Below are positions 1-48,299 of a stretch of 48,299 nt of DNA, one piece after another. The notes under the pieces are model-generated. The model did no database searches, was not told the DNA's origin, and saw only the letters and a program-made list of their open reading frames with translations. Both the position numbers and the translations under genes were made by a program. Location: contig JAUWQN010000004.1 of the NCBI GenBank assembly GCA_030611045.1, positions 1-48,299 on the forward strand, in the 5' to 3' direction. The number at the start of each line of letters is the position of its first letter. Positions within the stretch are counted from its first letter, which is position 1. Origin of the DNA: Methanosarcinales archaeon (lineage in GTDB: Archaea > Halobacteriota > Syntropharchaeia > Alkanophagales > Methanospirareceae).

Positions 1-726
1 AACGTATTTTCTATCTTTTTCTGATGCGGTAGGTGCAAGCCCGCCAGCAATAAAGAGATACACATCTTCGACTTCTTCCCGAATCTCCTTGAGCACCTCA
101 AGCGAAACATCCGGCCCTTTAATCGGATTGAGAAAACCAAATACAGTAAGTATCTTGCCCTCTTCTGGTAATTGTAGCCTCCTCCTCGATTCTTTCTTAT
201 CTGCATCACTGAGCGCCGTACCATGTGTGATGATATGTATCTTCTCCAATGGTATCTTAAGCCGCTCCAATATCGCTTTCTGCGACTCAAGATGGACAAT
301 AACCTCGTCAGCAAGTTCAGCAAGCCGCTTAACGCAATTCTCGGCCCTCGTCATCACCCATCTTTGGGAGAATTGGAGTGGTCTTATAGAATGGATAGTT
401 ATTATCGTCCTTTTTCTCTCTGCCTTCAATCTCGTAAGCAGCGTCGGCAGTCTGTCATCAAGACCGTAAATGCCATACTCATGTTGAATATGAACGATCT
501 CTGAATCCTCTATGTTGCTGATAATGGGTTCTACATAATCCTCATTCCTATCCCAACAGGGTACAACCTCAAACCGCTCCTGCTTGACTGGTGCCGCACC
601 CTTCTCGGCAACTACCTTAATGTCCACTAAGGGACTCACCTTTTGGATGCCTTGAATGACATAATTTGTATAGGTGGCAATGCCACACTGCTGAGGGAGA
701 TAGGTTGATACGTATGTAATTTTCAT
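1..726 (-). CDS. Glycosyltransferase (GT4-like), partial, 3' end outside window
   Basis: The reverse strand is open for 242 codons from an ATG at 726 to the window edge. The start reads MKITYVSTYLPQQCGIATYT, typical of the N-terminal Rossmann domain of GT-B glycosyltransferases. HIQHEYG near residue 83, the VIVHLESQK stretch and HGTAL near residue 175 fit GT4 enzymes, which pass sugars from nucleotide-sugar donors to lipid or glycan acceptors at the cytoplasmic face. The second domain begins with LTVFGFLNPIKGPDVSLEVL, the usual donor-domain entry, and the ORF is cut soon after. The acceptor cannot be inferred. The gene is separated by about 90 bp from the truncated ligase on the same strand. 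Family assignment is confident; the specific activity is unknown. Confidence 0.85.
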   Translation of the reverse strand, partial: MKITYVSTYLPQQCGIATYTNYVIQGIQKVSPLVDIKVVAEKGAAPVKQERFEVVPCWDRNEDYVEPIISNIEDSEIVHIQHEYGIYGLDDRLPTLLTRLKAERKRTIITIHSIRPLQFSQRWVMTRAENCVKRLAELADEVIVHLESQKAILERLKIPLEKIHIITHGTALSDADKKESRRRLQLPEEGKILTVFGFLNPIKGPDVSLEVLKEIREEVEDVYLFIAGGLAPTASEKDRKYV

Positions 727-819
727 CTTAAACATTATTAGATCCAGATATTTAAAGATTTTTAAATCCCGTCCTATCTTTTCTAAAATAAATGGAAATG
801 GTGCGACGTAAGCGCTCTA

Positions 820-1710
820 TTACCTTTCTTCGTTTTTTTCGTTTATGTCCTGCATCACCGTTTCATCTTTATGCGTGTATATGCGTGCGGCAGCGCTTTT
901 CAGGATGTTTTCCAGCATCTCCGTATAGGACATTTCAGCAAAGGCAGCCATCTTTGCGAGATGCCCATCCCAGCACCAGCCCGGGTTAGGATTGACTTCT
1001 AAGAGTTTCGGATTGCCCTGTGCATCCAATCGCCAGTCGAACCGAGTATAATCTCTGCAATCCAGCCGCTCAAAGAGTTTCAAGCACCACTCTATGAGTT
1101 TCCGCTCCACTTCTTCAGGAAGTTCCGCGTGAATGGAGCGGATATTCCAATAGGGCGACTCGGGAAGCGACTTCGCTTCGTAGCCACAGATCTTCGGCAA
1201 TCCTTCTGGAAGCGATGAGTAATCCTCTTCGATAATCGGGAGAACCGTGTACGATTCGGGTGGATTGCCAACGATGCCTACGCTCAAATCTTTACCGGTG
1301 AGAAACTCCTCCACCAGTATCGGTTTATCATAGCCGAATTTCTCCCGTATCTCTGAAATAGCATTCGTCAGTTCCTCTGGGTTGTATGTCACACTTCGCT
1401 GTGTTATCCCGAAGCTGGAATCACCGAAGTTTGGCTTTGCAAGTACCGGGAAGTTAAACTGCAATTCGAAGGTACTATCTTCAGGCTTGATGAATATCGC
1501 TTCGGGTATGGGGATCCCGATCTCTTTTGCGATCCCTCGCACGAGCGACTTATCGTAACAGAACGCGAGACATTGTGGACCTGAACCCGTGTATGGGATG
1601 CCGAGCATTTCAAGAATTGCAGGAACATGCAATTCCTTCTTCGCATCGTTTAAAAACCCTTCATCACAGAGATTGAGGGCGAAGTCTACCTTCGCTTCCT
1701 TCTTTACCAA
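820..1710 (-). CDS. ATP-grasp ligase, D-alanine-D-alanine ligase-like, N-terminally short
   Basis: This protein has the central and C-terminal ATP-grasp domains of the D-Ala-D-Ala ligase family. The first recognisable block is VDFALNLCDEGF, then VPAILEMLGIPYTGSGPQCL, YDKSLVRGIAKEIGIPIPEA, the nucleotide-binding region FPVLAKPNFGDSSFGI, PILVEEFLTGKDLSVGIVG, and the metal-binding end LLEVNPNPGW. Family members usually have some 60 or more residues of Rossmann fold before VDFALN. Here the only near start is a TTG at 1710, and the frame runs just 17 codons further upstream to a stop at 1762-1764, with no better start. The gene begins inside the 3' end of the upstream methyltransferase (7-bp overlap). 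Because archaea lack murein, the substrate is probably not D-Ala-D-Ala; a carboxylate-amine ligation is all that can be inferred. It may be a non-functional remnant. Confidence 0.75.
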   Translation of the reverse strand: MVKKEAKVDFALNLCDEGFLNDAKKELHVPAILEMLGIPYTGSGPQCLAFCYDKSLVRGIAKEIGIPIPEAIFIKPEDSTFELQFNFPVLAKPNFGDSSFGITQRSVTYNPEELTNAISEIREKFGYDKPILVEEFLTGKDLSVGIVGNPPESYTVLPIIEEDYSSLPEGLPKICGYEAKSLPESPYWNIRSIHAELPEEVERKLIEWCLKLFERLDCRDYTRFDWRLDAQGNPKLLEVNPNPGWCWDGHLAKMAAFAEMSYTEMLENILKSAAARIYTHKDETVMQDINEKNEER

Positions 1711-2309
1711 ATCCTGAATAAGCGTAGAGTGATTGTAGAGATACGTGAATCGGATAAGAGTTCACCATGGGACGTAATCTCGCTAAAGCCCGCAGTCTTC
1801 AAAAGCTCATAGAGGTTCTCATGGGTGTAAAGTCGCTCTGCATAAAGTTGGTCAACAATCACACCTTTTCCAACGTGTGTTACCACCTCACGAGAAATCA
1901 GACGTTGCTCATCCAGTGCGAGCGAACGCTCACGGCAGACGAATAGGTTCTTATCAATCCATTCCCACGAACGAGGTTGGAAGTGCTCGCGGAGATACGC
2001 ACCGTCGGCAACGTCAATAAGAAAACGTCCCCATGGCTTCAAAACTCTAAAGATTTCCTTGAGCACTCTAAGGTCATCTTGAACCGTCTCGAAGTACCCG
2101 AAACTGTTGCCAAGGAGCATGACCGCATCGAAGGTATCGGGTGGATACGGTAGTCTTCTGGCATCCCCTTCTCGAAACTTCAGTGACACCCCTTCCTTCT
2201 TCGCTTGCGCTTTCGCTCGTTGAATAAGGTAATGTGAGCGATCTAATCCTTCTACATTTTTGAATCCCATTCTTGCCAGTTCTATGGCATGACGACCTTG
2301 CCAGATCAA
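1704..2309 (-). CDS. Class I SAM-dependent methyltransferase, N-terminally truncated
   Basis: The sequence starts inside motif I of a Rossmann methyltransferase: QGRHAIELARMGFKNVEGLD corresponds to the part just after the first glycine-rich turn. It is followed by the acidic SAM-ribose residue region (EGLDRSHYLIQRAKAQA), FREGDARRLPYPPDTFDAVM (motifs II and III), LLGNSFGYF and VLKEIFRVLKPWGRFLID. The family normally has about 40 residues before this point, including the first beta strand and the GxG turn. Here the coding similarity stops at about 2309, where a plus-strand MscS fragment begins. The listed start is a TTG that I do not believe is native. The missing SAM loop makes activity doubtful. 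The C-terminus overlaps the downstream ligase by 7 bp. Confidence 0.7.
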   Translation of the reverse strand: MIWQGRHAIELARMGFKNVEGLDRSHYLIQRAKAQAKKEGVSLKFREGDARRLPYPPDTFDAVMLLGNSFGYFETVQDDLRVLKEIFRVLKPWGRFLIDVADGAYLREHFQPRSWEWIDKNLFVCRERSLALDEQRLISREVVTHVGKGVIVDQLYAERLYTHENLYELLKTAGFSEITSHGELLSDSRISTITLRLFRIW

Positions 2310-2563
2310 TAATCCTTGATGAAATAAACAAACATCCGGATGTGATGCATGAAGAGGATAGAGAAGCGAAGGTGCGGGTTACTGAGCTTGGAGATTTTGC
2401 AGTCAATCTAAGAGCAGTATTCTGGGCGCCTGACAGACCTACGGCGTGGCGAACAGGCGCGGAAATAAGAGAATCGGTAAAGAAAAGATTTGATAGAGAG
2501 GGCGTTGAGATACCTTTCCCATATCGAACTGTGGTGTTCAAAAAGGATATGAAGGCGGAGTGA
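2306..2563 (+). pseudogene. MscS mechanosensitive channel, C-terminal fragment
   Basis: The reading frame gives IILDEINKHPDVMHEEDREA, then VTELGDFAVNLRAVFWAP, and ends KKRFDREGVEIPFPYRTVVF. This is the cytosolic alpha/beta C-terminal domain of small-conductance mechanosensitive channels; the pore helices and beta domain that precede it are absent. An in-frame ATG exists at 2273, but the residues between 2273 and about 2306 read through the antisense of the neighbouring methyltransferase and are not MscS-like. The fragment therefore begins exactly where the oppositely oriented methyltransferase loses its own 5' end. It lacks membrane segments and cannot form a channel by itself. Confidence 0.75.
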
Positions 2564-2655
2564 GCGGGCTAAGTCTGCAAAGCACCGATTTGTTACTGAA
2601 ATGGTCTGAAAATATCCTCCAAAAACATAAGGGAAATTAAAAAATAAAAAAGGAA

Positions 2656-2678
2656 AAGCTATAGAGAAACTATAGCTT
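2656..2678. terminator. Perfect 9-bp hairpin between convergent genes
   Basis: AAGCTATAG and CTATAGCTT form a perfect 9-bp stem around a 5-nt loop (AGAAA). It lies between the end of the MscS fragment on the plus strand (2563) and the end of the TRAM gene on the minus strand (2718), with an A-rich run just to its left. The symmetric position suggests a bidirectional 3'-end or RNA-stability element. Archaeal termination relies mostly on U-tracts, so the terminator role is inference. Confidence 0.45.
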
Positions 2679-2717
2679 AGCTTTGAAGATGTAGTATCTC
2701 ATAAGTGCGATTATATC

Positions 2718-2936
2718 TCACTCAGTAACTACTTCTGCAAATGCAACCCTCCTTGATACCTTCGTTACCCGTATCTTCACCTCATCCCCTTTCTTCGTGT
2801 TGGGCACGAAACATACAAATCCCTCTACTCGAGCTATTCCATCGCCTTCTCTTCCTACGTCCTCTATCTTCGCGTCGTAGGTCTCACCAACGTTTATAGG
2901 GGAACTAAATCCCCTTCTTTCTCCACTATATTCCAT
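2718..2936 (-). CDS. TRAM domain small RNA-binding protein
   Basis: A 72-residue protein made almost entirely of one TRAM domain, with YDAKIEDVGREGDGIARVEG and VCFVPNTKKGDEVKIRVTKV matching the family's beta-barrel strands. Stand-alone TRAM proteins are common in euryarchaea, where they bind RNA and act like cold-shock chaperones; some methanogens induce them in the cold. The ATG at 2936 follows GGAGG in TGGAGGTTTTGTAAGGTATG. The gene sits 158 bp downstream of rps7 on the same strand, so it may be transcribed with the ribosomal genes or from its own promoter (a TTTATATAAGG-like box lies near 3045 on the minus strand). Confidence 0.9.
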   Translation of the reverse strand: MEYSGERRGFSSPINVGETYDAKIEDVGREGDGIARVEGFVCFVPNTKKGDEVKIRVTKVSRRVAFAEVVTE

Positions 2937-3094
2937 ACCTTACAAAACCTCCATTTATACTTTCTTTCGCTTTTTATTTCGTTTGTGATGCAAAATCGCT
3001 TTATCCATCCACACCACGTAATTACCTCTATATTCTTACCTTATATAAACACTTGCAGCTAAAATCTAAAAACAAGACCTCCAATATAATCTCT

Positions 3095-3679
3095 TTACCT
3101 TGCCGCTCGTGCTATCCTTTCCCGCTCCTCTTTCTTGCTTATCGTGTGGCACTTCGCATTTTTAGCCGCTGCTATGAGTTCATCAGCAAGGCACCGCTCT
3201 ATGCTCCTCTTGCTCTTAAAAGCGCATTTCTGCGCTCCCTGTGTAATGTAGCGTAACGCTTGCTCTATCCTCCGTTGTGAACTCACGTCCACGGCTTTGG
3301 GAACTAATATGCCACCAAATCGCAACCTGATTGTCTCTTCTAACGGTCCTGCATTTTGGATTGCATCCACGAGCACCTGCAGTGGATTCATACTCGTAGA
3401 CTCATATATCAGATCAAAAGCGTTTTTAACACTCTTGTAGGTCTTCAGTTTCTTCCCCGTGTTCTTCTCCGACCGCATCAGTTTGTTAATCAGTAGTTCA
3501 ACAATGCAAACCTTCGATTCCTCAAACTGCTGTTTCGCATGTCTCCCTCCCGTATGCAGTGCGGACACAGGCTGGAGACTGATATGCTTCTCCAGGCCCA
3601 TGTCTTTTATCTCCACCTCTGAAATGTCCCATTTGTCAAATATCTTATCGAAATGCATTTGTATCTGCATCAACATCAC
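3095..3679 (-). CDS. rps7: 30S ribosomal protein uS7
   Basis: A small-subunit head protein that binds the 3' major domain of 16S rRNA and initiates its folding. The archaeal form is shown by [20 protein letters not shown], then [20 protein letters not shown], and the [15 protein letters not shown] core typical of S7. The C-terminus [18 protein letters not shown] is the conserved archaeal/eukaryotic tail. The 194-residue length matches archaeal homologs. The ATG at 3679 overlaps the stop of rps12 by 4 bp, giving translational coupling. An in-frame ATG two codons later is also possible. In many euryarchaea EF-2 or EF-1alpha follows; here a TRAM gene does. Confidence 0.97.
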
Positions 3680-4104
3680 CTCAATGTCTTCTCTTTTCTT
3701 CCTCTCACTAATTCCTGTAATGAAATATCGTTTACCGCCACGACTTTAAACCGTACTCCTGAGAGGTCTCCATACGACCTGCCTTTTCTCCCCCCTATTC
3801 CTTCTATCAGCACCTCGTCATGCTCGTCTATAAACTTTATTGCACCATCACCAGGGCAAAAAGCGGTCACCTGCTTACCATTCTTAATCAACTGGACACG
3901 GACACATTTCCTTATTGCTGAATTCGGCTGCTTCGCCTCTATCCCTACCTTCTCTAAGACAATAGCCCTGGACATGTGTGCGCCCTCCAACGGATCCGCC
4001 TTCTTCGCGGATTTCAACACCCGTCGTGCATAGTCCGGGCTCTTCAGTCTGAACACCTTTCTTCTCTTTTTCACCTTCCTCGCTGCGTATATCCCTCTTC
4101 CCAT
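3676..4104 (-). CDS. rps12: 30S ribosomal protein uS12
   Basis: A decoding-centre protein of the small subunit. [20 protein letters not shown] and [20 protein letters not shown] are diagnostic, with the loop [20 protein letters not shown] close behind. The N-terminus [20 protein letters not shown] is the archaeal type. Length of 142 residues is normal. It overlaps rps7 by 4 bp and lies 97 bp downstream of nusA, the standard archaeal order. No anomalies are seen. Confidence 0.97.
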
Positions 4105-4201
4105 CTCTTTTTCTCCACAAGAACTGACTGTACTAAACTAAACTTTACTTTTCTTGATAAAACGTTTTACAAGTTTTGTATTTTTCGATGTGCCTTGTGC
4201 A

Positions 4202-4630
4202 TTATTTTATTATCACGGAGTCTACACCCAGATTTCTTTTAACCAGCAAGTTCACCTTCTTTATTCGCTCTCCATCCCGTCCTATTGCAATACCCTTATG
4301 CTTTGTGAGAACCTCGACGTATGCACACTGTTTGTCATTTTTGTCCAACAGTTCGACACTCTTCACAAGAGCAGGGCAAAGCAAATTCTCTATGAATTCC
4401 TTTAGATCCGGTGAATGTTCCACGACCTCTATATCCTTTCGGAGCATTTTTTTAACCTTGTTTATGTTTGTGCCACTTTTACCAATAGCCAAGCCCATGT
4501 CCCCTTTTTTAACCACTATTATTACCTTATTCGCTTCGGTATCCACTATGCAATCCTTGACTCCCGCACCAGTAGAACTCTCAAAGATCCCTATGCACCT
4601 TATTCCCTCAGTGTCTAACTTTACCGTCAG
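4202..4630 (-). CDS. nusA: Archaeal transcription factor NusA (two KH domains), CTG start proposed
   Basis: An archaeal NusA made of two KH domains that bind nascent RNA and RNA polymerase; it lacks the S1 and N-terminal domains of bacterial NusA. The KH loops are visible as GLAIGKSGTNINKVKKML and GIAIGRDGERIKKVNLLV. The first GTG at 4546 would delete the conserved first strand and helix. The frame extends upstream as LTVKLDTEGIRCIGIFESST, matching the family's KLTxE..RYIALFESLTGA pattern, to an in-frame TGA at 4639-4637. The only plausible initiator giving the full 142 residues is CTG at 4630, six bases after AGGTGA. A one-base indel near a GTG at 4638 is the alternative. It sits in the RNA polymerase-ribosomal operon. 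Confidence 0.85.
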   Translation of the reverse strand: MTVKLDTEGIRCIGIFESSTGAGVKDCIVDTEANKVIIVVKKGDMGLAIGKSGTNINKVKKMLRKDIEVVEHSPDLKEFIENLLCPALVKSVELLDKNDKQCAYVEVLTKHKGIAIGRDGERIKKVNLLVKRNLGVDSVIIK

Positions 4631-4657
4631 TTTTACTCACCTGCACTTTTCTCTTAC

Positions 4658-5038
4658 TTATCTCAGATTGATATTCAATGTTTTCTCTTTAGAGTGAACG
4701 TTAGGGGTCAGAAGCCGTAAAATCTCTGAATCACCCGTATCGGTAATACATAAGGAAGCAATAGGATACGGTTTTCCACATGCAAGTCCAAGTTCAAGGC
4801 TATTCGCCGGGTATTCATAAATGGTTCGTTCCCCGTTTTCCTCCGTTTCTGCATCTTCAAACACCCTTTTTGTCTTCTCAGGGCAATTGGAAGCGTGGAT
4901 GATAATCTTTGCTTCATTTCTCATAAATGCTTTTATCGTCTCCTTAGACCCTATTAGTACCTTACCGTTGTTTAAAACCTTTTGTAATTCTCTATTCACA
5001 TCTGAAAGCGCAACTGAGCTCTTTTTCGCCTTTGCCAT
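4658..5038 (-). CDS. rpl30e: 50S ribosomal protein eL30
   Basis: A L7Ae/L30e-fold RNA-binding protein of the large subunit. The pattern VNRELQKVLNNGKVLIGSKE, then AKIIIHASNCPE and ELGLACGKPYPIASLCITD is the L30e signature. At 126 residues it is a little longer than the usual 100 or so, with about 15 extra residues at the C-terminus after the LRLL motif. Its position between rpoA2 and nusA is the conserved archaeal arrangement. The start ATG follows GGAGAAACAGG. Confidence 0.95.
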   Translation of the reverse strand: MAKAKKSSVALSDVNRELQKVLNNGKVLIGSKETIKAFMRNEAKIIIHASNCPEKTKRVFEDAETEENGERTIYEYPANSLELGLACGKPYPIASLCITDTGDSEILRLLTPNVHSKEKTLNINLR

Positions 5039-5086
5039 CCTGTTTCTCCTATTTTATCTTGGCTCCATGCCTTTTTGTTTTTTGTT

Positions 5087-6472
<1,386 letters not shown>

Positions 6473-6514
6473 CTATTACCAAATATAAGTTTCTTTGGTA
6501 AATGTTTGAATATA

Positions 6515-9211
6515 TCAAGTTTCCACTTTTATCGATTCTCTTATTACTTCATCTATATCTACAAATTTTCCCGAATCGCTTTTTGATGGATCTACGCCGT
6601 CATCGCCATATTTAAATTGCACAACGGTCCCTCTTGTTTCTCTTACCGTTCCGTCATTCTTCACTTCGAGGTCTTGTAAAGCATTTATAAGCCTTCTCTG
6701 GAAATACCCACTCTGAGAAGTACGAACTGCTGTGTCAACTAATGCTTCTCTGCCCCCAACAGCATGGAAAAAGTATTCGGTTGGTGACAAGCCATCCTTA
6801 AAGGACGCCCTTACGAAGCCATGGGCATCTGCACTGCGGTCGCCAGGTTTAAAGTGGGGCAGCGTTCTCCCTCGGTAGCCCCGCTTTATCCGTTCCCCCC
6901 TAACCGATTGTTGACCTACACATGCTGCCATCTGCGTTAAATTAAGCATGGATCCTCTCGCACCTGATTTTGCCATAAGTACTCCAGGATTTTCTATTCC
7001 TAGATACCTCTCTGCAATGTCACCGGAATAATCTCTTGCACGACCAAGTTCCTGCATGATCAATAGTTCCAGCGTCTCATCTACTGTCCTCCCAGGCAAA
7101 GTTTCCAGTTCTTCTCCTTCATACGCTCTTATCAATCTCTCGACTTTCTCCTCAGCTTCATGCACTGCCTCTTCCCTTATTTGCTCCTTCCCTTCCTCTG
7201 GAATATCCTCATCGCTTATACCAAAACTGAAACCCACCTGCTTGATATAATTGATGGCAAGTCTGGCAACATTTTTTATAAACACTTTTGTAATTTCTTC
7301 CCCATACTGCCTGAAAATCCGCGCAATTATTATCCCTTTAAACGAGCCCAACGCATTTTCATCTATTATACCGCATACTAAATTCCCGTCTTGTATCCTA
7401 ACGTATGCATCGCGTGAGCATTTTTCCTTCTTACATTCCTCTCCACTTTCAACGCATTTCGCACACGTTTTTCCTTGGAATTCTAAGTTCAATCCTCTCG
7501 GTAATATCATGCTGAATACCTGCTTCTCAGTCCAATATGGGATAGGGCGTACCTCATCACCTTTCGTACCTGATACTTCATATCCATCAGGTGGCTCAAA
7601 GGTTCCCGCAGGCACTCCTAAATCATCAATATCTATTTTATGCAATATATCCAGCACTTTCTCCTTTTCAAACCTCTTCTCTCCCCTCGTGAGTAAAAAC
7701 AAACCGGTGATATAATCATGGATACTGCCAATAATAGGTCTGCCAAATCGGGGTGATATTATGTTTCGCTGCACAGCCATCAGTATCTTCGCCTCTGCCC
7801 GTGCTTCTTCCGTTTGCAGCACATGCATGTTCATCTCGTCGCCATCGTAATCCGCATTATATGGGGGACATACCGTAGGATTTAACCTGAACGTCCTACC
7901 GGGCATTATCATTACATAGTGCGCCATTATACTCAATCTATGCAACGAGGGTTGTCTGTTGAACAGCACAATGTCGCCATCCCGGATATGCCGTTCTACC
8001 TTCCATCCGATGTCTAACTCCTCTGCCAACGTCTCATAATTGCTCTCGGTTACTTTCACTTTCCTACCGTCGGATCGTCTCACGTAATTCACACCCGGAT
8101 GAGTTCTCCCCCTTCTTACGGTCTCCCGCATCACATCAAAGTTCCTTTCAGTCACATTAACCGTGATTGTCAACTCCTTTGCGATCGCTTCAGGCACACC
8201 AACTTCATCTATATCAATATCGGGATCGGGGGATATAACCGTTCGAGCGGAGAAATTCACTCTCTTTCCGGATAAAGAACCCCTAAACCTGCCTTCCTTT
8301 CCTTTTAATCGCTGTGAGATTGTCTTAAGGGGTCTACCACTCCTGTGTCTTGCTGGAGGTACCCCCGCAATATCGTTATCAAAATAGGTGTTTATATGAT
8401 ACTGAAGCAGCTCCCACAGGTCTTCTATTATTAACTGAGGTGCACCAGCATCTCTATTCTCCATAAATCGTTGATTGATTCTTATTATATCCACCAATTT
8501 ATGGGTAAGGTCATCTTCGCTGCGCTGTCCGCTTTCTAACGTAATAGAAGGTCTGGCTGTTACTGGAGGAACGGGCAATACAGTAAGGACCATCCACTCG
8601 GGTCTCGCGTTTTTTGGAGCCATACCGAAAAGAGCTACATCTTCCCCTGGTATTCGTTCAAGTCGTTCTCGTACATCGGTAGGCATTAATCTGCGCTCTT
8701 TCTCTTCTTCGTCTATTTCTTTATAAGCAGTGGGTTTATCATATTTTATGCGCTGTTGGAGTTCACCGCAATACATGCAGACGCTACACTTCGCTGCTTC
8801 CTTGAATAAAAGCTTCACTACATCGCCTACGTCCGCTTGCCTCTCCCTCTGCCGTTCTATATCTTCTAAAAACCTATTCCTGTCTTCTTCCCCTAGCAAG
8901 ACTTTACCACATTTCCTGCATGTTGCAGTTAGTATGCGGTATATTAACTTAGCATATCCTATATGGATAACCGCAGCTTCAAGATCAATGTGCCCAAAAT
9001 GCCCTGGACATTCACCCATCCGACCACCACAGGTCTTACATCTTAACCCAGGATCAATAACTCCAATATGCTGATTCACCAACCCACGCTCGATTGGGAA
9101 ACCATCTTCACCATAGGTATCAGGGGTTATTATCCTCGAAGCACTCATCTTTCTTATCTCTTTCGCGGATAACAAGCCAAATTTTATCCCTTTTATCTTT
9201 TTCGTTCTCAT
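6515..9211 (-). CDS. rpoA1: DNA-directed RNA polymerase subunit A'
   Basis: The N-terminal part of the largest catalytic subunit. Zn ligands are visible in CKTCGGRMGECPGHFGHIDL (clamp zinc site) and in CRKCGKVLL with CSVCMYCGE. The active-site Mg-binding loop is NADYDGDEMNMH around residue 451; Tyr replaces the Phe of many homologs. RFRGSLSGKRVNFSARTVIS and FNRQPSLHRLSIMAHYVM are universally conserved. An extra Cys cluster (CAKCVESGEECKKEKC) lies near residue 590. Length 898 is normal. The ATG at 9211 follows the rpoB stop after one base, so translation is coupled. Confidence 0.98.
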   Translation of the reverse strand: MRTKKIKGIKFGLLSAKEIRKMSASRIITPDTYGEDGFPIERGLVNQHIGVIDPGLRCKTCGGRMGECPGHFGHIDLEAAVIHIGYAKLIYRILTATCRKCGKVLLGEEDRNRFLEDIERQRERQADVGDVVKLLFKEAAKCSVCMYCGELQQRIKYDKPTAYKEIDEEEKERRLMPTDVRERLERIPGEDVALFGMAPKNARPEWMVLTVLPVPPVTARPSITLESGQRSEDDLTHKLVDIIRINQRFMENRDAGAPQLIIEDLWELLQYHINTYFDNDIAGVPPARHRSGRPLKTISQRLKGKEGRFRGSLSGKRVNFSARTVISPDPDIDIDEVGVPEAIAKELTITVNVTERNFDVMRETVRRGRTHPGVNYVRRSDGRKVKVTESNYETLAEELDIGWKVERHIRDGDIVLFNRQPSLHRLSIMAHYVMIMPGRTFRLNPTVCPPYNADYDGDEMNMHVLQTEEARAEAKILMAVQRNIISPRFGRPIIGSIHDYITGLFLLTRGEKRFEKEKVLDILHKIDIDDLGVPAGTFEPPDGYEVSGTKGDEVRPIPYWTEKQVFSMILPRGLNLEFQGKTCAKCVESGEECKKEKCSRDAYVRIQDGNLVCGIIDENALGSFKGIIIARIFRQYGEEITKVFIKNVARLAINYIKQVGFSFGISDEDIPEEGKEQIREEAVHEAEEKVERLIRAYEGEELETLPGRTVDETLELLIMQELGRARDYSGDIAERYLGIENPGVLMAKSGARGSMLNLTQMAACVGQQSVRGERIKRGYRGRTLPHFKPGDRSADAHGFVRASFKDGLSPTEYFFHAVGGREALVDTAVRTSQSGYFQRRLINALQDLEVKNDGTVRETRGTVVQFKYGDDGVDPSKSDSGKFVDIDEVIRESIKVET

Positions 9212-9212
9212 T

Positions 9213-12200
9213 TCAGACCGCCTCTTCCAATTCTAATCGTGGAGCAATACACATCGCTTTCATCTCATCAAGAAGTAGTTTAAACGCATAGCTCATCTCT
9301 ACAGGGTATATGTCGGTATCAGCACCACAATTTGGGCAATATACAGACCCGGTTTTTATATCAGGACTCGCAATCATACCACAATTCCCACATACCAGCT
9401 CAACAACTTTGTCGGACTCGTCCAATAACCTATCCTTTAGCGATATCGCAGCCCCATACCCAATGAGGACATCTCTTTCCATCTCACCAAAACGAAGCCC
9501 ACCTTCCCTTGCTTTTCCTTCCGTCGGTTGTCTCGTTAATATTTGCACTGGCCCCCTCGCACGTGCATGCATCTTAGCTGATACCAAATGATATAACTTC
9601 TGATAATACGCCACGCCTACAAACACATCAGCCTCTATTTTCTTACCACCCATCCCGTCCCACATCGTTTCTCTACCTGTGTCGGGGAACCCAGCACGCA
9701 CAAGCGCTGCTCTTAAGTCTTCCTCGGGTTCGCCGAAAAAAGCCGTCCCATCTATGTATCTACCCTCTAATGCACCCGCTTTCCCACCTATCATCTCCAG
9801 CACGTGTCCCACAGTCATCCGTGAGGGGATGGCATGGGGGTTTATAATCATATCCGGGATGATTCCATCTCCGGTAAAAGGCATATCTTCTGGAGGTACA
9901 ATCAATCCAACAATTCCTTTCTGACCATGCCTCGATGCAAACTTATCACCTATCTCAGGAACCTTCTGCTCTCGAACAGTTACTTTAATTAATCGCCTAT
10001 TGTTACTTGACTCCATGAGCGCTACTGAATCTACCACCCCCTGTTCATTGGGGCGAGTGCAAACAGAAGTATCTCTTCGTTCTAAAGGGCTTAAAAGCTC
10101 TGTAGTTTCTTCTAAAAACCGTGGTGGACTTGTTTTCCCGATCAGCACATCATTTGGTGCTACTTCTATCTCGGAATTTATTATACCGTCCTCATCAAGT
10201 TGGTTATACGCTTCGTGGTTTCTCACACCCACAATCTCCATATCGGGTATCTCAAATCTATCCTCTTCCCCACCAGGATACCTTGTTTCCATTCCTTCAT
10301 ACGTTCTGAAGAAATAGCTCTTACCTAACCCACGTTCTATTGCAGCGCGATTCAAAATTAAGGCATCTTCCATATTGTAGCCTTCGTAGCTTAAAACCGC
10401 AATGACAAAGTTCTGCCCCGCAGGTCTCTTATCGTGGAGAATAATGTCAGCAGTTCTCGTCTTCACCAAGGGCTTCTGCGGACTTTGCAAAAGATGCGTT
10501 CTGGTGTCGGTGCGCGTTTTATAATTCGCGGTTGGGAGTCCTAAAGATTGCTTCAGCATTGCACAGCCCATGGTATTACGGGGTGAGGAATTGTGGTCTG
10601 GATAAGGTATCAACCCAGCTACTATGCCCAAGATCAAAGAAGGGTCTATCTCCATATGTGTGTAGTCCTCCCCATCTGTTTTTGCTAAATCTGCTTCGTC
10701 CAGCGCTATCAGCGCATTCTCCTCCTCTTCTGCGTCCAGGTACTCTATATCCCCTTCGTTCACCAGGTCATCAAAGTCCATATCGCCGTCTATCAGTTTC
10801 CCGATATGTGATTCGGTAACCATAGGCTTTCCCTTCTCCACCACTATAACCGGTCTTCTTGCCCGCCCACGATCGGAGTGTATCATTATATCGCTTCTAT
10901 ACGCATAATGGACGACATTTACCTGGGTGGAAATCTCTCCTCCCCTTCTCTTCATTCTCAGCTCTTTCACGAATCTCTCAGGATCGGTGTGGAACCCGAT
11001 GAAATCGCCATTCATGAACACACGAGTCCTGTTTTTGGCGCTTACCTCCAAAGAGCGGGCAGGGGGGATAACACCAAGTTCGTACAAAATGTTCTTACAG
11101 CCCTCCTCGTCTTCTCCCACAGATATTTCAACCAGTTGTGAAAAGTTCTTTACCAATCCACAATTTGGACCTTCCGGTGTCTCACTGGGGCAGATTTTTC
11201 CCCATTGCGTAGGATGCAAATCACGAGCTGCAAAGTGGGGTTGAGACCTTGATAGCGGAGAGCTTATCCGCCGGAGATGGCTCGCTGTAGCTACATAATT
11301 GCTCCGCTCTAACAATTGCGAGACACCAGCTCTACCACCCACCCAGTTTCCGGTTGCAAGGGCGTGCGTTATCCGTTCTGTAAGCACATCGGAACGGATC
11401 GCGGTAGTGATCTTTAGCTCTCTGTTTCGCATATGTGCACGTTCTAGCTGATACCTCATATCACGTATAAGTTTTGTAAATGAGACACGGAAAAGGTCTT
11501 CCATCAGGTCGCCCGCAAGCTTCAATCTTTTATTCGCGTAATGATCTTTATCATCCTCGCTTCTCTTATCTAAAAGCAGTTCATAACATGATTCCGCCAT
11601 TCTGCCAAGGAAATGTGCCTTAGCTATCTTGTCGTCAAGGTGTGGGAGGAAATAGCGGTCTAAGATGTAATTAACGCGCTTTTCTCGATACTCCTTTGCC
11701 TGCGTTGATGCGATTTTACGACCTAATAGTTCTATTGCCTCTTCCGGTGTATGCACCTTACTCTCTTCTATATTCCCCTTAATGTGCTTTTTTATCTCAG
11801 GATTATCGGAGACGGTTTTTAGTATTTCTTCGTCATTTTCGAGTCCCAACGCTCGCATAAGTGTCACAAACTCTATTTTTCGCCCTACAGCAGGGAAGGA
11901 TACCTCCAGTATATCCTTTTTACTTATCTCTACCCTTATCGGGACTCGGAATCCCTGCTTAAGGGAAAAGACCTTTGAAACCACATTTTTACTTCCGTAT
12001 TTCTCCTCAAAATTCACAAAAATACTATTTGGCGCGAGGTCTTCCAGCGTGATTATTACATGTTCTGAACCATTTATAATGAAATAGCCACCAGGGTCGA
12101 GAGGATCTTCTCCTGCTACTTTCTTCAACCATTCTTCATATTCCTCTTCAGAAAGTTTTCTCCCTATTTTTCCCTCGCGAACCTCTTTAGATAGATTACA

Positions 12201-12608
12201 TCTTTTTGACTCTAGCATGATTGGGAGTTCGCCGATTTCAACTTCTTTCTCATCCCTCTCAACTTCTATCACGTCGTTTTCGTACTTCCTCACGATCTGC
12301 ATGTCCAAATATACAGGTGCAGCATATTTTAAATTCCTTAATCTTGCTTGTGACGGGAAAATTTCTTCAGAAGACCCATCTGCTTCCCTTGATTTTGGTA
12401 TGCCCATGCGTATTTTGCCAAACTTCACTCCCAGTTTATATTTTCTCCCCTCTTCGTCTTCGTTGCTGATAGAAGTATCTATAAGTGACTGTTCGTCTAT
12501 TACTTTCTGCATGCCCACCTCGAGGAAGTAATTGAATGAATCAAGCTGATGCTGCGCTATTTTTCTCCCTTTTAAATACGCCTCTGAAATAACACTCAGG
12601 TCTAACAT
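9213..12608 (-). CDS. rpoB: DNA-directed RNA polymerase subunit B, unsplit
   Basis: The second-largest catalytic subunit in one 1131-residue chain. Conserved blocks include [20 protein letters not shown], the fork region [40 protein letters not shown], the Lys-rich core [15 protein letters not shown] and the C-terminal clamp [21 protein letters not shown] zinc ribbon with four Cys ([10 protein letters not shown] and YCPNCGADT) lies near residues 1071-1095. In many methanogens, Archaeoglobus and haloarchaea this subunit is split into B'' and B'; here it is continuous, with no stop in the split region. It is 15 bp downstream of rpoH. Confidence 0.98.
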
Positions 12609-12623
12609 ATTGTACTCGTCCTT

Positions 12624-12872
12624 TTATTCTATAACCAGCCGGTAAGATAAAGCTTTACCAGCCGTTCTACTTTCCCTCCGTATCCGTACGACATCGCCCA
12701 CGTCTGCTTTTATCTCTTTCTCTTTTATGACCGGATCAGACAATTTTATCTTAGGCAGTTGCTCCTTTTTTATTTTATACGTATCCAAGAGCTCTGCTAC
12801 TGCCTCCTCGCCCAGTACCTCGTGCTTGGGCACCAACTCATGTTCAAGTATTGGAACTTTTTCCTTTTTCAT
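12624..12872 (-). CDS. rpoH: DNA-directed RNA polymerase subunit H
   Basis: The archaeal homolog of the eukaryotic Rpb5 C-terminal assembly domain. LEHELVPKHEVLGEEAVAEL near the N-terminus, LPKIKLSDPVIKEKEIKADV and GDVVRIRRESRTAGKALSYR are the family hallmarks. At 82 residues it has normal length. It is the first polymerase gene of the operon, 15 bp before rpoB, and begins only 30 bp after the 3' end of a tRNA-Lys gene on the same strand. Confidence 0.97.
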   Translation of the reverse strand: MKKEKVPILEHELVPKHEVLGEEAVAELLDTYKIKKEQLPKIKLSDPVIKEKEIKADVGDVVRIRRESRTAGKALSYRLVIE

Positions 12873-12902
12873 TTATTTCTTTATCTCTTTCGGCTTTGTT
12901 AC

Positions 12903-12975
12903 GGGCTCGACGGGATTTGAACCCGCGGCCGACGGGTTAAAAGCCCGCTGCTCTACCTTTCTGAGCTACGAGCCC
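12903..12975 (-). tRNA. tRNA-Lys (anticodon TTT)
   Basis: The 73-nt reverse-strand sequence folds as a cloverleaf: 7-bp acceptor stem GGGCTCG/CGAGCCC, D stem GCTC/GAGC, anticodon stem with loop CTTTTAA (anticodon TTT), a short variable region and the T arm GCGGG-TTCAAAT-CCCGT. No CCA is encoded and no intron is seen. Its 5' end lies within the last codons of the upstream cinA-like gene, and its 3' end is 30 bp before rpoH. Confidence 0.96.
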
Positions 12976-13456
12976 AATATTTTACTTTACCTTCCAAAAT
13001 ATACCTTTTTAGCATTTCAAGGGCAGCATCAGCCGCCTCACGCTTGTTCCCCTCTCTATCTTTATGGAAGATATGCTTCTCGTAATCTGCGTTATCTTTT
13101 GTTGCCAATGCTATATAAACTAATCCAACAGGCTTGTCAGGTGTTCCCCCGGTGGGTCCTGCAATGCCCGTAGTTGAAATGCCGAAATCGCTACTCAAAA
13201 GCGTTCTAACGCCGCTTGCCATCTCCCCCGCACATTCTGCACTTACCGCACCTTTCTCTTCCAATGTTTCCCGCGCTACGTGCAAATGTTTCTCTTTCAC
13301 TTCATTCGCATACGCGATTACACCGCCTTTATAATAGTCAGAACTACCTGAGACATTTGTTATCCTATGGCCTACCAGTCCACCCGTGCACGACTCTGCG
13401 GTAGCTAACGTTAGCCCTCTCTTTCGTAATGCATCGCCGACCTCTTCCTCAATCAT
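12953..13456 (-). CDS. pncC: Nicotinamide-nucleotide amidase, CinA C-terminal domain type
   Basis: A stand-alone CinA C-terminal domain, which deamidates nicotinamide mononucleotide to nicotinic acid mononucleotide in pyridine nucleotide recycling. The family motif LATAESCTGGLVGHRITNVS is near residues 17-36, with the catalytic Ser at 22. YYKGGVIAYANEVKEKHL and GIAGPTGGTPDKPVGLVYIA complete the active site. Its 167-residue length is typical for the single-domain form. The last eight codons lie inside the tRNA-Lys gene, and its TAG stop is supplied by the tRNA D-loop region, so the two genes overlap by 23 bp on the same strand. Confidence 0.92.
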   Translation of the reverse strand: MIEEEVGDALRKRGLTLATAESCTGGLVGHRITNVSGSSDYYKGGVIAYANEVKEKHLHVARETLEEKGAVSAECAGEMASGVRTLLSSDFGISTTGIAGPTGGTPDKPVGLVYIALATKDNADYEKHIFHKDREGNKREAADAALEMLKRYILEGKVKYWARSSER

Positions 13457-13539
13457 CTCTTATGTTATTCTCTCCTTTATCCATAACAAGAAATAAAGTA
13501 AAATGAGAGATTTCGCATGTCATAAGAAACCATGATTTT

Positions 13540-14025
13540 TTATTTCTCTACGCCATGACGTATCTTTACTGCTACGCCGAGGTTAAAGATTTTCATCTCT
13601 TCGCTGGCTAACATAGCTTTTCCAGTTGCAAGCAGGCTATCATTTTCATCCACTACGATAACTTCGTCATAGGCCCGTATCGCTGGATCAACGTCGAGTG
13701 CGTGTTTACAAAATGCCGTCTCGCCTTTTCTTACAAATTCGCTGCTCTCTTCATTCATAACCACCCGTAGCCGTGGATATTTGAGGAACTGATGCAGCCT
13801 TTCCGCTCCTTCTATGCCCAGTGTGAACAGCCCATCATAACTTCTGAGCGTGGCTATCCTCTTTTCCTGCTCTTTTATCTGTGATATTCTTCTCGTCCGT
13901 GATAGGACAAAGTCTACGTTATCAGGGAACAAGATTTCGCCTGCTCCTTTGCCAAACTGAAACTCTGCGATGATTCTCGCCTTTTTGAGCAGAATTTTCC
14001 TATCCTTTTCTTCCATCTTATTCAT
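13540..14025 (-). CDS. PUA domain protein
   Basis: A 161-residue protein with a C-terminal PUA RNA-binding domain: RLRVVMNEESSEFVRKGETA, then FCKHALDVDPAIRAYDEVIV and the glycine turn LLATGKAMLASEEM, ending KIFNLGVAVKIRHGVEK. The N-terminal half (about residues 5-75) resembles the domain preceding PUA in archaeosine transglycosylase and related tRNA-modification proteins, with GAGEILFPDNVDFVLSRTRR. Stand-alone proteins of this type occur in many archaea and are assumed to act on tRNA or rRNA. The gene is 83 bp upstream of pncC and divergent from the RNase P gene. Confidence 0.85.
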   Translation of the reverse strand: MNKMEEKDRKILLKKARIIAEFQFGKGAGEILFPDNVDFVLSRTRRISQIKEQEKRIATLRSYDGLFTLGIEGAERLHQFLKYPRLRVVMNEESSEFVRKGETAFCKHALDVDPAIRAYDEVIVVDENDSLLATGKAMLASEEMKIFNLGVAVKIRHGVEK

Positions 14026-14164
14026 TCATCACGGTTGCACCATAAGGAATAACTAACGGTTAATGTTTTCTCAAGCTCTCAATCGAGAGGTGTGGTTTTC
14101 CTTTGGGCAACAGTTCCAACATTATTGCTATTTAAGATTTCCTTTTCTATTTAAGAACGTTTTT

Positions 14165-14509
14165 ATGAAGCGAAGGAGACGAATAGAAGATCTCGCAGTA
14201 CAGCGTATAGAACGGCTATTCGAGCTTGCAGAAGCAGAAGCACGGGATGAGCGCGAGCAGAGAAGTAAACGATATATCGAGCTTGCGCGTGCGATTGGGA
14301 TGCGGTACCGGGCGCGAATACCAAAGCATCTGAAAATGCGGCTATGCAAGCGATGTTACGCTCTTCTCATTCCTGGAAGAAACGCACGAGTCCGACTCAG
14401 GGGGGATTATATGACAACAACGTGTTTACGATGTGGAGAGCACATTAGACGGCCGTATAAAGCATCACAGGCTCCTTCGCCGAGGAGGAGAGGGGAAAAT
14501 GAAAAGTGA
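14165..14509 (+). CDS. rnp4: Ribonuclease P protein component 4 (Rpp21/Rpr2 family)
   Basis: A zinc-ribbon subunit of archaeal RNase P, which trims 5' leaders from pre-tRNA. Four Cys ligands are seen in CKRCYALL (C61, C64) and TTCLRCGEHIRRPYK (C87, C90). The N-terminus MKRRRRIEDLAVQRIERLFE with ERSKRYIELARAIGMRYRAR is the helical pair that contacts Rpp29. I chose the ATG at 14165, 34 codons inside the longest frame, because upstream residues are non-homologous and TATTTAAG-like boxes lie at 14129-14136 and 14148-14155. This implies a very short leader. The C-terminal tail after residue 97 is basic and variable. Confidence 0.92.
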   Translation: MKRRRRIEDLAVQRIERLFELAEAEARDEREQRSKRYIELARAIGMRYRARIPKHLKMRLCKRCYALLIPGRNARVRLRGDYMTTTCLRCGEHIRRPYKASQAPSPRRRGENEK

Positions 14510-14581
14510 GGTTTTGTTCATTTTCATTGTGTATAAAGTATAACATCCTCCCATTTTTTTCCTTTCCTAACTAAGGACAAT

Positions 14582-14788
14582 ATGGGAGAAGTGGAGAAGA
14601 TGATGAGCTGCAAAGGCCCAGATAGTGGTTGTTACGTTTACTACTGTCCAAAGTGCGGCGAGTACCATAGCATCTCCTTTGGCTGCAATACAACAGCAGA
14701 TTATGCTCGGATTGCGGCAAGCGGTACACAGATCAATGGGCAGGCAAAGAGGCTCAGCAGTGGGATGTTCGATGTGCCTGCCGCATAG
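14582..14788 (+). CDS. Small Cys-containing hypothetical protein
   Basis: A 68-residue ORF with ATG preceded by AAGGA four bases upstream. It contains five cysteines, including YYCPKCGEYH (C22, C25) with C10, C17 and C35 around it, which could bind one zinc ion. The C-terminal half (TADYARIAASGTQINGQAKR) has no recognisable motif. It lies 72 bp downstream of the RNase P gene on the same strand. I do not recognise a family. The start signal and the cysteine spacing support a real gene. Confidence 0.45.
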   Translation: MGEVEKMMSCKGPDSGCYVYYCPKCGEYHSISFGCNTTADYARIAASGTQINGQAKRLSSGMFDVPAA

Positions 14789-15234
14789 GCATGCAGTATT
14801 GACCCTTCCCGACAGATTAATTACGCCCTGTGCTAACTAAAAGGGAAAAGAGACCAGAGGAAGGTTATTAAGCTGTTGCTCGCTTTCTGCTTGAGTTTCG
14901 TCGTACTCGCTTTTATCTCTTTATAGGTAACAGGCCTTCGCTTTCTCTTTCAGTATCCGCTCTACCTCTTGCTTGAATTTCTCGTAGACTATCTACCATC
15001 AGAATATTATTAGCAATAGGATTTAAAAATCGCGACACAGGTTTACACTTCTGAATTTTCACATCACCTGCGTTTGGTGCTGTGGAAACGTAGAAATTTG
15101 AGAGTGTGGAAGGATACGAACTTCTTCCATTACTGCTGATGGTTTCAGTTAAATCAAGAATATTGGACTTTATTTATCCGAATACACGGTGAATTGCCTT
15201 AGCGCCGCTGGTCTTTGGGTAAAATGTTCTAGTT
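14789..15234. other. Sparse region without a supported gene
   Basis: No full-length gene is supported on either strand. Near 14914-14983 the minus strand can be read as KFKQEVERILKEKAKACYL followed by a stop. This is protein-like in composition, but a stop lies just upstream, so it may be a gene remnant. The first copy of a diverged direct repeat lies at about 15041-15117. Confidence 0.4.
15041..15117. repeat. Diverged direct repeat, copy 1
   Basis: The stretch begins GGTTTACAC, continues GAATTTTCAC, then CTGTGGAAACGTAGAAATTT and ends GTGTGGAAGGA. The same order of words recurs at about 15475-15552 in the same orientation (GGTTTACAC, GAATTTTCAC, GTGTGGAGGCGTTGAAATTT, GAGTGGAAGGA). Roughly two thirds of positions agree by eye. 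Neither copy has a clean ORF. A decayed repeated gene or mobile-element remnant would fit. Confidence 0.5.
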
Positions 15235-15351
15235 CTAATGCGAACGCCACTTGTTCAGCTCAATAGAAAGCTGGTAGTGCATATCTTTGTGTATTTCTTC
15301 CACTTCATGCTTACCTATTCCATCTTCCGCCATCTTTTCTTCTCTGTTCAT
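15235..15351 (-). CDS. 38-residue charged small protein with strong ribosome binding site
   Basis: The minus strand has GAAGGAGGTGAAAGCG directly before ATG at 15351, a near-perfect Shine-Dalgarno sequence with 5-nt spacing. The frame runs MNREEKMAEDGIGKHEVEEI, then HKDMHYQLSIELNKWRSH, and ends at TAG. The product is charged, His-containing and predicted helical. A short inverted repeat (TTCTTC TAAA GAAGAA) precedes the SD, and a TTTTTATA box lies about 55 bp upstream. I recognise no family. The start signals are better than those of most genes in this window. Confidence 0.6.
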   Translation of the reverse strand: MNREEKMAEDGIGKHEVEEIHKDMHYQLSIELNKWRSH

Positions 15352-15402
15352 CGCTTTCACCTCCTTCTTCTTTAGAAGAATATCTATTTGAACCGGCACC
15401 TA

Positions 15403-15412
15403 TAAAAAGGTA
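15403..15412 (-). promoter_or_regulatory. TATA-box candidate for the 38-residue gene
   Basis: The minus strand reads ACCTTTTTATAGG, a typical archaeal TATA element. It would place transcription start about 25 bp downstream near 15380, giving a leader of about 30 nt that holds the small hairpin and the strong SD. The match is by consensus only. Confidence 0.4.
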
Positions 15413-15474
15413 TGTGTTGGTGCACATTATATGCTGTCATACCATGCTCATGGATTCACAGCCTCCAATAATGG

Positions 15475-15552
15475 TTTACACGTGAGAATTTTCACTATTA
15501 CCTTTGTTTTATGGCAGTGTGGAGGCGTTGAAATTTTAGGGAGTGGAAGGAA
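15475..15552. repeat. Diverged direct repeat, copy 2
   Basis: Second copy of the element at 15041-15117, in direct orientation and separated by about 360 bp that contain the 38-residue gene. The flanks diverge. Frames through this copy contain stops. Confidence 0.5.
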
Positions 15553-15621
15553 GGTCTTTTTTAGATGAGAGACCCTCTACGACCTGATATAGTTAGTAAA
15601 TGCCTTCTTTTTCGCTAAATT

Positions 15622-15765
15622 CTATTCATTCTCTACTGAACTTGGAGGGATATATGCAACGCTTACATTTCCAACATTTCCACCATGGAGCCAATACTTC
15701 CATTCGTAAAAGAAGGATACCACCAGTAGCGCGAAAATACCGCTAATTTGCTTTCGAACGGTCAA
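15622..15765 (-). CDS. Possible 47-residue single-span membrane protein
   Basis: A minus-strand frame from TTG at 15765 gives MTVRKQISGIFALLVVSFFY, then EWKYWLHGGNVGNVSVAYIP and a short hydrophilic end. One hydrophobic helix follows a basic N-terminus, which fits an N-in small membrane protein. The frame lies 24 bp after the stop of the alpha/beta hydrolase gene on the same strand. The start codon is weak and no clear SD is seen, so this could also be the end of a decayed gene. Confidence 0.3.
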   Translation of the reverse strand: MTVRKQISGIFALLVVSFFYEWKYWLHGGNVGNVSVAYIPPSSVENE

Positions 15766-15789
15766 TAAGGCAGGCCACTCAAATTTAGA

Positions 15790-16539
15790 TTAGATGAGAT
15801 ATTTTTTGAACCATTCCAAACTCAGATCAATCACTTTCTTTAGATGTTCACTGTGGGAAAAGACATGATCTGCCCCTTCTATTATCTCCAGTCTTTTTGG
15901 TTCCGGTGCAGCCTCATAGAGTTTTTGCGCATGCGTGGGTGGGACCACTTCATCCGAGCTACCGTGCAGAATGAGAATTGGAGGCGCGGTTCTTACCGCT
16001 TGTAACAACTCATAGTTACGGAGATCTTCATAGAACCCTTTTTTGAATCTTCTGCCGCCGGATGGCAGCTCGTCATAGTTGCCTGCTTCTTTTGTAATGT
16101 GAGGTAGATAATACGGCGTTGATAGACAGACCATGGCTTTAATTCTTTTATCTTGCGCCGCTATCGCAACCATGCCACCAAAACTGGAGCCAATAACGCC
16201 CAATCTGCGCATATCAACCGTGTCCTTGTTTGTATCTTGTAGAAACTGTAACGCAGCTTTGTAATCCCTGATTCTTTCGGTGAGGCTTACATCCTCAAAC
16301 TTTCCCTCACTCTTTTCTGGCCCGCGCCCACAGCCCCGGAAATTAAATCGCAAGCATGCGTAGCCTTCATCAGTAAGTCTCGCTGCTATAGTTGGCCATT
16401 TACCGCTATCCTTACTGCTCTCTAAGCCATGCAAGGTAATAACGCAGGGTGCGTTTTGGTAAGGTAGATGCAAGTTTCCTAACAATTTCTGATTTCCGGA
16501 GTGAAATGTGCTTAAAAATTCTTCCATTTCTGTGCTCAT
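15790..16539 (-). CDS. Alpha/beta hydrolase (serine hydrolase, S33/BAAT-like)
   Basis: An alpha/beta hydrolase fold of 249 residues. The oxyanion segment is ITLHGLESSKDSGKWP, the cap entry is CLRFNFRGCGRGPEKSEGKF, the nucleophile elbow is GVIGSSFGG with Ser119, the acid is in ILHGSSDEVVP and the His in EGADHVFSHSEH. This arrangement matches acyl- or peptide-hydrolysing enzymes often annotated as dienelactone or BAAT-type hydrolases. The substrate is not predictable. It is the last gene of the trp-linked minus-strand series, 37 bp after the ATP-NAD kinase family gene. Confidence 0.88.
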   Translation of the reverse strand: MSTEMEEFLSTFHSGNQKLLGNLHLPYQNAPCVITLHGLESSKDSGKWPTIAARLTDEGYACLRFNFRGCGRGPEKSEGKFEDVSLTERIRDYKAALQFLQDTNKDTVDMRRLGVIGSSFGGMVAIAAQDKRIKAMVCLSTPYYLPHITKEAGNYDELPSGGRRFKKGFYEDLRNYELLQAVRTAPPILILHGSSDEVVPPTHAQKLYEAAPEPKRLEIIEGADHVFSHSEHLKKVIDLSLEWFKKYLI

Positions 16540-16576
16540 CCAAGGTAAGTAAGGTTAAACCTCCCGGATTTCTTTT

Positions 16577-17680
16577 TCACCCCTTTTTCACTTCCTTCCG
16601 CTGCGCCATCCGATAATCGCATACAACGCTCATGTGCCCACTCAAAAGCTCGTCCAGCTCATCGCTGCCTGTATCAACCAGAAGAAATGGAGTTTCACTC
16701 AACTTGTGCGGCGTAGCAAGCACAATCACATTCTCAACTCCGACCTTATCTAACACTTTTGCACTGAGCTGCTGATTGCCCCGCCCAAATACAAACCCCT
16801 GCGCGCCAATAGGACTCACGAGTATCTTCGCTTTTTTCCCCTTCTCGTTCTCCAGCAACTGCAACAATCCCTGCTCGTTCAAATCTTTCGCCAACAATTT
16901 ACCATCTTTCACCGCATCCACGCCAAGCAATGTCTTTTCCTCGCCCAAGTCCAGCAACTCTGCTATTTTGTGTATCGTAGTCCCAGCACCTAAGATATAA
17001 AGGGACCCGTCCCGCATGAACTCGCATGCGAACCTTGCAATCTCCTCCTTCGCGCTCTCTTCACTTACGCTTTGAAAAAGACTCTTGCCCTGCTGAACCA
17101 GAACTGGCTCGTACGGTGTGCGTGCGTATCCAAAAACCTTCATTTGCAGTTCGTTTCGCCTGTATGCGTCCTCATCCGTATCCATTACCTCTGCATCCCG
17201 CACTTCCGCCTTACCTTCAACAAAATGTTCGACTATTTTCGCCGCGCCCTTCGGACTTATAGCAAACACCGCCGAGTGCATCTTCACGCCAGCAGGAATA
17301 CCTATAATCGGGATCTCTCGTTTTACAGCACTGTACACATCCCGCGCCGTGCCATCACCACCGCAGAATACCAAAAGCTCGACGCCTTCTTCTAAAAATC
17401 GCTTGCATGCGTTCTTTGTATCCTCACTCGTGCTTATCCCCTCAAATGAATACACAACTTTGTATCTTAACGAGTTCGGAAGTGCATCTTCGCCCATCGC
17501 CCCGGAGCAGGTAAGAATAAGAGAGTCTATATTCCACTCCTCCATGCATTTCTTTGCTCGCTCTCCTGCTATCGGGTTTGCACCTAACCTCAGTGCTTCG
17601 TCTACCAGGTCGTCCGTTCCTTTTAGTCCTACCGACCCGCCCATGCCTGCTATCGGGTTGATGAGGAAACCGATTTTCAT
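16577..17680 (-). CDS. ATP-NAD kinase family protein
   Basis: A 367-residue member of the ATP-NAD/AcoX kinase family. The N-terminus [20 protein letters not shown] is a phosphate-loop-like start; VFCGGDGTARDVYSA near residue 105 is the GGDG kinase motif, and IPAGVKMHSAVFAISPKGAA is the nucleotide-binding segment. It differs from canonical NAD kinase (about 280 residues) in its longer C-terminal half, so the phosphoryl acceptor could be NAD or another small molecule. The ATG overlaps the trpA stop by 4 bp, making it part of the trp transcript. The link to tryptophan synthesis is unexplained. Confidence 0.85.
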   Translation of the reverse strand: MKIGFLINPIAGMGGSVGLKGTDDLVDEALRLGANPIAGERAKKCMEEWNIDSLILTCSGAMGEDALPNSLRYKVVYSFEGISTSEDTKNACKRFLEEGVELLVFCGGDGTARDVYSAVKREIPIIGIPAGVKMHSAVFAISPKGAAKIVEHFVEGKAEVRDAEVMDTDEDAYRRNELQMKVFGYARTPYEPVLVQQGKSLFQSVSEESAKEEIARFACEFMRDGSLYILGAGTTIHKIAELLDLGEEKTLLGVDAVKDGKLLAKDLNEQGLLQLLENEKGKKAKILVSPIGAQGFVFGRGNQQLSAKVLDKVGVENVIVLATPHKLSETPFLLVDTGSDELDELLSGHMSVVCDYRMAQRKEVKKG

Positions 17681-18483
17681 TTTTTCCTCGTTGCCGCCTT
17701 CAACTCAGCGCAGAACTCTTCAAGTGCTGAAATCATCTTTTCTGGCTCATCCTTATGTTCCGCTATGAGTCTTACGATCGCACTTCCAACTATTACCCCT
17801 TTCGCACCATCTGCTATTATTTCCCGCACGTGCTCTGGCTTTGATATGCCAAATCCAACTGCCGGCGGTATATCCGGTCTCTTCTCAACTACGCTCCTTA
17901 TCAGAGTTTTCGCAACACCCGAAATCGCTTCACGCGCACCCGTAACACCAAGCAACGAGACAAGATAAACAAATCCTGAAGAACAGGCACAGATCTTCTC
18001 TATTCTATCCTCTGGCGTCGTCGGTGCAATCAAAAAAATCGTATTTATACCGTTCTCCTTCGCATATCGTACCACCTCATCTGCCTCTTCCATGGGCAAA
18101 TCTGGAATAATTATCCCATCTCCTCCACATTCTGCAAGTTTCTTCATGAACCGCTCTACCCCGAAGTGCAAGATCGGATTGTAGTAACCCATTACGACGA
18201 TCGGAGTGTCCGTTTCTTTTCTAATCTCTGAGATGATCTCAAATGTTTGCTGAGGAGTCATTCCCGCACGAAGAGCTCTCTCTGCTGCTGCTTGTATTGT
18301 CTTACCGTCTGCTATCGGGTCTGAGAACGGTATACCAAGTTCTATGATGTCTGCATACTGCGCTATTGCTTTTGCGATTGATGGCGTTAGTGACGGGTCA
18401 GGATCACCAGCCATGATGTAGGCTATAAAAGCACACTCACCGCTTCTTTCAAGGTCAGAAAATGTGTCACTTATTCTGCTCAT
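17677..18483 (-). CDS. trpA: Tryptophan synthase alpha subunit
   Basis: Cleaves indole-3-glycerol phosphate to indole and glyceraldehyde 3-phosphate in the alpha2beta2 complex. [20 protein letters not shown] holds both catalytic acids, Glu48 and Asp59. [20 protein letters not shown] and [20 protein letters not shown] are conserved phosphate-side segments. Length of 268 residues is usual. The start overlaps trpB by 4 bp and the stop overlaps the kinase gene by 4 bp. Confidence 0.97.
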
Positions 18484-19673
18484 GTAGTTAATGCCCTCTC
18501 TATTATCTCTACATCCTTATCTCCCCTTCCCGATAGGCATACTACAACACAATCTTTCTTGCCTATTCTATTCTCATCCGCTAATCGCTTCACGTATGCT
18601 AATGCGTGTGCCGACTCGAGTGCCGGCAATATCCCTTCGTACTTACATAAAAGTTCGAATGCGTGCAGAGTCTCCACATCGGTCACAATATCATAGGTTA
18701 CACGACCCATATCCTTCAAAAATGCATGCTCAGGTCCGACTCCAGAATAATCAAGTCCTGGCGCGACGCTGTGTGTTGGGAGTATCTGGCCATCTTCGTC
18801 TTGTAACAGATAACTGTAAGTACCATGTAAGACGCCCTTGCTACCGGCACAAAGAGTTGCGGAATGTCTATTGGACGCAATGCCTTCGCCTCCTGCCTCC
18901 ACACCGTATAACGCCACGTCTTCGTCGTCAAGGAAATCGTAGAACATCCCTATACTGTTGCTCCCGCCTCCGACACATGCAACGAGTGCATCCGGTAGCC
19001 TCCCTTCAGCTTCCAATACCTGTCTCTTCGTTTCAAGCCCAACAACCCGCTGGAAATCTCGTACCATCATTGGATATGGATGTGGACCTACAACAGAGCC
19101 TAAAAGATAATGCGTATCCTGCACATTTGTTACCCAGTCTCTGATAGCTTCATTTATCGCGTCCTTCAACGTTCTCGAGCCACTGCCAACAGGATGAACC
19201 TCCGCACCCATTAGTTCCATCCGGAAAACGTTCAACCGCTGCCGTTCTATGTCCTCATCACCCATGTAAATCTCCGTTTGCAAGTCGAACAAAGCACCTA
19301 CAATCGCAGTCGCCAATCCGTGCTGTCCTGCCCCTGTCTCCGCGATTAGCCTGCTCTTGCCCATCCTCTTCGCTAACAACGCTTGACCAATCGCATTATT
19401 CAACTTATGGGCACCGCCATGAACGAGGTCCTCACGCTTAAGGTATAACTTGGTGCCCAGTAGATCAGAAAGCCGGGAGCAGAAGTAAAGAGGAGTTGGT
19501 CTACCGGCAAAAGTCCTCAAATAATAGTCCAATTCTTCTTTGAATTTCTCATCGCCCTTATACCGAAGATAAGCCTCTTCAAGCTCCTTCAACGCGTGCA
19601 TTAAAACCTCAGGGACATATTGCCCGCCGTACTCACCGAATTTTCCCGCTTTTGGATATTTCCCTATATACAT
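18480..19673 (-). CDS. trpB: Tryptophan synthase beta subunit (TrpB1 type)
   Basis: PLP enzyme condensing indole with serine. PLP lysine is K90 in [18 protein letters not shown]; the indole-activating Glu is in [17 protein letters not shown]; the PLP phosphate loop is [17 protein letters not shown]. The N-terminal [20 protein letters not shown] is the interface seen in TrpA-coupled beta subunits. At 397 residues it has standard length. It overlaps trpF by 10 bp and trpA by 4 bp. A second, divergent beta subunit heads the same operon. Confidence 0.97.
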
Positions 19674-20314
19674 TGTGCATTCCTCACAAATTGAAAAACC
19701 TTCTCCTTACTCTTCATCCCACCTGAAGATTCCACGCCACTTGCAACGTCCACACCATAAGGCTGAACCTCTTTTATCGCTTCTTCTACATTCTCGGGTT
19801 TTAAACCTCCCGATAGAATCACTGGGATAGCGCTATGTTTTACAATCTCCCTGCTTTTAGCCCAACTGTGCTTTTTACCAGTTCCCCCAATCCGAGCAGA
19901 AAACGTATCAAGAAGTATGAAATCTACAAAACCCTCTTCTGGCATTACACCATGAATCGTGCCACGTTCATCCACATGCACGGTTTTTATCAATTTCACA
20001 TCAGGAAGTGCTTCACGGACTGACTTTAAAAACTCTTCTGATTCGAATCCATGCAATTGGACACCAAACGGGTCAATCCTCCTGACCACTGTTTCCACTT
20101 CTCCCACAGAACCCGGGCAGAGAACAACCACGATATTTATATCATCATCTATCTCTTTTGAGATCTCTTCCGCTTCGTCTATGCCTATTTTCCGCGGCGT
20201 TTCCACCGGCACGTCAACTATCATACCCAGCATATCCGCACCGCTATCCCTCACAAGGTGTGCGTCGTCCGTATTCGTAATTCCGCAGATCTTTACCTTC
20301 ACTACGTCAGACAT
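19664..20314 (-). CDS. trpF: Phosphoribosylanthranilate isomerase
   Basis: Amadori rearrangement step of tryptophan synthesis. The start [20 protein letters not shown] carries the catalytic Cys (C10). [36 protein letters not shown] with its phosphate-binding end, and [20 protein letters not shown] then [20 protein letters not shown] complete the barrel. A longer frame from 20386 adds 24 non-homologous residues read through trpC, so I chose the ATG at 20314. That leaves a 13-bp overlap with trpC and a 216-residue protein of normal size. Confidence 0.94.
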
Positions 20315-21045
20315 GCCAGTATAAACTCCTTTGGATTCTCCGACCTCATCAATGCAGTCCCGATGAGTAGCGCATCCGCGCCGCATTCAAATAAATAGCC
20401 CGCATCTGCCGCCGTCTTTACCCCGGACTCGCTTATCAGTATCCTATCCTTCGGCACATACTCCGCAAGTCGTGCAGTTGTCTCGAGGTCCACGGTAAGC
20501 GTCCTCAGGTTCCGATTATTAATTCCAATGAGTTCAGCTCCGGCATTTAACGCTGCTTCTATCTCTTCCACCGAATGGCATTCAACCACTGCTTCAAGAC
20601 CTAAATCCGCTACAACATCCAGCAGCTTTTCCACTGGCGATACGCCTTCAATGAGCAGTATCGCATCTGCACCGTATCCAAAACCCTCCCACACTTGGTA
20701 TTCATCCACAACAAAATCCTTGTAAAGCACTGGAATTCCTGCTCGCTCTTTTACTATTGACACATTTTCAACGTTGCCGCCGAAATAAGGCGAAGTAAGA
20801 ACAGATAGTGCCGCTGCACCTCCTTCCTCATAGTCACTCGCTAACGGTAAAACATCTCTGTTTCCTATAAGGTTGCCATCCTTTGGCGACTTCGGCTTTA
20901 TCTCTGCTATTATTGACTTATAAGGTATTTTAATTGCTCTTGATAAACAGAGAATACTACTTGTTCTTTCTGGGATTTTATCCTTTCTCCTTCTATCAAC
21001 TCCCATCTTCGTGTCCTTGACTATCTTATCTATCAAATCGTTCAA
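20302..21045 (-). CDS. trpC: Indole-3-glycerol phosphate synthase
   Basis: Ring-closing decarboxylase of the pathway, a TIM barrel of 247 residues. The substrate-binding IIAEIKPKSPKDGNL contains catalytic Lys50; VLYKDFVVDEYQVWEGFGYG carries the second lysine; ELIGINNRNLRTLTVDLETT and ILISESGVKTAADAGYLFEC are the phosphate-site strands. The start overlaps trpD by 20 bp and the stop overlaps trpF by 13 bp. Confidence 0.97.
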   Translation of the reverse strand: MNDLIDKIVKDTKMGVDRRRKDKIPERTSSILCLSRAIKIPYKSIIAEIKPKSPKDGNLIGNRDVLPLASDYEEGGAAALSVLTSPYFGGNVENVSIVKERAGIPVLYKDFVVDEYQVWEGFGYGADAILLIEGVSPVEKLLDVVADLGLEAVVECHSVEEIEAALNAGAELIGINNRNLRTLTVDLETTARLAEYVPKDRILISESGVKTAADAGYLFECGADALLIGTALMRSENPKEFILACLT

Positions 21046-22066
21046 GTCTTGATTGACCTCCTGTAAATCGCACTAAATCCTCAAGTTTTCTGTATGCCTC
21101 TCCCGAATCTATTGAAAGAGAAGCGAGCTCAAAACCGTCCTTTAAGTTTTCTGCACGCCCCCCAACGACCAGTGCTGCTGCAGCATTCATCAAAACAGCA
21201 TTCCGCCTCGCTCCTTTTCGCCCCTTCAAAATATCAATGCCAATTTTCGCATTCTCTTCTGCATTTCCTCCTTCTATCTCTTCTACTCTCGCCCTTTCCA
21301 GCCCAAAATCCCCTGGAGATATGCTGTACGTTGTTATCACTCCGTCTTTGAGTTCTGCGATTTTAGTCTCACCAATTGGCGAGATTTCATCTAAGCCATC
21401 CAATCCATGAGCAACTATTGCATGCCGCACTCCAAGACCTGCTAACACGTTCGCAATTTTTTCTACGAGCGAGACATCATAGACACCTATCACTTGCGCT
21501 TGCACCTTCGCCGGATTTGCCAGCGGGCCAAGGATGTTGAATACCGTTCGTATCCCTATCTCCCTTCTCGGTCCTATCGCATATTTCATTGCTGGATGGA
21601 ACACTGGAGCGAACATAAAACCCATTCCTACTTCTTCTATACACTCGCACACCCTCTCTGGCGCAAGCATTATATCAAGACCAAGTGCTTCCAGAACATC
21701 TGCAGAACCTGCCTTTGACGAAACCGCTCTGTTCCCATGCTTTGCAACTACAATACCAGCACCAGCAGAGACAAAAGCTGAAACTGTGCTTATATTAAAA
21801 GTTTTTATCCTATCACCACCAGTTCCACAGGTGTCTACCATTACTCTATCAACTTTCGGAGAAATGATGGATGCATACTGGAGCATCGCATGAACAAACG
21901 AAACAATCTCTTCAACGGTCTCACCTTTCATCCTCAGTGCGGTTAAGAAGGAGGCTATTTGTGCACTCGTCGCACTTCCACTCATTATTTCTTCCATCAC
22001 AAGCCTTGCTTCCCCCGGTTCGAGGTCTTTTCTCTCCACTACTTTCGAGATCGCTTCTTTTATCAT
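21026..22066 (-). CDS. trpD: Anthranilate phosphoribosyltransferase
   Basis: Transfers phosphoribose from PRPP to anthranilate. The PRPP loop is VDTCGTGGDRIKTFNISTVS (residues 78-97), followed by AKHGNRAVSSKAGSADVLEA, both diagnostic. GMGFMFAPVFHPAMKYAIGP and NILGPLANPAKVQAQVIGVY form the anthranilate channel. Length of 346 residues is standard. It overlaps trpG by 4 bp upstream and trpC by 20 bp downstream. Confidence 0.97.
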   Translation of the reverse strand: MIKEAISKVVERKDLEPGEARLVMEEIMSGSATSAQIASFLTALRMKGETVEEIVSFVHAMLQYASIISPKVDRVMVDTCGTGGDRIKTFNISTVSAFVSAGAGIVVAKHGNRAVSSKAGSADVLEALGLDIMLAPERVCECIEEVGMGFMFAPVFHPAMKYAIGPRREIGIRTVFNILGPLANPAKVQAQVIGVYDVSLVEKIANVLAGLGVRHAIVAHGLDGLDEISPIGETKIAELKDGVITTYSISPGDFGLERARVEEIEGGNAEENAKIGIDILKGRKGARRNAVLMNAAAALVVGGRAENLKDGFELASLSIDSGEAYRKLEDLVRFTGGQSRLERFDR

Positions 22067-22620
22067 TTCCCCATAAAGTTCTCTATTATCTTTCTCCCTT
22101 CTCCGGTCAGTATGGATTCTGGATGAAACTGAACTCCTTCTATTGGCAACGTTCTATGCCGTATTCCCATTATTTCGGCATCTTCTGCTCGTGCGGAAAT
22201 TTGTAAGCAAGATGGGAGATCCGCTTCACAAACCACAAGTGAGTGATACCGCGTTGCGTGAAAGGGATTCTTCACTCCTTTTAATAGCCCTTTGGAATCG
22301 TGATGTATATCTGAAACTTTTCCGTGCATTAATCTCCGTGCGTAGCCTATCCTGGCACCGAAAACATGTCCTATTACTTGATGTCCTAAACAAACCCCGA
22401 GAATAGGACACCTAAGCTCTTTCACTACTTCTTCAGAAACTCCAGCGCTCTCCGGTCTTCCGGGTCCTGGAGAAATGATGACCCTGTCTGCTTCTATCTT
22501 CTTGAGTTCCTCTATCCCTACATCATTCCTCCGCACTACTACCTCCGCACCAAGTTCTCTAACATATTGCACGAGGTTGTATACGAAGGAATCGTAGTTA
22601 TCTATCACAAGCACTTTCAT
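22063..22620 (-). CDS. trpG: Anthranilate synthase component II (glutamine amidotransferase)
   Basis: Class I amidotransferase that supplies ammonia to TrpE. VLVIDNYDSFVYNLVQYVRE is the usual start, IISPGPGRPESAGVSEE the oxyanion region, GVCLGHQVIGHVFGARIGYA carries nucleophile Cys77, and EGVQFHPESILTGEGRKIIE carries His166 and Glu168. Length 185. It is a stand-alone subunit, not fused to TrpE or TrpD, and overlaps trpE by 23 bp and trpD by 4 bp. Confidence 0.97.
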   Translation of the reverse strand: MKVLVIDNYDSFVYNLVQYVRELGAEVVVRRNDVGIEELKKIEADRVIISPGPGRPESAGVSEEVVKELRCPILGVCLGHQVIGHVFGARIGYARRLMHGKVSDIHHDSKGLLKGVKNPFHATRYHSLVVCEADLPSCLQISARAEDAEIMGIRHRTLPIEGVQFHPESILTGEGRKIIENFMGK

Positions 22621-23965
22621 TTTCCGCAGTAGTTACTAAAGCACGCAATTTGTTCTCAGTCTCTATAAATTCCATCTCAGGAACCGAATCTGCTACTATG
22701 CCCGCACCTGCCTGGAAATACGCCTTCTTACCAACCGTGAACATTGTTCTAATCGTGATTGCAAAATCGAGATTGCCCGAGAAGTCGAAATAACCAACGC
22801 CCCCTGCATATATGCCTCTTCTGCTCTTCTCCGTTCCTTCTATTATCTCCATCGCGCGTATCTTCGGTGCTCCCGTGACCGTGCCCGCGGGAAAAGAGCT
22901 ACGAAAAACATCAAAAGCATCCTTGCCTTCGTCCAATTCTGCGCTTATATTTGAGACAATGTGTTGGACGTGGGAATACCTCTCTACATTCATCAGTTCT
23001 GTTACTTCAACGCTTCCTGACTGAGCAACCCGCCCAAGGTCGTTCCTACCAAGGTCTACAAGCATTATATGCTCAGCCCGCTCTTTTTCATCGAGGAACA
23101 TATTCACCTTTAGTAGTTCATCCTCTTCTCTTGTTCTCCCCCTCTTCCTCGTCCCGGCAAGCGGTCTCAGCGTTAATCTACCATTTCTTAGCCTTACAAG
23201 CATCTCCGGAGACGACCCTACAACTATGTTGTCAAAATCCAGATAGAACATGTACGGAGAAGGATTTATTAATCGCAGAGTCTTGTAAAAACATAACGGG
23301 TCGCCACTATAGCTCGATTCAAGCCTTCTTGAAAGAACCACCTGGAATATATCCCCTTCTCTGATATGCTCTTTTGCTTTTACCACTCCTTCTTCAAATT
23401 CCTCTTTTCCTATTTCTGCATGAAGGGAAGACACGGAAAATTCATCAACCTCATTCCATCCACCTTTCCCCACCAGGTCTTCTATCATCTTAGTCTCCTT
23501 TTTGTACGATACGAGAGTCACTTCCTTCTTGAGATGATCGAAACAGAGCAGGTATGCGGGTATGATGAAGTGCGCGTCTGGACATCCTAAGGTATCAGGG
23601 AGTGAAGAAGGGAGATTTTCAAAGAATCTGACAATGTCATAAGAGAAGAACCCTACAAGACCACCTGAGAATGGCAATGTCTCTACTCCATCGCACTCGA
23701 AGGAATTAAGTACGCTCGCCATCTCCTCATAAGGGTCTTCCACCCTATAGCTTTCGCCATTAATCTCCACTTCCCGCCCTTTGGATTTGAATTCCAATAG
23801 CGGATCGAAACCGATGAACGAATATCTCGCAATCTTCTCCCTGCCCTCTACCGATTCGAGTAGGAAACTCTTGTCAAAGATGCTTCTTATCTGTGAAAAA
23901 ATTTCAAGAGGGGTGAAAGGTATATTCACCCTTCTTACGCTGTTCGTTAATGTTCTCTTTTCCAT
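22598..23965 (-). CDS. trpE: Anthranilate synthase component I
   Basis: Chorismate-utilising subunit that makes anthranilate. The N-terminal feedback site is recognisable as SFLLESVEGREKIARYSFIG (LLES at 35-38, Ser49), so inhibition by tryptophan is expected. The catalytic half contains GDIFQVVLSRRLESSY, GRLTLRPLAGTRKRGRTREE, RAEHIMLVDLGRNDLGRVA and SSFPAGTVTGAPKIRAMEII. Length of 455 residues is normal. It starts 8 bp after trpB2 and overlaps trpG by 23 bp. Confidence 0.97.
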   Translation of the reverse strand: MEKRTLTNSVRRVNIPFTPLEIFSQIRSIFDKSFLLESVEGREKIARYSFIGFDPLLEFKSKGREVEINGESYRVEDPYEEMASVLNSFECDGVETLPFSGGLVGFFSYDIVRFFENLPSSLPDTLGCPDAHFIIPAYLLCFDHLKKEVTLVSYKKETKMIEDLVGKGGWNEVDEFSVSSLHAEIGKEEFEEGVVKAKEHIREGDIFQVVLSRRLESSYSGDPLCFYKTLRLINPSPYMFYLDFDNIVVGSSPEMLVRLRNGRLTLRPLAGTRKRGRTREEDELLKVNMFLDEKERAEHIMLVDLGRNDLGRVAQSGSVEVTELMNVERYSHVQHIVSNISAELDEGKDAFDVFRSSFPAGTVTGAPKIRAMEIIEGTEKSRRGIYAGGVGYFDFSGNLDFAITIRTMFTVGKKAYFQAGAGIVADSVPEMEFIETENKLRALVTTAENESACDR

Positions 23966-23973
23966 CTACTTGT

Positions 23974-25338
23974 TCATTCTATTTTCGGCAAGTTCTCCAG
24001 CGCCTGTTTCACCAACTCCACGGGATACTCATAGTCTACGAGTTTCCCACTCAGAAATGCATCATATGCCCCTAAGTCGAAATGCCCGTGACCACTGTTA
24101 TTGAAGAAGATCACTTCTTCTTTACCTTCTTCCTTGCATCGCAACGCTTCGTCTATAACCGCTTTCACTTCGTGCGCTGATTCTGGTGCTATTATATGCC
24201 CTTCCGTCTCGGCAAACAATTTCGCAGCCTTGAAAACCTCGGTTTGATGATATGCCGCCGCATCGATGTATCCGTCCTTCACTAACTTGCACAGTAAAGG
24301 AGCGTCTCCGTGGTACCTCAGCCCACCTGCATGAATCGGTGGCGGAATAAACGTATGCCCTAAGGTGTACATCTTCAATATGGGTGCCATCCCAGCGGTG
24401 TCTCCATAATCATAGAGATAAAGCCCCTTGGTAAGCGTGGGACATGACATCGGCTCACAAGCGAGTATTTTCAGGTCAGGTCTCTTGCCGGTGAGCTTAT
24501 CAGCGACAAATGGGAAAGTAGCTCCACTGAAGTTACTGCCTCCTCCTACGTTTCCGCAGATGAAATCGGGATATTCGTCTATCATCTCAAAAGCCTTCTT
24601 CGCTTCCAATCCCACGACCGTTTGATGGAGGCACACGTGATTCAGAACCGACCCGATAGCGTAGTTCGAATTATCGTGCGTGGCTGCATCTTCTACCGCT
24701 TCCGAAATGGCCATCCCTAAACTACCCGGTGTATTCGGATCCTCTGCTAAAACTTTCCTCCCAAATTCCGTATTCTTGCTTGGGCTTCTGTAAACTTCCC
24801 CGTCCCAGGTCTCCATCATTATCCTTCGGTATGGTTTCTGGTCGTAACTTGCACCAACCATGTAGACCGTAGCCTTCAACCCGAACAGCATAGCGCCAAA
24901 TGAAAGTGCTGAGCCCCACTGGCCCGCTCCCGTTTCTGTTGCTAACCGCTCTACCCCTGCCTTCATATTGTAATATGCCTGCGCAACTGCTGTGTTTGGC
25001 TTATGGCTTCCAGGCGGGCTAACGCCCTCCCACTTGTAATAAATCCTCGCGGGCGTCTTCAGTTTCTCCTCCAATCGCTTCGCTCTATACAACGGCGTTG
25101 GTCTCCAGAGCCTGTAAATCTCCCTCACTTCCTCCGGTATCGGAATCCATCGCTCTGTAGTCATTTCTTGCCGTACTATCTCCATCGGAAAGATGGGTGC
25201 AAAATCCTCGGGCTTTGCGGGCTCCTTCGTCATCGGATTGAGCGGTGGCTCTGGTAGCGAAGGCATGTCTGCCTGTATGTTGTACCATTCCTTCGGGATT
25301 TCTTCTTCATCCAGCATTATCTTCGCTTTTATGTTCAT
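23974..25338 (-). CDS. trpB2: Tryptophan synthase beta-like protein (TrpB2 type)
   Basis: A member of the TrpB2 branch of PLP-dependent beta-synthases. It has the longer N-terminus typical of TrpB2 ([20 protein letters not shown] and [20 protein letters not shown]). PLP lysine is K113 in [17 protein letters not shown], followed by [20 protein letters not shown]. TrpB2 proteins bind indole and serine but generally do not pair with TrpA in the standard way; they may salvage indole. It is the first gene of the operon, with GAGGTGA four bases before the ATG and an operator-like palindrome just upstream. Length of 454 residues is normal for this branch. Confidence 0.95.
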
Positions 25339-25352
25339 CTTCTCACCTCAAT

Positions 25353-25366
25353 GTGCATTTATGCAC
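25353..25366. promoter_or_regulatory. Palindromic operator candidate of the trp operon
   Basis: GTGCAT and ATGCAC flank an AA/TT centre as a 14-bp perfect inverted repeat, 15-28 bp upstream of the trpB2 start. With the TATA box at about 25388-25395, transcription would start near 25365, inside the palindrome. A dimeric repressor bound here would block initiation. It is similar in size to, but not identical with, the TGTACA boxes known for TrpY of Methanothermobacter; an ATGTAC word lies at 25381-25386. Confidence 0.5.
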
Positions 25367-25386
25367 TTAGAAGTATAAAAATGTAC

Positions 25387-25397
25387 GTATATAAAGC
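25387..25397 (-). promoter_or_regulatory. TATA box of the trp operon
   Basis: The minus strand reads GGGCTTTATATACGTAC, a strong archaeal TATA element about 50-58 bp upstream of the trpB2 ATG, with a purine-poor BRE region before it. A second weaker box (TTTTTATAC) lies about 12 bp closer to the gene. This is the only good promoter ahead of the ten overlapping or closely spaced genes. Confidence 0.55.
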
Positions 25398-25489
25398 CCA
25401 CTATGTTGCAGCCTCATCGCGGGTGCTTGGTGAAGTGGTGCAAATCAAGAATCAAAATAAGTCAACTAATGACCACCAATCTTAAAAGG

Positions 25490-26923
25490 CTAAACCAATA
25501 CCTCTTTTATCTCCGCTATCGGAACACGAACCTGCTTCATCGTGTCTCTTTCCCGTATCGTCACCGTATCGTCTTCCAACGTTTCGTAATCTATGGTAAT
25601 GCAATAAGGCGTGCCGATCTCATCCTGGCGGCGATACCGCTTACCAATACTGCCTGAGGTATCGTATTCCACGGGTATTGATGCATCTCTTAGTTTCTGA
25701 AACACCTCACTCGCCTTGCTCTTCAGCTCATCCCGGTTAAGTAAGGGAAACACCGCCGCTTGTATCGGTGCAATCTCACTTTTAAACTGCAGTACTCGCC
25801 TGCTTTCCTTGCCTACCTGCTCTTCATAAAAAGCACTTTCCAGTAACGCATAAATTATCCGATCTATTCCAAACGAAGGCTCAATCACATGCGGGATGAT
25901 CTTTCCCGATTCAGTATGCACACGCATATCAACATTCAAAGACGATGCATGCGCTGAAAGGTCATAATCCCCTCGATCCGCTACACCCACTATCTCCATC
26001 CAGCCATACCTATCACTAAGGAACTCTGCATCCCAGCAATCTGTAGCATAATGCGCCATCTCATCCTGTCGATGCTGCCGGAATTGTAATTTAGCACGTG
26101 GAAGTCCTATGCTCTCCAGGAACTCATCCACTCTTGCTATATGATAGCCCAGATACTCATTTGCAATTATCCCACGACCAACCGTTTCCTCTACACTCTT
26201 CTCCTCCGCTTCACCGTCACTTGGAACGATCCGTAGCTTACGATCCTTTACATCCTCAAATCGCGGATGGTTGTTCTTCTCAGCAGGGTCTACAAAAAGT
26301 TCCACCTCAGCCAGCGTAAATTCCCGTAGTCGAATAAGGCTTTGCCTCGGTGAGATCTCATTCCGGTACGCCTTCCCGATTTGTATTATACCGAAAGGCA
26401 GTTTATCGCGGTTGAACTTCAACAATCGCTGAAAATTGATGAATATGCCCTGTGCAGTCTCAGGTCTCAGATAACCTTCGCTTTTCCTAACTGCCTGTTC
26501 GTCACTTTCACCTTTAGCCACACCTATTCTCGTCTGGAACATCAGATTTAACTCACCAGATGCTTCGAGCTCTCCACCACATTCCGGGCATTTCACATTT
26601 ACATTCACATTTTCGTCCACACGGAAAACACTTTTGCAGCTCTTGCATACCACTGTGGGATCTGTAAAGCTCTCCAAGTGCCCTGACGACTCAAATATGT
26701 CCCTCGGTGCAATGGTCGTCGTCTCTATCTCGTAAAAGCCCTCACGCCTGTAAAAATCTCGCCATTTTCCCTCCACTCGTCTTTTTAACAATGCGCCTAA
26801 AGGCCCGTAATCATAAAAACCCGCTGCGCCACCGTAGATCTCAAACGCCTGCCATATAAAGCCCCTTCTACGAGCGAGTTCTGCGGTTTCATCCTTCCTT
26901 CCTTCTTTACCTGCTCCAACCAT
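25490..26923 (-). CDS. glyS: Glycyl-tRNA synthetase
   Basis: Class II alpha2-type GlyRS of archaeal and eukaryotic kind. The N-terminus LARRRGFIWQAFEIYGGAAG and YDYGPLGALLKRRVEGKWRD matches, followed by a zinc-type CKSCKSVFRVDENVNVNVKC/PECGG insertion near residues 93-116. YLRPETAQGIFINFQRL is motif 2 and PHVIEPSFGIDRIIYALLES near residue 345 is motif 3. The anticodon-binding domain is at the C-terminus (PIQAAVFPLL, GTPYCITIDYETLEDDTVTI). At 477 residues it lacks some insertions seen in the 550-600-residue archaeal enzymes. It is a separate unit between the trp operon and the CBS gene. Confidence 0.96.
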   Translation of the reverse strand: MVGAGKEGRKDETAELARRRGFIWQAFEIYGGAAGFYDYGPLGALLKRRVEGKWRDFYRREGFYEIETTTIAPRDIFESSGHLESFTDPTVVCKSCKSVFRVDENVNVNVKCPECGGELEASGELNLMFQTRIGVAKGESDEQAVRKSEGYLRPETAQGIFINFQRLLKFNRDKLPFGIIQIGKAYRNEISPRQSLIRLREFTLAEVELFVDPAEKNNHPRFEDVKDRKLRIVPSDGEAEEKSVEETVGRGIIANEYLGYHIARVDEFLESIGLPRAKLQFRQHRQDEMAHYATDCWDAEFLSDRYGWMEIVGVADRGDYDLSAHASSLNVDMRVHTESGKIIPHVIEPSFGIDRIIYALLESAFYEEQVGKESRRVLQFKSEIAPIQAAVFPLLNRDELKSKASEVFQKLRDASIPVEYDTSGSIGKRYRRQDEIGTPYCITIDYETLEDDTVTIRERDTMKQVRVPIAEIKEVLV

Positions 26924-27093
26924 CCCTTATTGTCCCATTCGTCCCTCTTATTTTAGAACATTAGCACCGGTTTTCTCTTCCAAAGGAAAAACATTTTTTG
27001 ATTTGCACTTCTGGTTGAGCTACTACTCTATCCTCGTAGCGTGTTCCGCGCTGCTTAATAATCCTTACTAAAAGGCCTATTTTCCCTTCCAAA

Positions 27094-27960
27094 CTACTGA
27101 AGTAAAACCCGCAAAAGATCTCTATCAATGAGCATACCTATCAACTTCCCGCGCGCAGAAATAACGGGAAGCTGGTCGAACCGACCTTCGATCATCATCT
27201 TTGCACATGCACCCACCTCAAAATTGCGAGTCACTGTAACTACTTCCTTCACCATTACATCCTTTACAAGCTTATCTGGCAATCTTATCTTTGATACACT
27301 ATAGTACAGTTTCATTGTATCCCTCATCCCATCTAATGACCAGTGGTCTCCGTCAGAGCCCAAAGATAAGTCCGAATGTCCCATCCCTTCTTCTATTACC
27401 GCAGCATTTATCAAATCCTGATCGGTTATCAATCCCACTATTTCGAACTCTGAATTGAGAACTGGAACTGCTTTTACCCTCGCAAGTTCCATTAGTCGAC
27501 CTGCAACTGATAACGGCATCTCAGCCCACAGAGCGATGGTCTTATTTCTTATGTAACCGTTTATGGGTGTCTTATCTCCCCCTCTCGCTATTTCTCTAAT
27601 GAAATCAGTAACTGTTACCAACCCTACGAGTTTCTCGCCATCCACTACCGGTAAACGGCGTATCGCAGACGAACGGATAACTTTAGCTGCTTCTGCAATG
27701 GTCGCTTCTGGACTGATTACAAGGGGGTCCCTGCTCATTAGCAATGCTACCTGTTCCTCATCAGGGTTTCTCAACAGATCTTGTCTCGTAACGACGCCCA
27801 CTACTTTTCCATCTTTAACAACCAGAACGCCTGAGATGTGTTTTCCCTTAAAAATATCCATTACATCCTCTCTTGTCCCTGGCACTGTCACGTAGGCGAC
27901 ATCTTTTACCATGATTTCACTTACGGTTATCCTCTCGCGTTCTTTCTGCTTTTTCGTCAT
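27094..27960 (-). CDS. Four-CBS-domain protein
   Basis: 288 residues built from four CBS modules, visible as repeated patterns: VSEIMVKDVAYVTVPGTRED, then VVKDGKVVGVVTRQDLL; LMSRDPLVISPEATIAEAAK with VDGEKLVGLVTVTDFIREIA; LWAEMPLSVAGRLMELA with EFEIVGLITDQDLINA; and VKDVMVKEVVTVTRNFEVGA with ISARGKLIGMLIDRDLLRVL. CBS pairs bind adenine nucleotides and regulate partners, but no catalytic domain is present. It overlaps the EF-Tu-like gene upstream by 4 bp. Confidence 0.9.
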   Translation of the reverse strand: MTKKQKERERITVSEIMVKDVAYVTVPGTREDVMDIFKGKHISGVLVVKDGKVVGVVTRQDLLRNPDEEQVALLMSRDPLVISPEATIAEAAKVIRSSAIRRLPVVDGEKLVGLVTVTDFIREIARGGDKTPINGYIRNKTIALWAEMPLSVAGRLMELARVKAVPVLNSEFEIVGLITDQDLINAAVIEEGMGHSDLSLGSDGDHWSLDGMRDTMKLYYSVSKIRLPDKLVKDVMVKEVVTVTRNFEVGACAKMMIEGRFDQLPVISARGKLIGMLIDRDLLRVLLQ

Positions 27961-28229
27961 TCCGCTTCCATTACTTTGTAAACACTATCGTGTAACCTTA
28001 CCCGCTCTTTCACCTTCAGCCCGATTGACTGCCCCGCAGTAGCAGTCTCCACCTTTTTATTTTCTATCTCCATTGAATCTATAACCTGCTCAAATGAGGT
28101 TGTTGCCCCTTCCACTCTTATTTTCGCCCCTACCGTTATATCGTCACTCAACTCGACCACTGCTACACCTATCTTCGAGAAGTAATGCGTAATTTTTCCT
28201 ATTAGCTTCTTCTCTACCATTTTATCCAC
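27957..28229 (-). CDS. EF-Tu domain-2-like small protein
   Basis: A 90-residue beta-barrel protein resembling domain 2 of translational GTPases: LIGKITHYFSKIGVAVVELS, VGAKIRVEGATTSFEQVIDS and the closing pattern VETATAGQSIGLKVKERVRL. Small proteins like this are widespread in archaea and often annotated as translation elongation factor-like; the function is not established. It lies directly downstream of eIF5A (11-bp gap) and overlaps the CBS gene, consistent with a translation-linked operon. Confidence 0.85.
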   Translation of the reverse strand: MDKMVEKKLIGKITHYFSKIGVAVVELSDDITVGAKIRVEGATTSFEQVIDSMEIENKKVETATAGQSIGLKVKERVRLHDSVYKVMEAE

Positions 28230-28240
28230 CTTCTCTAATT

Positions 28241-28630
28241 TTATTTTATGTCTATCTTGTATTTTCCCTCATAATGTAAAAAAGGTATCTCATTGGCAGG
28301 CTCAATCCGCCCCTTCGCCTTCAATTCTTCCGGTATTTTAAGTTCAATAGTTGAATAGTCCTCAAGGTCCATAATCTGCGCTGTATCTTCCAAAACTGAG
28401 AGCACCTGACCACTCCTTCGCTCTATTATTGGCACATACACCTTCGCAGTAACCGGTTGAACTGATGATCTTTTTTGCGAATCAAATACACCAATCACAT
28501 CCATTCTCGCTTTTGCCGCTCCATGCTTTCCTGGCTTTGAAGTGGTTATGCTCATTATCGTGCACGGCGCATCGTCTATAATAACGTATCTGCCTTCTTT
28601 TAACATCCTTACTTCTGTCTGTTCCTTCAT
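28241..28630 (-). CDS. eif5a: Translation initiation factor 5A
   Basis: Elongation factor that rescues stalled ribosomes at proline-rich sites. The hypusine loop is SKPGKHGAAKAR with the modified lysine at K35. The N-terminal SH3-like barrel and a C-terminal OB fold (VYVPIIERRSGQVLSVLEDT and LEDYSTIELKIPEELK) are complete in 129 residues. No deoxyhypusine synthase gene is in the window. A TATA-like element shared with the divergent membrane-protein gene lies at about 28705-28720. Confidence 0.97.
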   Translation of the reverse strand: MKEQTEVRMLKEGRYVIIDDAPCTIMSITTSKPGKHGAAKARMDVIGVFDSQKRSSVQPVTAKVYVPIIERRSGQVLSVLEDTAQIMDLEDYSTIELKIPEELKAKGRIEPANEIPFLHYEGKYKIDIK

Positions 28631-28704
28631 ATTTTATCTTACGCCTCCACCTATCCCTCCTTTTCTCTCTTTTCCTTGCGTCCCCATTTCTTTATGTTGC
28701 CTGC

Positions 28705-28720
28705 GATAAATTTATAAGTA
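28705..28720. promoter_or_regulatory. Shared divergent TATA region
   Basis: GATAAATTTATAAGTA is nearly symmetric and gives a TATA-like box on both strands. On the minus strand it would start transcription near 28690 for eIF5A, and on the plus strand near 28740 for the DUF21/CBS gene. Only 129 bp separate the two start codons. Confidence 0.4.
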
Positions 28721-28759
28721 CCTAAAACATAAATATAACCGGAGGGAATAAGAACTAAG

Positions 28760-29782
28760 GTGTCGTGGCTCATAGCAAAAATTATCGTTCTATTTGTGCT
28801 ACTACTACTGTCTGGATTCTTCGCTGGTTCCGAAACCGCTCTTATCAGGATGGGTAGGGTAAAAGCCAGGTCTCTGCTAAAAAGTGGTGTGAAAGGCGCT
28901 GATACCGTCCAGAAACTGGTGAACGAGCCAGACGCTTTGCTCACAACCGTGCTTATCGGTAACAATGTGGTAAACATCGCAGCGTCTGCATTGGCTACCT
29001 CTATAGCCATAGAGTATTTCGGCGTTTGGGGCGTAGGCATCGCAATAGGTGTGATGACTTTTTTGATCCTCACTTTTGGTGAGATCATACCAAAGACCCT
29101 TGCCGTATACCATGCAGAACGATTTTCTATCGCTGTTTCTAAGCCGTTGGCGATTTTGATTTTCGTATTGCGTCCTGTTACAAAAGTTCTTTCGGTTATG
29201 ACAAACGCTTTTGGTAAGATGTTAGGTTTGGAGATGAAGCAGAGAAGATTGCTCTCCGAGGAAGAGGTAAAGACGTTTCTTGATATAGGAGAAGAGGACG
29301 GAGCAATAGAAGAGGATGAGAAAGAGATGATAAACGGCGTGCTCAAGCTGGACTATATCATCGTAAAGAACGTGATGATCTCAAAGGAGGATATGGTTTG
29401 CCTCGAAGCTCATCAAAGTGTGGATTCCGCTGTAGAACTAATAAAAAAGTATGGATATTCAAGGATTCCTGTATTCGAGGGGACTGAGGACAACATTGTG
29501 GGGATTTTATATGCGAAGGATTTGCTGATAAGCGCGAATGATAGTACTTCTTCACTAAAAAAGCTGATGAAGCCTGCTCATTTTGTACCGGAAACAGCAC
29601 GAGTAGATGACCTTCTTAACAAATTTCGTGAGGGCAAATTTCACATCGCAATTGTCGTGGATGAAGAAGGAAGAACAAAGGGATTGGTTAGCTTAGAGGA
29701 CCTTTTAGAGGAGATAGTGGGGAGTATATATGATGAGTACGACGTGAAAAAAAATAAAAGGCCAAAAAATTGCAGGGAATAA
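28760..29782 (+). CDS. DUF21/CBS-pair membrane protein (CNNM/HlyC-CorC family)
   Basis: The N-terminal DUF21 transmembrane domain shows LLLLSGFFAGSETALIRMGR at residues 15-34, then VLIGNNVVNIAASALATSIA and LILTFGEIIPKTLAVYHAER, the conserved Na/Mg site region of CNNM transporters. A CBS pair follows at about 205-325 (VMISKEDMVCLEAHQSVDSA and VDEEGRTKGLVSLEDLLEEI). The C-terminal CorC/HlyC domain of many bacterial homologs is absent, so the protein ends at 340 residues. The GTG start follows GGAGGG at 13-nt spacing, a weak arrangement. Mg2+ or other cation export is inferred from family only. Confidence 0.9.
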   Translation: MSWLIAKIIVLFVLLLLSGFFAGSETALIRMGRVKARSLLKSGVKGADTVQKLVNEPDALLTTVLIGNNVVNIAASALATSIAIEYFGVWGVGIAIGVMTFLILTFGEIIPKTLAVYHAERFSIAVSKPLAILIFVLRPVTKVLSVMTNAFGKMLGLEMKQRRLLSEEEVKTFLDIGEEDGAIEEDEKEMINGVLKLDYIIVKNVMISKEDMVCLEAHQSVDSAVELIKKYGYSRIPVFEGTEDNIVGILYAKDLLISANDSTSSLKKLMKPAHFVPETARVDDLLNKFREGKFHIAIVVDEEGRTKGLVSLEDLLEEIVGSIYDEYDVKKNKRPKNCRE

Positions 29783-29818
29783 GATAGAATCAATACAACA
29801 GCACAGCAGCGTACAGAC

Positions 29819-29905
29819 TTACTTCTTATATCTCATCTTCTTGCGTCTCTTCTTCAACTTGTGCTTCCGCATCTTTGCCAGCTTTCGCTTCTTTCCACAG
29901 GGAAT
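29819..29905 (-). CDS. 28-residue basic protein, AURKAIP1/COX24 (mS38-like) family, ATT start
   Basis: A minus-strand frame reads (M)PCGKKRKLAKMRKHKLKK, then RRKKMRYKK and TAA. This matches the AURKAIP1/COX24 pattern of tiny basic proteins known from Bacteroidetes (MP-GKKRKRHKMATHKRKKRLRKNRHKKK type) and from the mitoribosomal protein mS38, which bind rRNA near the decoding site. The first codon aligned to the family Met is ATT at 29905. AGGTGGTGA lies six bases upstream, a good Shine-Dalgarno distance, and an in-frame TGA closes the frame just above. There is no in-frame ATG until residue 12. Over half of the residues are Lys or Arg. The family call rests on my recollection of the pattern and needs a profile search. 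Confidence 0.7.
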   Translation of the reverse strand: MPCGKKRKLAKMRKHKLKKRRKKMRYKK

Positions 29906-30007
29906 TTGAAATCACCACCTATCATATCCGTTATTTATTACTCAGTTATAATTAATTAATATATAAATATTTTATTAGTGTGAGAAAGACATTGGGATGG
30001 AGATGAG

Positions 30008-30682
30008 ATGGGGAGGATAGAGAGGCCACCAAGTTGGATATTGAAATACCGTGAAAGGATAGAGCAGGGAAAGATAACCGTGGATGCGATTCTGGGGGAG
30101 GAGAACAAGATACGAGAGGTGCCAATAAAGATCTCATCAGTGACGAGAGCGATAAATGCCCTAGGACATCCTATTACAGGGATGCGAAGAGGAAAGATGG
30201 CTGAAGTGAAAGAGGGGGAAGCGAAGGGAAGCGTTGAATCCGGCGAAAAAACAGAAAAGATAGAAAGAGGTCCGGAATGGCTACAGAAATACCGTGAAAG
30301 GATAGAGCAGGGAAAGATAACCGTGGATGCGATTCTGGAGGAGGAGAACAAGATACGAGAGGTGCCGATAAAACGGTCTTCAGTGACGAGAGCGGTAAAT
30401 TCTATGGGGTACCCCATTACAGGGATGCGAAAGGAGAGAAGGAAAGAAGCAAAAGAAGTAGAAAAAACAAAAAAAACAGGCGGGGCAGAAGCGGTTGTTT
30501 ATTCTTCCAGCATTGGTAAACTATCGGCAGCGACGGCGAAGAGATTTAATGAGATAAAGAAGAGCTGGGAGGAAGACTTAGATAAATCCCTGCATAATGA
30601 CTATTTTGTTAACATACTCCTTGCGTTAGCAAAGCTCGCTGAACACGGGAAATCACTTGCGCCAGTGACAGTGAATAGATAA
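30008..30682 (+). CDS. Unrecognised protein with two near-identical internal repeats
   Basis: 224 residues. Two units of about 50 residues (around 10-60 and 91-141) share KYRERIEQGKITVDAIL, EENKIREVPIK, SSVTRA and GYPITGMR. The spacing is 81 codons (243 bp). The last part has IGKLSAATAKRFNEIKKSWE and KSLHNDYFVNILLALAKLAE, a helical segment. The unit is basic and its SSVTRAVNSMGYPI end looks like a helix-turn-helix, which suggests nucleic-acid binding, but I do not recognise a family. It lies 11 bp upstream of mfnD and may be cotranscribed. The promoter region before it is AT-rich (ATATATAAATATTTT near 29970). Confidence 0.75.
   Translation: MGRIERPPSWILKYRERIEQGKITVDAILGEENKIREVPIKISSVTRAINALGHPITGMRRGKMAEVKEGEAKGSVESGEKTEKIERGPEWLQKYRERIEQGKITVDAILEEENKIREVPIKRSSVTRAVNSMGYPITGMRKERRKEAKEVEKTKKTGGAEAVVYSSSIGKLSAATAKRFNEIKKSWEEDLDKSLHNDYFVNILLALAKLAEHGKSLAPVTVNR
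30021..30190 (+). repeat. Intragenic tandem duplication, unit 1
   Basis: From about 30043 the first 80 bases (GAAATACCGTGAAAGGATAG onwards) match unit 2 at 30286 with a single mismatch. Similarity then falls gradually to about 30186, ending in the shared ATTACAGGGATGCGAA. High identity at synonymous sites means recent duplication or gene conversion. Confidence 0.9.
30264..30433 (+). repeat. Intragenic tandem duplication, unit 2
   Basis: Second unit, 243 bp downstream of unit 1 and in the same frame. Unit 1 and unit 2 are joined by a roughly 30-residue acidic, Glu- and Lys-rich linker. The centre of unit 2 differs at KRSSVTRAVNSM against KISSVTRAINAL in unit 1. Confidence 0.9.
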
Positions 30683-30693
30683 GATAAAATAGA

Positions 30694-31611
30694 ATGCGGA
30701 TACTGGTAGCTGAGTATGCAGTAGGTGGGGGCGAGGGGAATAGCGTCTCGTTATTAAGAGAAGGAAAAGCGATGCTTTCAACGCTAAAAGAGGGATTTGA
30801 GCGGATGGGACATGAAGTTGTCTATCCAGAGGCGGAAACTGATTTTGAAGCAGCGGTGGATAAGCTATCAAAGGAGAGCGATGCAGGCATTGTTATCGCT
30901 CCTGATGATAAGTTATGCGCGCTTACAGAGCTTATTGAGTCGAATACAGTCAATTTGGGCAGTCCTTCAGATTCTATAAAAATATGCGCTGATAAGATGC
31001 TGACATCAAAAATTTTAAGAGGAGAAGGAATACCTGTGCCTAGAATTGTATCAGTGGAAGAAGTAGAAAGAAATGAAGAGCGGAGGTACGTGAGTAAGCC
31101 GCGGTATGGGTGTGCATCTGAAGACATTTTTATACTGAATGCAGAGAAATATCAAAAAGTTCTATCCCACTACAATAATGCTGATCATATTATCACCGAA
31201 TTCGCAATCGGGGATGATATAAGCAGCAGCATCATTGTGGGGAAATCCTCGGTATTGCCACTAACAATAAACAAGCAATTTATAAGAACAGAGGGAGAAC
31301 GCCTGCGCTACGAAGGGGGATTCGTTCCTTATTTTATAGGGCGTGAAGCCGAGAGCGAGATAATGCGCATAAGTAAGAGGGTGGTAACCATACTTCACTG
31401 CAGAGGCTATGTGGGGATAGATTTCGTATTGGGTGAAGATGGAACGGCATACGTTGTGGACGTGAATCCTAGACCTACAACGTCAATCGTAGGAATAGCA
31501 AAGGTGTTGAATTATGAGGTGCCGGATTTGATATTACGAGCAAAGTTTGGAACGTTACCTATGGCGGGGGGCGTAAAAACCGAAGGACGTTTCGTTTTCA
31601 ATCTCTCGTAG
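30694..31611 (+). CDS. mfnD: Tyramine-L-glutamate ligase, methanofuran biosynthesis
   Basis: ATP-grasp enzyme joining glutamate to tyramine in the side chain of methanofuran. The start MRILVAEYAVGGGEGNSVSL is the typical MfnD opening. The domain continues with SDSIKICADKMLTSKILRGE, GIPVPRIVSVEEVERNE, KPRYGCASEDIFIL and the Mg/ATP site VGIDFVLGEDG then VVDVNPRPTTSIVGIAKVLN. At 305 residues it has normal length. Its presence implies a C1-carrier pathway of the methanogenic type. No other methanofuran gene is in the window. Confidence 0.88.
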   Translation: MRILVAEYAVGGGEGNSVSLLREGKAMLSTLKEGFERMGHEVVYPEAETDFEAAVDKLSKESDAGIVIAPDDKLCALTELIESNTVNLGSPSDSIKICADKMLTSKILRGEGIPVPRIVSVEEVERNEERRYVSKPRYGCASEDIFILNAEKYQKVLSHYNNADHIITEFAIGDDISSSIIVGKSSVLPLTINKQFIRTEGERLRYEGGFVPYFIGREAESEIMRISKRVVTILHCRGYVGIDFVLGEDGTAYVVDVNPRPTTSIVGIAKVLNYEVPDLILRAKFGTLPMAGGVKTEGRFVFNLS

Positions 31612-31690
31612 AGAGTTATGGCACTTTCTCAAAGAGATTTATCTTTTAAAAATAATGCTTTCTTTTAGTTAGCGAGTAAAGAGTGAAAAG

Positions 31691-32119
31691 ATGCGCAAAG
31701 TCAAGAAAATTGAGGGAATAGCAAAGGATACCTTGGATTTCATTCTGGAAGTGTGCAAATCTAATCATCCACGGGAATTCATAGGGATGCTGTGCACTGA
31801 TGGGGATCTTATAACCGACGTTTTTTTTCTCCCTGGCACGATTTCATCCGATGAAAATGCAATTATACGAATGGACATGATGCCGATGGGGCTTCACTAT
31901 GTCGGGTCTGTTCACAGTCATCCCCATCCAGCAGCGACTATACCTTCAGAGCAAGATTTGTTGATGTTCTCCAAAACAGGGAATTATCATATCATCGTAT
32001 GTTATCCTTATGAAGAGCGCAACTGGAAATGTTATAATCCTAAAGGAGAAGAGAGGGCGCTAAAAATAGCGGAAAGGGAGTTAGAGATGTTGAAAGTAGG
32101 GGGCGAGCAGCAATGGTAA
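31691..32119 (+). CDS. JAMM/MPN domain metalloprotease (JAB1/Rpn11-like)
   Basis: A compact 142-residue JAB1/MPN+ domain. The complete zinc signature is present: Glu29 in HPREFIGML, then VGSVHSHPHPAATIPSEQDL with His75, His77, Ser86 and Asp89. In eukaryotes this fold removes ubiquitin at the proteasome lid; archaeal relatives cleave ubiquitin-like SAMP conjugates or act in sulfur transfer. The gene overlaps ribL by 7 bp and leads into nikR and psmB, so it is expressed together with the 20S proteasome beta subunit. No ubiquitin-like gene is visible here. Confidence 0.92.
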   Translation: MRKVKKIEGIAKDTLDFILEVCKSNHPREFIGMLCTDGDLITDVFFLPGTISSDENAIIRMDMMPMGLHYVGSVHSHPHPAATIPSEQDLLMFSKTGNYHIIVCYPYEERNWKCYNPKGEERALKIAERELEMLKVGGEQQW

Positions 32120-32535
32120 GGGTTTTGGCAACAGGGACATTTGAAATACTTCATCCGGGGCATTTACTTTTCTTGGAGGAAGCGAAGAAACTGGGTGATG
32201 AGCTCTTCGTTATTATTGGAAGAGAAGTAAACGTGAGGAAGCGAAAAAGAACGCCGATTATACCAGAGGAGCAGAGGTTGCAGATGGTCTCAGCTTTGAA
32301 AATGGTGGACAAAGCGATGTTGGGTAGCGAAAAAGATATATATGCACCTTTATATAGTATAAATCCGGATATAATAGCATTAGGTTATGATCAGGCTTTC
32401 GATGAAGAGAAGCTGGAGCGGGAGCTTAGAGAAAGAGGCTTTCATTCAAAGGTTATCCGTATAAAAAAGCATAATTCAAATGCCTTTTGTAAGGCTGAAG
32501 AGATTATAAAAAGAATATTGGGATCCGTGGAGTGA
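32113..32535 (+). CDS. ribL: FAD synthetase (archaeal nucleotidyltransferase)
   Basis: A 140-residue nucleotidyltransferase of the cytidylyltransferase-like fold that adenylates FMN. The motif MVRVLATGTFEILHPGHLLF contains HxGH as H14PGH17; the second motif IPEEQRLQMVSALKMVDKAM and the NPDIIALGYDQ turn are conserved. Length and Cys content (one, near the C-terminus) are similar to the RibL group. A glycerol-3-phosphate cytidylyltransferase is the main alternative. It overlaps the JAMM gene by 7 bp and nikR by 4 bp. Confidence 0.88.
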   Translation: MVRVLATGTFEILHPGHLLFLEEAKKLGDELFVIIGREVNVRKRKRTPIIPEEQRLQMVSALKMVDKAMLGSEKDIYAPLYSINPDIIALGYDQAFDEEKLERELRERGFHSKVIRIKKHNSNAFCKAEEIIKRILGSVE

Positions 32536-32963
32536 GGAAAATGGGAGAAGAGCGTGGATTGACTCGAATAGGGGTGTCTCTACCCTCAAATCTGTTGAAC
32601 AAGTTTGACACGATAATAAGAGGGCGGGGGTACTCATCGAGGTCTGAAGGAATACGAGATGCGATTAGAGCCTATATCGTAGAGTATGAATGGATGGAGC
32701 GTGAATCCGGTGAGGAGATAGGGACAGTGACCTATCTCTATGACCACGACCAAAGGGGATTGGGCGATGAACTAACTGAAGTGCAACACCATTTTATAGG
32801 CATGATAAAGTCGTCAACACACATTCATTTAGACAAGGAGAATTGTTTTGAGATAATAGTGACACAGGGAGATGCGAAGAAGATAAAGGAGTTGGCGGAA
32901 AATATAATGAGTTTGAAAGGGGTTAAACATGTGAAGTTGACAACAACTCATGGAGGAATATAA
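32532..32963 (+). CDS. nikR: Nickel-responsive transcriptional regulator
   Basis: Ribbon-helix-helix DNA-binding N-terminus (LTRIGVSLPSNLLNKFDTII, RGYSSRSEGIRDAIRAYIVE) joined to an ACT-like nickel domain. Ligands fit the NikR pattern: QHH at 85-87, THIHLD with His97 and His99, and Cys105 in KENCFEIIV. The protein would repress or tune nickel uptake genes when Ni is replete; F430 and hydrogenase enzymes make nickel central to methanogen-related cells. Its GTG start at 32532 overlaps the ribL stop by 4 bp; an ATG nine bases later is an alternative. It ends 3 bp before psmB. Confidence 0.95.
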   Translation: MRKMGEERGLTRIGVSLPSNLLNKFDTIIRGRGYSSRSEGIRDAIRAYIVEYEWMERESGEEIGTVTYLYDHDQRGLGDELTEVQHHFIGMIKSSTHIHLDKENCFEIIVTQGDAKKIKELAENIMSLKGVKHVKLTTTHGGI

Positions 32964-32966
32964 ACA

Positions 32967-33602
32967 ATGGAAATAATGGATCAAGTAAAGAAGGGAACGA
33001 CTACCGTTGGTTTAATCTGTGATGGTGGTGTGGTGCTGGCGAGCGAGAAGAGAGCGACAATGGGCTCTTTTATTGCTTCTAAAGCAGCGAAGAAGATCTA
33101 TCAGGTGGACGACCGTCTGGGAATAACAACGGCTGGGATAGTAGGAGATGCGCAGGCACTGATTAGAATGATGTCAGTAGAGGGGAAACTTTACAAGCTA
33201 CGAAGAGACGAGCCTATGACGATAAAAGCAATGGCAACGTTGATGTCTAATGTGCTGAACGGGCAGCGGTTCTACCCATATATCGTGCAACTCCTGCTCG
33301 GAGGCATTGACAGGAATGGGGCACATGTATTCTCGATAGATCCTCTTGGAGGCAATACCGAGGAGAAGGAAGCAGCATCCACGGGTTCTGGTTCTCCTAT
33401 TGCCTATGGTGTGCTGGAGGATAGATATTCAAAAGGCATGTCGCTGGAAGATGGGACAGCGCTCGCGATAAAGGCATTGTATTCTGCGATAAGGAGGGAC
33501 AGCGCCTCAGGCGGGGATATGGAAGTGGTTGTGATAACTGAGGATAAGTATGAGACGTTAAGCGAGGAGAAGATAAAAAAGATAATGAATTCTCTTAACT
33601 GA
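32967..33602 (+). CDS. psmB: Proteasome beta subunit
   Basis: Catalytic subunit of the 20S proteasome. After a short 10-residue propeptide (MEIMDQVKKG) autocleavage exposes Thr11 in TTTVGLICDGGVVLASEKRA; the Asp/Lys catalytic system (D27 and K43 region) and the GSGSPIAYGVLEDRY motif near residues 139-153 are conserved. Length of 211 residues is typical. It ends a series of tightly spaced genes with JAMM, ribL and nikR. No alpha subunit lies in the window. Confidence 0.97.
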   Translation: MEIMDQVKKGTTTVGLICDGGVVLASEKRATMGSFIASKAAKKIYQVDDRLGITTAGIVGDAQALIRMMSVEGKLYKLRRDEPMTIKAMATLMSNVLNGQRFYPYIVQLLLGGIDRNGAHVFSIDPLGGNTEEKEAASTGSGSPIAYGVLEDRYSKGMSLEDGTALAIKALYSAIRRDSASGGDMEVVVITEDKYETLSEEKIKKIMNSLN

Positions 33603-33765
33603 TTCTTTATTCTGGTATTTGTTAGGATTTACGAAGAGGAACAAGAAGAAAGTAGGGCACTCGTGCCGTTAACGGGTAAAAGTAAGGATTGAAATATATG
33701 GCCCTATAAAGTAAATGGACGCAGCAGTGGACTAAACAAAAAAACGATTGAGGAGATAATGGACA

Positions 33766-35652
33766 ATGCCAGCGGAAGAAACGCTTTTGGAATTAAAGAG
33801 GAGAATAGCAGAGTTATTACCGGATACTGTGAGCATTACCGGTGTGGAATTTGAAGGATCAGAACTCGTTATATACACAGAAGACACGCAGACCTTCGTT
33901 GACGATGGTGCTATAGTTCGAACATTAGCGAAGGAATTGAAGAAGAGGATATCGGTTCGGCCAAGTAGCGATATACTGATGGATCCGGAAAAGGCCTCTA
34001 AGGTTATTCATGATATTATACCTGAGGAGGGCGGCATAAAAGATATTTATTTTGATATGGACAAGGCAGAGGTAATAATAGAAGCCGAAAAGCCTGGATT
34101 GGTGATAGGCACGCATGGAACAACACTGAGAGAAGTCGCAAAGGTGATAGGATGGCGACCTAACGTTATCAGAGCACCACCAATAGAATCGTCAATAATA
34201 AAAAGCATAAGGCGATATCTACGGGAGGAGAGCGAATTCAGGAAGGACTTTCTGAAAAAAGTCGGAAGGAAGATATACAGAGATAAGACAAAAGAAGATG
34301 AATGGCTGCGTGTAACAGCCTTAGGTGGATGCAGAGAGGTAGGGAGAAATTCATTCATGCTTTCTACGCCGGAGACGAAGATTTTAATAGATTGTGGAGT
34401 GAGTGTGGGCTCAGAGGGAACGCCGTACCTGTATGCTCCTGAAGTATTACCGATAAGTGATATAGATGCTGTAGTAATAACGCATGCACATCTTGATCAC
34501 TCTGGCTTAGTGCCTCTTTTATTCTTATACGGGTATGACGGCCCCGTTTACATGACACAACCAACGAGAGACCTTACGGCACTCCTGCTGCTTGACTATA
34601 TAGAGGTTTCAGCACGGGAGGGAAAGAAGATACCGTATAAGTCATCCTTTATACGAGATACGATAAGACATACGATTCCGTTGAAGTATGGAGATGTAAC
34701 AGATATAGCACCTGATGTGAAGCTCACCCTTTACAATGCAGGGCACATACTGGGTTCTTCGGTTGCGTATTTCCATGCAGGTAGGGGGCTTTATAATATC
34801 GCATTTACTGGTGACATCAAGTATGAGCGCACGTTTCTTTTCGACCCGGCATTCAATGGTTTTTCAAGGCTTGAAGCATTGGTTATGGAATCTACGTACG
34901 GCGGTATGAATGACTTACAGCCGTCGAGACGAGAAGCGGAGACGAATTTAAAAGAGGAGATAGAGCGGACGATAAAGAAAGGGGGAAAAGTTATAATACC
35001 TGCTTTTGCGGTCGGTCGTTCGCAAGAGGTGATGATAGCATTGGAAGTGATGCAATTGGAGGTGCCGGTGTATTTAGACGGTATGATATGGGAGGCGACA
35101 GCAGTTCATACTGCATATCCTGAGTATCTCAACAAGAGTCTAAAGAATTCTATATTTCAGGGAAAGAACCCATTCTTATCTGATATTTTTGTTCAAGTGA
35201 ACGATGCAGAAAAGAGGAAGGAGGTGATAGATGAGAAGGAACCCTCTATTATACTTTCTACTTCGGGCATGCTAAACGGCGGTCCTGTGCTTGAATATCT
35301 GAAAGGACTTGCCGGAGATGAAAAAAATACTCTTGTCTTTGTTGGTTACCAAGCGGAAGGAACGCTTGGTAGGAGGATACAGAAGGGGTGGACTGAGATG
35401 CAGTTTTCAAATGAGGGCAGGGTGGTTAATATAAAAGTAGAGATGGATATAGCGACGATAGATGGTTTTTCTGGACATTCTGACCGTAATCAATTGGTTG
35501 AATACGTGAGGCGGATACGACCTCTACCGTCCAAGGTGATGTGCATGCATGGGGAGAATAGCAAATGTATTGCATTGGCAAGTGGAATACACAAGAAGCT
35601 CAATATAGAAACGGTAGCGCCTATGAACTTGGAGACTATACGATTAGTATAA
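33766..35652 (+). CDS. Archaeal CPSF-type ribonuclease aCPSF1
   Basis: Metallo-beta-lactamase/beta-CASP nuclease linked to 3'-end formation and transcription termination at U-rich sites in archaea. Two N-terminal KH domains (about residues 1-145; [20 protein letters not shown] is the GxxG loop of the second) are followed by the catalytic core: [40 protein letters not shown] near residue 240, [13 protein letters not shown] and VMESTYGG. The beta-CASP part has [13 protein letters not shown] and [14 protein letters not shown], ending [20 protein letters not shown] and MCMHGE. Length of 628 residues is normal. It has its own 163-bp upstream region and a TATA-like AAATATATGG near 33694-33703. Confidence 0.96.
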
Positions 35653-35733
35653 GGATAAATGCGAATTGCAAACTAAATGGTGGGGTATAAAAGTAAAGAC
35701 ATAGGATAGGAAAGAGGTAGGAGGGAAGAGAAA

Positions 35734-36555
35734 GTGACAAGTATAAGAGAGAGAATGGAGGGGATGGGCATAGGGAAGAGTATACGGATGGAAAGGATCG
35801 TAGACCGGAAGAGCGGGAGAAGTGTTGTTGTTCCAATGGATCATGGGGTAACATCAGGTCCAATATACGGATTGACGGACATGAGGAGCGCAGTGAATGC
35901 AGTAGCAGAAGGAGGAGCAAATGCGGTTCTCTTGCATAAGGGTATTGTAATAGCCGGCCATCGGAGATATGGTAAAGATATAGGGCTCATAATACACCTA
36001 TCTGCGAGCACTTCGTTGGGACCAGACCCCTTAAACAAAGTTATCGTTGCGACGGTAGAAGAAGCGATAAAGTTAGGCGCGGATGCAGTCTCAATGCACG
36101 TGAATGTAGGTGCGAAGAACGAGCCGGATATGCTTGAGGCACTTGGGATGATCACACTGGTATGTGAGGAGTGGGGCATGCCCCTTTTGGCGATGATGTA
36201 TCCGCGTGGTAAAAAGGTAAAGAATGAGCATGATCCAGAGCTGGTGATGCATGCGGCTCGTGTTGGTGCTGAACTTGGCGCTGATGTGATAAAGACAAAT
36301 TATACTGGTGACCCTGATTCCTTCAAGGATGTAATACGCAGTTGTCCAGTGCCCGTGATCATAGCAGGAGGGCCCAAGGCGAATACGGATGCGGAAGTGA
36401 TGAAGATGGTAGAAGATGCTATTTCCGCGGGTGCCTCTGGTGTGTCGATAGGTAGAAATGTGTTTCAGCATAAGAACCCGGCAGATATGACGAAAGCAAT
36501 GTGTAAGATAGTGCATGAAGGCATTTCAGCAGAAGAGGCAATGGGAATGCTATAA
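35734..36555 (+). CDS. 2-amino-3,7-dideoxy-D-threo-hept-6-ulosonate synthase
   Basis: Class I aldolase of the archaeal aromatic pathway, condensing aspartate semialdehyde with a 6-deoxy-5-ketofructose-phosphate-derived unit. The family start [20 protein letters not shown] and [18 protein letters not shown] are clear; Schiff-base lysine is in [16 protein letters not shown], and [20 protein letters not shown] is the phosphate site. The GTG start is preceded by GGAGGGAAGAGAAA. It precedes 3-dehydroquinate synthase II by 12 bp, which separates it from plain fructose-bisphosphate aldolase. Length 273. Confidence 0.93.
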
Positions 36556-36567
36556 AAAGGTGCGGAA

Positions 36568-37752
36568 ATGAATGAAAAGAAGAAAGAGATCTGGATAAAA
36601 GCTGACGCTGATGCGGGAACATGGGAGGAGCGGAAGGCACGAATTACAGCGGGTTTGGAATCAGGGGTTGATGGCGTGCTTGTAGAAACAGAGGACGCAG
36701 CAAAGGTGAAGGAGTTAGGTCGTATAACTATAGCTGCATTTGCGGCAGACTCAGATTTGAAAGAAGAAGGTGGTGGTGGAGAAGTTGACATTGTAGTTTA
36801 TGGTAAAAGAAGCGAAGGTGACGGCACAACGCCGATTCCATCTGAAATAAACGAATCACACGTTTTAGGTGCGTTGAAACGCACTTTTGGTATTAAGCTC
36901 AATGCGGGCTATATTGAGCTAACTGGCAAGGATTATGAGCGTTTTGCCGTAAATATTGCGGATTACAGTAATTACGTGATTGTTATCGGAAAGGATTGGA
37001 AGATAATACCGTTGGAGAATATCATTGCGGAATTGCAGCACAAGGAAGCGAAGGTAATAGCAGGTGTGCAAAGTGCAGAAGAGGCGAGGACGGCACTGGA
37101 AACGCTCGAATATGGTGCTGACGGAGTTCTTATTGATACTGACGATGTGTCAGAGATAAAACGAGCGGTGGAGATGCGGGATGCGAGCACAATGGGCACT
37201 ATTCCGTTAGTTACCGCGCGGATAACAAAGGTCGAGGAACTTGAAATGGGTGACCGGGTCTGCGTGGATACCTGCTCGTTGATGGTACGGGGCGAGGGGA
37301 TGCTCGTGGGTTCGCAATCTTTTGGGTTGTTCCTTGTGCATTCGGAATCAGAAGAGAGCCCTTATGTGGCGGCAAGACCGTTCAGAGTGAATGCCGGTGC
37401 GGTGTATGCATATGTGCTGGTAGGCGAGAAGACGAGGTATTTGTCGGAGTTGAAGTCCGGCGAGGAGGTATTAATCGTGAATGCAGAAGGAAGTGCACGA
37501 AAAGCAGTGATTGGCAGGGTGAAGATAGAGAAGCGGCCGCTAATGCTTGTGGAAGCGGTGGTTGATGTAGGAGTCGGTGAGACGCGGACGTGCAGTATCA
37601 TTCTCCAGAATGCAGAGACGATAAAGTTGATGGGTAAGGATAAGCCGATTTCAGTGGTTGATTTGAAGGAGGGTGATGAGGTTCTGGTTCATGTAACGGA
37701 AGCCGCGCGGCATTTCGGAATAGCAGTGGAGGAGATGGTGATCGAGCGGTAG
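36568..37752 (+). CDS. 3-dehydroquinate synthase II (archaeal type)
   Basis: NAD-dependent enzyme converting the ADTH product to 3-dehydroquinate. The family signature begins KEIWIKADADAGTWEERKAR, followed by GLESGVDGVLVETEDAAKVK. The core has FAVNIADYSNYVIVIGKDWK and IPLENIIAELQHKEAKVIAG, then LEMGDRVCVDTCSLMVRGEG and MLVGSQSFGLFLVHSESEES. The C-terminal barrel includes FRVNAGAVYAYVLVGEKTRY. Length of 394 residues fits. Together with its upstream partner it feeds the shikimate pathway that supplies chorismate to the trp operon. Confidence 0.93.
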   Translation: MNEKKKEIWIKADADAGTWEERKARITAGLESGVDGVLVETEDAAKVKELGRITIAAFAADSDLKEEGGGGEVDIVVYGKRSEGDGTTPIPSEINESHVLGALKRTFGIKLNAGYIELTGKDYERFAVNIADYSNYVIVIGKDWKIIPLENIIAELQHKEAKVIAGVQSAEEARTALETLEYGADGVLIDTDDVSEIKRAVEMRDASTMGTIPLVTARITKVEELEMGDRVCVDTCSLMVRGEGMLVGSQSFGLFLVHSESEESPYVAARPFRVNAGAVYAYVLVGEKTRYLSELKSGEEVLIVNAEGSARKAVIGRVKIEKRPLMLVEAVVDVGVGETRTCSIILQNAETIKLMGKDKPISVVDLKEGDEVLVHVTEAARHFGIAVEEMVIER

Positions 37753-37817
37753 GGTAGTTGCAGAAACATCAAACTTTACTTCTACGAGAAAGAACCTATA
37801 CTAAGAAAGGAATAGAA

Positions 37818-37850
37818 AGTTTCTTTGGCAAAGCTGGTTTTAAAGAAACT
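37818..37850. terminator. Inverted repeat downstream of 3-dehydroquinate synthase II
   Basis: AGTTTCTTT and AAAGAAACT form a perfect 9-bp stem with a 15-nt loop, 66 bp after the stop codon. It could mark the 3' end of the plus-strand transcript or be part of the adjacent repeat element. Confidence 0.35.
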
Positions 37851-37876
37851 AATTTGGTTAGGAGGGTTGATAAGTC

Positions 37877-37947
37877 AAACCTTTTAGAAAAAGCTTCAAT
37901 CCAAAATAAGTTCTTTCGGTAAAGCTTTTCTTTTGAAGAAAAGGTTT
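37877..37947. repeat. Dispersed hairpin repeat between convergent genes, copy 1
   Basis: AAACCTTTT at 37877-37885 and AAAAGGTTT at 37939-37947 are inverted. Inside them, AGAAAAAGCTT and AAGCTTTTCT extend the pairing with a short bulge. The same words occur at about 42601-42661 in the opposite orientation. It sits directly after the gltX stop codon, in the gap between two convergent genes. Confidence 0.55.
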
Positions 37948-37948
37948 G

Positions 37949-39664
37949 TTAGTGTGTGAAATATGCCACTACTTCCGTTTCCGTTCCCGTTTCTTTTTCT
38001 GCCACAGAATCAATCCTGACGAACCCGTATCGTTCGAACTGAACCACATTCCCGAGTTCTGTAGCAATCAACGGCTCACCTATGCCTTCATCAATCCCGT
38101 CAGGTCGCTTCACTATAACTTTTATCCCATTTGTGGGTGCCCATTGGATAACCGGCATCTCTGTTGTTGGTTCTGTAGCTATATCAACAACCCGTGCCAC
38201 TAATGGCTCAGTGCTCTCAATTTTTACCGTGCAGAGATATTTCAGTCTTAATTTTTGTCCCACTTTCAGTTCCCCAAAATCAGTATCACTGAGGTAAACG
38301 GTATTGCCGGTTGTTATCTCCCGATACTCCTCGCGTGACGGATGCTTCAATGCCTTAGCCACGAAAGAATCCACTTCTGGCAATCGCATTTCAACTGGAT
38401 TACGCACAAAGAAGTATCTCCGTGCCACATCGTCCACCATCTTCCGGTTCTCTGCATACAAATTCTTCATGCTCACCGCGATGTCATTTCGCGTGACGCC
38501 CATAGAGATGAAGAATTTACGAATCGCCTCTGGCAGAAACCCTCTTCTACGCAGTGCTCTGAGCGTTGGCAGTTTCGGGTCGTCCCAGCCTTCGTATTCG
38601 CCGCGTTCTATCGCTTTCCTGAGTTCGGACGTGCTGAATTTACCGAATTCGTGTATCTTTATCTTGCCCCAAAGCATAGTCCGGGGATACTCCCAGCCAA
38701 GATGGTCGTATAAAAACCGCTGCCGCCTCTCCGATTTCATAAGGTCCTTTCCCCGTATTATGTGCGTCAAGCCAAGCAGGTGGTCCTCGATTGCGGACTC
38801 GAAATCCAGCATTGGCCACACCACGTACTTCTCGCCAATCCTAGGATGATCTTTTTTTAAAACTCTGAATGCAACCCAATCTCGTAAAGCAGGATCAGGA
38901 CTGGCAATGTCTGTTTTTATCCGCAGCACTGCTTCTTTTTCTTCGTAAACGCCGCCTAACATCTTCTCCCAATACTCTATATTTTCTTCAACGCTCGCAG
39001 TTCTATGAGGACATGGTTGTTTGTGATCTTTATACTCTTTAAACGTCTCCGCAGGGCAGAAACAGACATAAGCCGCTCCCTTTTTTAGCAACTCCTCCGC
39101 ATACTTATAATACAAATCTATACGCTCCGATGCCACTATCACTTCATCTGGTTCGGCATCCAGCCAGGCGCAATCCTCGAGATACCAATCATAAGCGTCT
39201 AATAACGGGCGTTTCAGTACCGGATCGGTATCGTCAAATCTCAGAATGAATTTTCCATCATACATCCTGGCGTATTCCGAGTTGATAATAATGCCACGAG
39301 CACTGCCAAGCGTTGCAGCACCGTTTGGATTAGGCGCGAATCGCATCACCACGTTTTCGCCTTTTACATGTGGCAGTTCGGGCAATTCTCTTTCAACACT
39401 CTTCGCTTCTCTTTCCTTCGCTGTTAATTCCTCCATTAATTCAGGAGCAATTGTAGCCAATTCTTCTTCTTGCTTTTCCTTGCTCCATGACGCTATAATA
39501 TCTATCTCATGTTGCACAACTGTTGAGATAGTTTTAGCATCTTTTCTCAACTCTGGATGTTCTGCAAGTATTCTCTTCAGCACTACATCCTTTTTAGGCG
39601 ATTTACCATATCTCACTGCGTTCTGCAGCGCATATTTCCTTATCTGTGTCTTTAGCTCTTCCAT
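37949..39664 (-). CDS. gltX: Glutamyl-tRNA synthetase (archaeal, possibly non-discriminating type)
   Basis: Class I synthetase of archaeal type (571 residues) with a long N-terminal helical domain (about residues 1-100). The HIGH region reads VVMRFAPNPNGAATLGSARG; the His positions are Thr and Ser, so the motif is TLGS. RFDDTDPVLKRPLLDAYDWY and DWVAFRVLKKDHPRIGEKYV follow, then GKFSTSELRKAIE stands for the KMSKS loop. The C-terminal beta-barrel anticodon domain runs from about residue 440. Whether it also charges tRNA-Gln cannot be told here; no GatDE genes are in the window. The start is ATG at 39664. Confidence 0.93.
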   Translation of the reverse strand: MEELKTQIRKYALQNAVRYGKSPKKDVVLKRILAEHPELRKDAKTISTVVQHEIDIIASWSKEKQEEELATIAPELMEELTAKEREAKSVERELPELPHVKGENVVMRFAPNPNGAATLGSARGIIINSEYARMYDGKFILRFDDTDPVLKRPLLDAYDWYLEDCAWLDAEPDEVIVASERIDLYYKYAEELLKKGAAYVCFCPAETFKEYKDHKQPCPHRTASVEENIEYWEKMLGGVYEEKEAVLRIKTDIASPDPALRDWVAFRVLKKDHPRIGEKYVVWPMLDFESAIEDHLLGLTHIIRGKDLMKSERRQRFLYDHLGWEYPRTMLWGKIKIHEFGKFSTSELRKAIERGEYEGWDDPKLPTLRALRRRGFLPEAIRKFFISMGVTRNDIAVSMKNLYAENRKMVDDVARRYFFVRNPVEMRLPEVDSFVAKALKHPSREEYREITTGNTVYLSDTDFGELKVGQKLRLKYLCTVKIESTEPLVARVVDIATEPTTEMPVIQWAPTNGIKVIVKRPDGIDEGIGEPLIATELGNVVQFERYGFVRIDSVAEKETGTETEVVAYFTH

Positions 39665-39853
39665 TGTTTCTTACAGAGTCACCACATGTTAAAAATTAGC
39701 TGTGCTAAGAATAAACTTCTGATTTTGTCCTTGTTGTTGACTTTTGAAAAGCGACTTATTAAGAGGACAAGTAATATAAAAAAGTGGAGACTTATTAATA
39801 TTAAACAACAAATCTCGGCATTGTGACAACAAAAGGCGGAGGAGGCACGTAAA

Positions 39854-40138
39854 TTGCGAGTGGGCGGAAAAACTATTCTCTTAATTGGGATAATAATTGT
39901 AAGCATGGTGCCACTGGTGGAGAAGAAAGAGGAAGAAGGTGAAGAATCGATACCGCAAAACGAATCGCTGGCAGAACCAGAGGCTATGGCAGAAGTGAAT
40001 GAAAGTGTGGGTGGAGGAAATGAGAGCCAGGAAGAACAGAAAGAACAAGAAATACCGGTGAACGTGTGGGATGTGCTTATCGCCCTCGCCGTGACAACTT
40101 TTGTGTCGGTCGATATGAAGCGGCGCAGGTGCCGCTAA
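39854..40138 (+). CDS. Small membrane or secreted hypothetical protein
   Basis: 94 residues from a TTG preceded by GGAGGAGGC at suitable distance. It opens with a hydrophobic segment (GKTILLIGIIIVSMVPL, residues 5-21), then has a long acidic Glu/Asn/Gln linker, and ends with a second hydrophobic stretch (VWDVLIALAVTTFVSVDM) and a basic tail MKRRRCR. This resembles a hairpin or signal/anchor protein with an acidic outer loop. No family recognised. A TATA-like GTAATATAAAAAAG box lies about 84 bp upstream. Confidence 0.55.
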   Translation: MRVGGKTILLIGIIIVSMVPLVEKKEEEGEESIPQNESLAEPEAMAEVNESVGGGNESQEEQKEQEIPVNVWDVLIALAVTTFVSVDMKRRRCR

Positions 40139-40157
40139 TTTGGACTTATAAAGATGA

Positions 40158-41144
40158 ATGAGCATGAAAGATTTTGAGGATTGCAAATTATGCGAATGGA
40201 ACTGTGGGATTAATAGAAAAGAAGAAGTGGGCGTGTGCAATGTAAAGATGCCTGAGATCGCATACACCTGCCTGGCTCAATCACTTGAAAGTTACTCAGT
40301 AACCTTGCTCGGCTGCAATTTTAGATGCCTTTATTGTAACGCGTACCGCTTATCTCAATATCCAGATACTAATTGGTTTTATCGCGGGTATGTTGATCCG
40401 AAAGAGTTGGCAAAAGAAGCGGTAGATAAACTAATGGAAGCGGGTCTCGAGAAGCTGGGTTTTACCGGTGGAGAGCCGACTATACATCTCCCGTATATCG
40501 AAGAAGTGGTAAAGGAGGCGAAGAAATTGATGCCAGAACTAAAGATAGGAGTAACAACAAATGGTTTTGCAACCAAAGAGAGTATGGAGCGGCTTGTAGA
40601 TATGTGCTCTTACATTACACTGGAGATAAATGCATTCAACGATGATACGCATCTGGCTTTAAGTGGTGCTCCGGTTGAGCCGGTCTTAAGAAATGCAGAA
40701 TATCTTATCAAAAATAAAAGTAAGGTGAGGGCGTTCAAGACCGTTGTGGTACCAAAGATAAACGATAACGAGATAGAAGCGATAGCACAATTTATTGCCT
40801 CGTTTGATGCTTCAATACCCTACCACTTAGTTGGATTCAGGCCAAGTTTTATGCTATATTACCATCCGGGGCCTTCGACAAGCGAGCTGGAAGCGATAGC
40901 GAGTAAATGTAAGAGATATTTGGAAAACGTTGAGTGGGGCGGGGAATCACCAAAGGAAACAGGATTTGATGAATCCGGTGCAGCGTTGGCAATGAGATAT
41001 GCTGAATTAGCTGGTTGCGTAAGAAAAGACAGGAACTGTGGACTGTGTAACATGAATAAAGGATGCCCTGCGATATTAAGAGAGCCCTGGCTGTGTAATC
41101 CAAAGGAGGGTAGTAAAAGGATAGCAAAACATAATGTCACGTAG
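40158..41144 (+). CDS. Radical SAM protein, pyruvate formate-lyase activase-like
   Basis: 328 residues. The iron-sulfur cluster site is LLGCNFRCLYCNAYRL (C53, C57, C60), followed by KLGFTGGEPTIHLPYIEEVV and IGVTTNGFATKES typical of radical SAM enzymes. Extra Cys occur before it (C9, C12, C16, C27) and at the end in RKDRNCGLCNMNKGCPAILR, so at least one further cluster is possible. The family contains activases and many uncharacterised archaeal proteins; the substrate is unknown. It lies 19 bp downstream of the small membrane gene and may be cotranscribed. Confidence 0.9.
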   Translation: MSMKDFEDCKLCEWNCGINRKEEVGVCNVKMPEIAYTCLAQSLESYSVTLLGCNFRCLYCNAYRLSQYPDTNWFYRGYVDPKELAKEAVDKLMEAGLEKLGFTGGEPTIHLPYIEEVVKEAKKLMPELKIGVTTNGFATKESMERLVDMCSYITLEINAFNDDTHLALSGAPVEPVLRNAEYLIKNKSKVRAFKTVVVPKINDNEIEAIAQFIASFDASIPYHLVGFRPSFMLYYHPGPSTSELEAIASKCKRYLENVEWGGESPKETGFDESGAALAMRYAELAGCVRKDRNCGLCNMNKGCPAILREPWLCNPKEGSKRIAKHNVT

Positions 41145-41443
41145 CGAAGCAATACATGGGAATGGAACAAAGAGCGCAGAAATAAGAGCGCAGTATAAAA
41201 AATTCGAAGAAAATCTCTCAGGTTATTTCAAGTGATACCGCACGGAACATTTTAGAGGCTATTGCATCCACACCACGTTCGGCATCGGAGATTGCGGAGA
41301 AACTTGATATTCCTTTAACTATAACTACCGTTCAGTACAAGATAGTGTGGCTTTAGGTAGGAGTCGATATTTTTGCTCATCCCGGGCTATGGCTCCTCTT
41401 TGGTGCTCTGTTTGTAATACTGGTTGTGTTTCTCATAGAGTAG
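41134..41443 (+). pseudogene. Decayed ArsR-like HTH regulator with C-terminal membrane helix
   Basis: Starting at an ATG at 41134 (overlapping the radical SAM stop), the frame MSRSEAIHGNGTKSAEIRAQ ends early. One frame on, from about 41210, KKISQVISSDTARNILEAIA and STPRSASEIAEKLDIPLT give a winged-helix N-terminus, stopped by TAG at 41354-41356. The same frame then reads VGVDIFAHPGLWLLFGALFV and ends after a hydrophobic helix at 41443. Archaeal regulators of this kind have about 100 residues between these two parts. A frameshift, a stop and an internal deletion are therefore present. Confidence 0.65.
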
Positions 41444-41484
41444 AGTATCTCTGGACGGCAAAGGAAAGAAAAGATTAGTAAAAA

Positions 41485-42018
41485 TCAGGATGATGATGCG
41501 GGATACATTATTTCAACAGTCACGATGTCGCTGCGAGCAATTATTTCATCGGTCTCTACCGATTTGATATATGCCTGAATTTCGCATTCACCTCTAAACG
41601 GACGTTCCCTTCTATTTATCGCTGTGAATGTGTGCCGTGACTTTCCCCCGGGACCCAAATCTACCCCGATAAATTGGTCAGGAGGTAATCGCCAGTACTC
41701 GCTTCCTTCCTTGGTGATTACCGCTATACCAACACAATAAGCGTCTCCAGAGGTGATATTTTCGCCTTTGTTCTTCACGGTAACGTTTAGTGTAACTGAT
41801 TCGCCGTAGTCAATGGTGATGGATCTATCGCTTATTATAGATGGTTTCGGCTCTGTGATTTTAATATCCACGACCTCAAGTCCGGTGGTTTCTTCGCTAT
41901 CTCGCGAAAGAGCGATATATGCGATAGCAGCGCTAATAAGGGCGAGCACGACTATTATTGCTACAATTTTCACTAAGGTTTTGTTTTCTACAATGTCCAC
42001 CAAGTTTTTGTTCTTCAT
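41485..42018 (-). CDS. Membrane-anchored Ig-like/CARDB-type protein
   Basis: 177 residues with one N-terminal transmembrane helix (LVKIVAIIVVLALISAAIAY, residues 15-34) and an outer domain that looks like a CARDB or Ig fold: LEVVDIKITEPKPSIIS, ITIDYGESVTLNVTVKNKGE, GGKSRHTFTAINRRERPFRG and a strand-rich end. Such domains in archaea act in surface adhesion or protein assembly. Two Cys (YCVG and GECEI) may form a disulfide. The sequence suggests an extracytoplasmic protein with its N-terminus inside. Confidence 0.75.
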   Translation of the reverse strand: MKNKNLVDIVENKTLVKIVAIIVVLALISAAIAYIALSRDSEETTGLEVVDIKITEPKPSIISDRSITIDYGESVTLNVTVKNKGENITSGDAYCVGIAVITKEGSEYWRLPPDQFIGVDLGPGGKSRHTFTAINRRERPFRGECEIQAYIKSVETDEIIARSDIVTVEIMYPASSS

Positions 42019-42073
42019 TCCCTTTCGTTTTTATCGGTTCGGTACGTATTATTACAGTACATCTAACCCCAAC

Positions 42074-42578
42074 CTATAAAAATGTTACGAGCGACCAACA
42101 CCGTTCGCAAAGCGTAGCTGGTTTCGCCTTCGCTTCATATAACGAATTGGAGAATTGCATCACACACTCGTTGTTGCAGTGTTGTAGCCCAAGAACATGT
42201 CCTGTTTCGTGAATCGCTTCCTTATTTATCAAATCGAGCGAATCAAGCCGGTGCGTAGAGAGCACAGCCGCTTTACCTGGATGAGCAACACCAAATACAA
42301 AGTTCATGCCCGGCACGTATAAGTCATCGCTTATTATCCATAATGATACAGAATCTTCATTTGACCGTAATTTAGATGCGCTCCTGATTATTAAGATATT
42401 TCAGGAGCTTTGAAGCATTGTATTGCATCCTATTTACGTTGTACGCACCTTTTACCTCGGTTGCATCCAGGTGAAGTTCTTCACCGGTCTCTACCCCGAA
42501 AATATCGTTAAGTGCTTCTTTTACCGGTGGCACAACCGCCGCACTCTTATTATCATAAAATATCTGGAACTTATCCAT
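42074..42578 (-). pseudogene. amzA: Archaemetzincin, interrupted by a frameshift
   Basis: The N-terminal part starts MDKFQIFYDNKSAAVV at 42578 and ends in YNASKLLKYLNNQERI and a stop at 42372. One frame over, LRSNEDSVSLWIISDDLYVP continues directly, then PGMNFVFGVAHPGKAAVLST, the zinc site AIHETGHVLGLQHC (HExxHxxGxxHC) and the second metal site with four Cys, CVMQFSNS and LCERC. Archaemetzincins are about 170-200 residues, and joined parts give roughly this length. All zinc ligands are present, so only one base change or sequencing error around 42375-42385 separates this from an intact gene. Confidence 0.75.
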
Positions 42579-42600
42579 ATTTCTTTGATCAAACATTCTT

Positions 42601-42661
42601 CTAAACCCTTTTAGAAAAAAGCGTTCACAAACCTTTTTGCACGCAAAAAGCTTTACCAAAA
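42601..42661. repeat. Dispersed hairpin repeat, copy 2
   Basis: CTAAACCCTTTTAGAAAAAAG followed by ACAAACCTTTTTGCACGCAA and AAAGCTTTACCAAA. The flanks ACAAACCTTTT and AAAAGCTTTACC recur in inverted orientation at 37877-37947. Here CTTTTTGCACGCAAAAAG is a perfect palindrome (8-bp arms, AC centre). It lies upstream of the archaemetzincin, and reading through it in frame gives a spurious extension. Confidence 0.5.
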
Positions 42662-42699
42662 ATACCATGCATTCCAAAAGATATTTTCGTTTCTTTGAT

Positions 42700-42772
42700 G
42701 GGGCAGCCCAGATTCGAACTGGGGTCCATGGCTCCCAAAGCCACGAGGATAACCTGGCTACCCTACTGCCCC
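42700..42772 (-). tRNA. tRNA-Pro (anticodon TGG)
   Basis: The reverse-strand 73-nt sequence folds into a cloverleaf: acceptor GGGGCAG/CTGCCCC, D arm with GGTTA, anticodon stem GTGGC/GCCAT with loop TTTGGGA (TGG), T arm ending in GTTCGAATCTGGG. No encoded CCA and no intron. Confidence 0.95.
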
Positions 42773-42974
42773 TCCTCTTTTATAACTTAGGATACATTGA
42801 TAAAAAGCTACTTAAATACCTGACACTCTTTTTGCCACGATATGATTTAGTTTACGACACAAAATCAGCATGCGGGAACGGTAGAGGCCTGAAAAGGCAA
42901 ATGAGCAGTTTTTCAGGTCAAGCGACTTATAGACTGGGGATATCTTCATATCCTCTGAAACGAATTATAAAATT

Positions 42975-43784
42975 ATGAAAATAGCAACAGCCATAGTTGT
43001 GGTTTTAATTCTGATTACCGGAATGGTTTCTGCAGTGGCTGCTGCTCCGAGTGGCATTCATGAACCGGGAACCGGACTACAGGGTGCTGAATTAAATGAA
43101 ACGGGCCAAGGCCAGCAATCAGGACTAAATGAATCCGGACAAGGCGTTAATCAAAGTCAACAAGCAGGATTAAATGAAACTGGGCAAGGCATCGGTCAAA
43201 CTCAGCAGGAACAGGTGGAGCAAGAAACACAGAATGTAGGAGAAAATGCAACGCTCCAGATTCAACAAAGGGAGGAAGTGAGAGTTCAAAATTCCAGTGA
43301 ATTGCATGAGATGATAGAACAAAGAGAGCGAGAGATGAACCAAGAAATCCAATCATTAGAAGAGCATCGGCAATTGGTATATCGAAATCAAAATAAAGTA
43401 CGGTTAGCCGTTCAATCTTTGCTTGCTGCGGAGGAGTTAGTAGGTGGTTTTGGCACTCAAGTTCCCCAAATTGCGGAAGAAATTAATACTTCGGTTCAAG
43501 CAACTATACGTGCAGAAGAGCGGATAAACTCAAGAAATAGTTTCTTACGATTCTTCGCCGGGGGCGATGAGGAGGCTGCACAGGAGATAGAAGAGCAGGT
43601 GATACAAAATCAAGAGAGAATTCAGCAGCTTCAACAATTAGTAGAAGAATGTGATTGCGACGACGAGGTAAGAGCCATGCTGCAAGAACAGCTACAGAAT
43701 ATGGAGCAGGAACAGACGAGATTACAACAGTTAGCCCTGAATGAACTGAATGATAAAGGCTTATTCGGGGGGTTGTGGAAATAA
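42975..43784 (+). CDS. Secreted Gln-rich coiled-coil protein
   Basis: 269 residues. An N-terminal signal peptide is clear (TAIVVVLILITGMVSAVAAA, residues 4-23). The next section repeats LNETGQG or LNESGQG three times with Gln-rich spacing. The rest is charged helix predicted to form a coiled coil (REREMNQEIQSLEEHRQLVY, QNQERIQQLQQLVEECDCDD), with a hydrophobic/glycine interruption near VGGFGTQVPQIAE and LRFFAGGDEEA. Six or more N-x-S/T sequons suggest surface N-glycosylation. No family is known to me, though similar secreted proteins occur in methanogen-related archaea. The ATG is at 42975. Confidence 0.7.
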   Translation: MKIATAIVVVLILITGMVSAVAAAPSGIHEPGTGLQGAELNETGQGQQSGLNESGQGVNQSQQAGLNETGQGIGQTQQEQVEQETQNVGENATLQIQQREEVRVQNSSELHEMIEQREREMNQEIQSLEEHRQLVYRNQNKVRLAVQSLLAAEELVGGFGTQVPQIAEEINTSVQATIRAEERINSRNSFLRFFAGGDEEAAQEIEEQVIQNQERIQQLQQLVEECDCDDEVRAMLQEQLQNMEQEQTRLQQLALNELNDKGLFGGLWK

Positions 43785-43968
43785 TGGTTATAAAAGGATA
43801 GGCGTTATATGTACTAACTCTATGTATGGTATGAACAAAAAAACTCGTGTTGTTAGGGGGCGTGGTTATTGTTCGGGTAGTAGTGCAACGTTTCCAAAAT
43901 AATACGACACCATTTATATGGGGGCGGTCCCATACCTGATTTTATGATCGTCGAGCCATGCTTAAATT

Positions 43969-44382
43969 CATTCCCATCTGCATGCAACATCTAAGGATTT
44001 TGGTAGTTCGTTGAGCTTATCCAGGAAATAAGAGGCACGCCCCGCTTGGCTCTTGTTTATTTTCTCCTCTGGATGCTTTATGTACGCGATCGATCTTGCC
44101 TTCGTATACCTATACCTCTGGCTCTTCGGGATCGTAATGGTCGTAATGGTAATGCGTAACTATGAGGACATCGCTTCGAGCTGCATGTTCCTTTATATCC
44201 TCCCAGTGCTCGTTCATCCGTTGCTCCTCTATCGGATGTGGTGGTAACCCGTATCTACGTGGCGCTAACGATACGCCAGGATCTATTAGCACTGCTATGT
44301 CATCGGTCTCCACGAACGTAGCCATAGACCGCACAGACCGCACACCGAAGCTGTCAAACGCCAGGGGCTTTACGTTGAGCAT
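43969..44382 (-). pseudogene. UPF0282-type metallo-beta-lactamase-fold hydrolase, frameshifted and truncated
   Basis: [20 protein letters not shown] at 44382 starts the domain, then [40 protein letters not shown] and [19 protein letters not shown], where a stop follows at 44110. Another frame continues YIKHPEEKINKSQAGRASYF to a stop at 43969. The family is about 300 residues, so the second half of the fold is missing. It keeps the first metal ligands HYHYDH. Both the in-frame stop and the shift indicate decay. Confidence 0.65.
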
Positions 44383-44552
44383 TTCATTATAAAGAGAGTG
44401 GGGTTGGGTTAGCCATTCATAAATTTTTTCTTGGCGTGGTATGATAAGAGGGATGCTCCTTCGAAAGGGAGTAATTCCTGAACTAAACAATAACTTCAAA
44501 TCAACTTGTAGCTTTCGACAGTTTTAAAAACACCTAAACTTTAAGGATAAAT

Positions 44553-46874
44553 ATGAACAAGAACATTGTCCTAATTGGACTGATCTTAGGAATCATTTTA
44601 ACCGCTGGTTGTGTTGAGCAACCAGCACCGCTTCCTCCAGAAGAGGGGTTAGCCACATTACAAACAGAACCCATTGATTTATCCGGGGTTCAACCAGAGG
44701 AGGAGCTGAGGTTCATCGGACATTATTCATTAGATGCTCTGAATATCACGTTACAGACGTCGCAATATAGTTTGCCCTTGCAAACCGACGAAATATACAA
44801 TTTCGACGATTTCGGTACCAAAATTCCGTTAACTGAGGATGCTTCACAACTGCTGGAAACGAACGGTTTTGTCGTTATCAGCAATCCGCTCAACCCGCAA
44901 GAGGAGGATATTACAGAGCCTTATAAAACGCTGAAGGAACGCGATATACCGATATTTATCACTTCGGACTCGCTCTTACATCTGTACCATATCCAATTTG
45001 ACGAAACGCTCAGACAAATTGAGGAACGCGAATTTTACGATACAATCTGGGAAATCAGTCTGGAGCTGCTGAACGATTCGATAGAAGATTATAACAGTTA
45101 TAGTGGTGACGTAAAAGAAGCATCGAGAAGAAATGCCGCTTATTTCGCGGTTGGACTGAGCTTGTTACAGCCAAAGGAGGAACAGGTCTGTCAAAGTCAA
45201 TACGAATGGGAATGCACTGACGCGTATTTCGAACCTGAGGATTTGGGAAAGTATAAGTTTGAGGTACCTGATTTTGTTAACTCAGACGTCGAGAGGGAAC
45301 TGGCTTTGATAGAAGAACATGCAGGCTTTGCAGAATCCCCTATCTTCAGATACAGCGAGGATTACTCACAATACGTGCCACGAGGTCATTATACACGCAG
45401 CGAAAAGCTGAAGAATTATTTTAAGGCGTTTATGTGGTACGGGCGGATGAGCTTTTTGCTGAAAGGCGGTCCTGAAGGTTTAGTTTCCACTGAAGACGCT
45501 AAAATACAGACCATGGGCGCGGTGCTCATAGCCTCGGAATTTAGCGGAAATCAAGAACTGCAAGACAAGTGGGATAGAATCTACTCCGTAACGGCCTTCT
45601 ACGTTGGTCTTTCAGATGATTTAGGGCCTTATGAGTACAGAGAAGCGATGAATTCTGTGTTTACGGGAACGTTCGAGCAGACTGCGTTAACCGAAGAGAA
45701 TGTGGGAGATTTAAAGGCGAAGTTGGCTGAGTATAGATCGCCACAGATATACGGCGGAACGGGAGATTGTGTTATTCTCCCGCCTTTCACACCTGAACAG
45801 GCAGACCAATGTTTGGAAGACACAAAGGGATTCAGATTGATGGGGCAGCGGTTCATTCCTGATTCCTACATGTTTTCTAATTTGGTCGGTGCGTATACGG
45901 ATGTTTACGTAGGGGATAAAGACCCGAAGCCATTTACGTATGTTGTTTCCGGTGCTGGACGACCTATAAGAGGATTCCCGAGGGGATTGGATGTCATGGC
46001 ACTTTTAGGTTCTGATCGTGCGAAAGAGTTACTGGACGAGCTGGACGATTCCAACTATAAGCGGTATGACGAGGCGTATAAAGAATTGGACGATGAATTT
46101 AACTCTTTTAGCGATGCTGATTGGAATAGAAATCTGTATTGGAGCTGGTTGTTTACGCTACAGCCGTTGTTAAAAGAATACGGAACCGGGTACCCGACAT
46201 TCATGCAGACCACAGCATGGCAGGATAAAGAGCTTACTACTGCTCTGGCTTCGTGGACTGAGTTACGGCATGATACTATACTGTATGCGAAACAGAGCTA
46301 TACGATGGCGGAAACCGGGATGCCGATGCCTACACCCGAGAAAAAAGTGGTTGGCTATGTCGAGCCAGTGCCTGAGTTTTACAACAGATTGCTGGCATTA
46401 ACACAGATGACCACTGACGGGTTGGAGAGCATGAACGTTTTGGACGATGCATCAGCATATCGGTTAGAGCGTTTAGAAACGATTTTAGAGCGATTGGTTC
46501 TCCTGTCGGAGAAGGAATTGAAAAACGAAGAATTGACAGCGGAGGATTACGAGTTCATCGAGAACTTTGGTGATGAGTTGAACGCGGTTATAAGCGAGGT
46601 GGATGACAAAGCGAAGAAGACGACCATAGTTGCGGATGTACATACCGAGGGGAATACACGACAGGTTCTGGAAGAAGGTGTCGGGTATGTTGATATGATT
46701 GTCGTCGCGTATAAGGTTCCTGACGGCAGGATTTTAATTGGTGCGGGGCCGGTAATGAGTTATTACGAATTTAAGCAGCCGATGCAAGAGCGACTCACCG
46801 ACGAGAAATGGCGGGAGATGCTGAGCACGGAACCGCCAGAAAGACCGGAATGGTATGCTAATTTCGCGGCATGA
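44553..46874 (+). CDS. DUF3160-containing lipoprotein
   Basis: 773 residues. The N-terminus is a lipoprotein signal: IGLILGIILTAGCVEQP with the lipobox LTAGC and Cys20 as the anchor. The mature protein is large and acidic; the family-typical part is IPIFITSDSLLHLYHIQFDE with many Trp/Tyr-rich helices (GHYTRSEKLKNYFKAFMWYG, WNRNLYWSWLFTLQPLLKEY) and EPVPEFYNRLLALTQMTTDG. DUF3160 proteins are surface proteins of bacteria and archaea with no known activity. It has a short Shine-Dalgarno (AAGGA) seven bases before ATG. The gene is intact and long, unlike its decayed upstream neighbour. Confidence 0.85.
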   Translation: MNKNIVLIGLILGIILTAGCVEQPAPLPPEEGLATLQTEPIDLSGVQPEEELRFIGHYSLDALNITLQTSQYSLPLQTDEIYNFDDFGTKIPLTEDASQLLETNGFVVISNPLNPQEEDITEPYKTLKERDIPIFITSDSLLHLYHIQFDETLRQIEEREFYDTIWEISLELLNDSIEDYNSYSGDVKEASRRNAAYFAVGLSLLQPKEEQVCQSQYEWECTDAYFEPEDLGKYKFEVPDFVNSDVERELALIEEHAGFAESPIFRYSEDYSQYVPRGHYTRSEKLKNYFKAFMWYGRMSFLLKGGPEGLVSTEDAKIQTMGAVLIASEFSGNQELQDKWDRIYSVTAFYVGLSDDLGPYEYREAMNSVFTGTFEQTALTEENVGDLKAKLAEYRSPQIYGGTGDCVILPPFTPEQADQCLEDTKGFRLMGQRFIPDSYMFSNLVGAYTDVYVGDKDPKPFTYVVSGAGRPIRGFPRGLDVMALLGSDRAKELLDELDDSNYKRYDEAYKELDDEFNSFSDADWNRNLYWSWLFTLQPLLKEYGTGYPTFMQTTAWQDKELTTALASWTELRHDTILYAKQSYTMAETGMPMPTPEKKVVGYVEPVPEFYNRLLALTQMTTDGLESMNVLDDASAYRLERLETILERLVLLSEKELKNEELTAEDYEFIENFGDELNAVISEVDDKAKKTTIVADVHTEGNTRQVLEEGVGYVDMIVVAYKVPDGRILIGAGPVMSYYEFKQPMQERLTDEKWREMLSTEPPERPEWYANFAA

Positions 46875-46921
46875 GCTGTTGCAAAACGATGAATTTCGGG
46901 AGACAGAATAAATAGAATGAT

Positions 46922-46933
46922 AAAATATAAAAA
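46922..46933 (+). promoter_or_regulatory. TATA box of the rubrerythrin-desulfoferrodoxin unit
   Basis: AAAATATAAAAAGG lies 37-48 bp upstream of the rubrerythrin start. Start of transcription near 46953 would leave a 17-nt leader holding the SD sequence GAGGTGA. Confidence 0.45.
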
Positions 46934-46969
46934 GGCAGAACTATAACTTAAGTAACTGAGGTGAAAATT

Positions 46970-47554
46970 ATGAAAAAAACAATTGAAAATTTAACTAAGG
47001 CATTTATTGGTGAGAGCCAGGCAAGAAACCGCTATACGTTCTATGCTAAAATCGCCAAGAAAGAAGGATTTGAACAGATTGCAGAGATTTTACTGATTAC
47101 CGCGGAGAATGAAAAAGCGCATGCCAAGAGACTGTTTGAACATATACAGGAACTGAAGAAGAAGTTGGGTGGGGATTTAGAGGAGATAACAGTTGAGGCT
47201 GCAGCGCCAACAACTTACAGTGATACAGCCCAGAACTTGAAAGCGGCAATTGCGGGGGAGAATTATGAATACACAGAGATGTATCCGGAATTTGCCAGGG
47301 TGGCGGAAGAAGAGGGTTTGCCTGAGATAGCCGCGAGATTAAAGGCATTTGCCAGTGCCGAAGAGCATCATGAGGAGCGGTACAAGAAATTATTGAAAGA
47401 AGTAGAAGCTGGCACGGTCTTCAAAAAAGACGAAGAAGTTTGGTGGGTTTGCCGTGAATGTGGTTATCTCCATTTTGGAAGAGAACCGCCGGAGAAATGC
47501 CCTTCTTGCGATCACGCGAGAAGCTATTATCAAATCAAATGCGAGGAGTTCTGA
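46970..47554 (+). CDS. rbr: Rubrerythrin
   Basis: Non-heme diiron peroxidase that protects anaerobes from hydrogen peroxide. The four-helix ferritin-like part has [20 protein letters not shown] and [20 protein letters not shown], then [20 protein letters not shown] and [20 protein letters not shown]. The C-terminal rubredoxin-like iron site is [21 protein letters not shown] chose ATG at 46970 because GAGGTGA lies six bases before it, rather than a GTG nine bases upstream. Length 194. Next to a superoxide reductase, 24 bp downstream. Confidence 0.95.
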
Positions 47555-47578
47555 ATTTAGGATGGGTATAGGTATAAT

Positions 47579-47956
47579 ATGACGGAACGAAGGCAAATTT
47601 ATAGATGCAATTCTTGCGGGAACATAGTTGAGGTCTTACACGCAGGAGACGGTGAGCTTGTATGCTGCGGGCAGCCAATGGAGTTGCTTAAAGAAAAGAC
47701 TGAAGATGCCGGGCTGGAGAAGCATGTACCAGTGATTGAAAAGACAGAAACAGGGCTAAAGGTGAAAGTTGGCTCTGTTTCTCATCCGATGGAAGAGAAG
47801 CATTACATCGAATGGATAGAGGTAATCGCAGATGGTCGTGTTTACAGGAAGTTCTTGAAGCCCGGCGATAAACCGGAAGCGGAGTTTGAACTAAAATCGG
47901 AGGAAATTGGGGCACGCGAGTACTGCACTATACATGGCTTGTGGAAATCCGAATGA
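47579..47956 (+). CDS. dfx: Desulfoferrodoxin (superoxide reductase)
   Basis: Reduces superoxide to peroxide without making oxygen. The N-terminal desulforedoxin centre has C10, C13 ([12 protein letters not shown]) and C29, C30 (LVCCGQPM). The catalytic iron ligands are H49, H69, H75, C116 and H119, with E47 and K48 in the EKHVPVIE loop. This is the 2-iron form, 125 residues, complete. The rubrerythrin next to it removes the peroxide produced, so the pair makes a full detoxification route. Confidence 0.96.
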
Positions 47957-48130
47957 ATATTTTATAGCGCACGGCCAGCCGTTCGTACTAAAGCGAGACT
48001 AAGGAAAGTTTTATTCTTCCTTGCCTCGCTATCGCTGCTCTTGTCTATAGCCCGAAAACGTTGGTGACTGTAGTATTCGGTATAGTGTGAGCTGCAAAAC
48101 GGTCGATCCGATGGGGTGAGGTGTAAAGAG

Positions 48131-48299
48131 ATGAAAAGAAGGAAAAGCATGGAGAGGGGAGGTACATCCACAGGGAGTATATACGCAATACTGCGGATAT
48201 ACTGGAGTTATATGAAATTGCCCGAACTTTTATATTATTTCATCACACGGCCCTTTGTATTGGATTTACATGTTAAATATTCCGTTTTCATGGGACTTA
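48131..48299 (+). CDS. Partial hypothetical CDS, runs off window
   Basis: ATG at 48131 is preceded by GGGGTGAGGTGTAAAGAG, a good Shine-Dalgarno region. The frame is open for 56 codons to the window edge: MKRRKSMERGGTSTGSIYAI, then LRIYWSYMKLPELLYYFITR and a further hydrophobic part. The basic start followed by aromatic and hydrophobic residues suggests a membrane-associated protein. Too little is present to name a family. Confidence 0.5.
   Translation, partial: MKRRKSMERGGTSTGSIYAILRIYWSYMKLPELLYYFITRPFVLDLHVKYSVFMGL

Follow-up and report, generated by a model that had tools for sequence, protein, structure and literature searches.

A new order-restricted family of archaeal repeat proteins encoded beside an MfnD-like gene

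The window, as the whole 48,299-nt stretch of archaeal DNA analyzed here is called, carries at 30008-30682 a genuine open reading frame for a 224-aa protein with two in-register repeat units. This protein belongs to a new, order-restricted family of Methanophagales (ANME-1), the order in which we infer the window and its relatives to lie, and its number of units differs between relatives. A near-identical stretch shared by the two units, read in an earlier note as a very recent internal duplication, is well explained from the site patterns as a short intragenic gene conversion of unit 2 onto unit 1; the repeat is old, and only this stretch recent.

The repeat protein and its family

The features of the locus, in positions of the window, are as follows.
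29930-30007, + strand: promoter and leader region, aligned with 14 relatives; its elements are putative
30008-30682, + strand: repeat protein gene, 224 aa, with two predicted three-helix units, linkers and a conserved C-terminal tail
30023-30193, + strand: unit 1, first-position type (WILKY); profile match E 6e-31; predicted helices at residues 9-20, 25-35 and 42-51
30043-30123, + strand: gene-conversion tract, acceptor in unit 1; the donor is unit 2 at 30286-30366
30194-30265, + strand: linker 1, disordered in the AlphaFold model (pLDDT <50 at residues 60-85)
30266-30436, + strand: unit 2, last-position type (WLQKY); profile match E 1.6e-31; predicted helices at residues 90-101, 106-116 and 123-132
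30437-30484, + strand: linker 2, basic, disordered in the AlphaFold model (pLDDT <50 at residues 141-168)
30485-30667, + strand: C-terminal tail domain; profile match E 2.7e-33; predicted helical hairpin, residues 174-191 and 199-212
30694-31611, + strand: MfnD-like ATP-grasp ligase gene (PF02655, E 4.8e-36), the immediate downstream neighbor

The gene contains a direct repeat of 205 nt with a spacing of 243 nt, which is the in-register distance of 81 codons given in the earlier note, and the net charge of its units is modest (+4 and +2). A TATA-like element near 29958-29970 and a purine-rich ribosome-binding region probably lie upstream. Purifying selection acts on the gene (dN 0.044 and dS 0.135 between the window and its closest relative, L004; dN/dS ~0.22 for the last unit and tail between the window and L006 and L007), which is kept throughout the order at a dN/dS of less than 1. 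Divergently from it, on the - strand at 29819-29905, lies a small basic ORF (IPCGKKRKLAKMRKHKLKKRRKKMRYKK) that is kept in most relatives and bears a weak likeness to COX24_C, below cut-off (E 0.31). Its conserved start has no in-frame ATG, GTG or TTG; the start codon may be an ATT or an internal ATG.

The description of the protein as unrecognized holds: it passes no Pfam or NCBIfam cut-off, weak matches of the whole protein to TonB, SHOCT and similar models fall below all curated cut-offs, PHROG matches are weak (best E 0.006), the PDB holds no related sequence, and a keyword search of open papers returned no description of the family. A viral or mobile origin was dropped, as no relatives lie on viral contigs and PADLOC gives no match for the window protein.

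Sixteen public contigs carry relatives. The titles of most of them name Methanosarcinales, Methanophagales or Syntrophoarchaeum MAGs, and it is from these titles that we infer the order to be Methanophagales; one contig labeled Nitrosotalea has the same gene order as the others and is probably mislabeled or mis-binned. A whole-genome search matched the window protein in 52 of 119 genomes, its own included. Across the phylum, 51 of the 53 matches of the unit profile fall in the order of the window (families f1 and f2), and the two others (G109 and G235) are marginal, partial matches (E ~8e-4) taken as chance. Within the order, the unit is present in 51 and the tail in 49 of the 53 Methanophagales genomes sampled, both genomes without a unit match being incomplete. 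The family was not found in the rest of the phylum sampled, save for the tail in one protein of a sister family.

The suggestion that copy number changes was borne out by unit counts, which range from one to four per protein and vary inside genera g1, g3, g7, g10 and g14. One unit is found in family f2 and genus g8, two in g11, g13 and two members of g1, and three or four elsewhere; these counts come from fragmented assemblies and may be too low. In one relative (G026), a single in-frame TAG (L025:1573-1575) splits a four-unit protein inside unit 3, and could be a nonsense mutation, a sequencing error or a site of readthrough.

Origin of the near-identical stretch

Units 1 and 2 differ at one position (30096) in the 81 nt from 30043 to 30123, silent sites included, and the next mismatch falls at 30124. 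The earlier note had seen this single difference and had placed it in the first 80 bases of the units. The near-identity stands, but not its placement: the units start near 30016, and 12 of the 27 nt between 30016 and 30042 are mismatched, so that the stretch is internal. Mismatches number 24 in the 73 nt beyond 30129, and 43 in the 205 sites of the whole repeat.

Comparison with the relatives argues for gene conversion. The closest relative, L004 (90% protein identity), likewise has two units, and the next, L005, has three. Inside the stretch, unit 1 of the window is closer to the relatives' last units, with differences at 4-7 of 87 sites, than to their first units, with differences at 11-12, whereas directly after it the differences are 4/73 from first units and 24/73 from last units. 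Diagnostic sites were defined as those at which first and last units are told apart in each of the two relatives compared. At these sites, unit 1 of the window carries the last-unit allele in 7 of 8 cases inside the stretch and in 2 of 34 outside; the resulting contrast of last- with first-unit alleles (7:1 against 2:32) gives a one-sided Fisher p of 1e-5, which is indicative since the stretch was picked post hoc. Last-unit alleles occupy 30050, 30052, 30082, 30085, 30088, 30091 and 30120, with the first-unit allele nearly everywhere else. Because last-unit alleles fall almost only inside the stretch, a short conversion in unit 1 is well supported. Local homogenization of units recurs outside the genome of the window: in G011, the identity of units 2 and 3 is 100% over the corresponding amino-terminal part and 54% over the remainder.

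The one observation in favor of a very recent tandem duplication of a unit is the single mismatch in 81 nt. Against it, last-unit alleles are confined to the stretch, and units keep their positional identity across the order: among 95 units from 34 genomes, 31/33 first units are closest to a first unit, and 29/31 last units to a last unit, of another genome. Given the two units of the closest relative and the kept positional identity, the duplication predates the split of the window from its relatives, and the recent-duplication reading, now of negligible probability, was dropped.

The fragmentation of the source assembly (89 contigs) and the proneness of repeats to mis-assembly, which may have made exact unit counts in some relatives wrong, raise the question of an artefact collapsing or duplicating a repeat. 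However, the two-unit form and its synteny are common to independent assemblies, L004 among them, and the two copies in the window diverge at 43/205 positions; an artefact is thus very improbable and was dropped as well. The stretch is a clean natural example of gene conversion, on a short intragenic scale, in an archaeal repeat protein.

Predicted structure and other carriers of the unit or tail

The structure predictions proposed in the earlier note, of one unit and of the full protein, were carried out, and the HTH-like helical pattern, linker and helical tail that it had read from the letters reappear in the models, the linker as a flexible one. For the window protein (35 alignment rows), AlphaFold predicts three helices per unit (pLDDT ~85), disordered linkers and a two-helix tail, in a domain arrangement that is not fixed (pTM 0.28); a single unit (46 rows) reaches a mean pLDDT of 80.6, with a core near 90. 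The predicted three-helix core is that expected of an HTH or winged-helix domain, but no Pfam HTH family exceeds its cut-off and Foldseek returns no significant match (best E 2.9 in the PDB and 0.37 among viral structures). HTH and winged-helix proteins are frequent among the non-significant Foldseek matches (ArgR/AhrC four times, MecI, Timeless DNA-binding repeats, GcrA, a PAX-type paired domain). The unit profile reached 4% probability against a single, approximate Fur-like HTH sequence. The HTH-like reading of the unit is thus a lead only.

With ArgR/AhrC and MecI, the unit would share a three-helix topology with a putative helix-turn-helix; unlike them, the family has no predicted wing strands and carries its one to four units on long disordered linkers, and no score of the window protein to them, in sequence or structure, is significant. 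POU domains, TnsB and Timeless DNA-binding repeats, also weak fold matches, resemble the window protein in having at least two small helical modules joined by linkers, modules that in those systems bind DNA; their sequences are unrelated, and in the family of the window the number of modules varies among close relatives. The tail resembles by eye the two-helix part of ribbon-helix-helix proteins (CopG/NikR/Arc), yet no strand is modeled and an independent profile comparison with hhalign gave a probability of 0.6%. On present evidence the tail is no member of that group, and the assignment was dropped.

Both unit and tail occur in other proteins. An aspartate dehydrogenase carries one N-terminal unit in two same-genus relatives (L059:3298-4377 and L060:4704-5783), and in the genome of the window itself (G000, contig C55 near 21463-22533; L068:6463-7533) the middle of the corresponding unit is missing through an in-frame deletion. 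A single-unit paralogue, divergent and ~145-155 aa long, matches no Pfam family; it is found in 25 of 58 genomes of the class and is absent from that of the window. This conserved protein has a second, C-terminal region (L061:5923-6381, L062:5193-5669, L063:5201-5632 and L064:4848-5285), and in L063 it is encoded beside an HTH_3 regulator (PF01381, E 3e-6). Finally, the sister-family protein mentioned above (G056, L103:3974-4369, - strand, 132 aa) joins a histone H1/HC2-like lysine-rich arm to a tail of the window type, an arm that the window protein lacks. In the genome of the window (1.5 Mb), five loci on contigs C82, C46, C57, C5 and C18 match the histone fold (PF00808) above the Pfam cut-off; the role of main chromatin protein is therefore not vacant, and was dropped for the repeat protein.

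Genomic neighborhood and possible function

Wherever the locus could be checked, the repeat gene lies directly upstream of the MfnD-like gene. Of 81 loci, which overlap between genomes, 80 have a gap of -4 to +30 nt and one has a gap of 99 nt. This adjacency had been pointed out before under the name mfnD, which we keep provisional: the neighbor qualifies as an ATP-grasp protein of PF02655, but since its best score among the NCBIfam models listed, to the MfnD model NF040722, is 121 bits against a cut-off of 400, it is called MfnD-like. Outgroup family f2 keeps this neighbor, and the JAB, nucleotidyltransferase, NikR and proteasome genes that surround the locus in the window were not found beside the repeat gene there. 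Other genes flank the MfnD-like gene in sister families.

The explanation that we favor, at slightly less than even confidence, is a multi-headed, HTH-like nucleic-acid-binding regulator co-expressed with the MfnD-like enzyme. The protein would be made from one transcript with the ligase and would present one to four three-helix heads on flexible linkers, followed by a conserved helical-hairpin tail that probably oligomerizes. Several heads would most likely bind nucleic acid at once, and the protein would regulate the cofactor-biosynthesis operon to which it belongs, or genes associated with it, in the manner of multi-HTH regulators. The heads themselves are old; their number shifts, probably through unequal recombination, and their sequence is patched locally by intragenic gene conversion, which produced the near-identical stretch of the window. 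We count in favor of such a regulator the prevalence of units (51/53) and tail (49/53) in genomes of the order, the tight pairing with the MfnD-like gene, the AlphaFold three-helix units (pLDDT ~85-90) with HTH-rich weak fold matches, the tail behind an H1/HC2-like arm and the paralogue beside an HTH_3 regulator in L063. Against it stand the lack of a significant Foldseek match or of a passing Pfam HTH family, the 4% probability of the Fur-like comparison, the modest charge of the units, and the region upstream of the repeat gene, in which no operator-like repeat was seen by eye.

The aspartate dehydrogenase fusion (L059 and L060) also counts against a regulator, as it could mean a protein-interaction module. 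The protein could then be a scaffold or regulatory subunit whose units attach to the MfnD-like ligase, or to other enzymes that use amino acids, and whose tail oligomerizes them. Its almost invariable place next to the MfnD-like gene, at a spacing typical of co-translated partners, agrees with such a role. Nevertheless, aspartate dehydrogenase does not need the unit, because that on C55 lost its middle in frame; moreover, other unit-bearing paralogues are encoded far from both enzymes, and the topology of the units is HTH-like. We consider a scaffold rather unlikely.

Several neighbors of the repeat gene are translation-related (eIF5A, GlyRS and the small basic ORF with weak COX24_C likeness), and repeated small basic modules on linkers are able to bind RNA, which would suit an RNA-binding or translation-linked protein placing its basic helices on rRNA or mRNA. 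However, outgroup family f2 retains only the MfnD-like neighbor, and no RNA-binding family is matched; such a protein is improbable.

The family is uncharacterized, nearly universal in and restricted to the ANME-1 order of methane oxidizers, and tied to an MfnD-like (methanofuran-type) gene, with a number of heads that changes between sister species. If the protein does act as a regulator, it becomes a candidate for a mode of gene control peculiar to these uncultured archaea. A bolder and unlikely extension is that recombination and gene conversion tune the number of DNA-binding heads from one ANME-1 species to another in a lineage-specific regulator; if true, this would set the control of a cofactor operon related to methanofuran in organisms whose methanogenesis runs in reverse.
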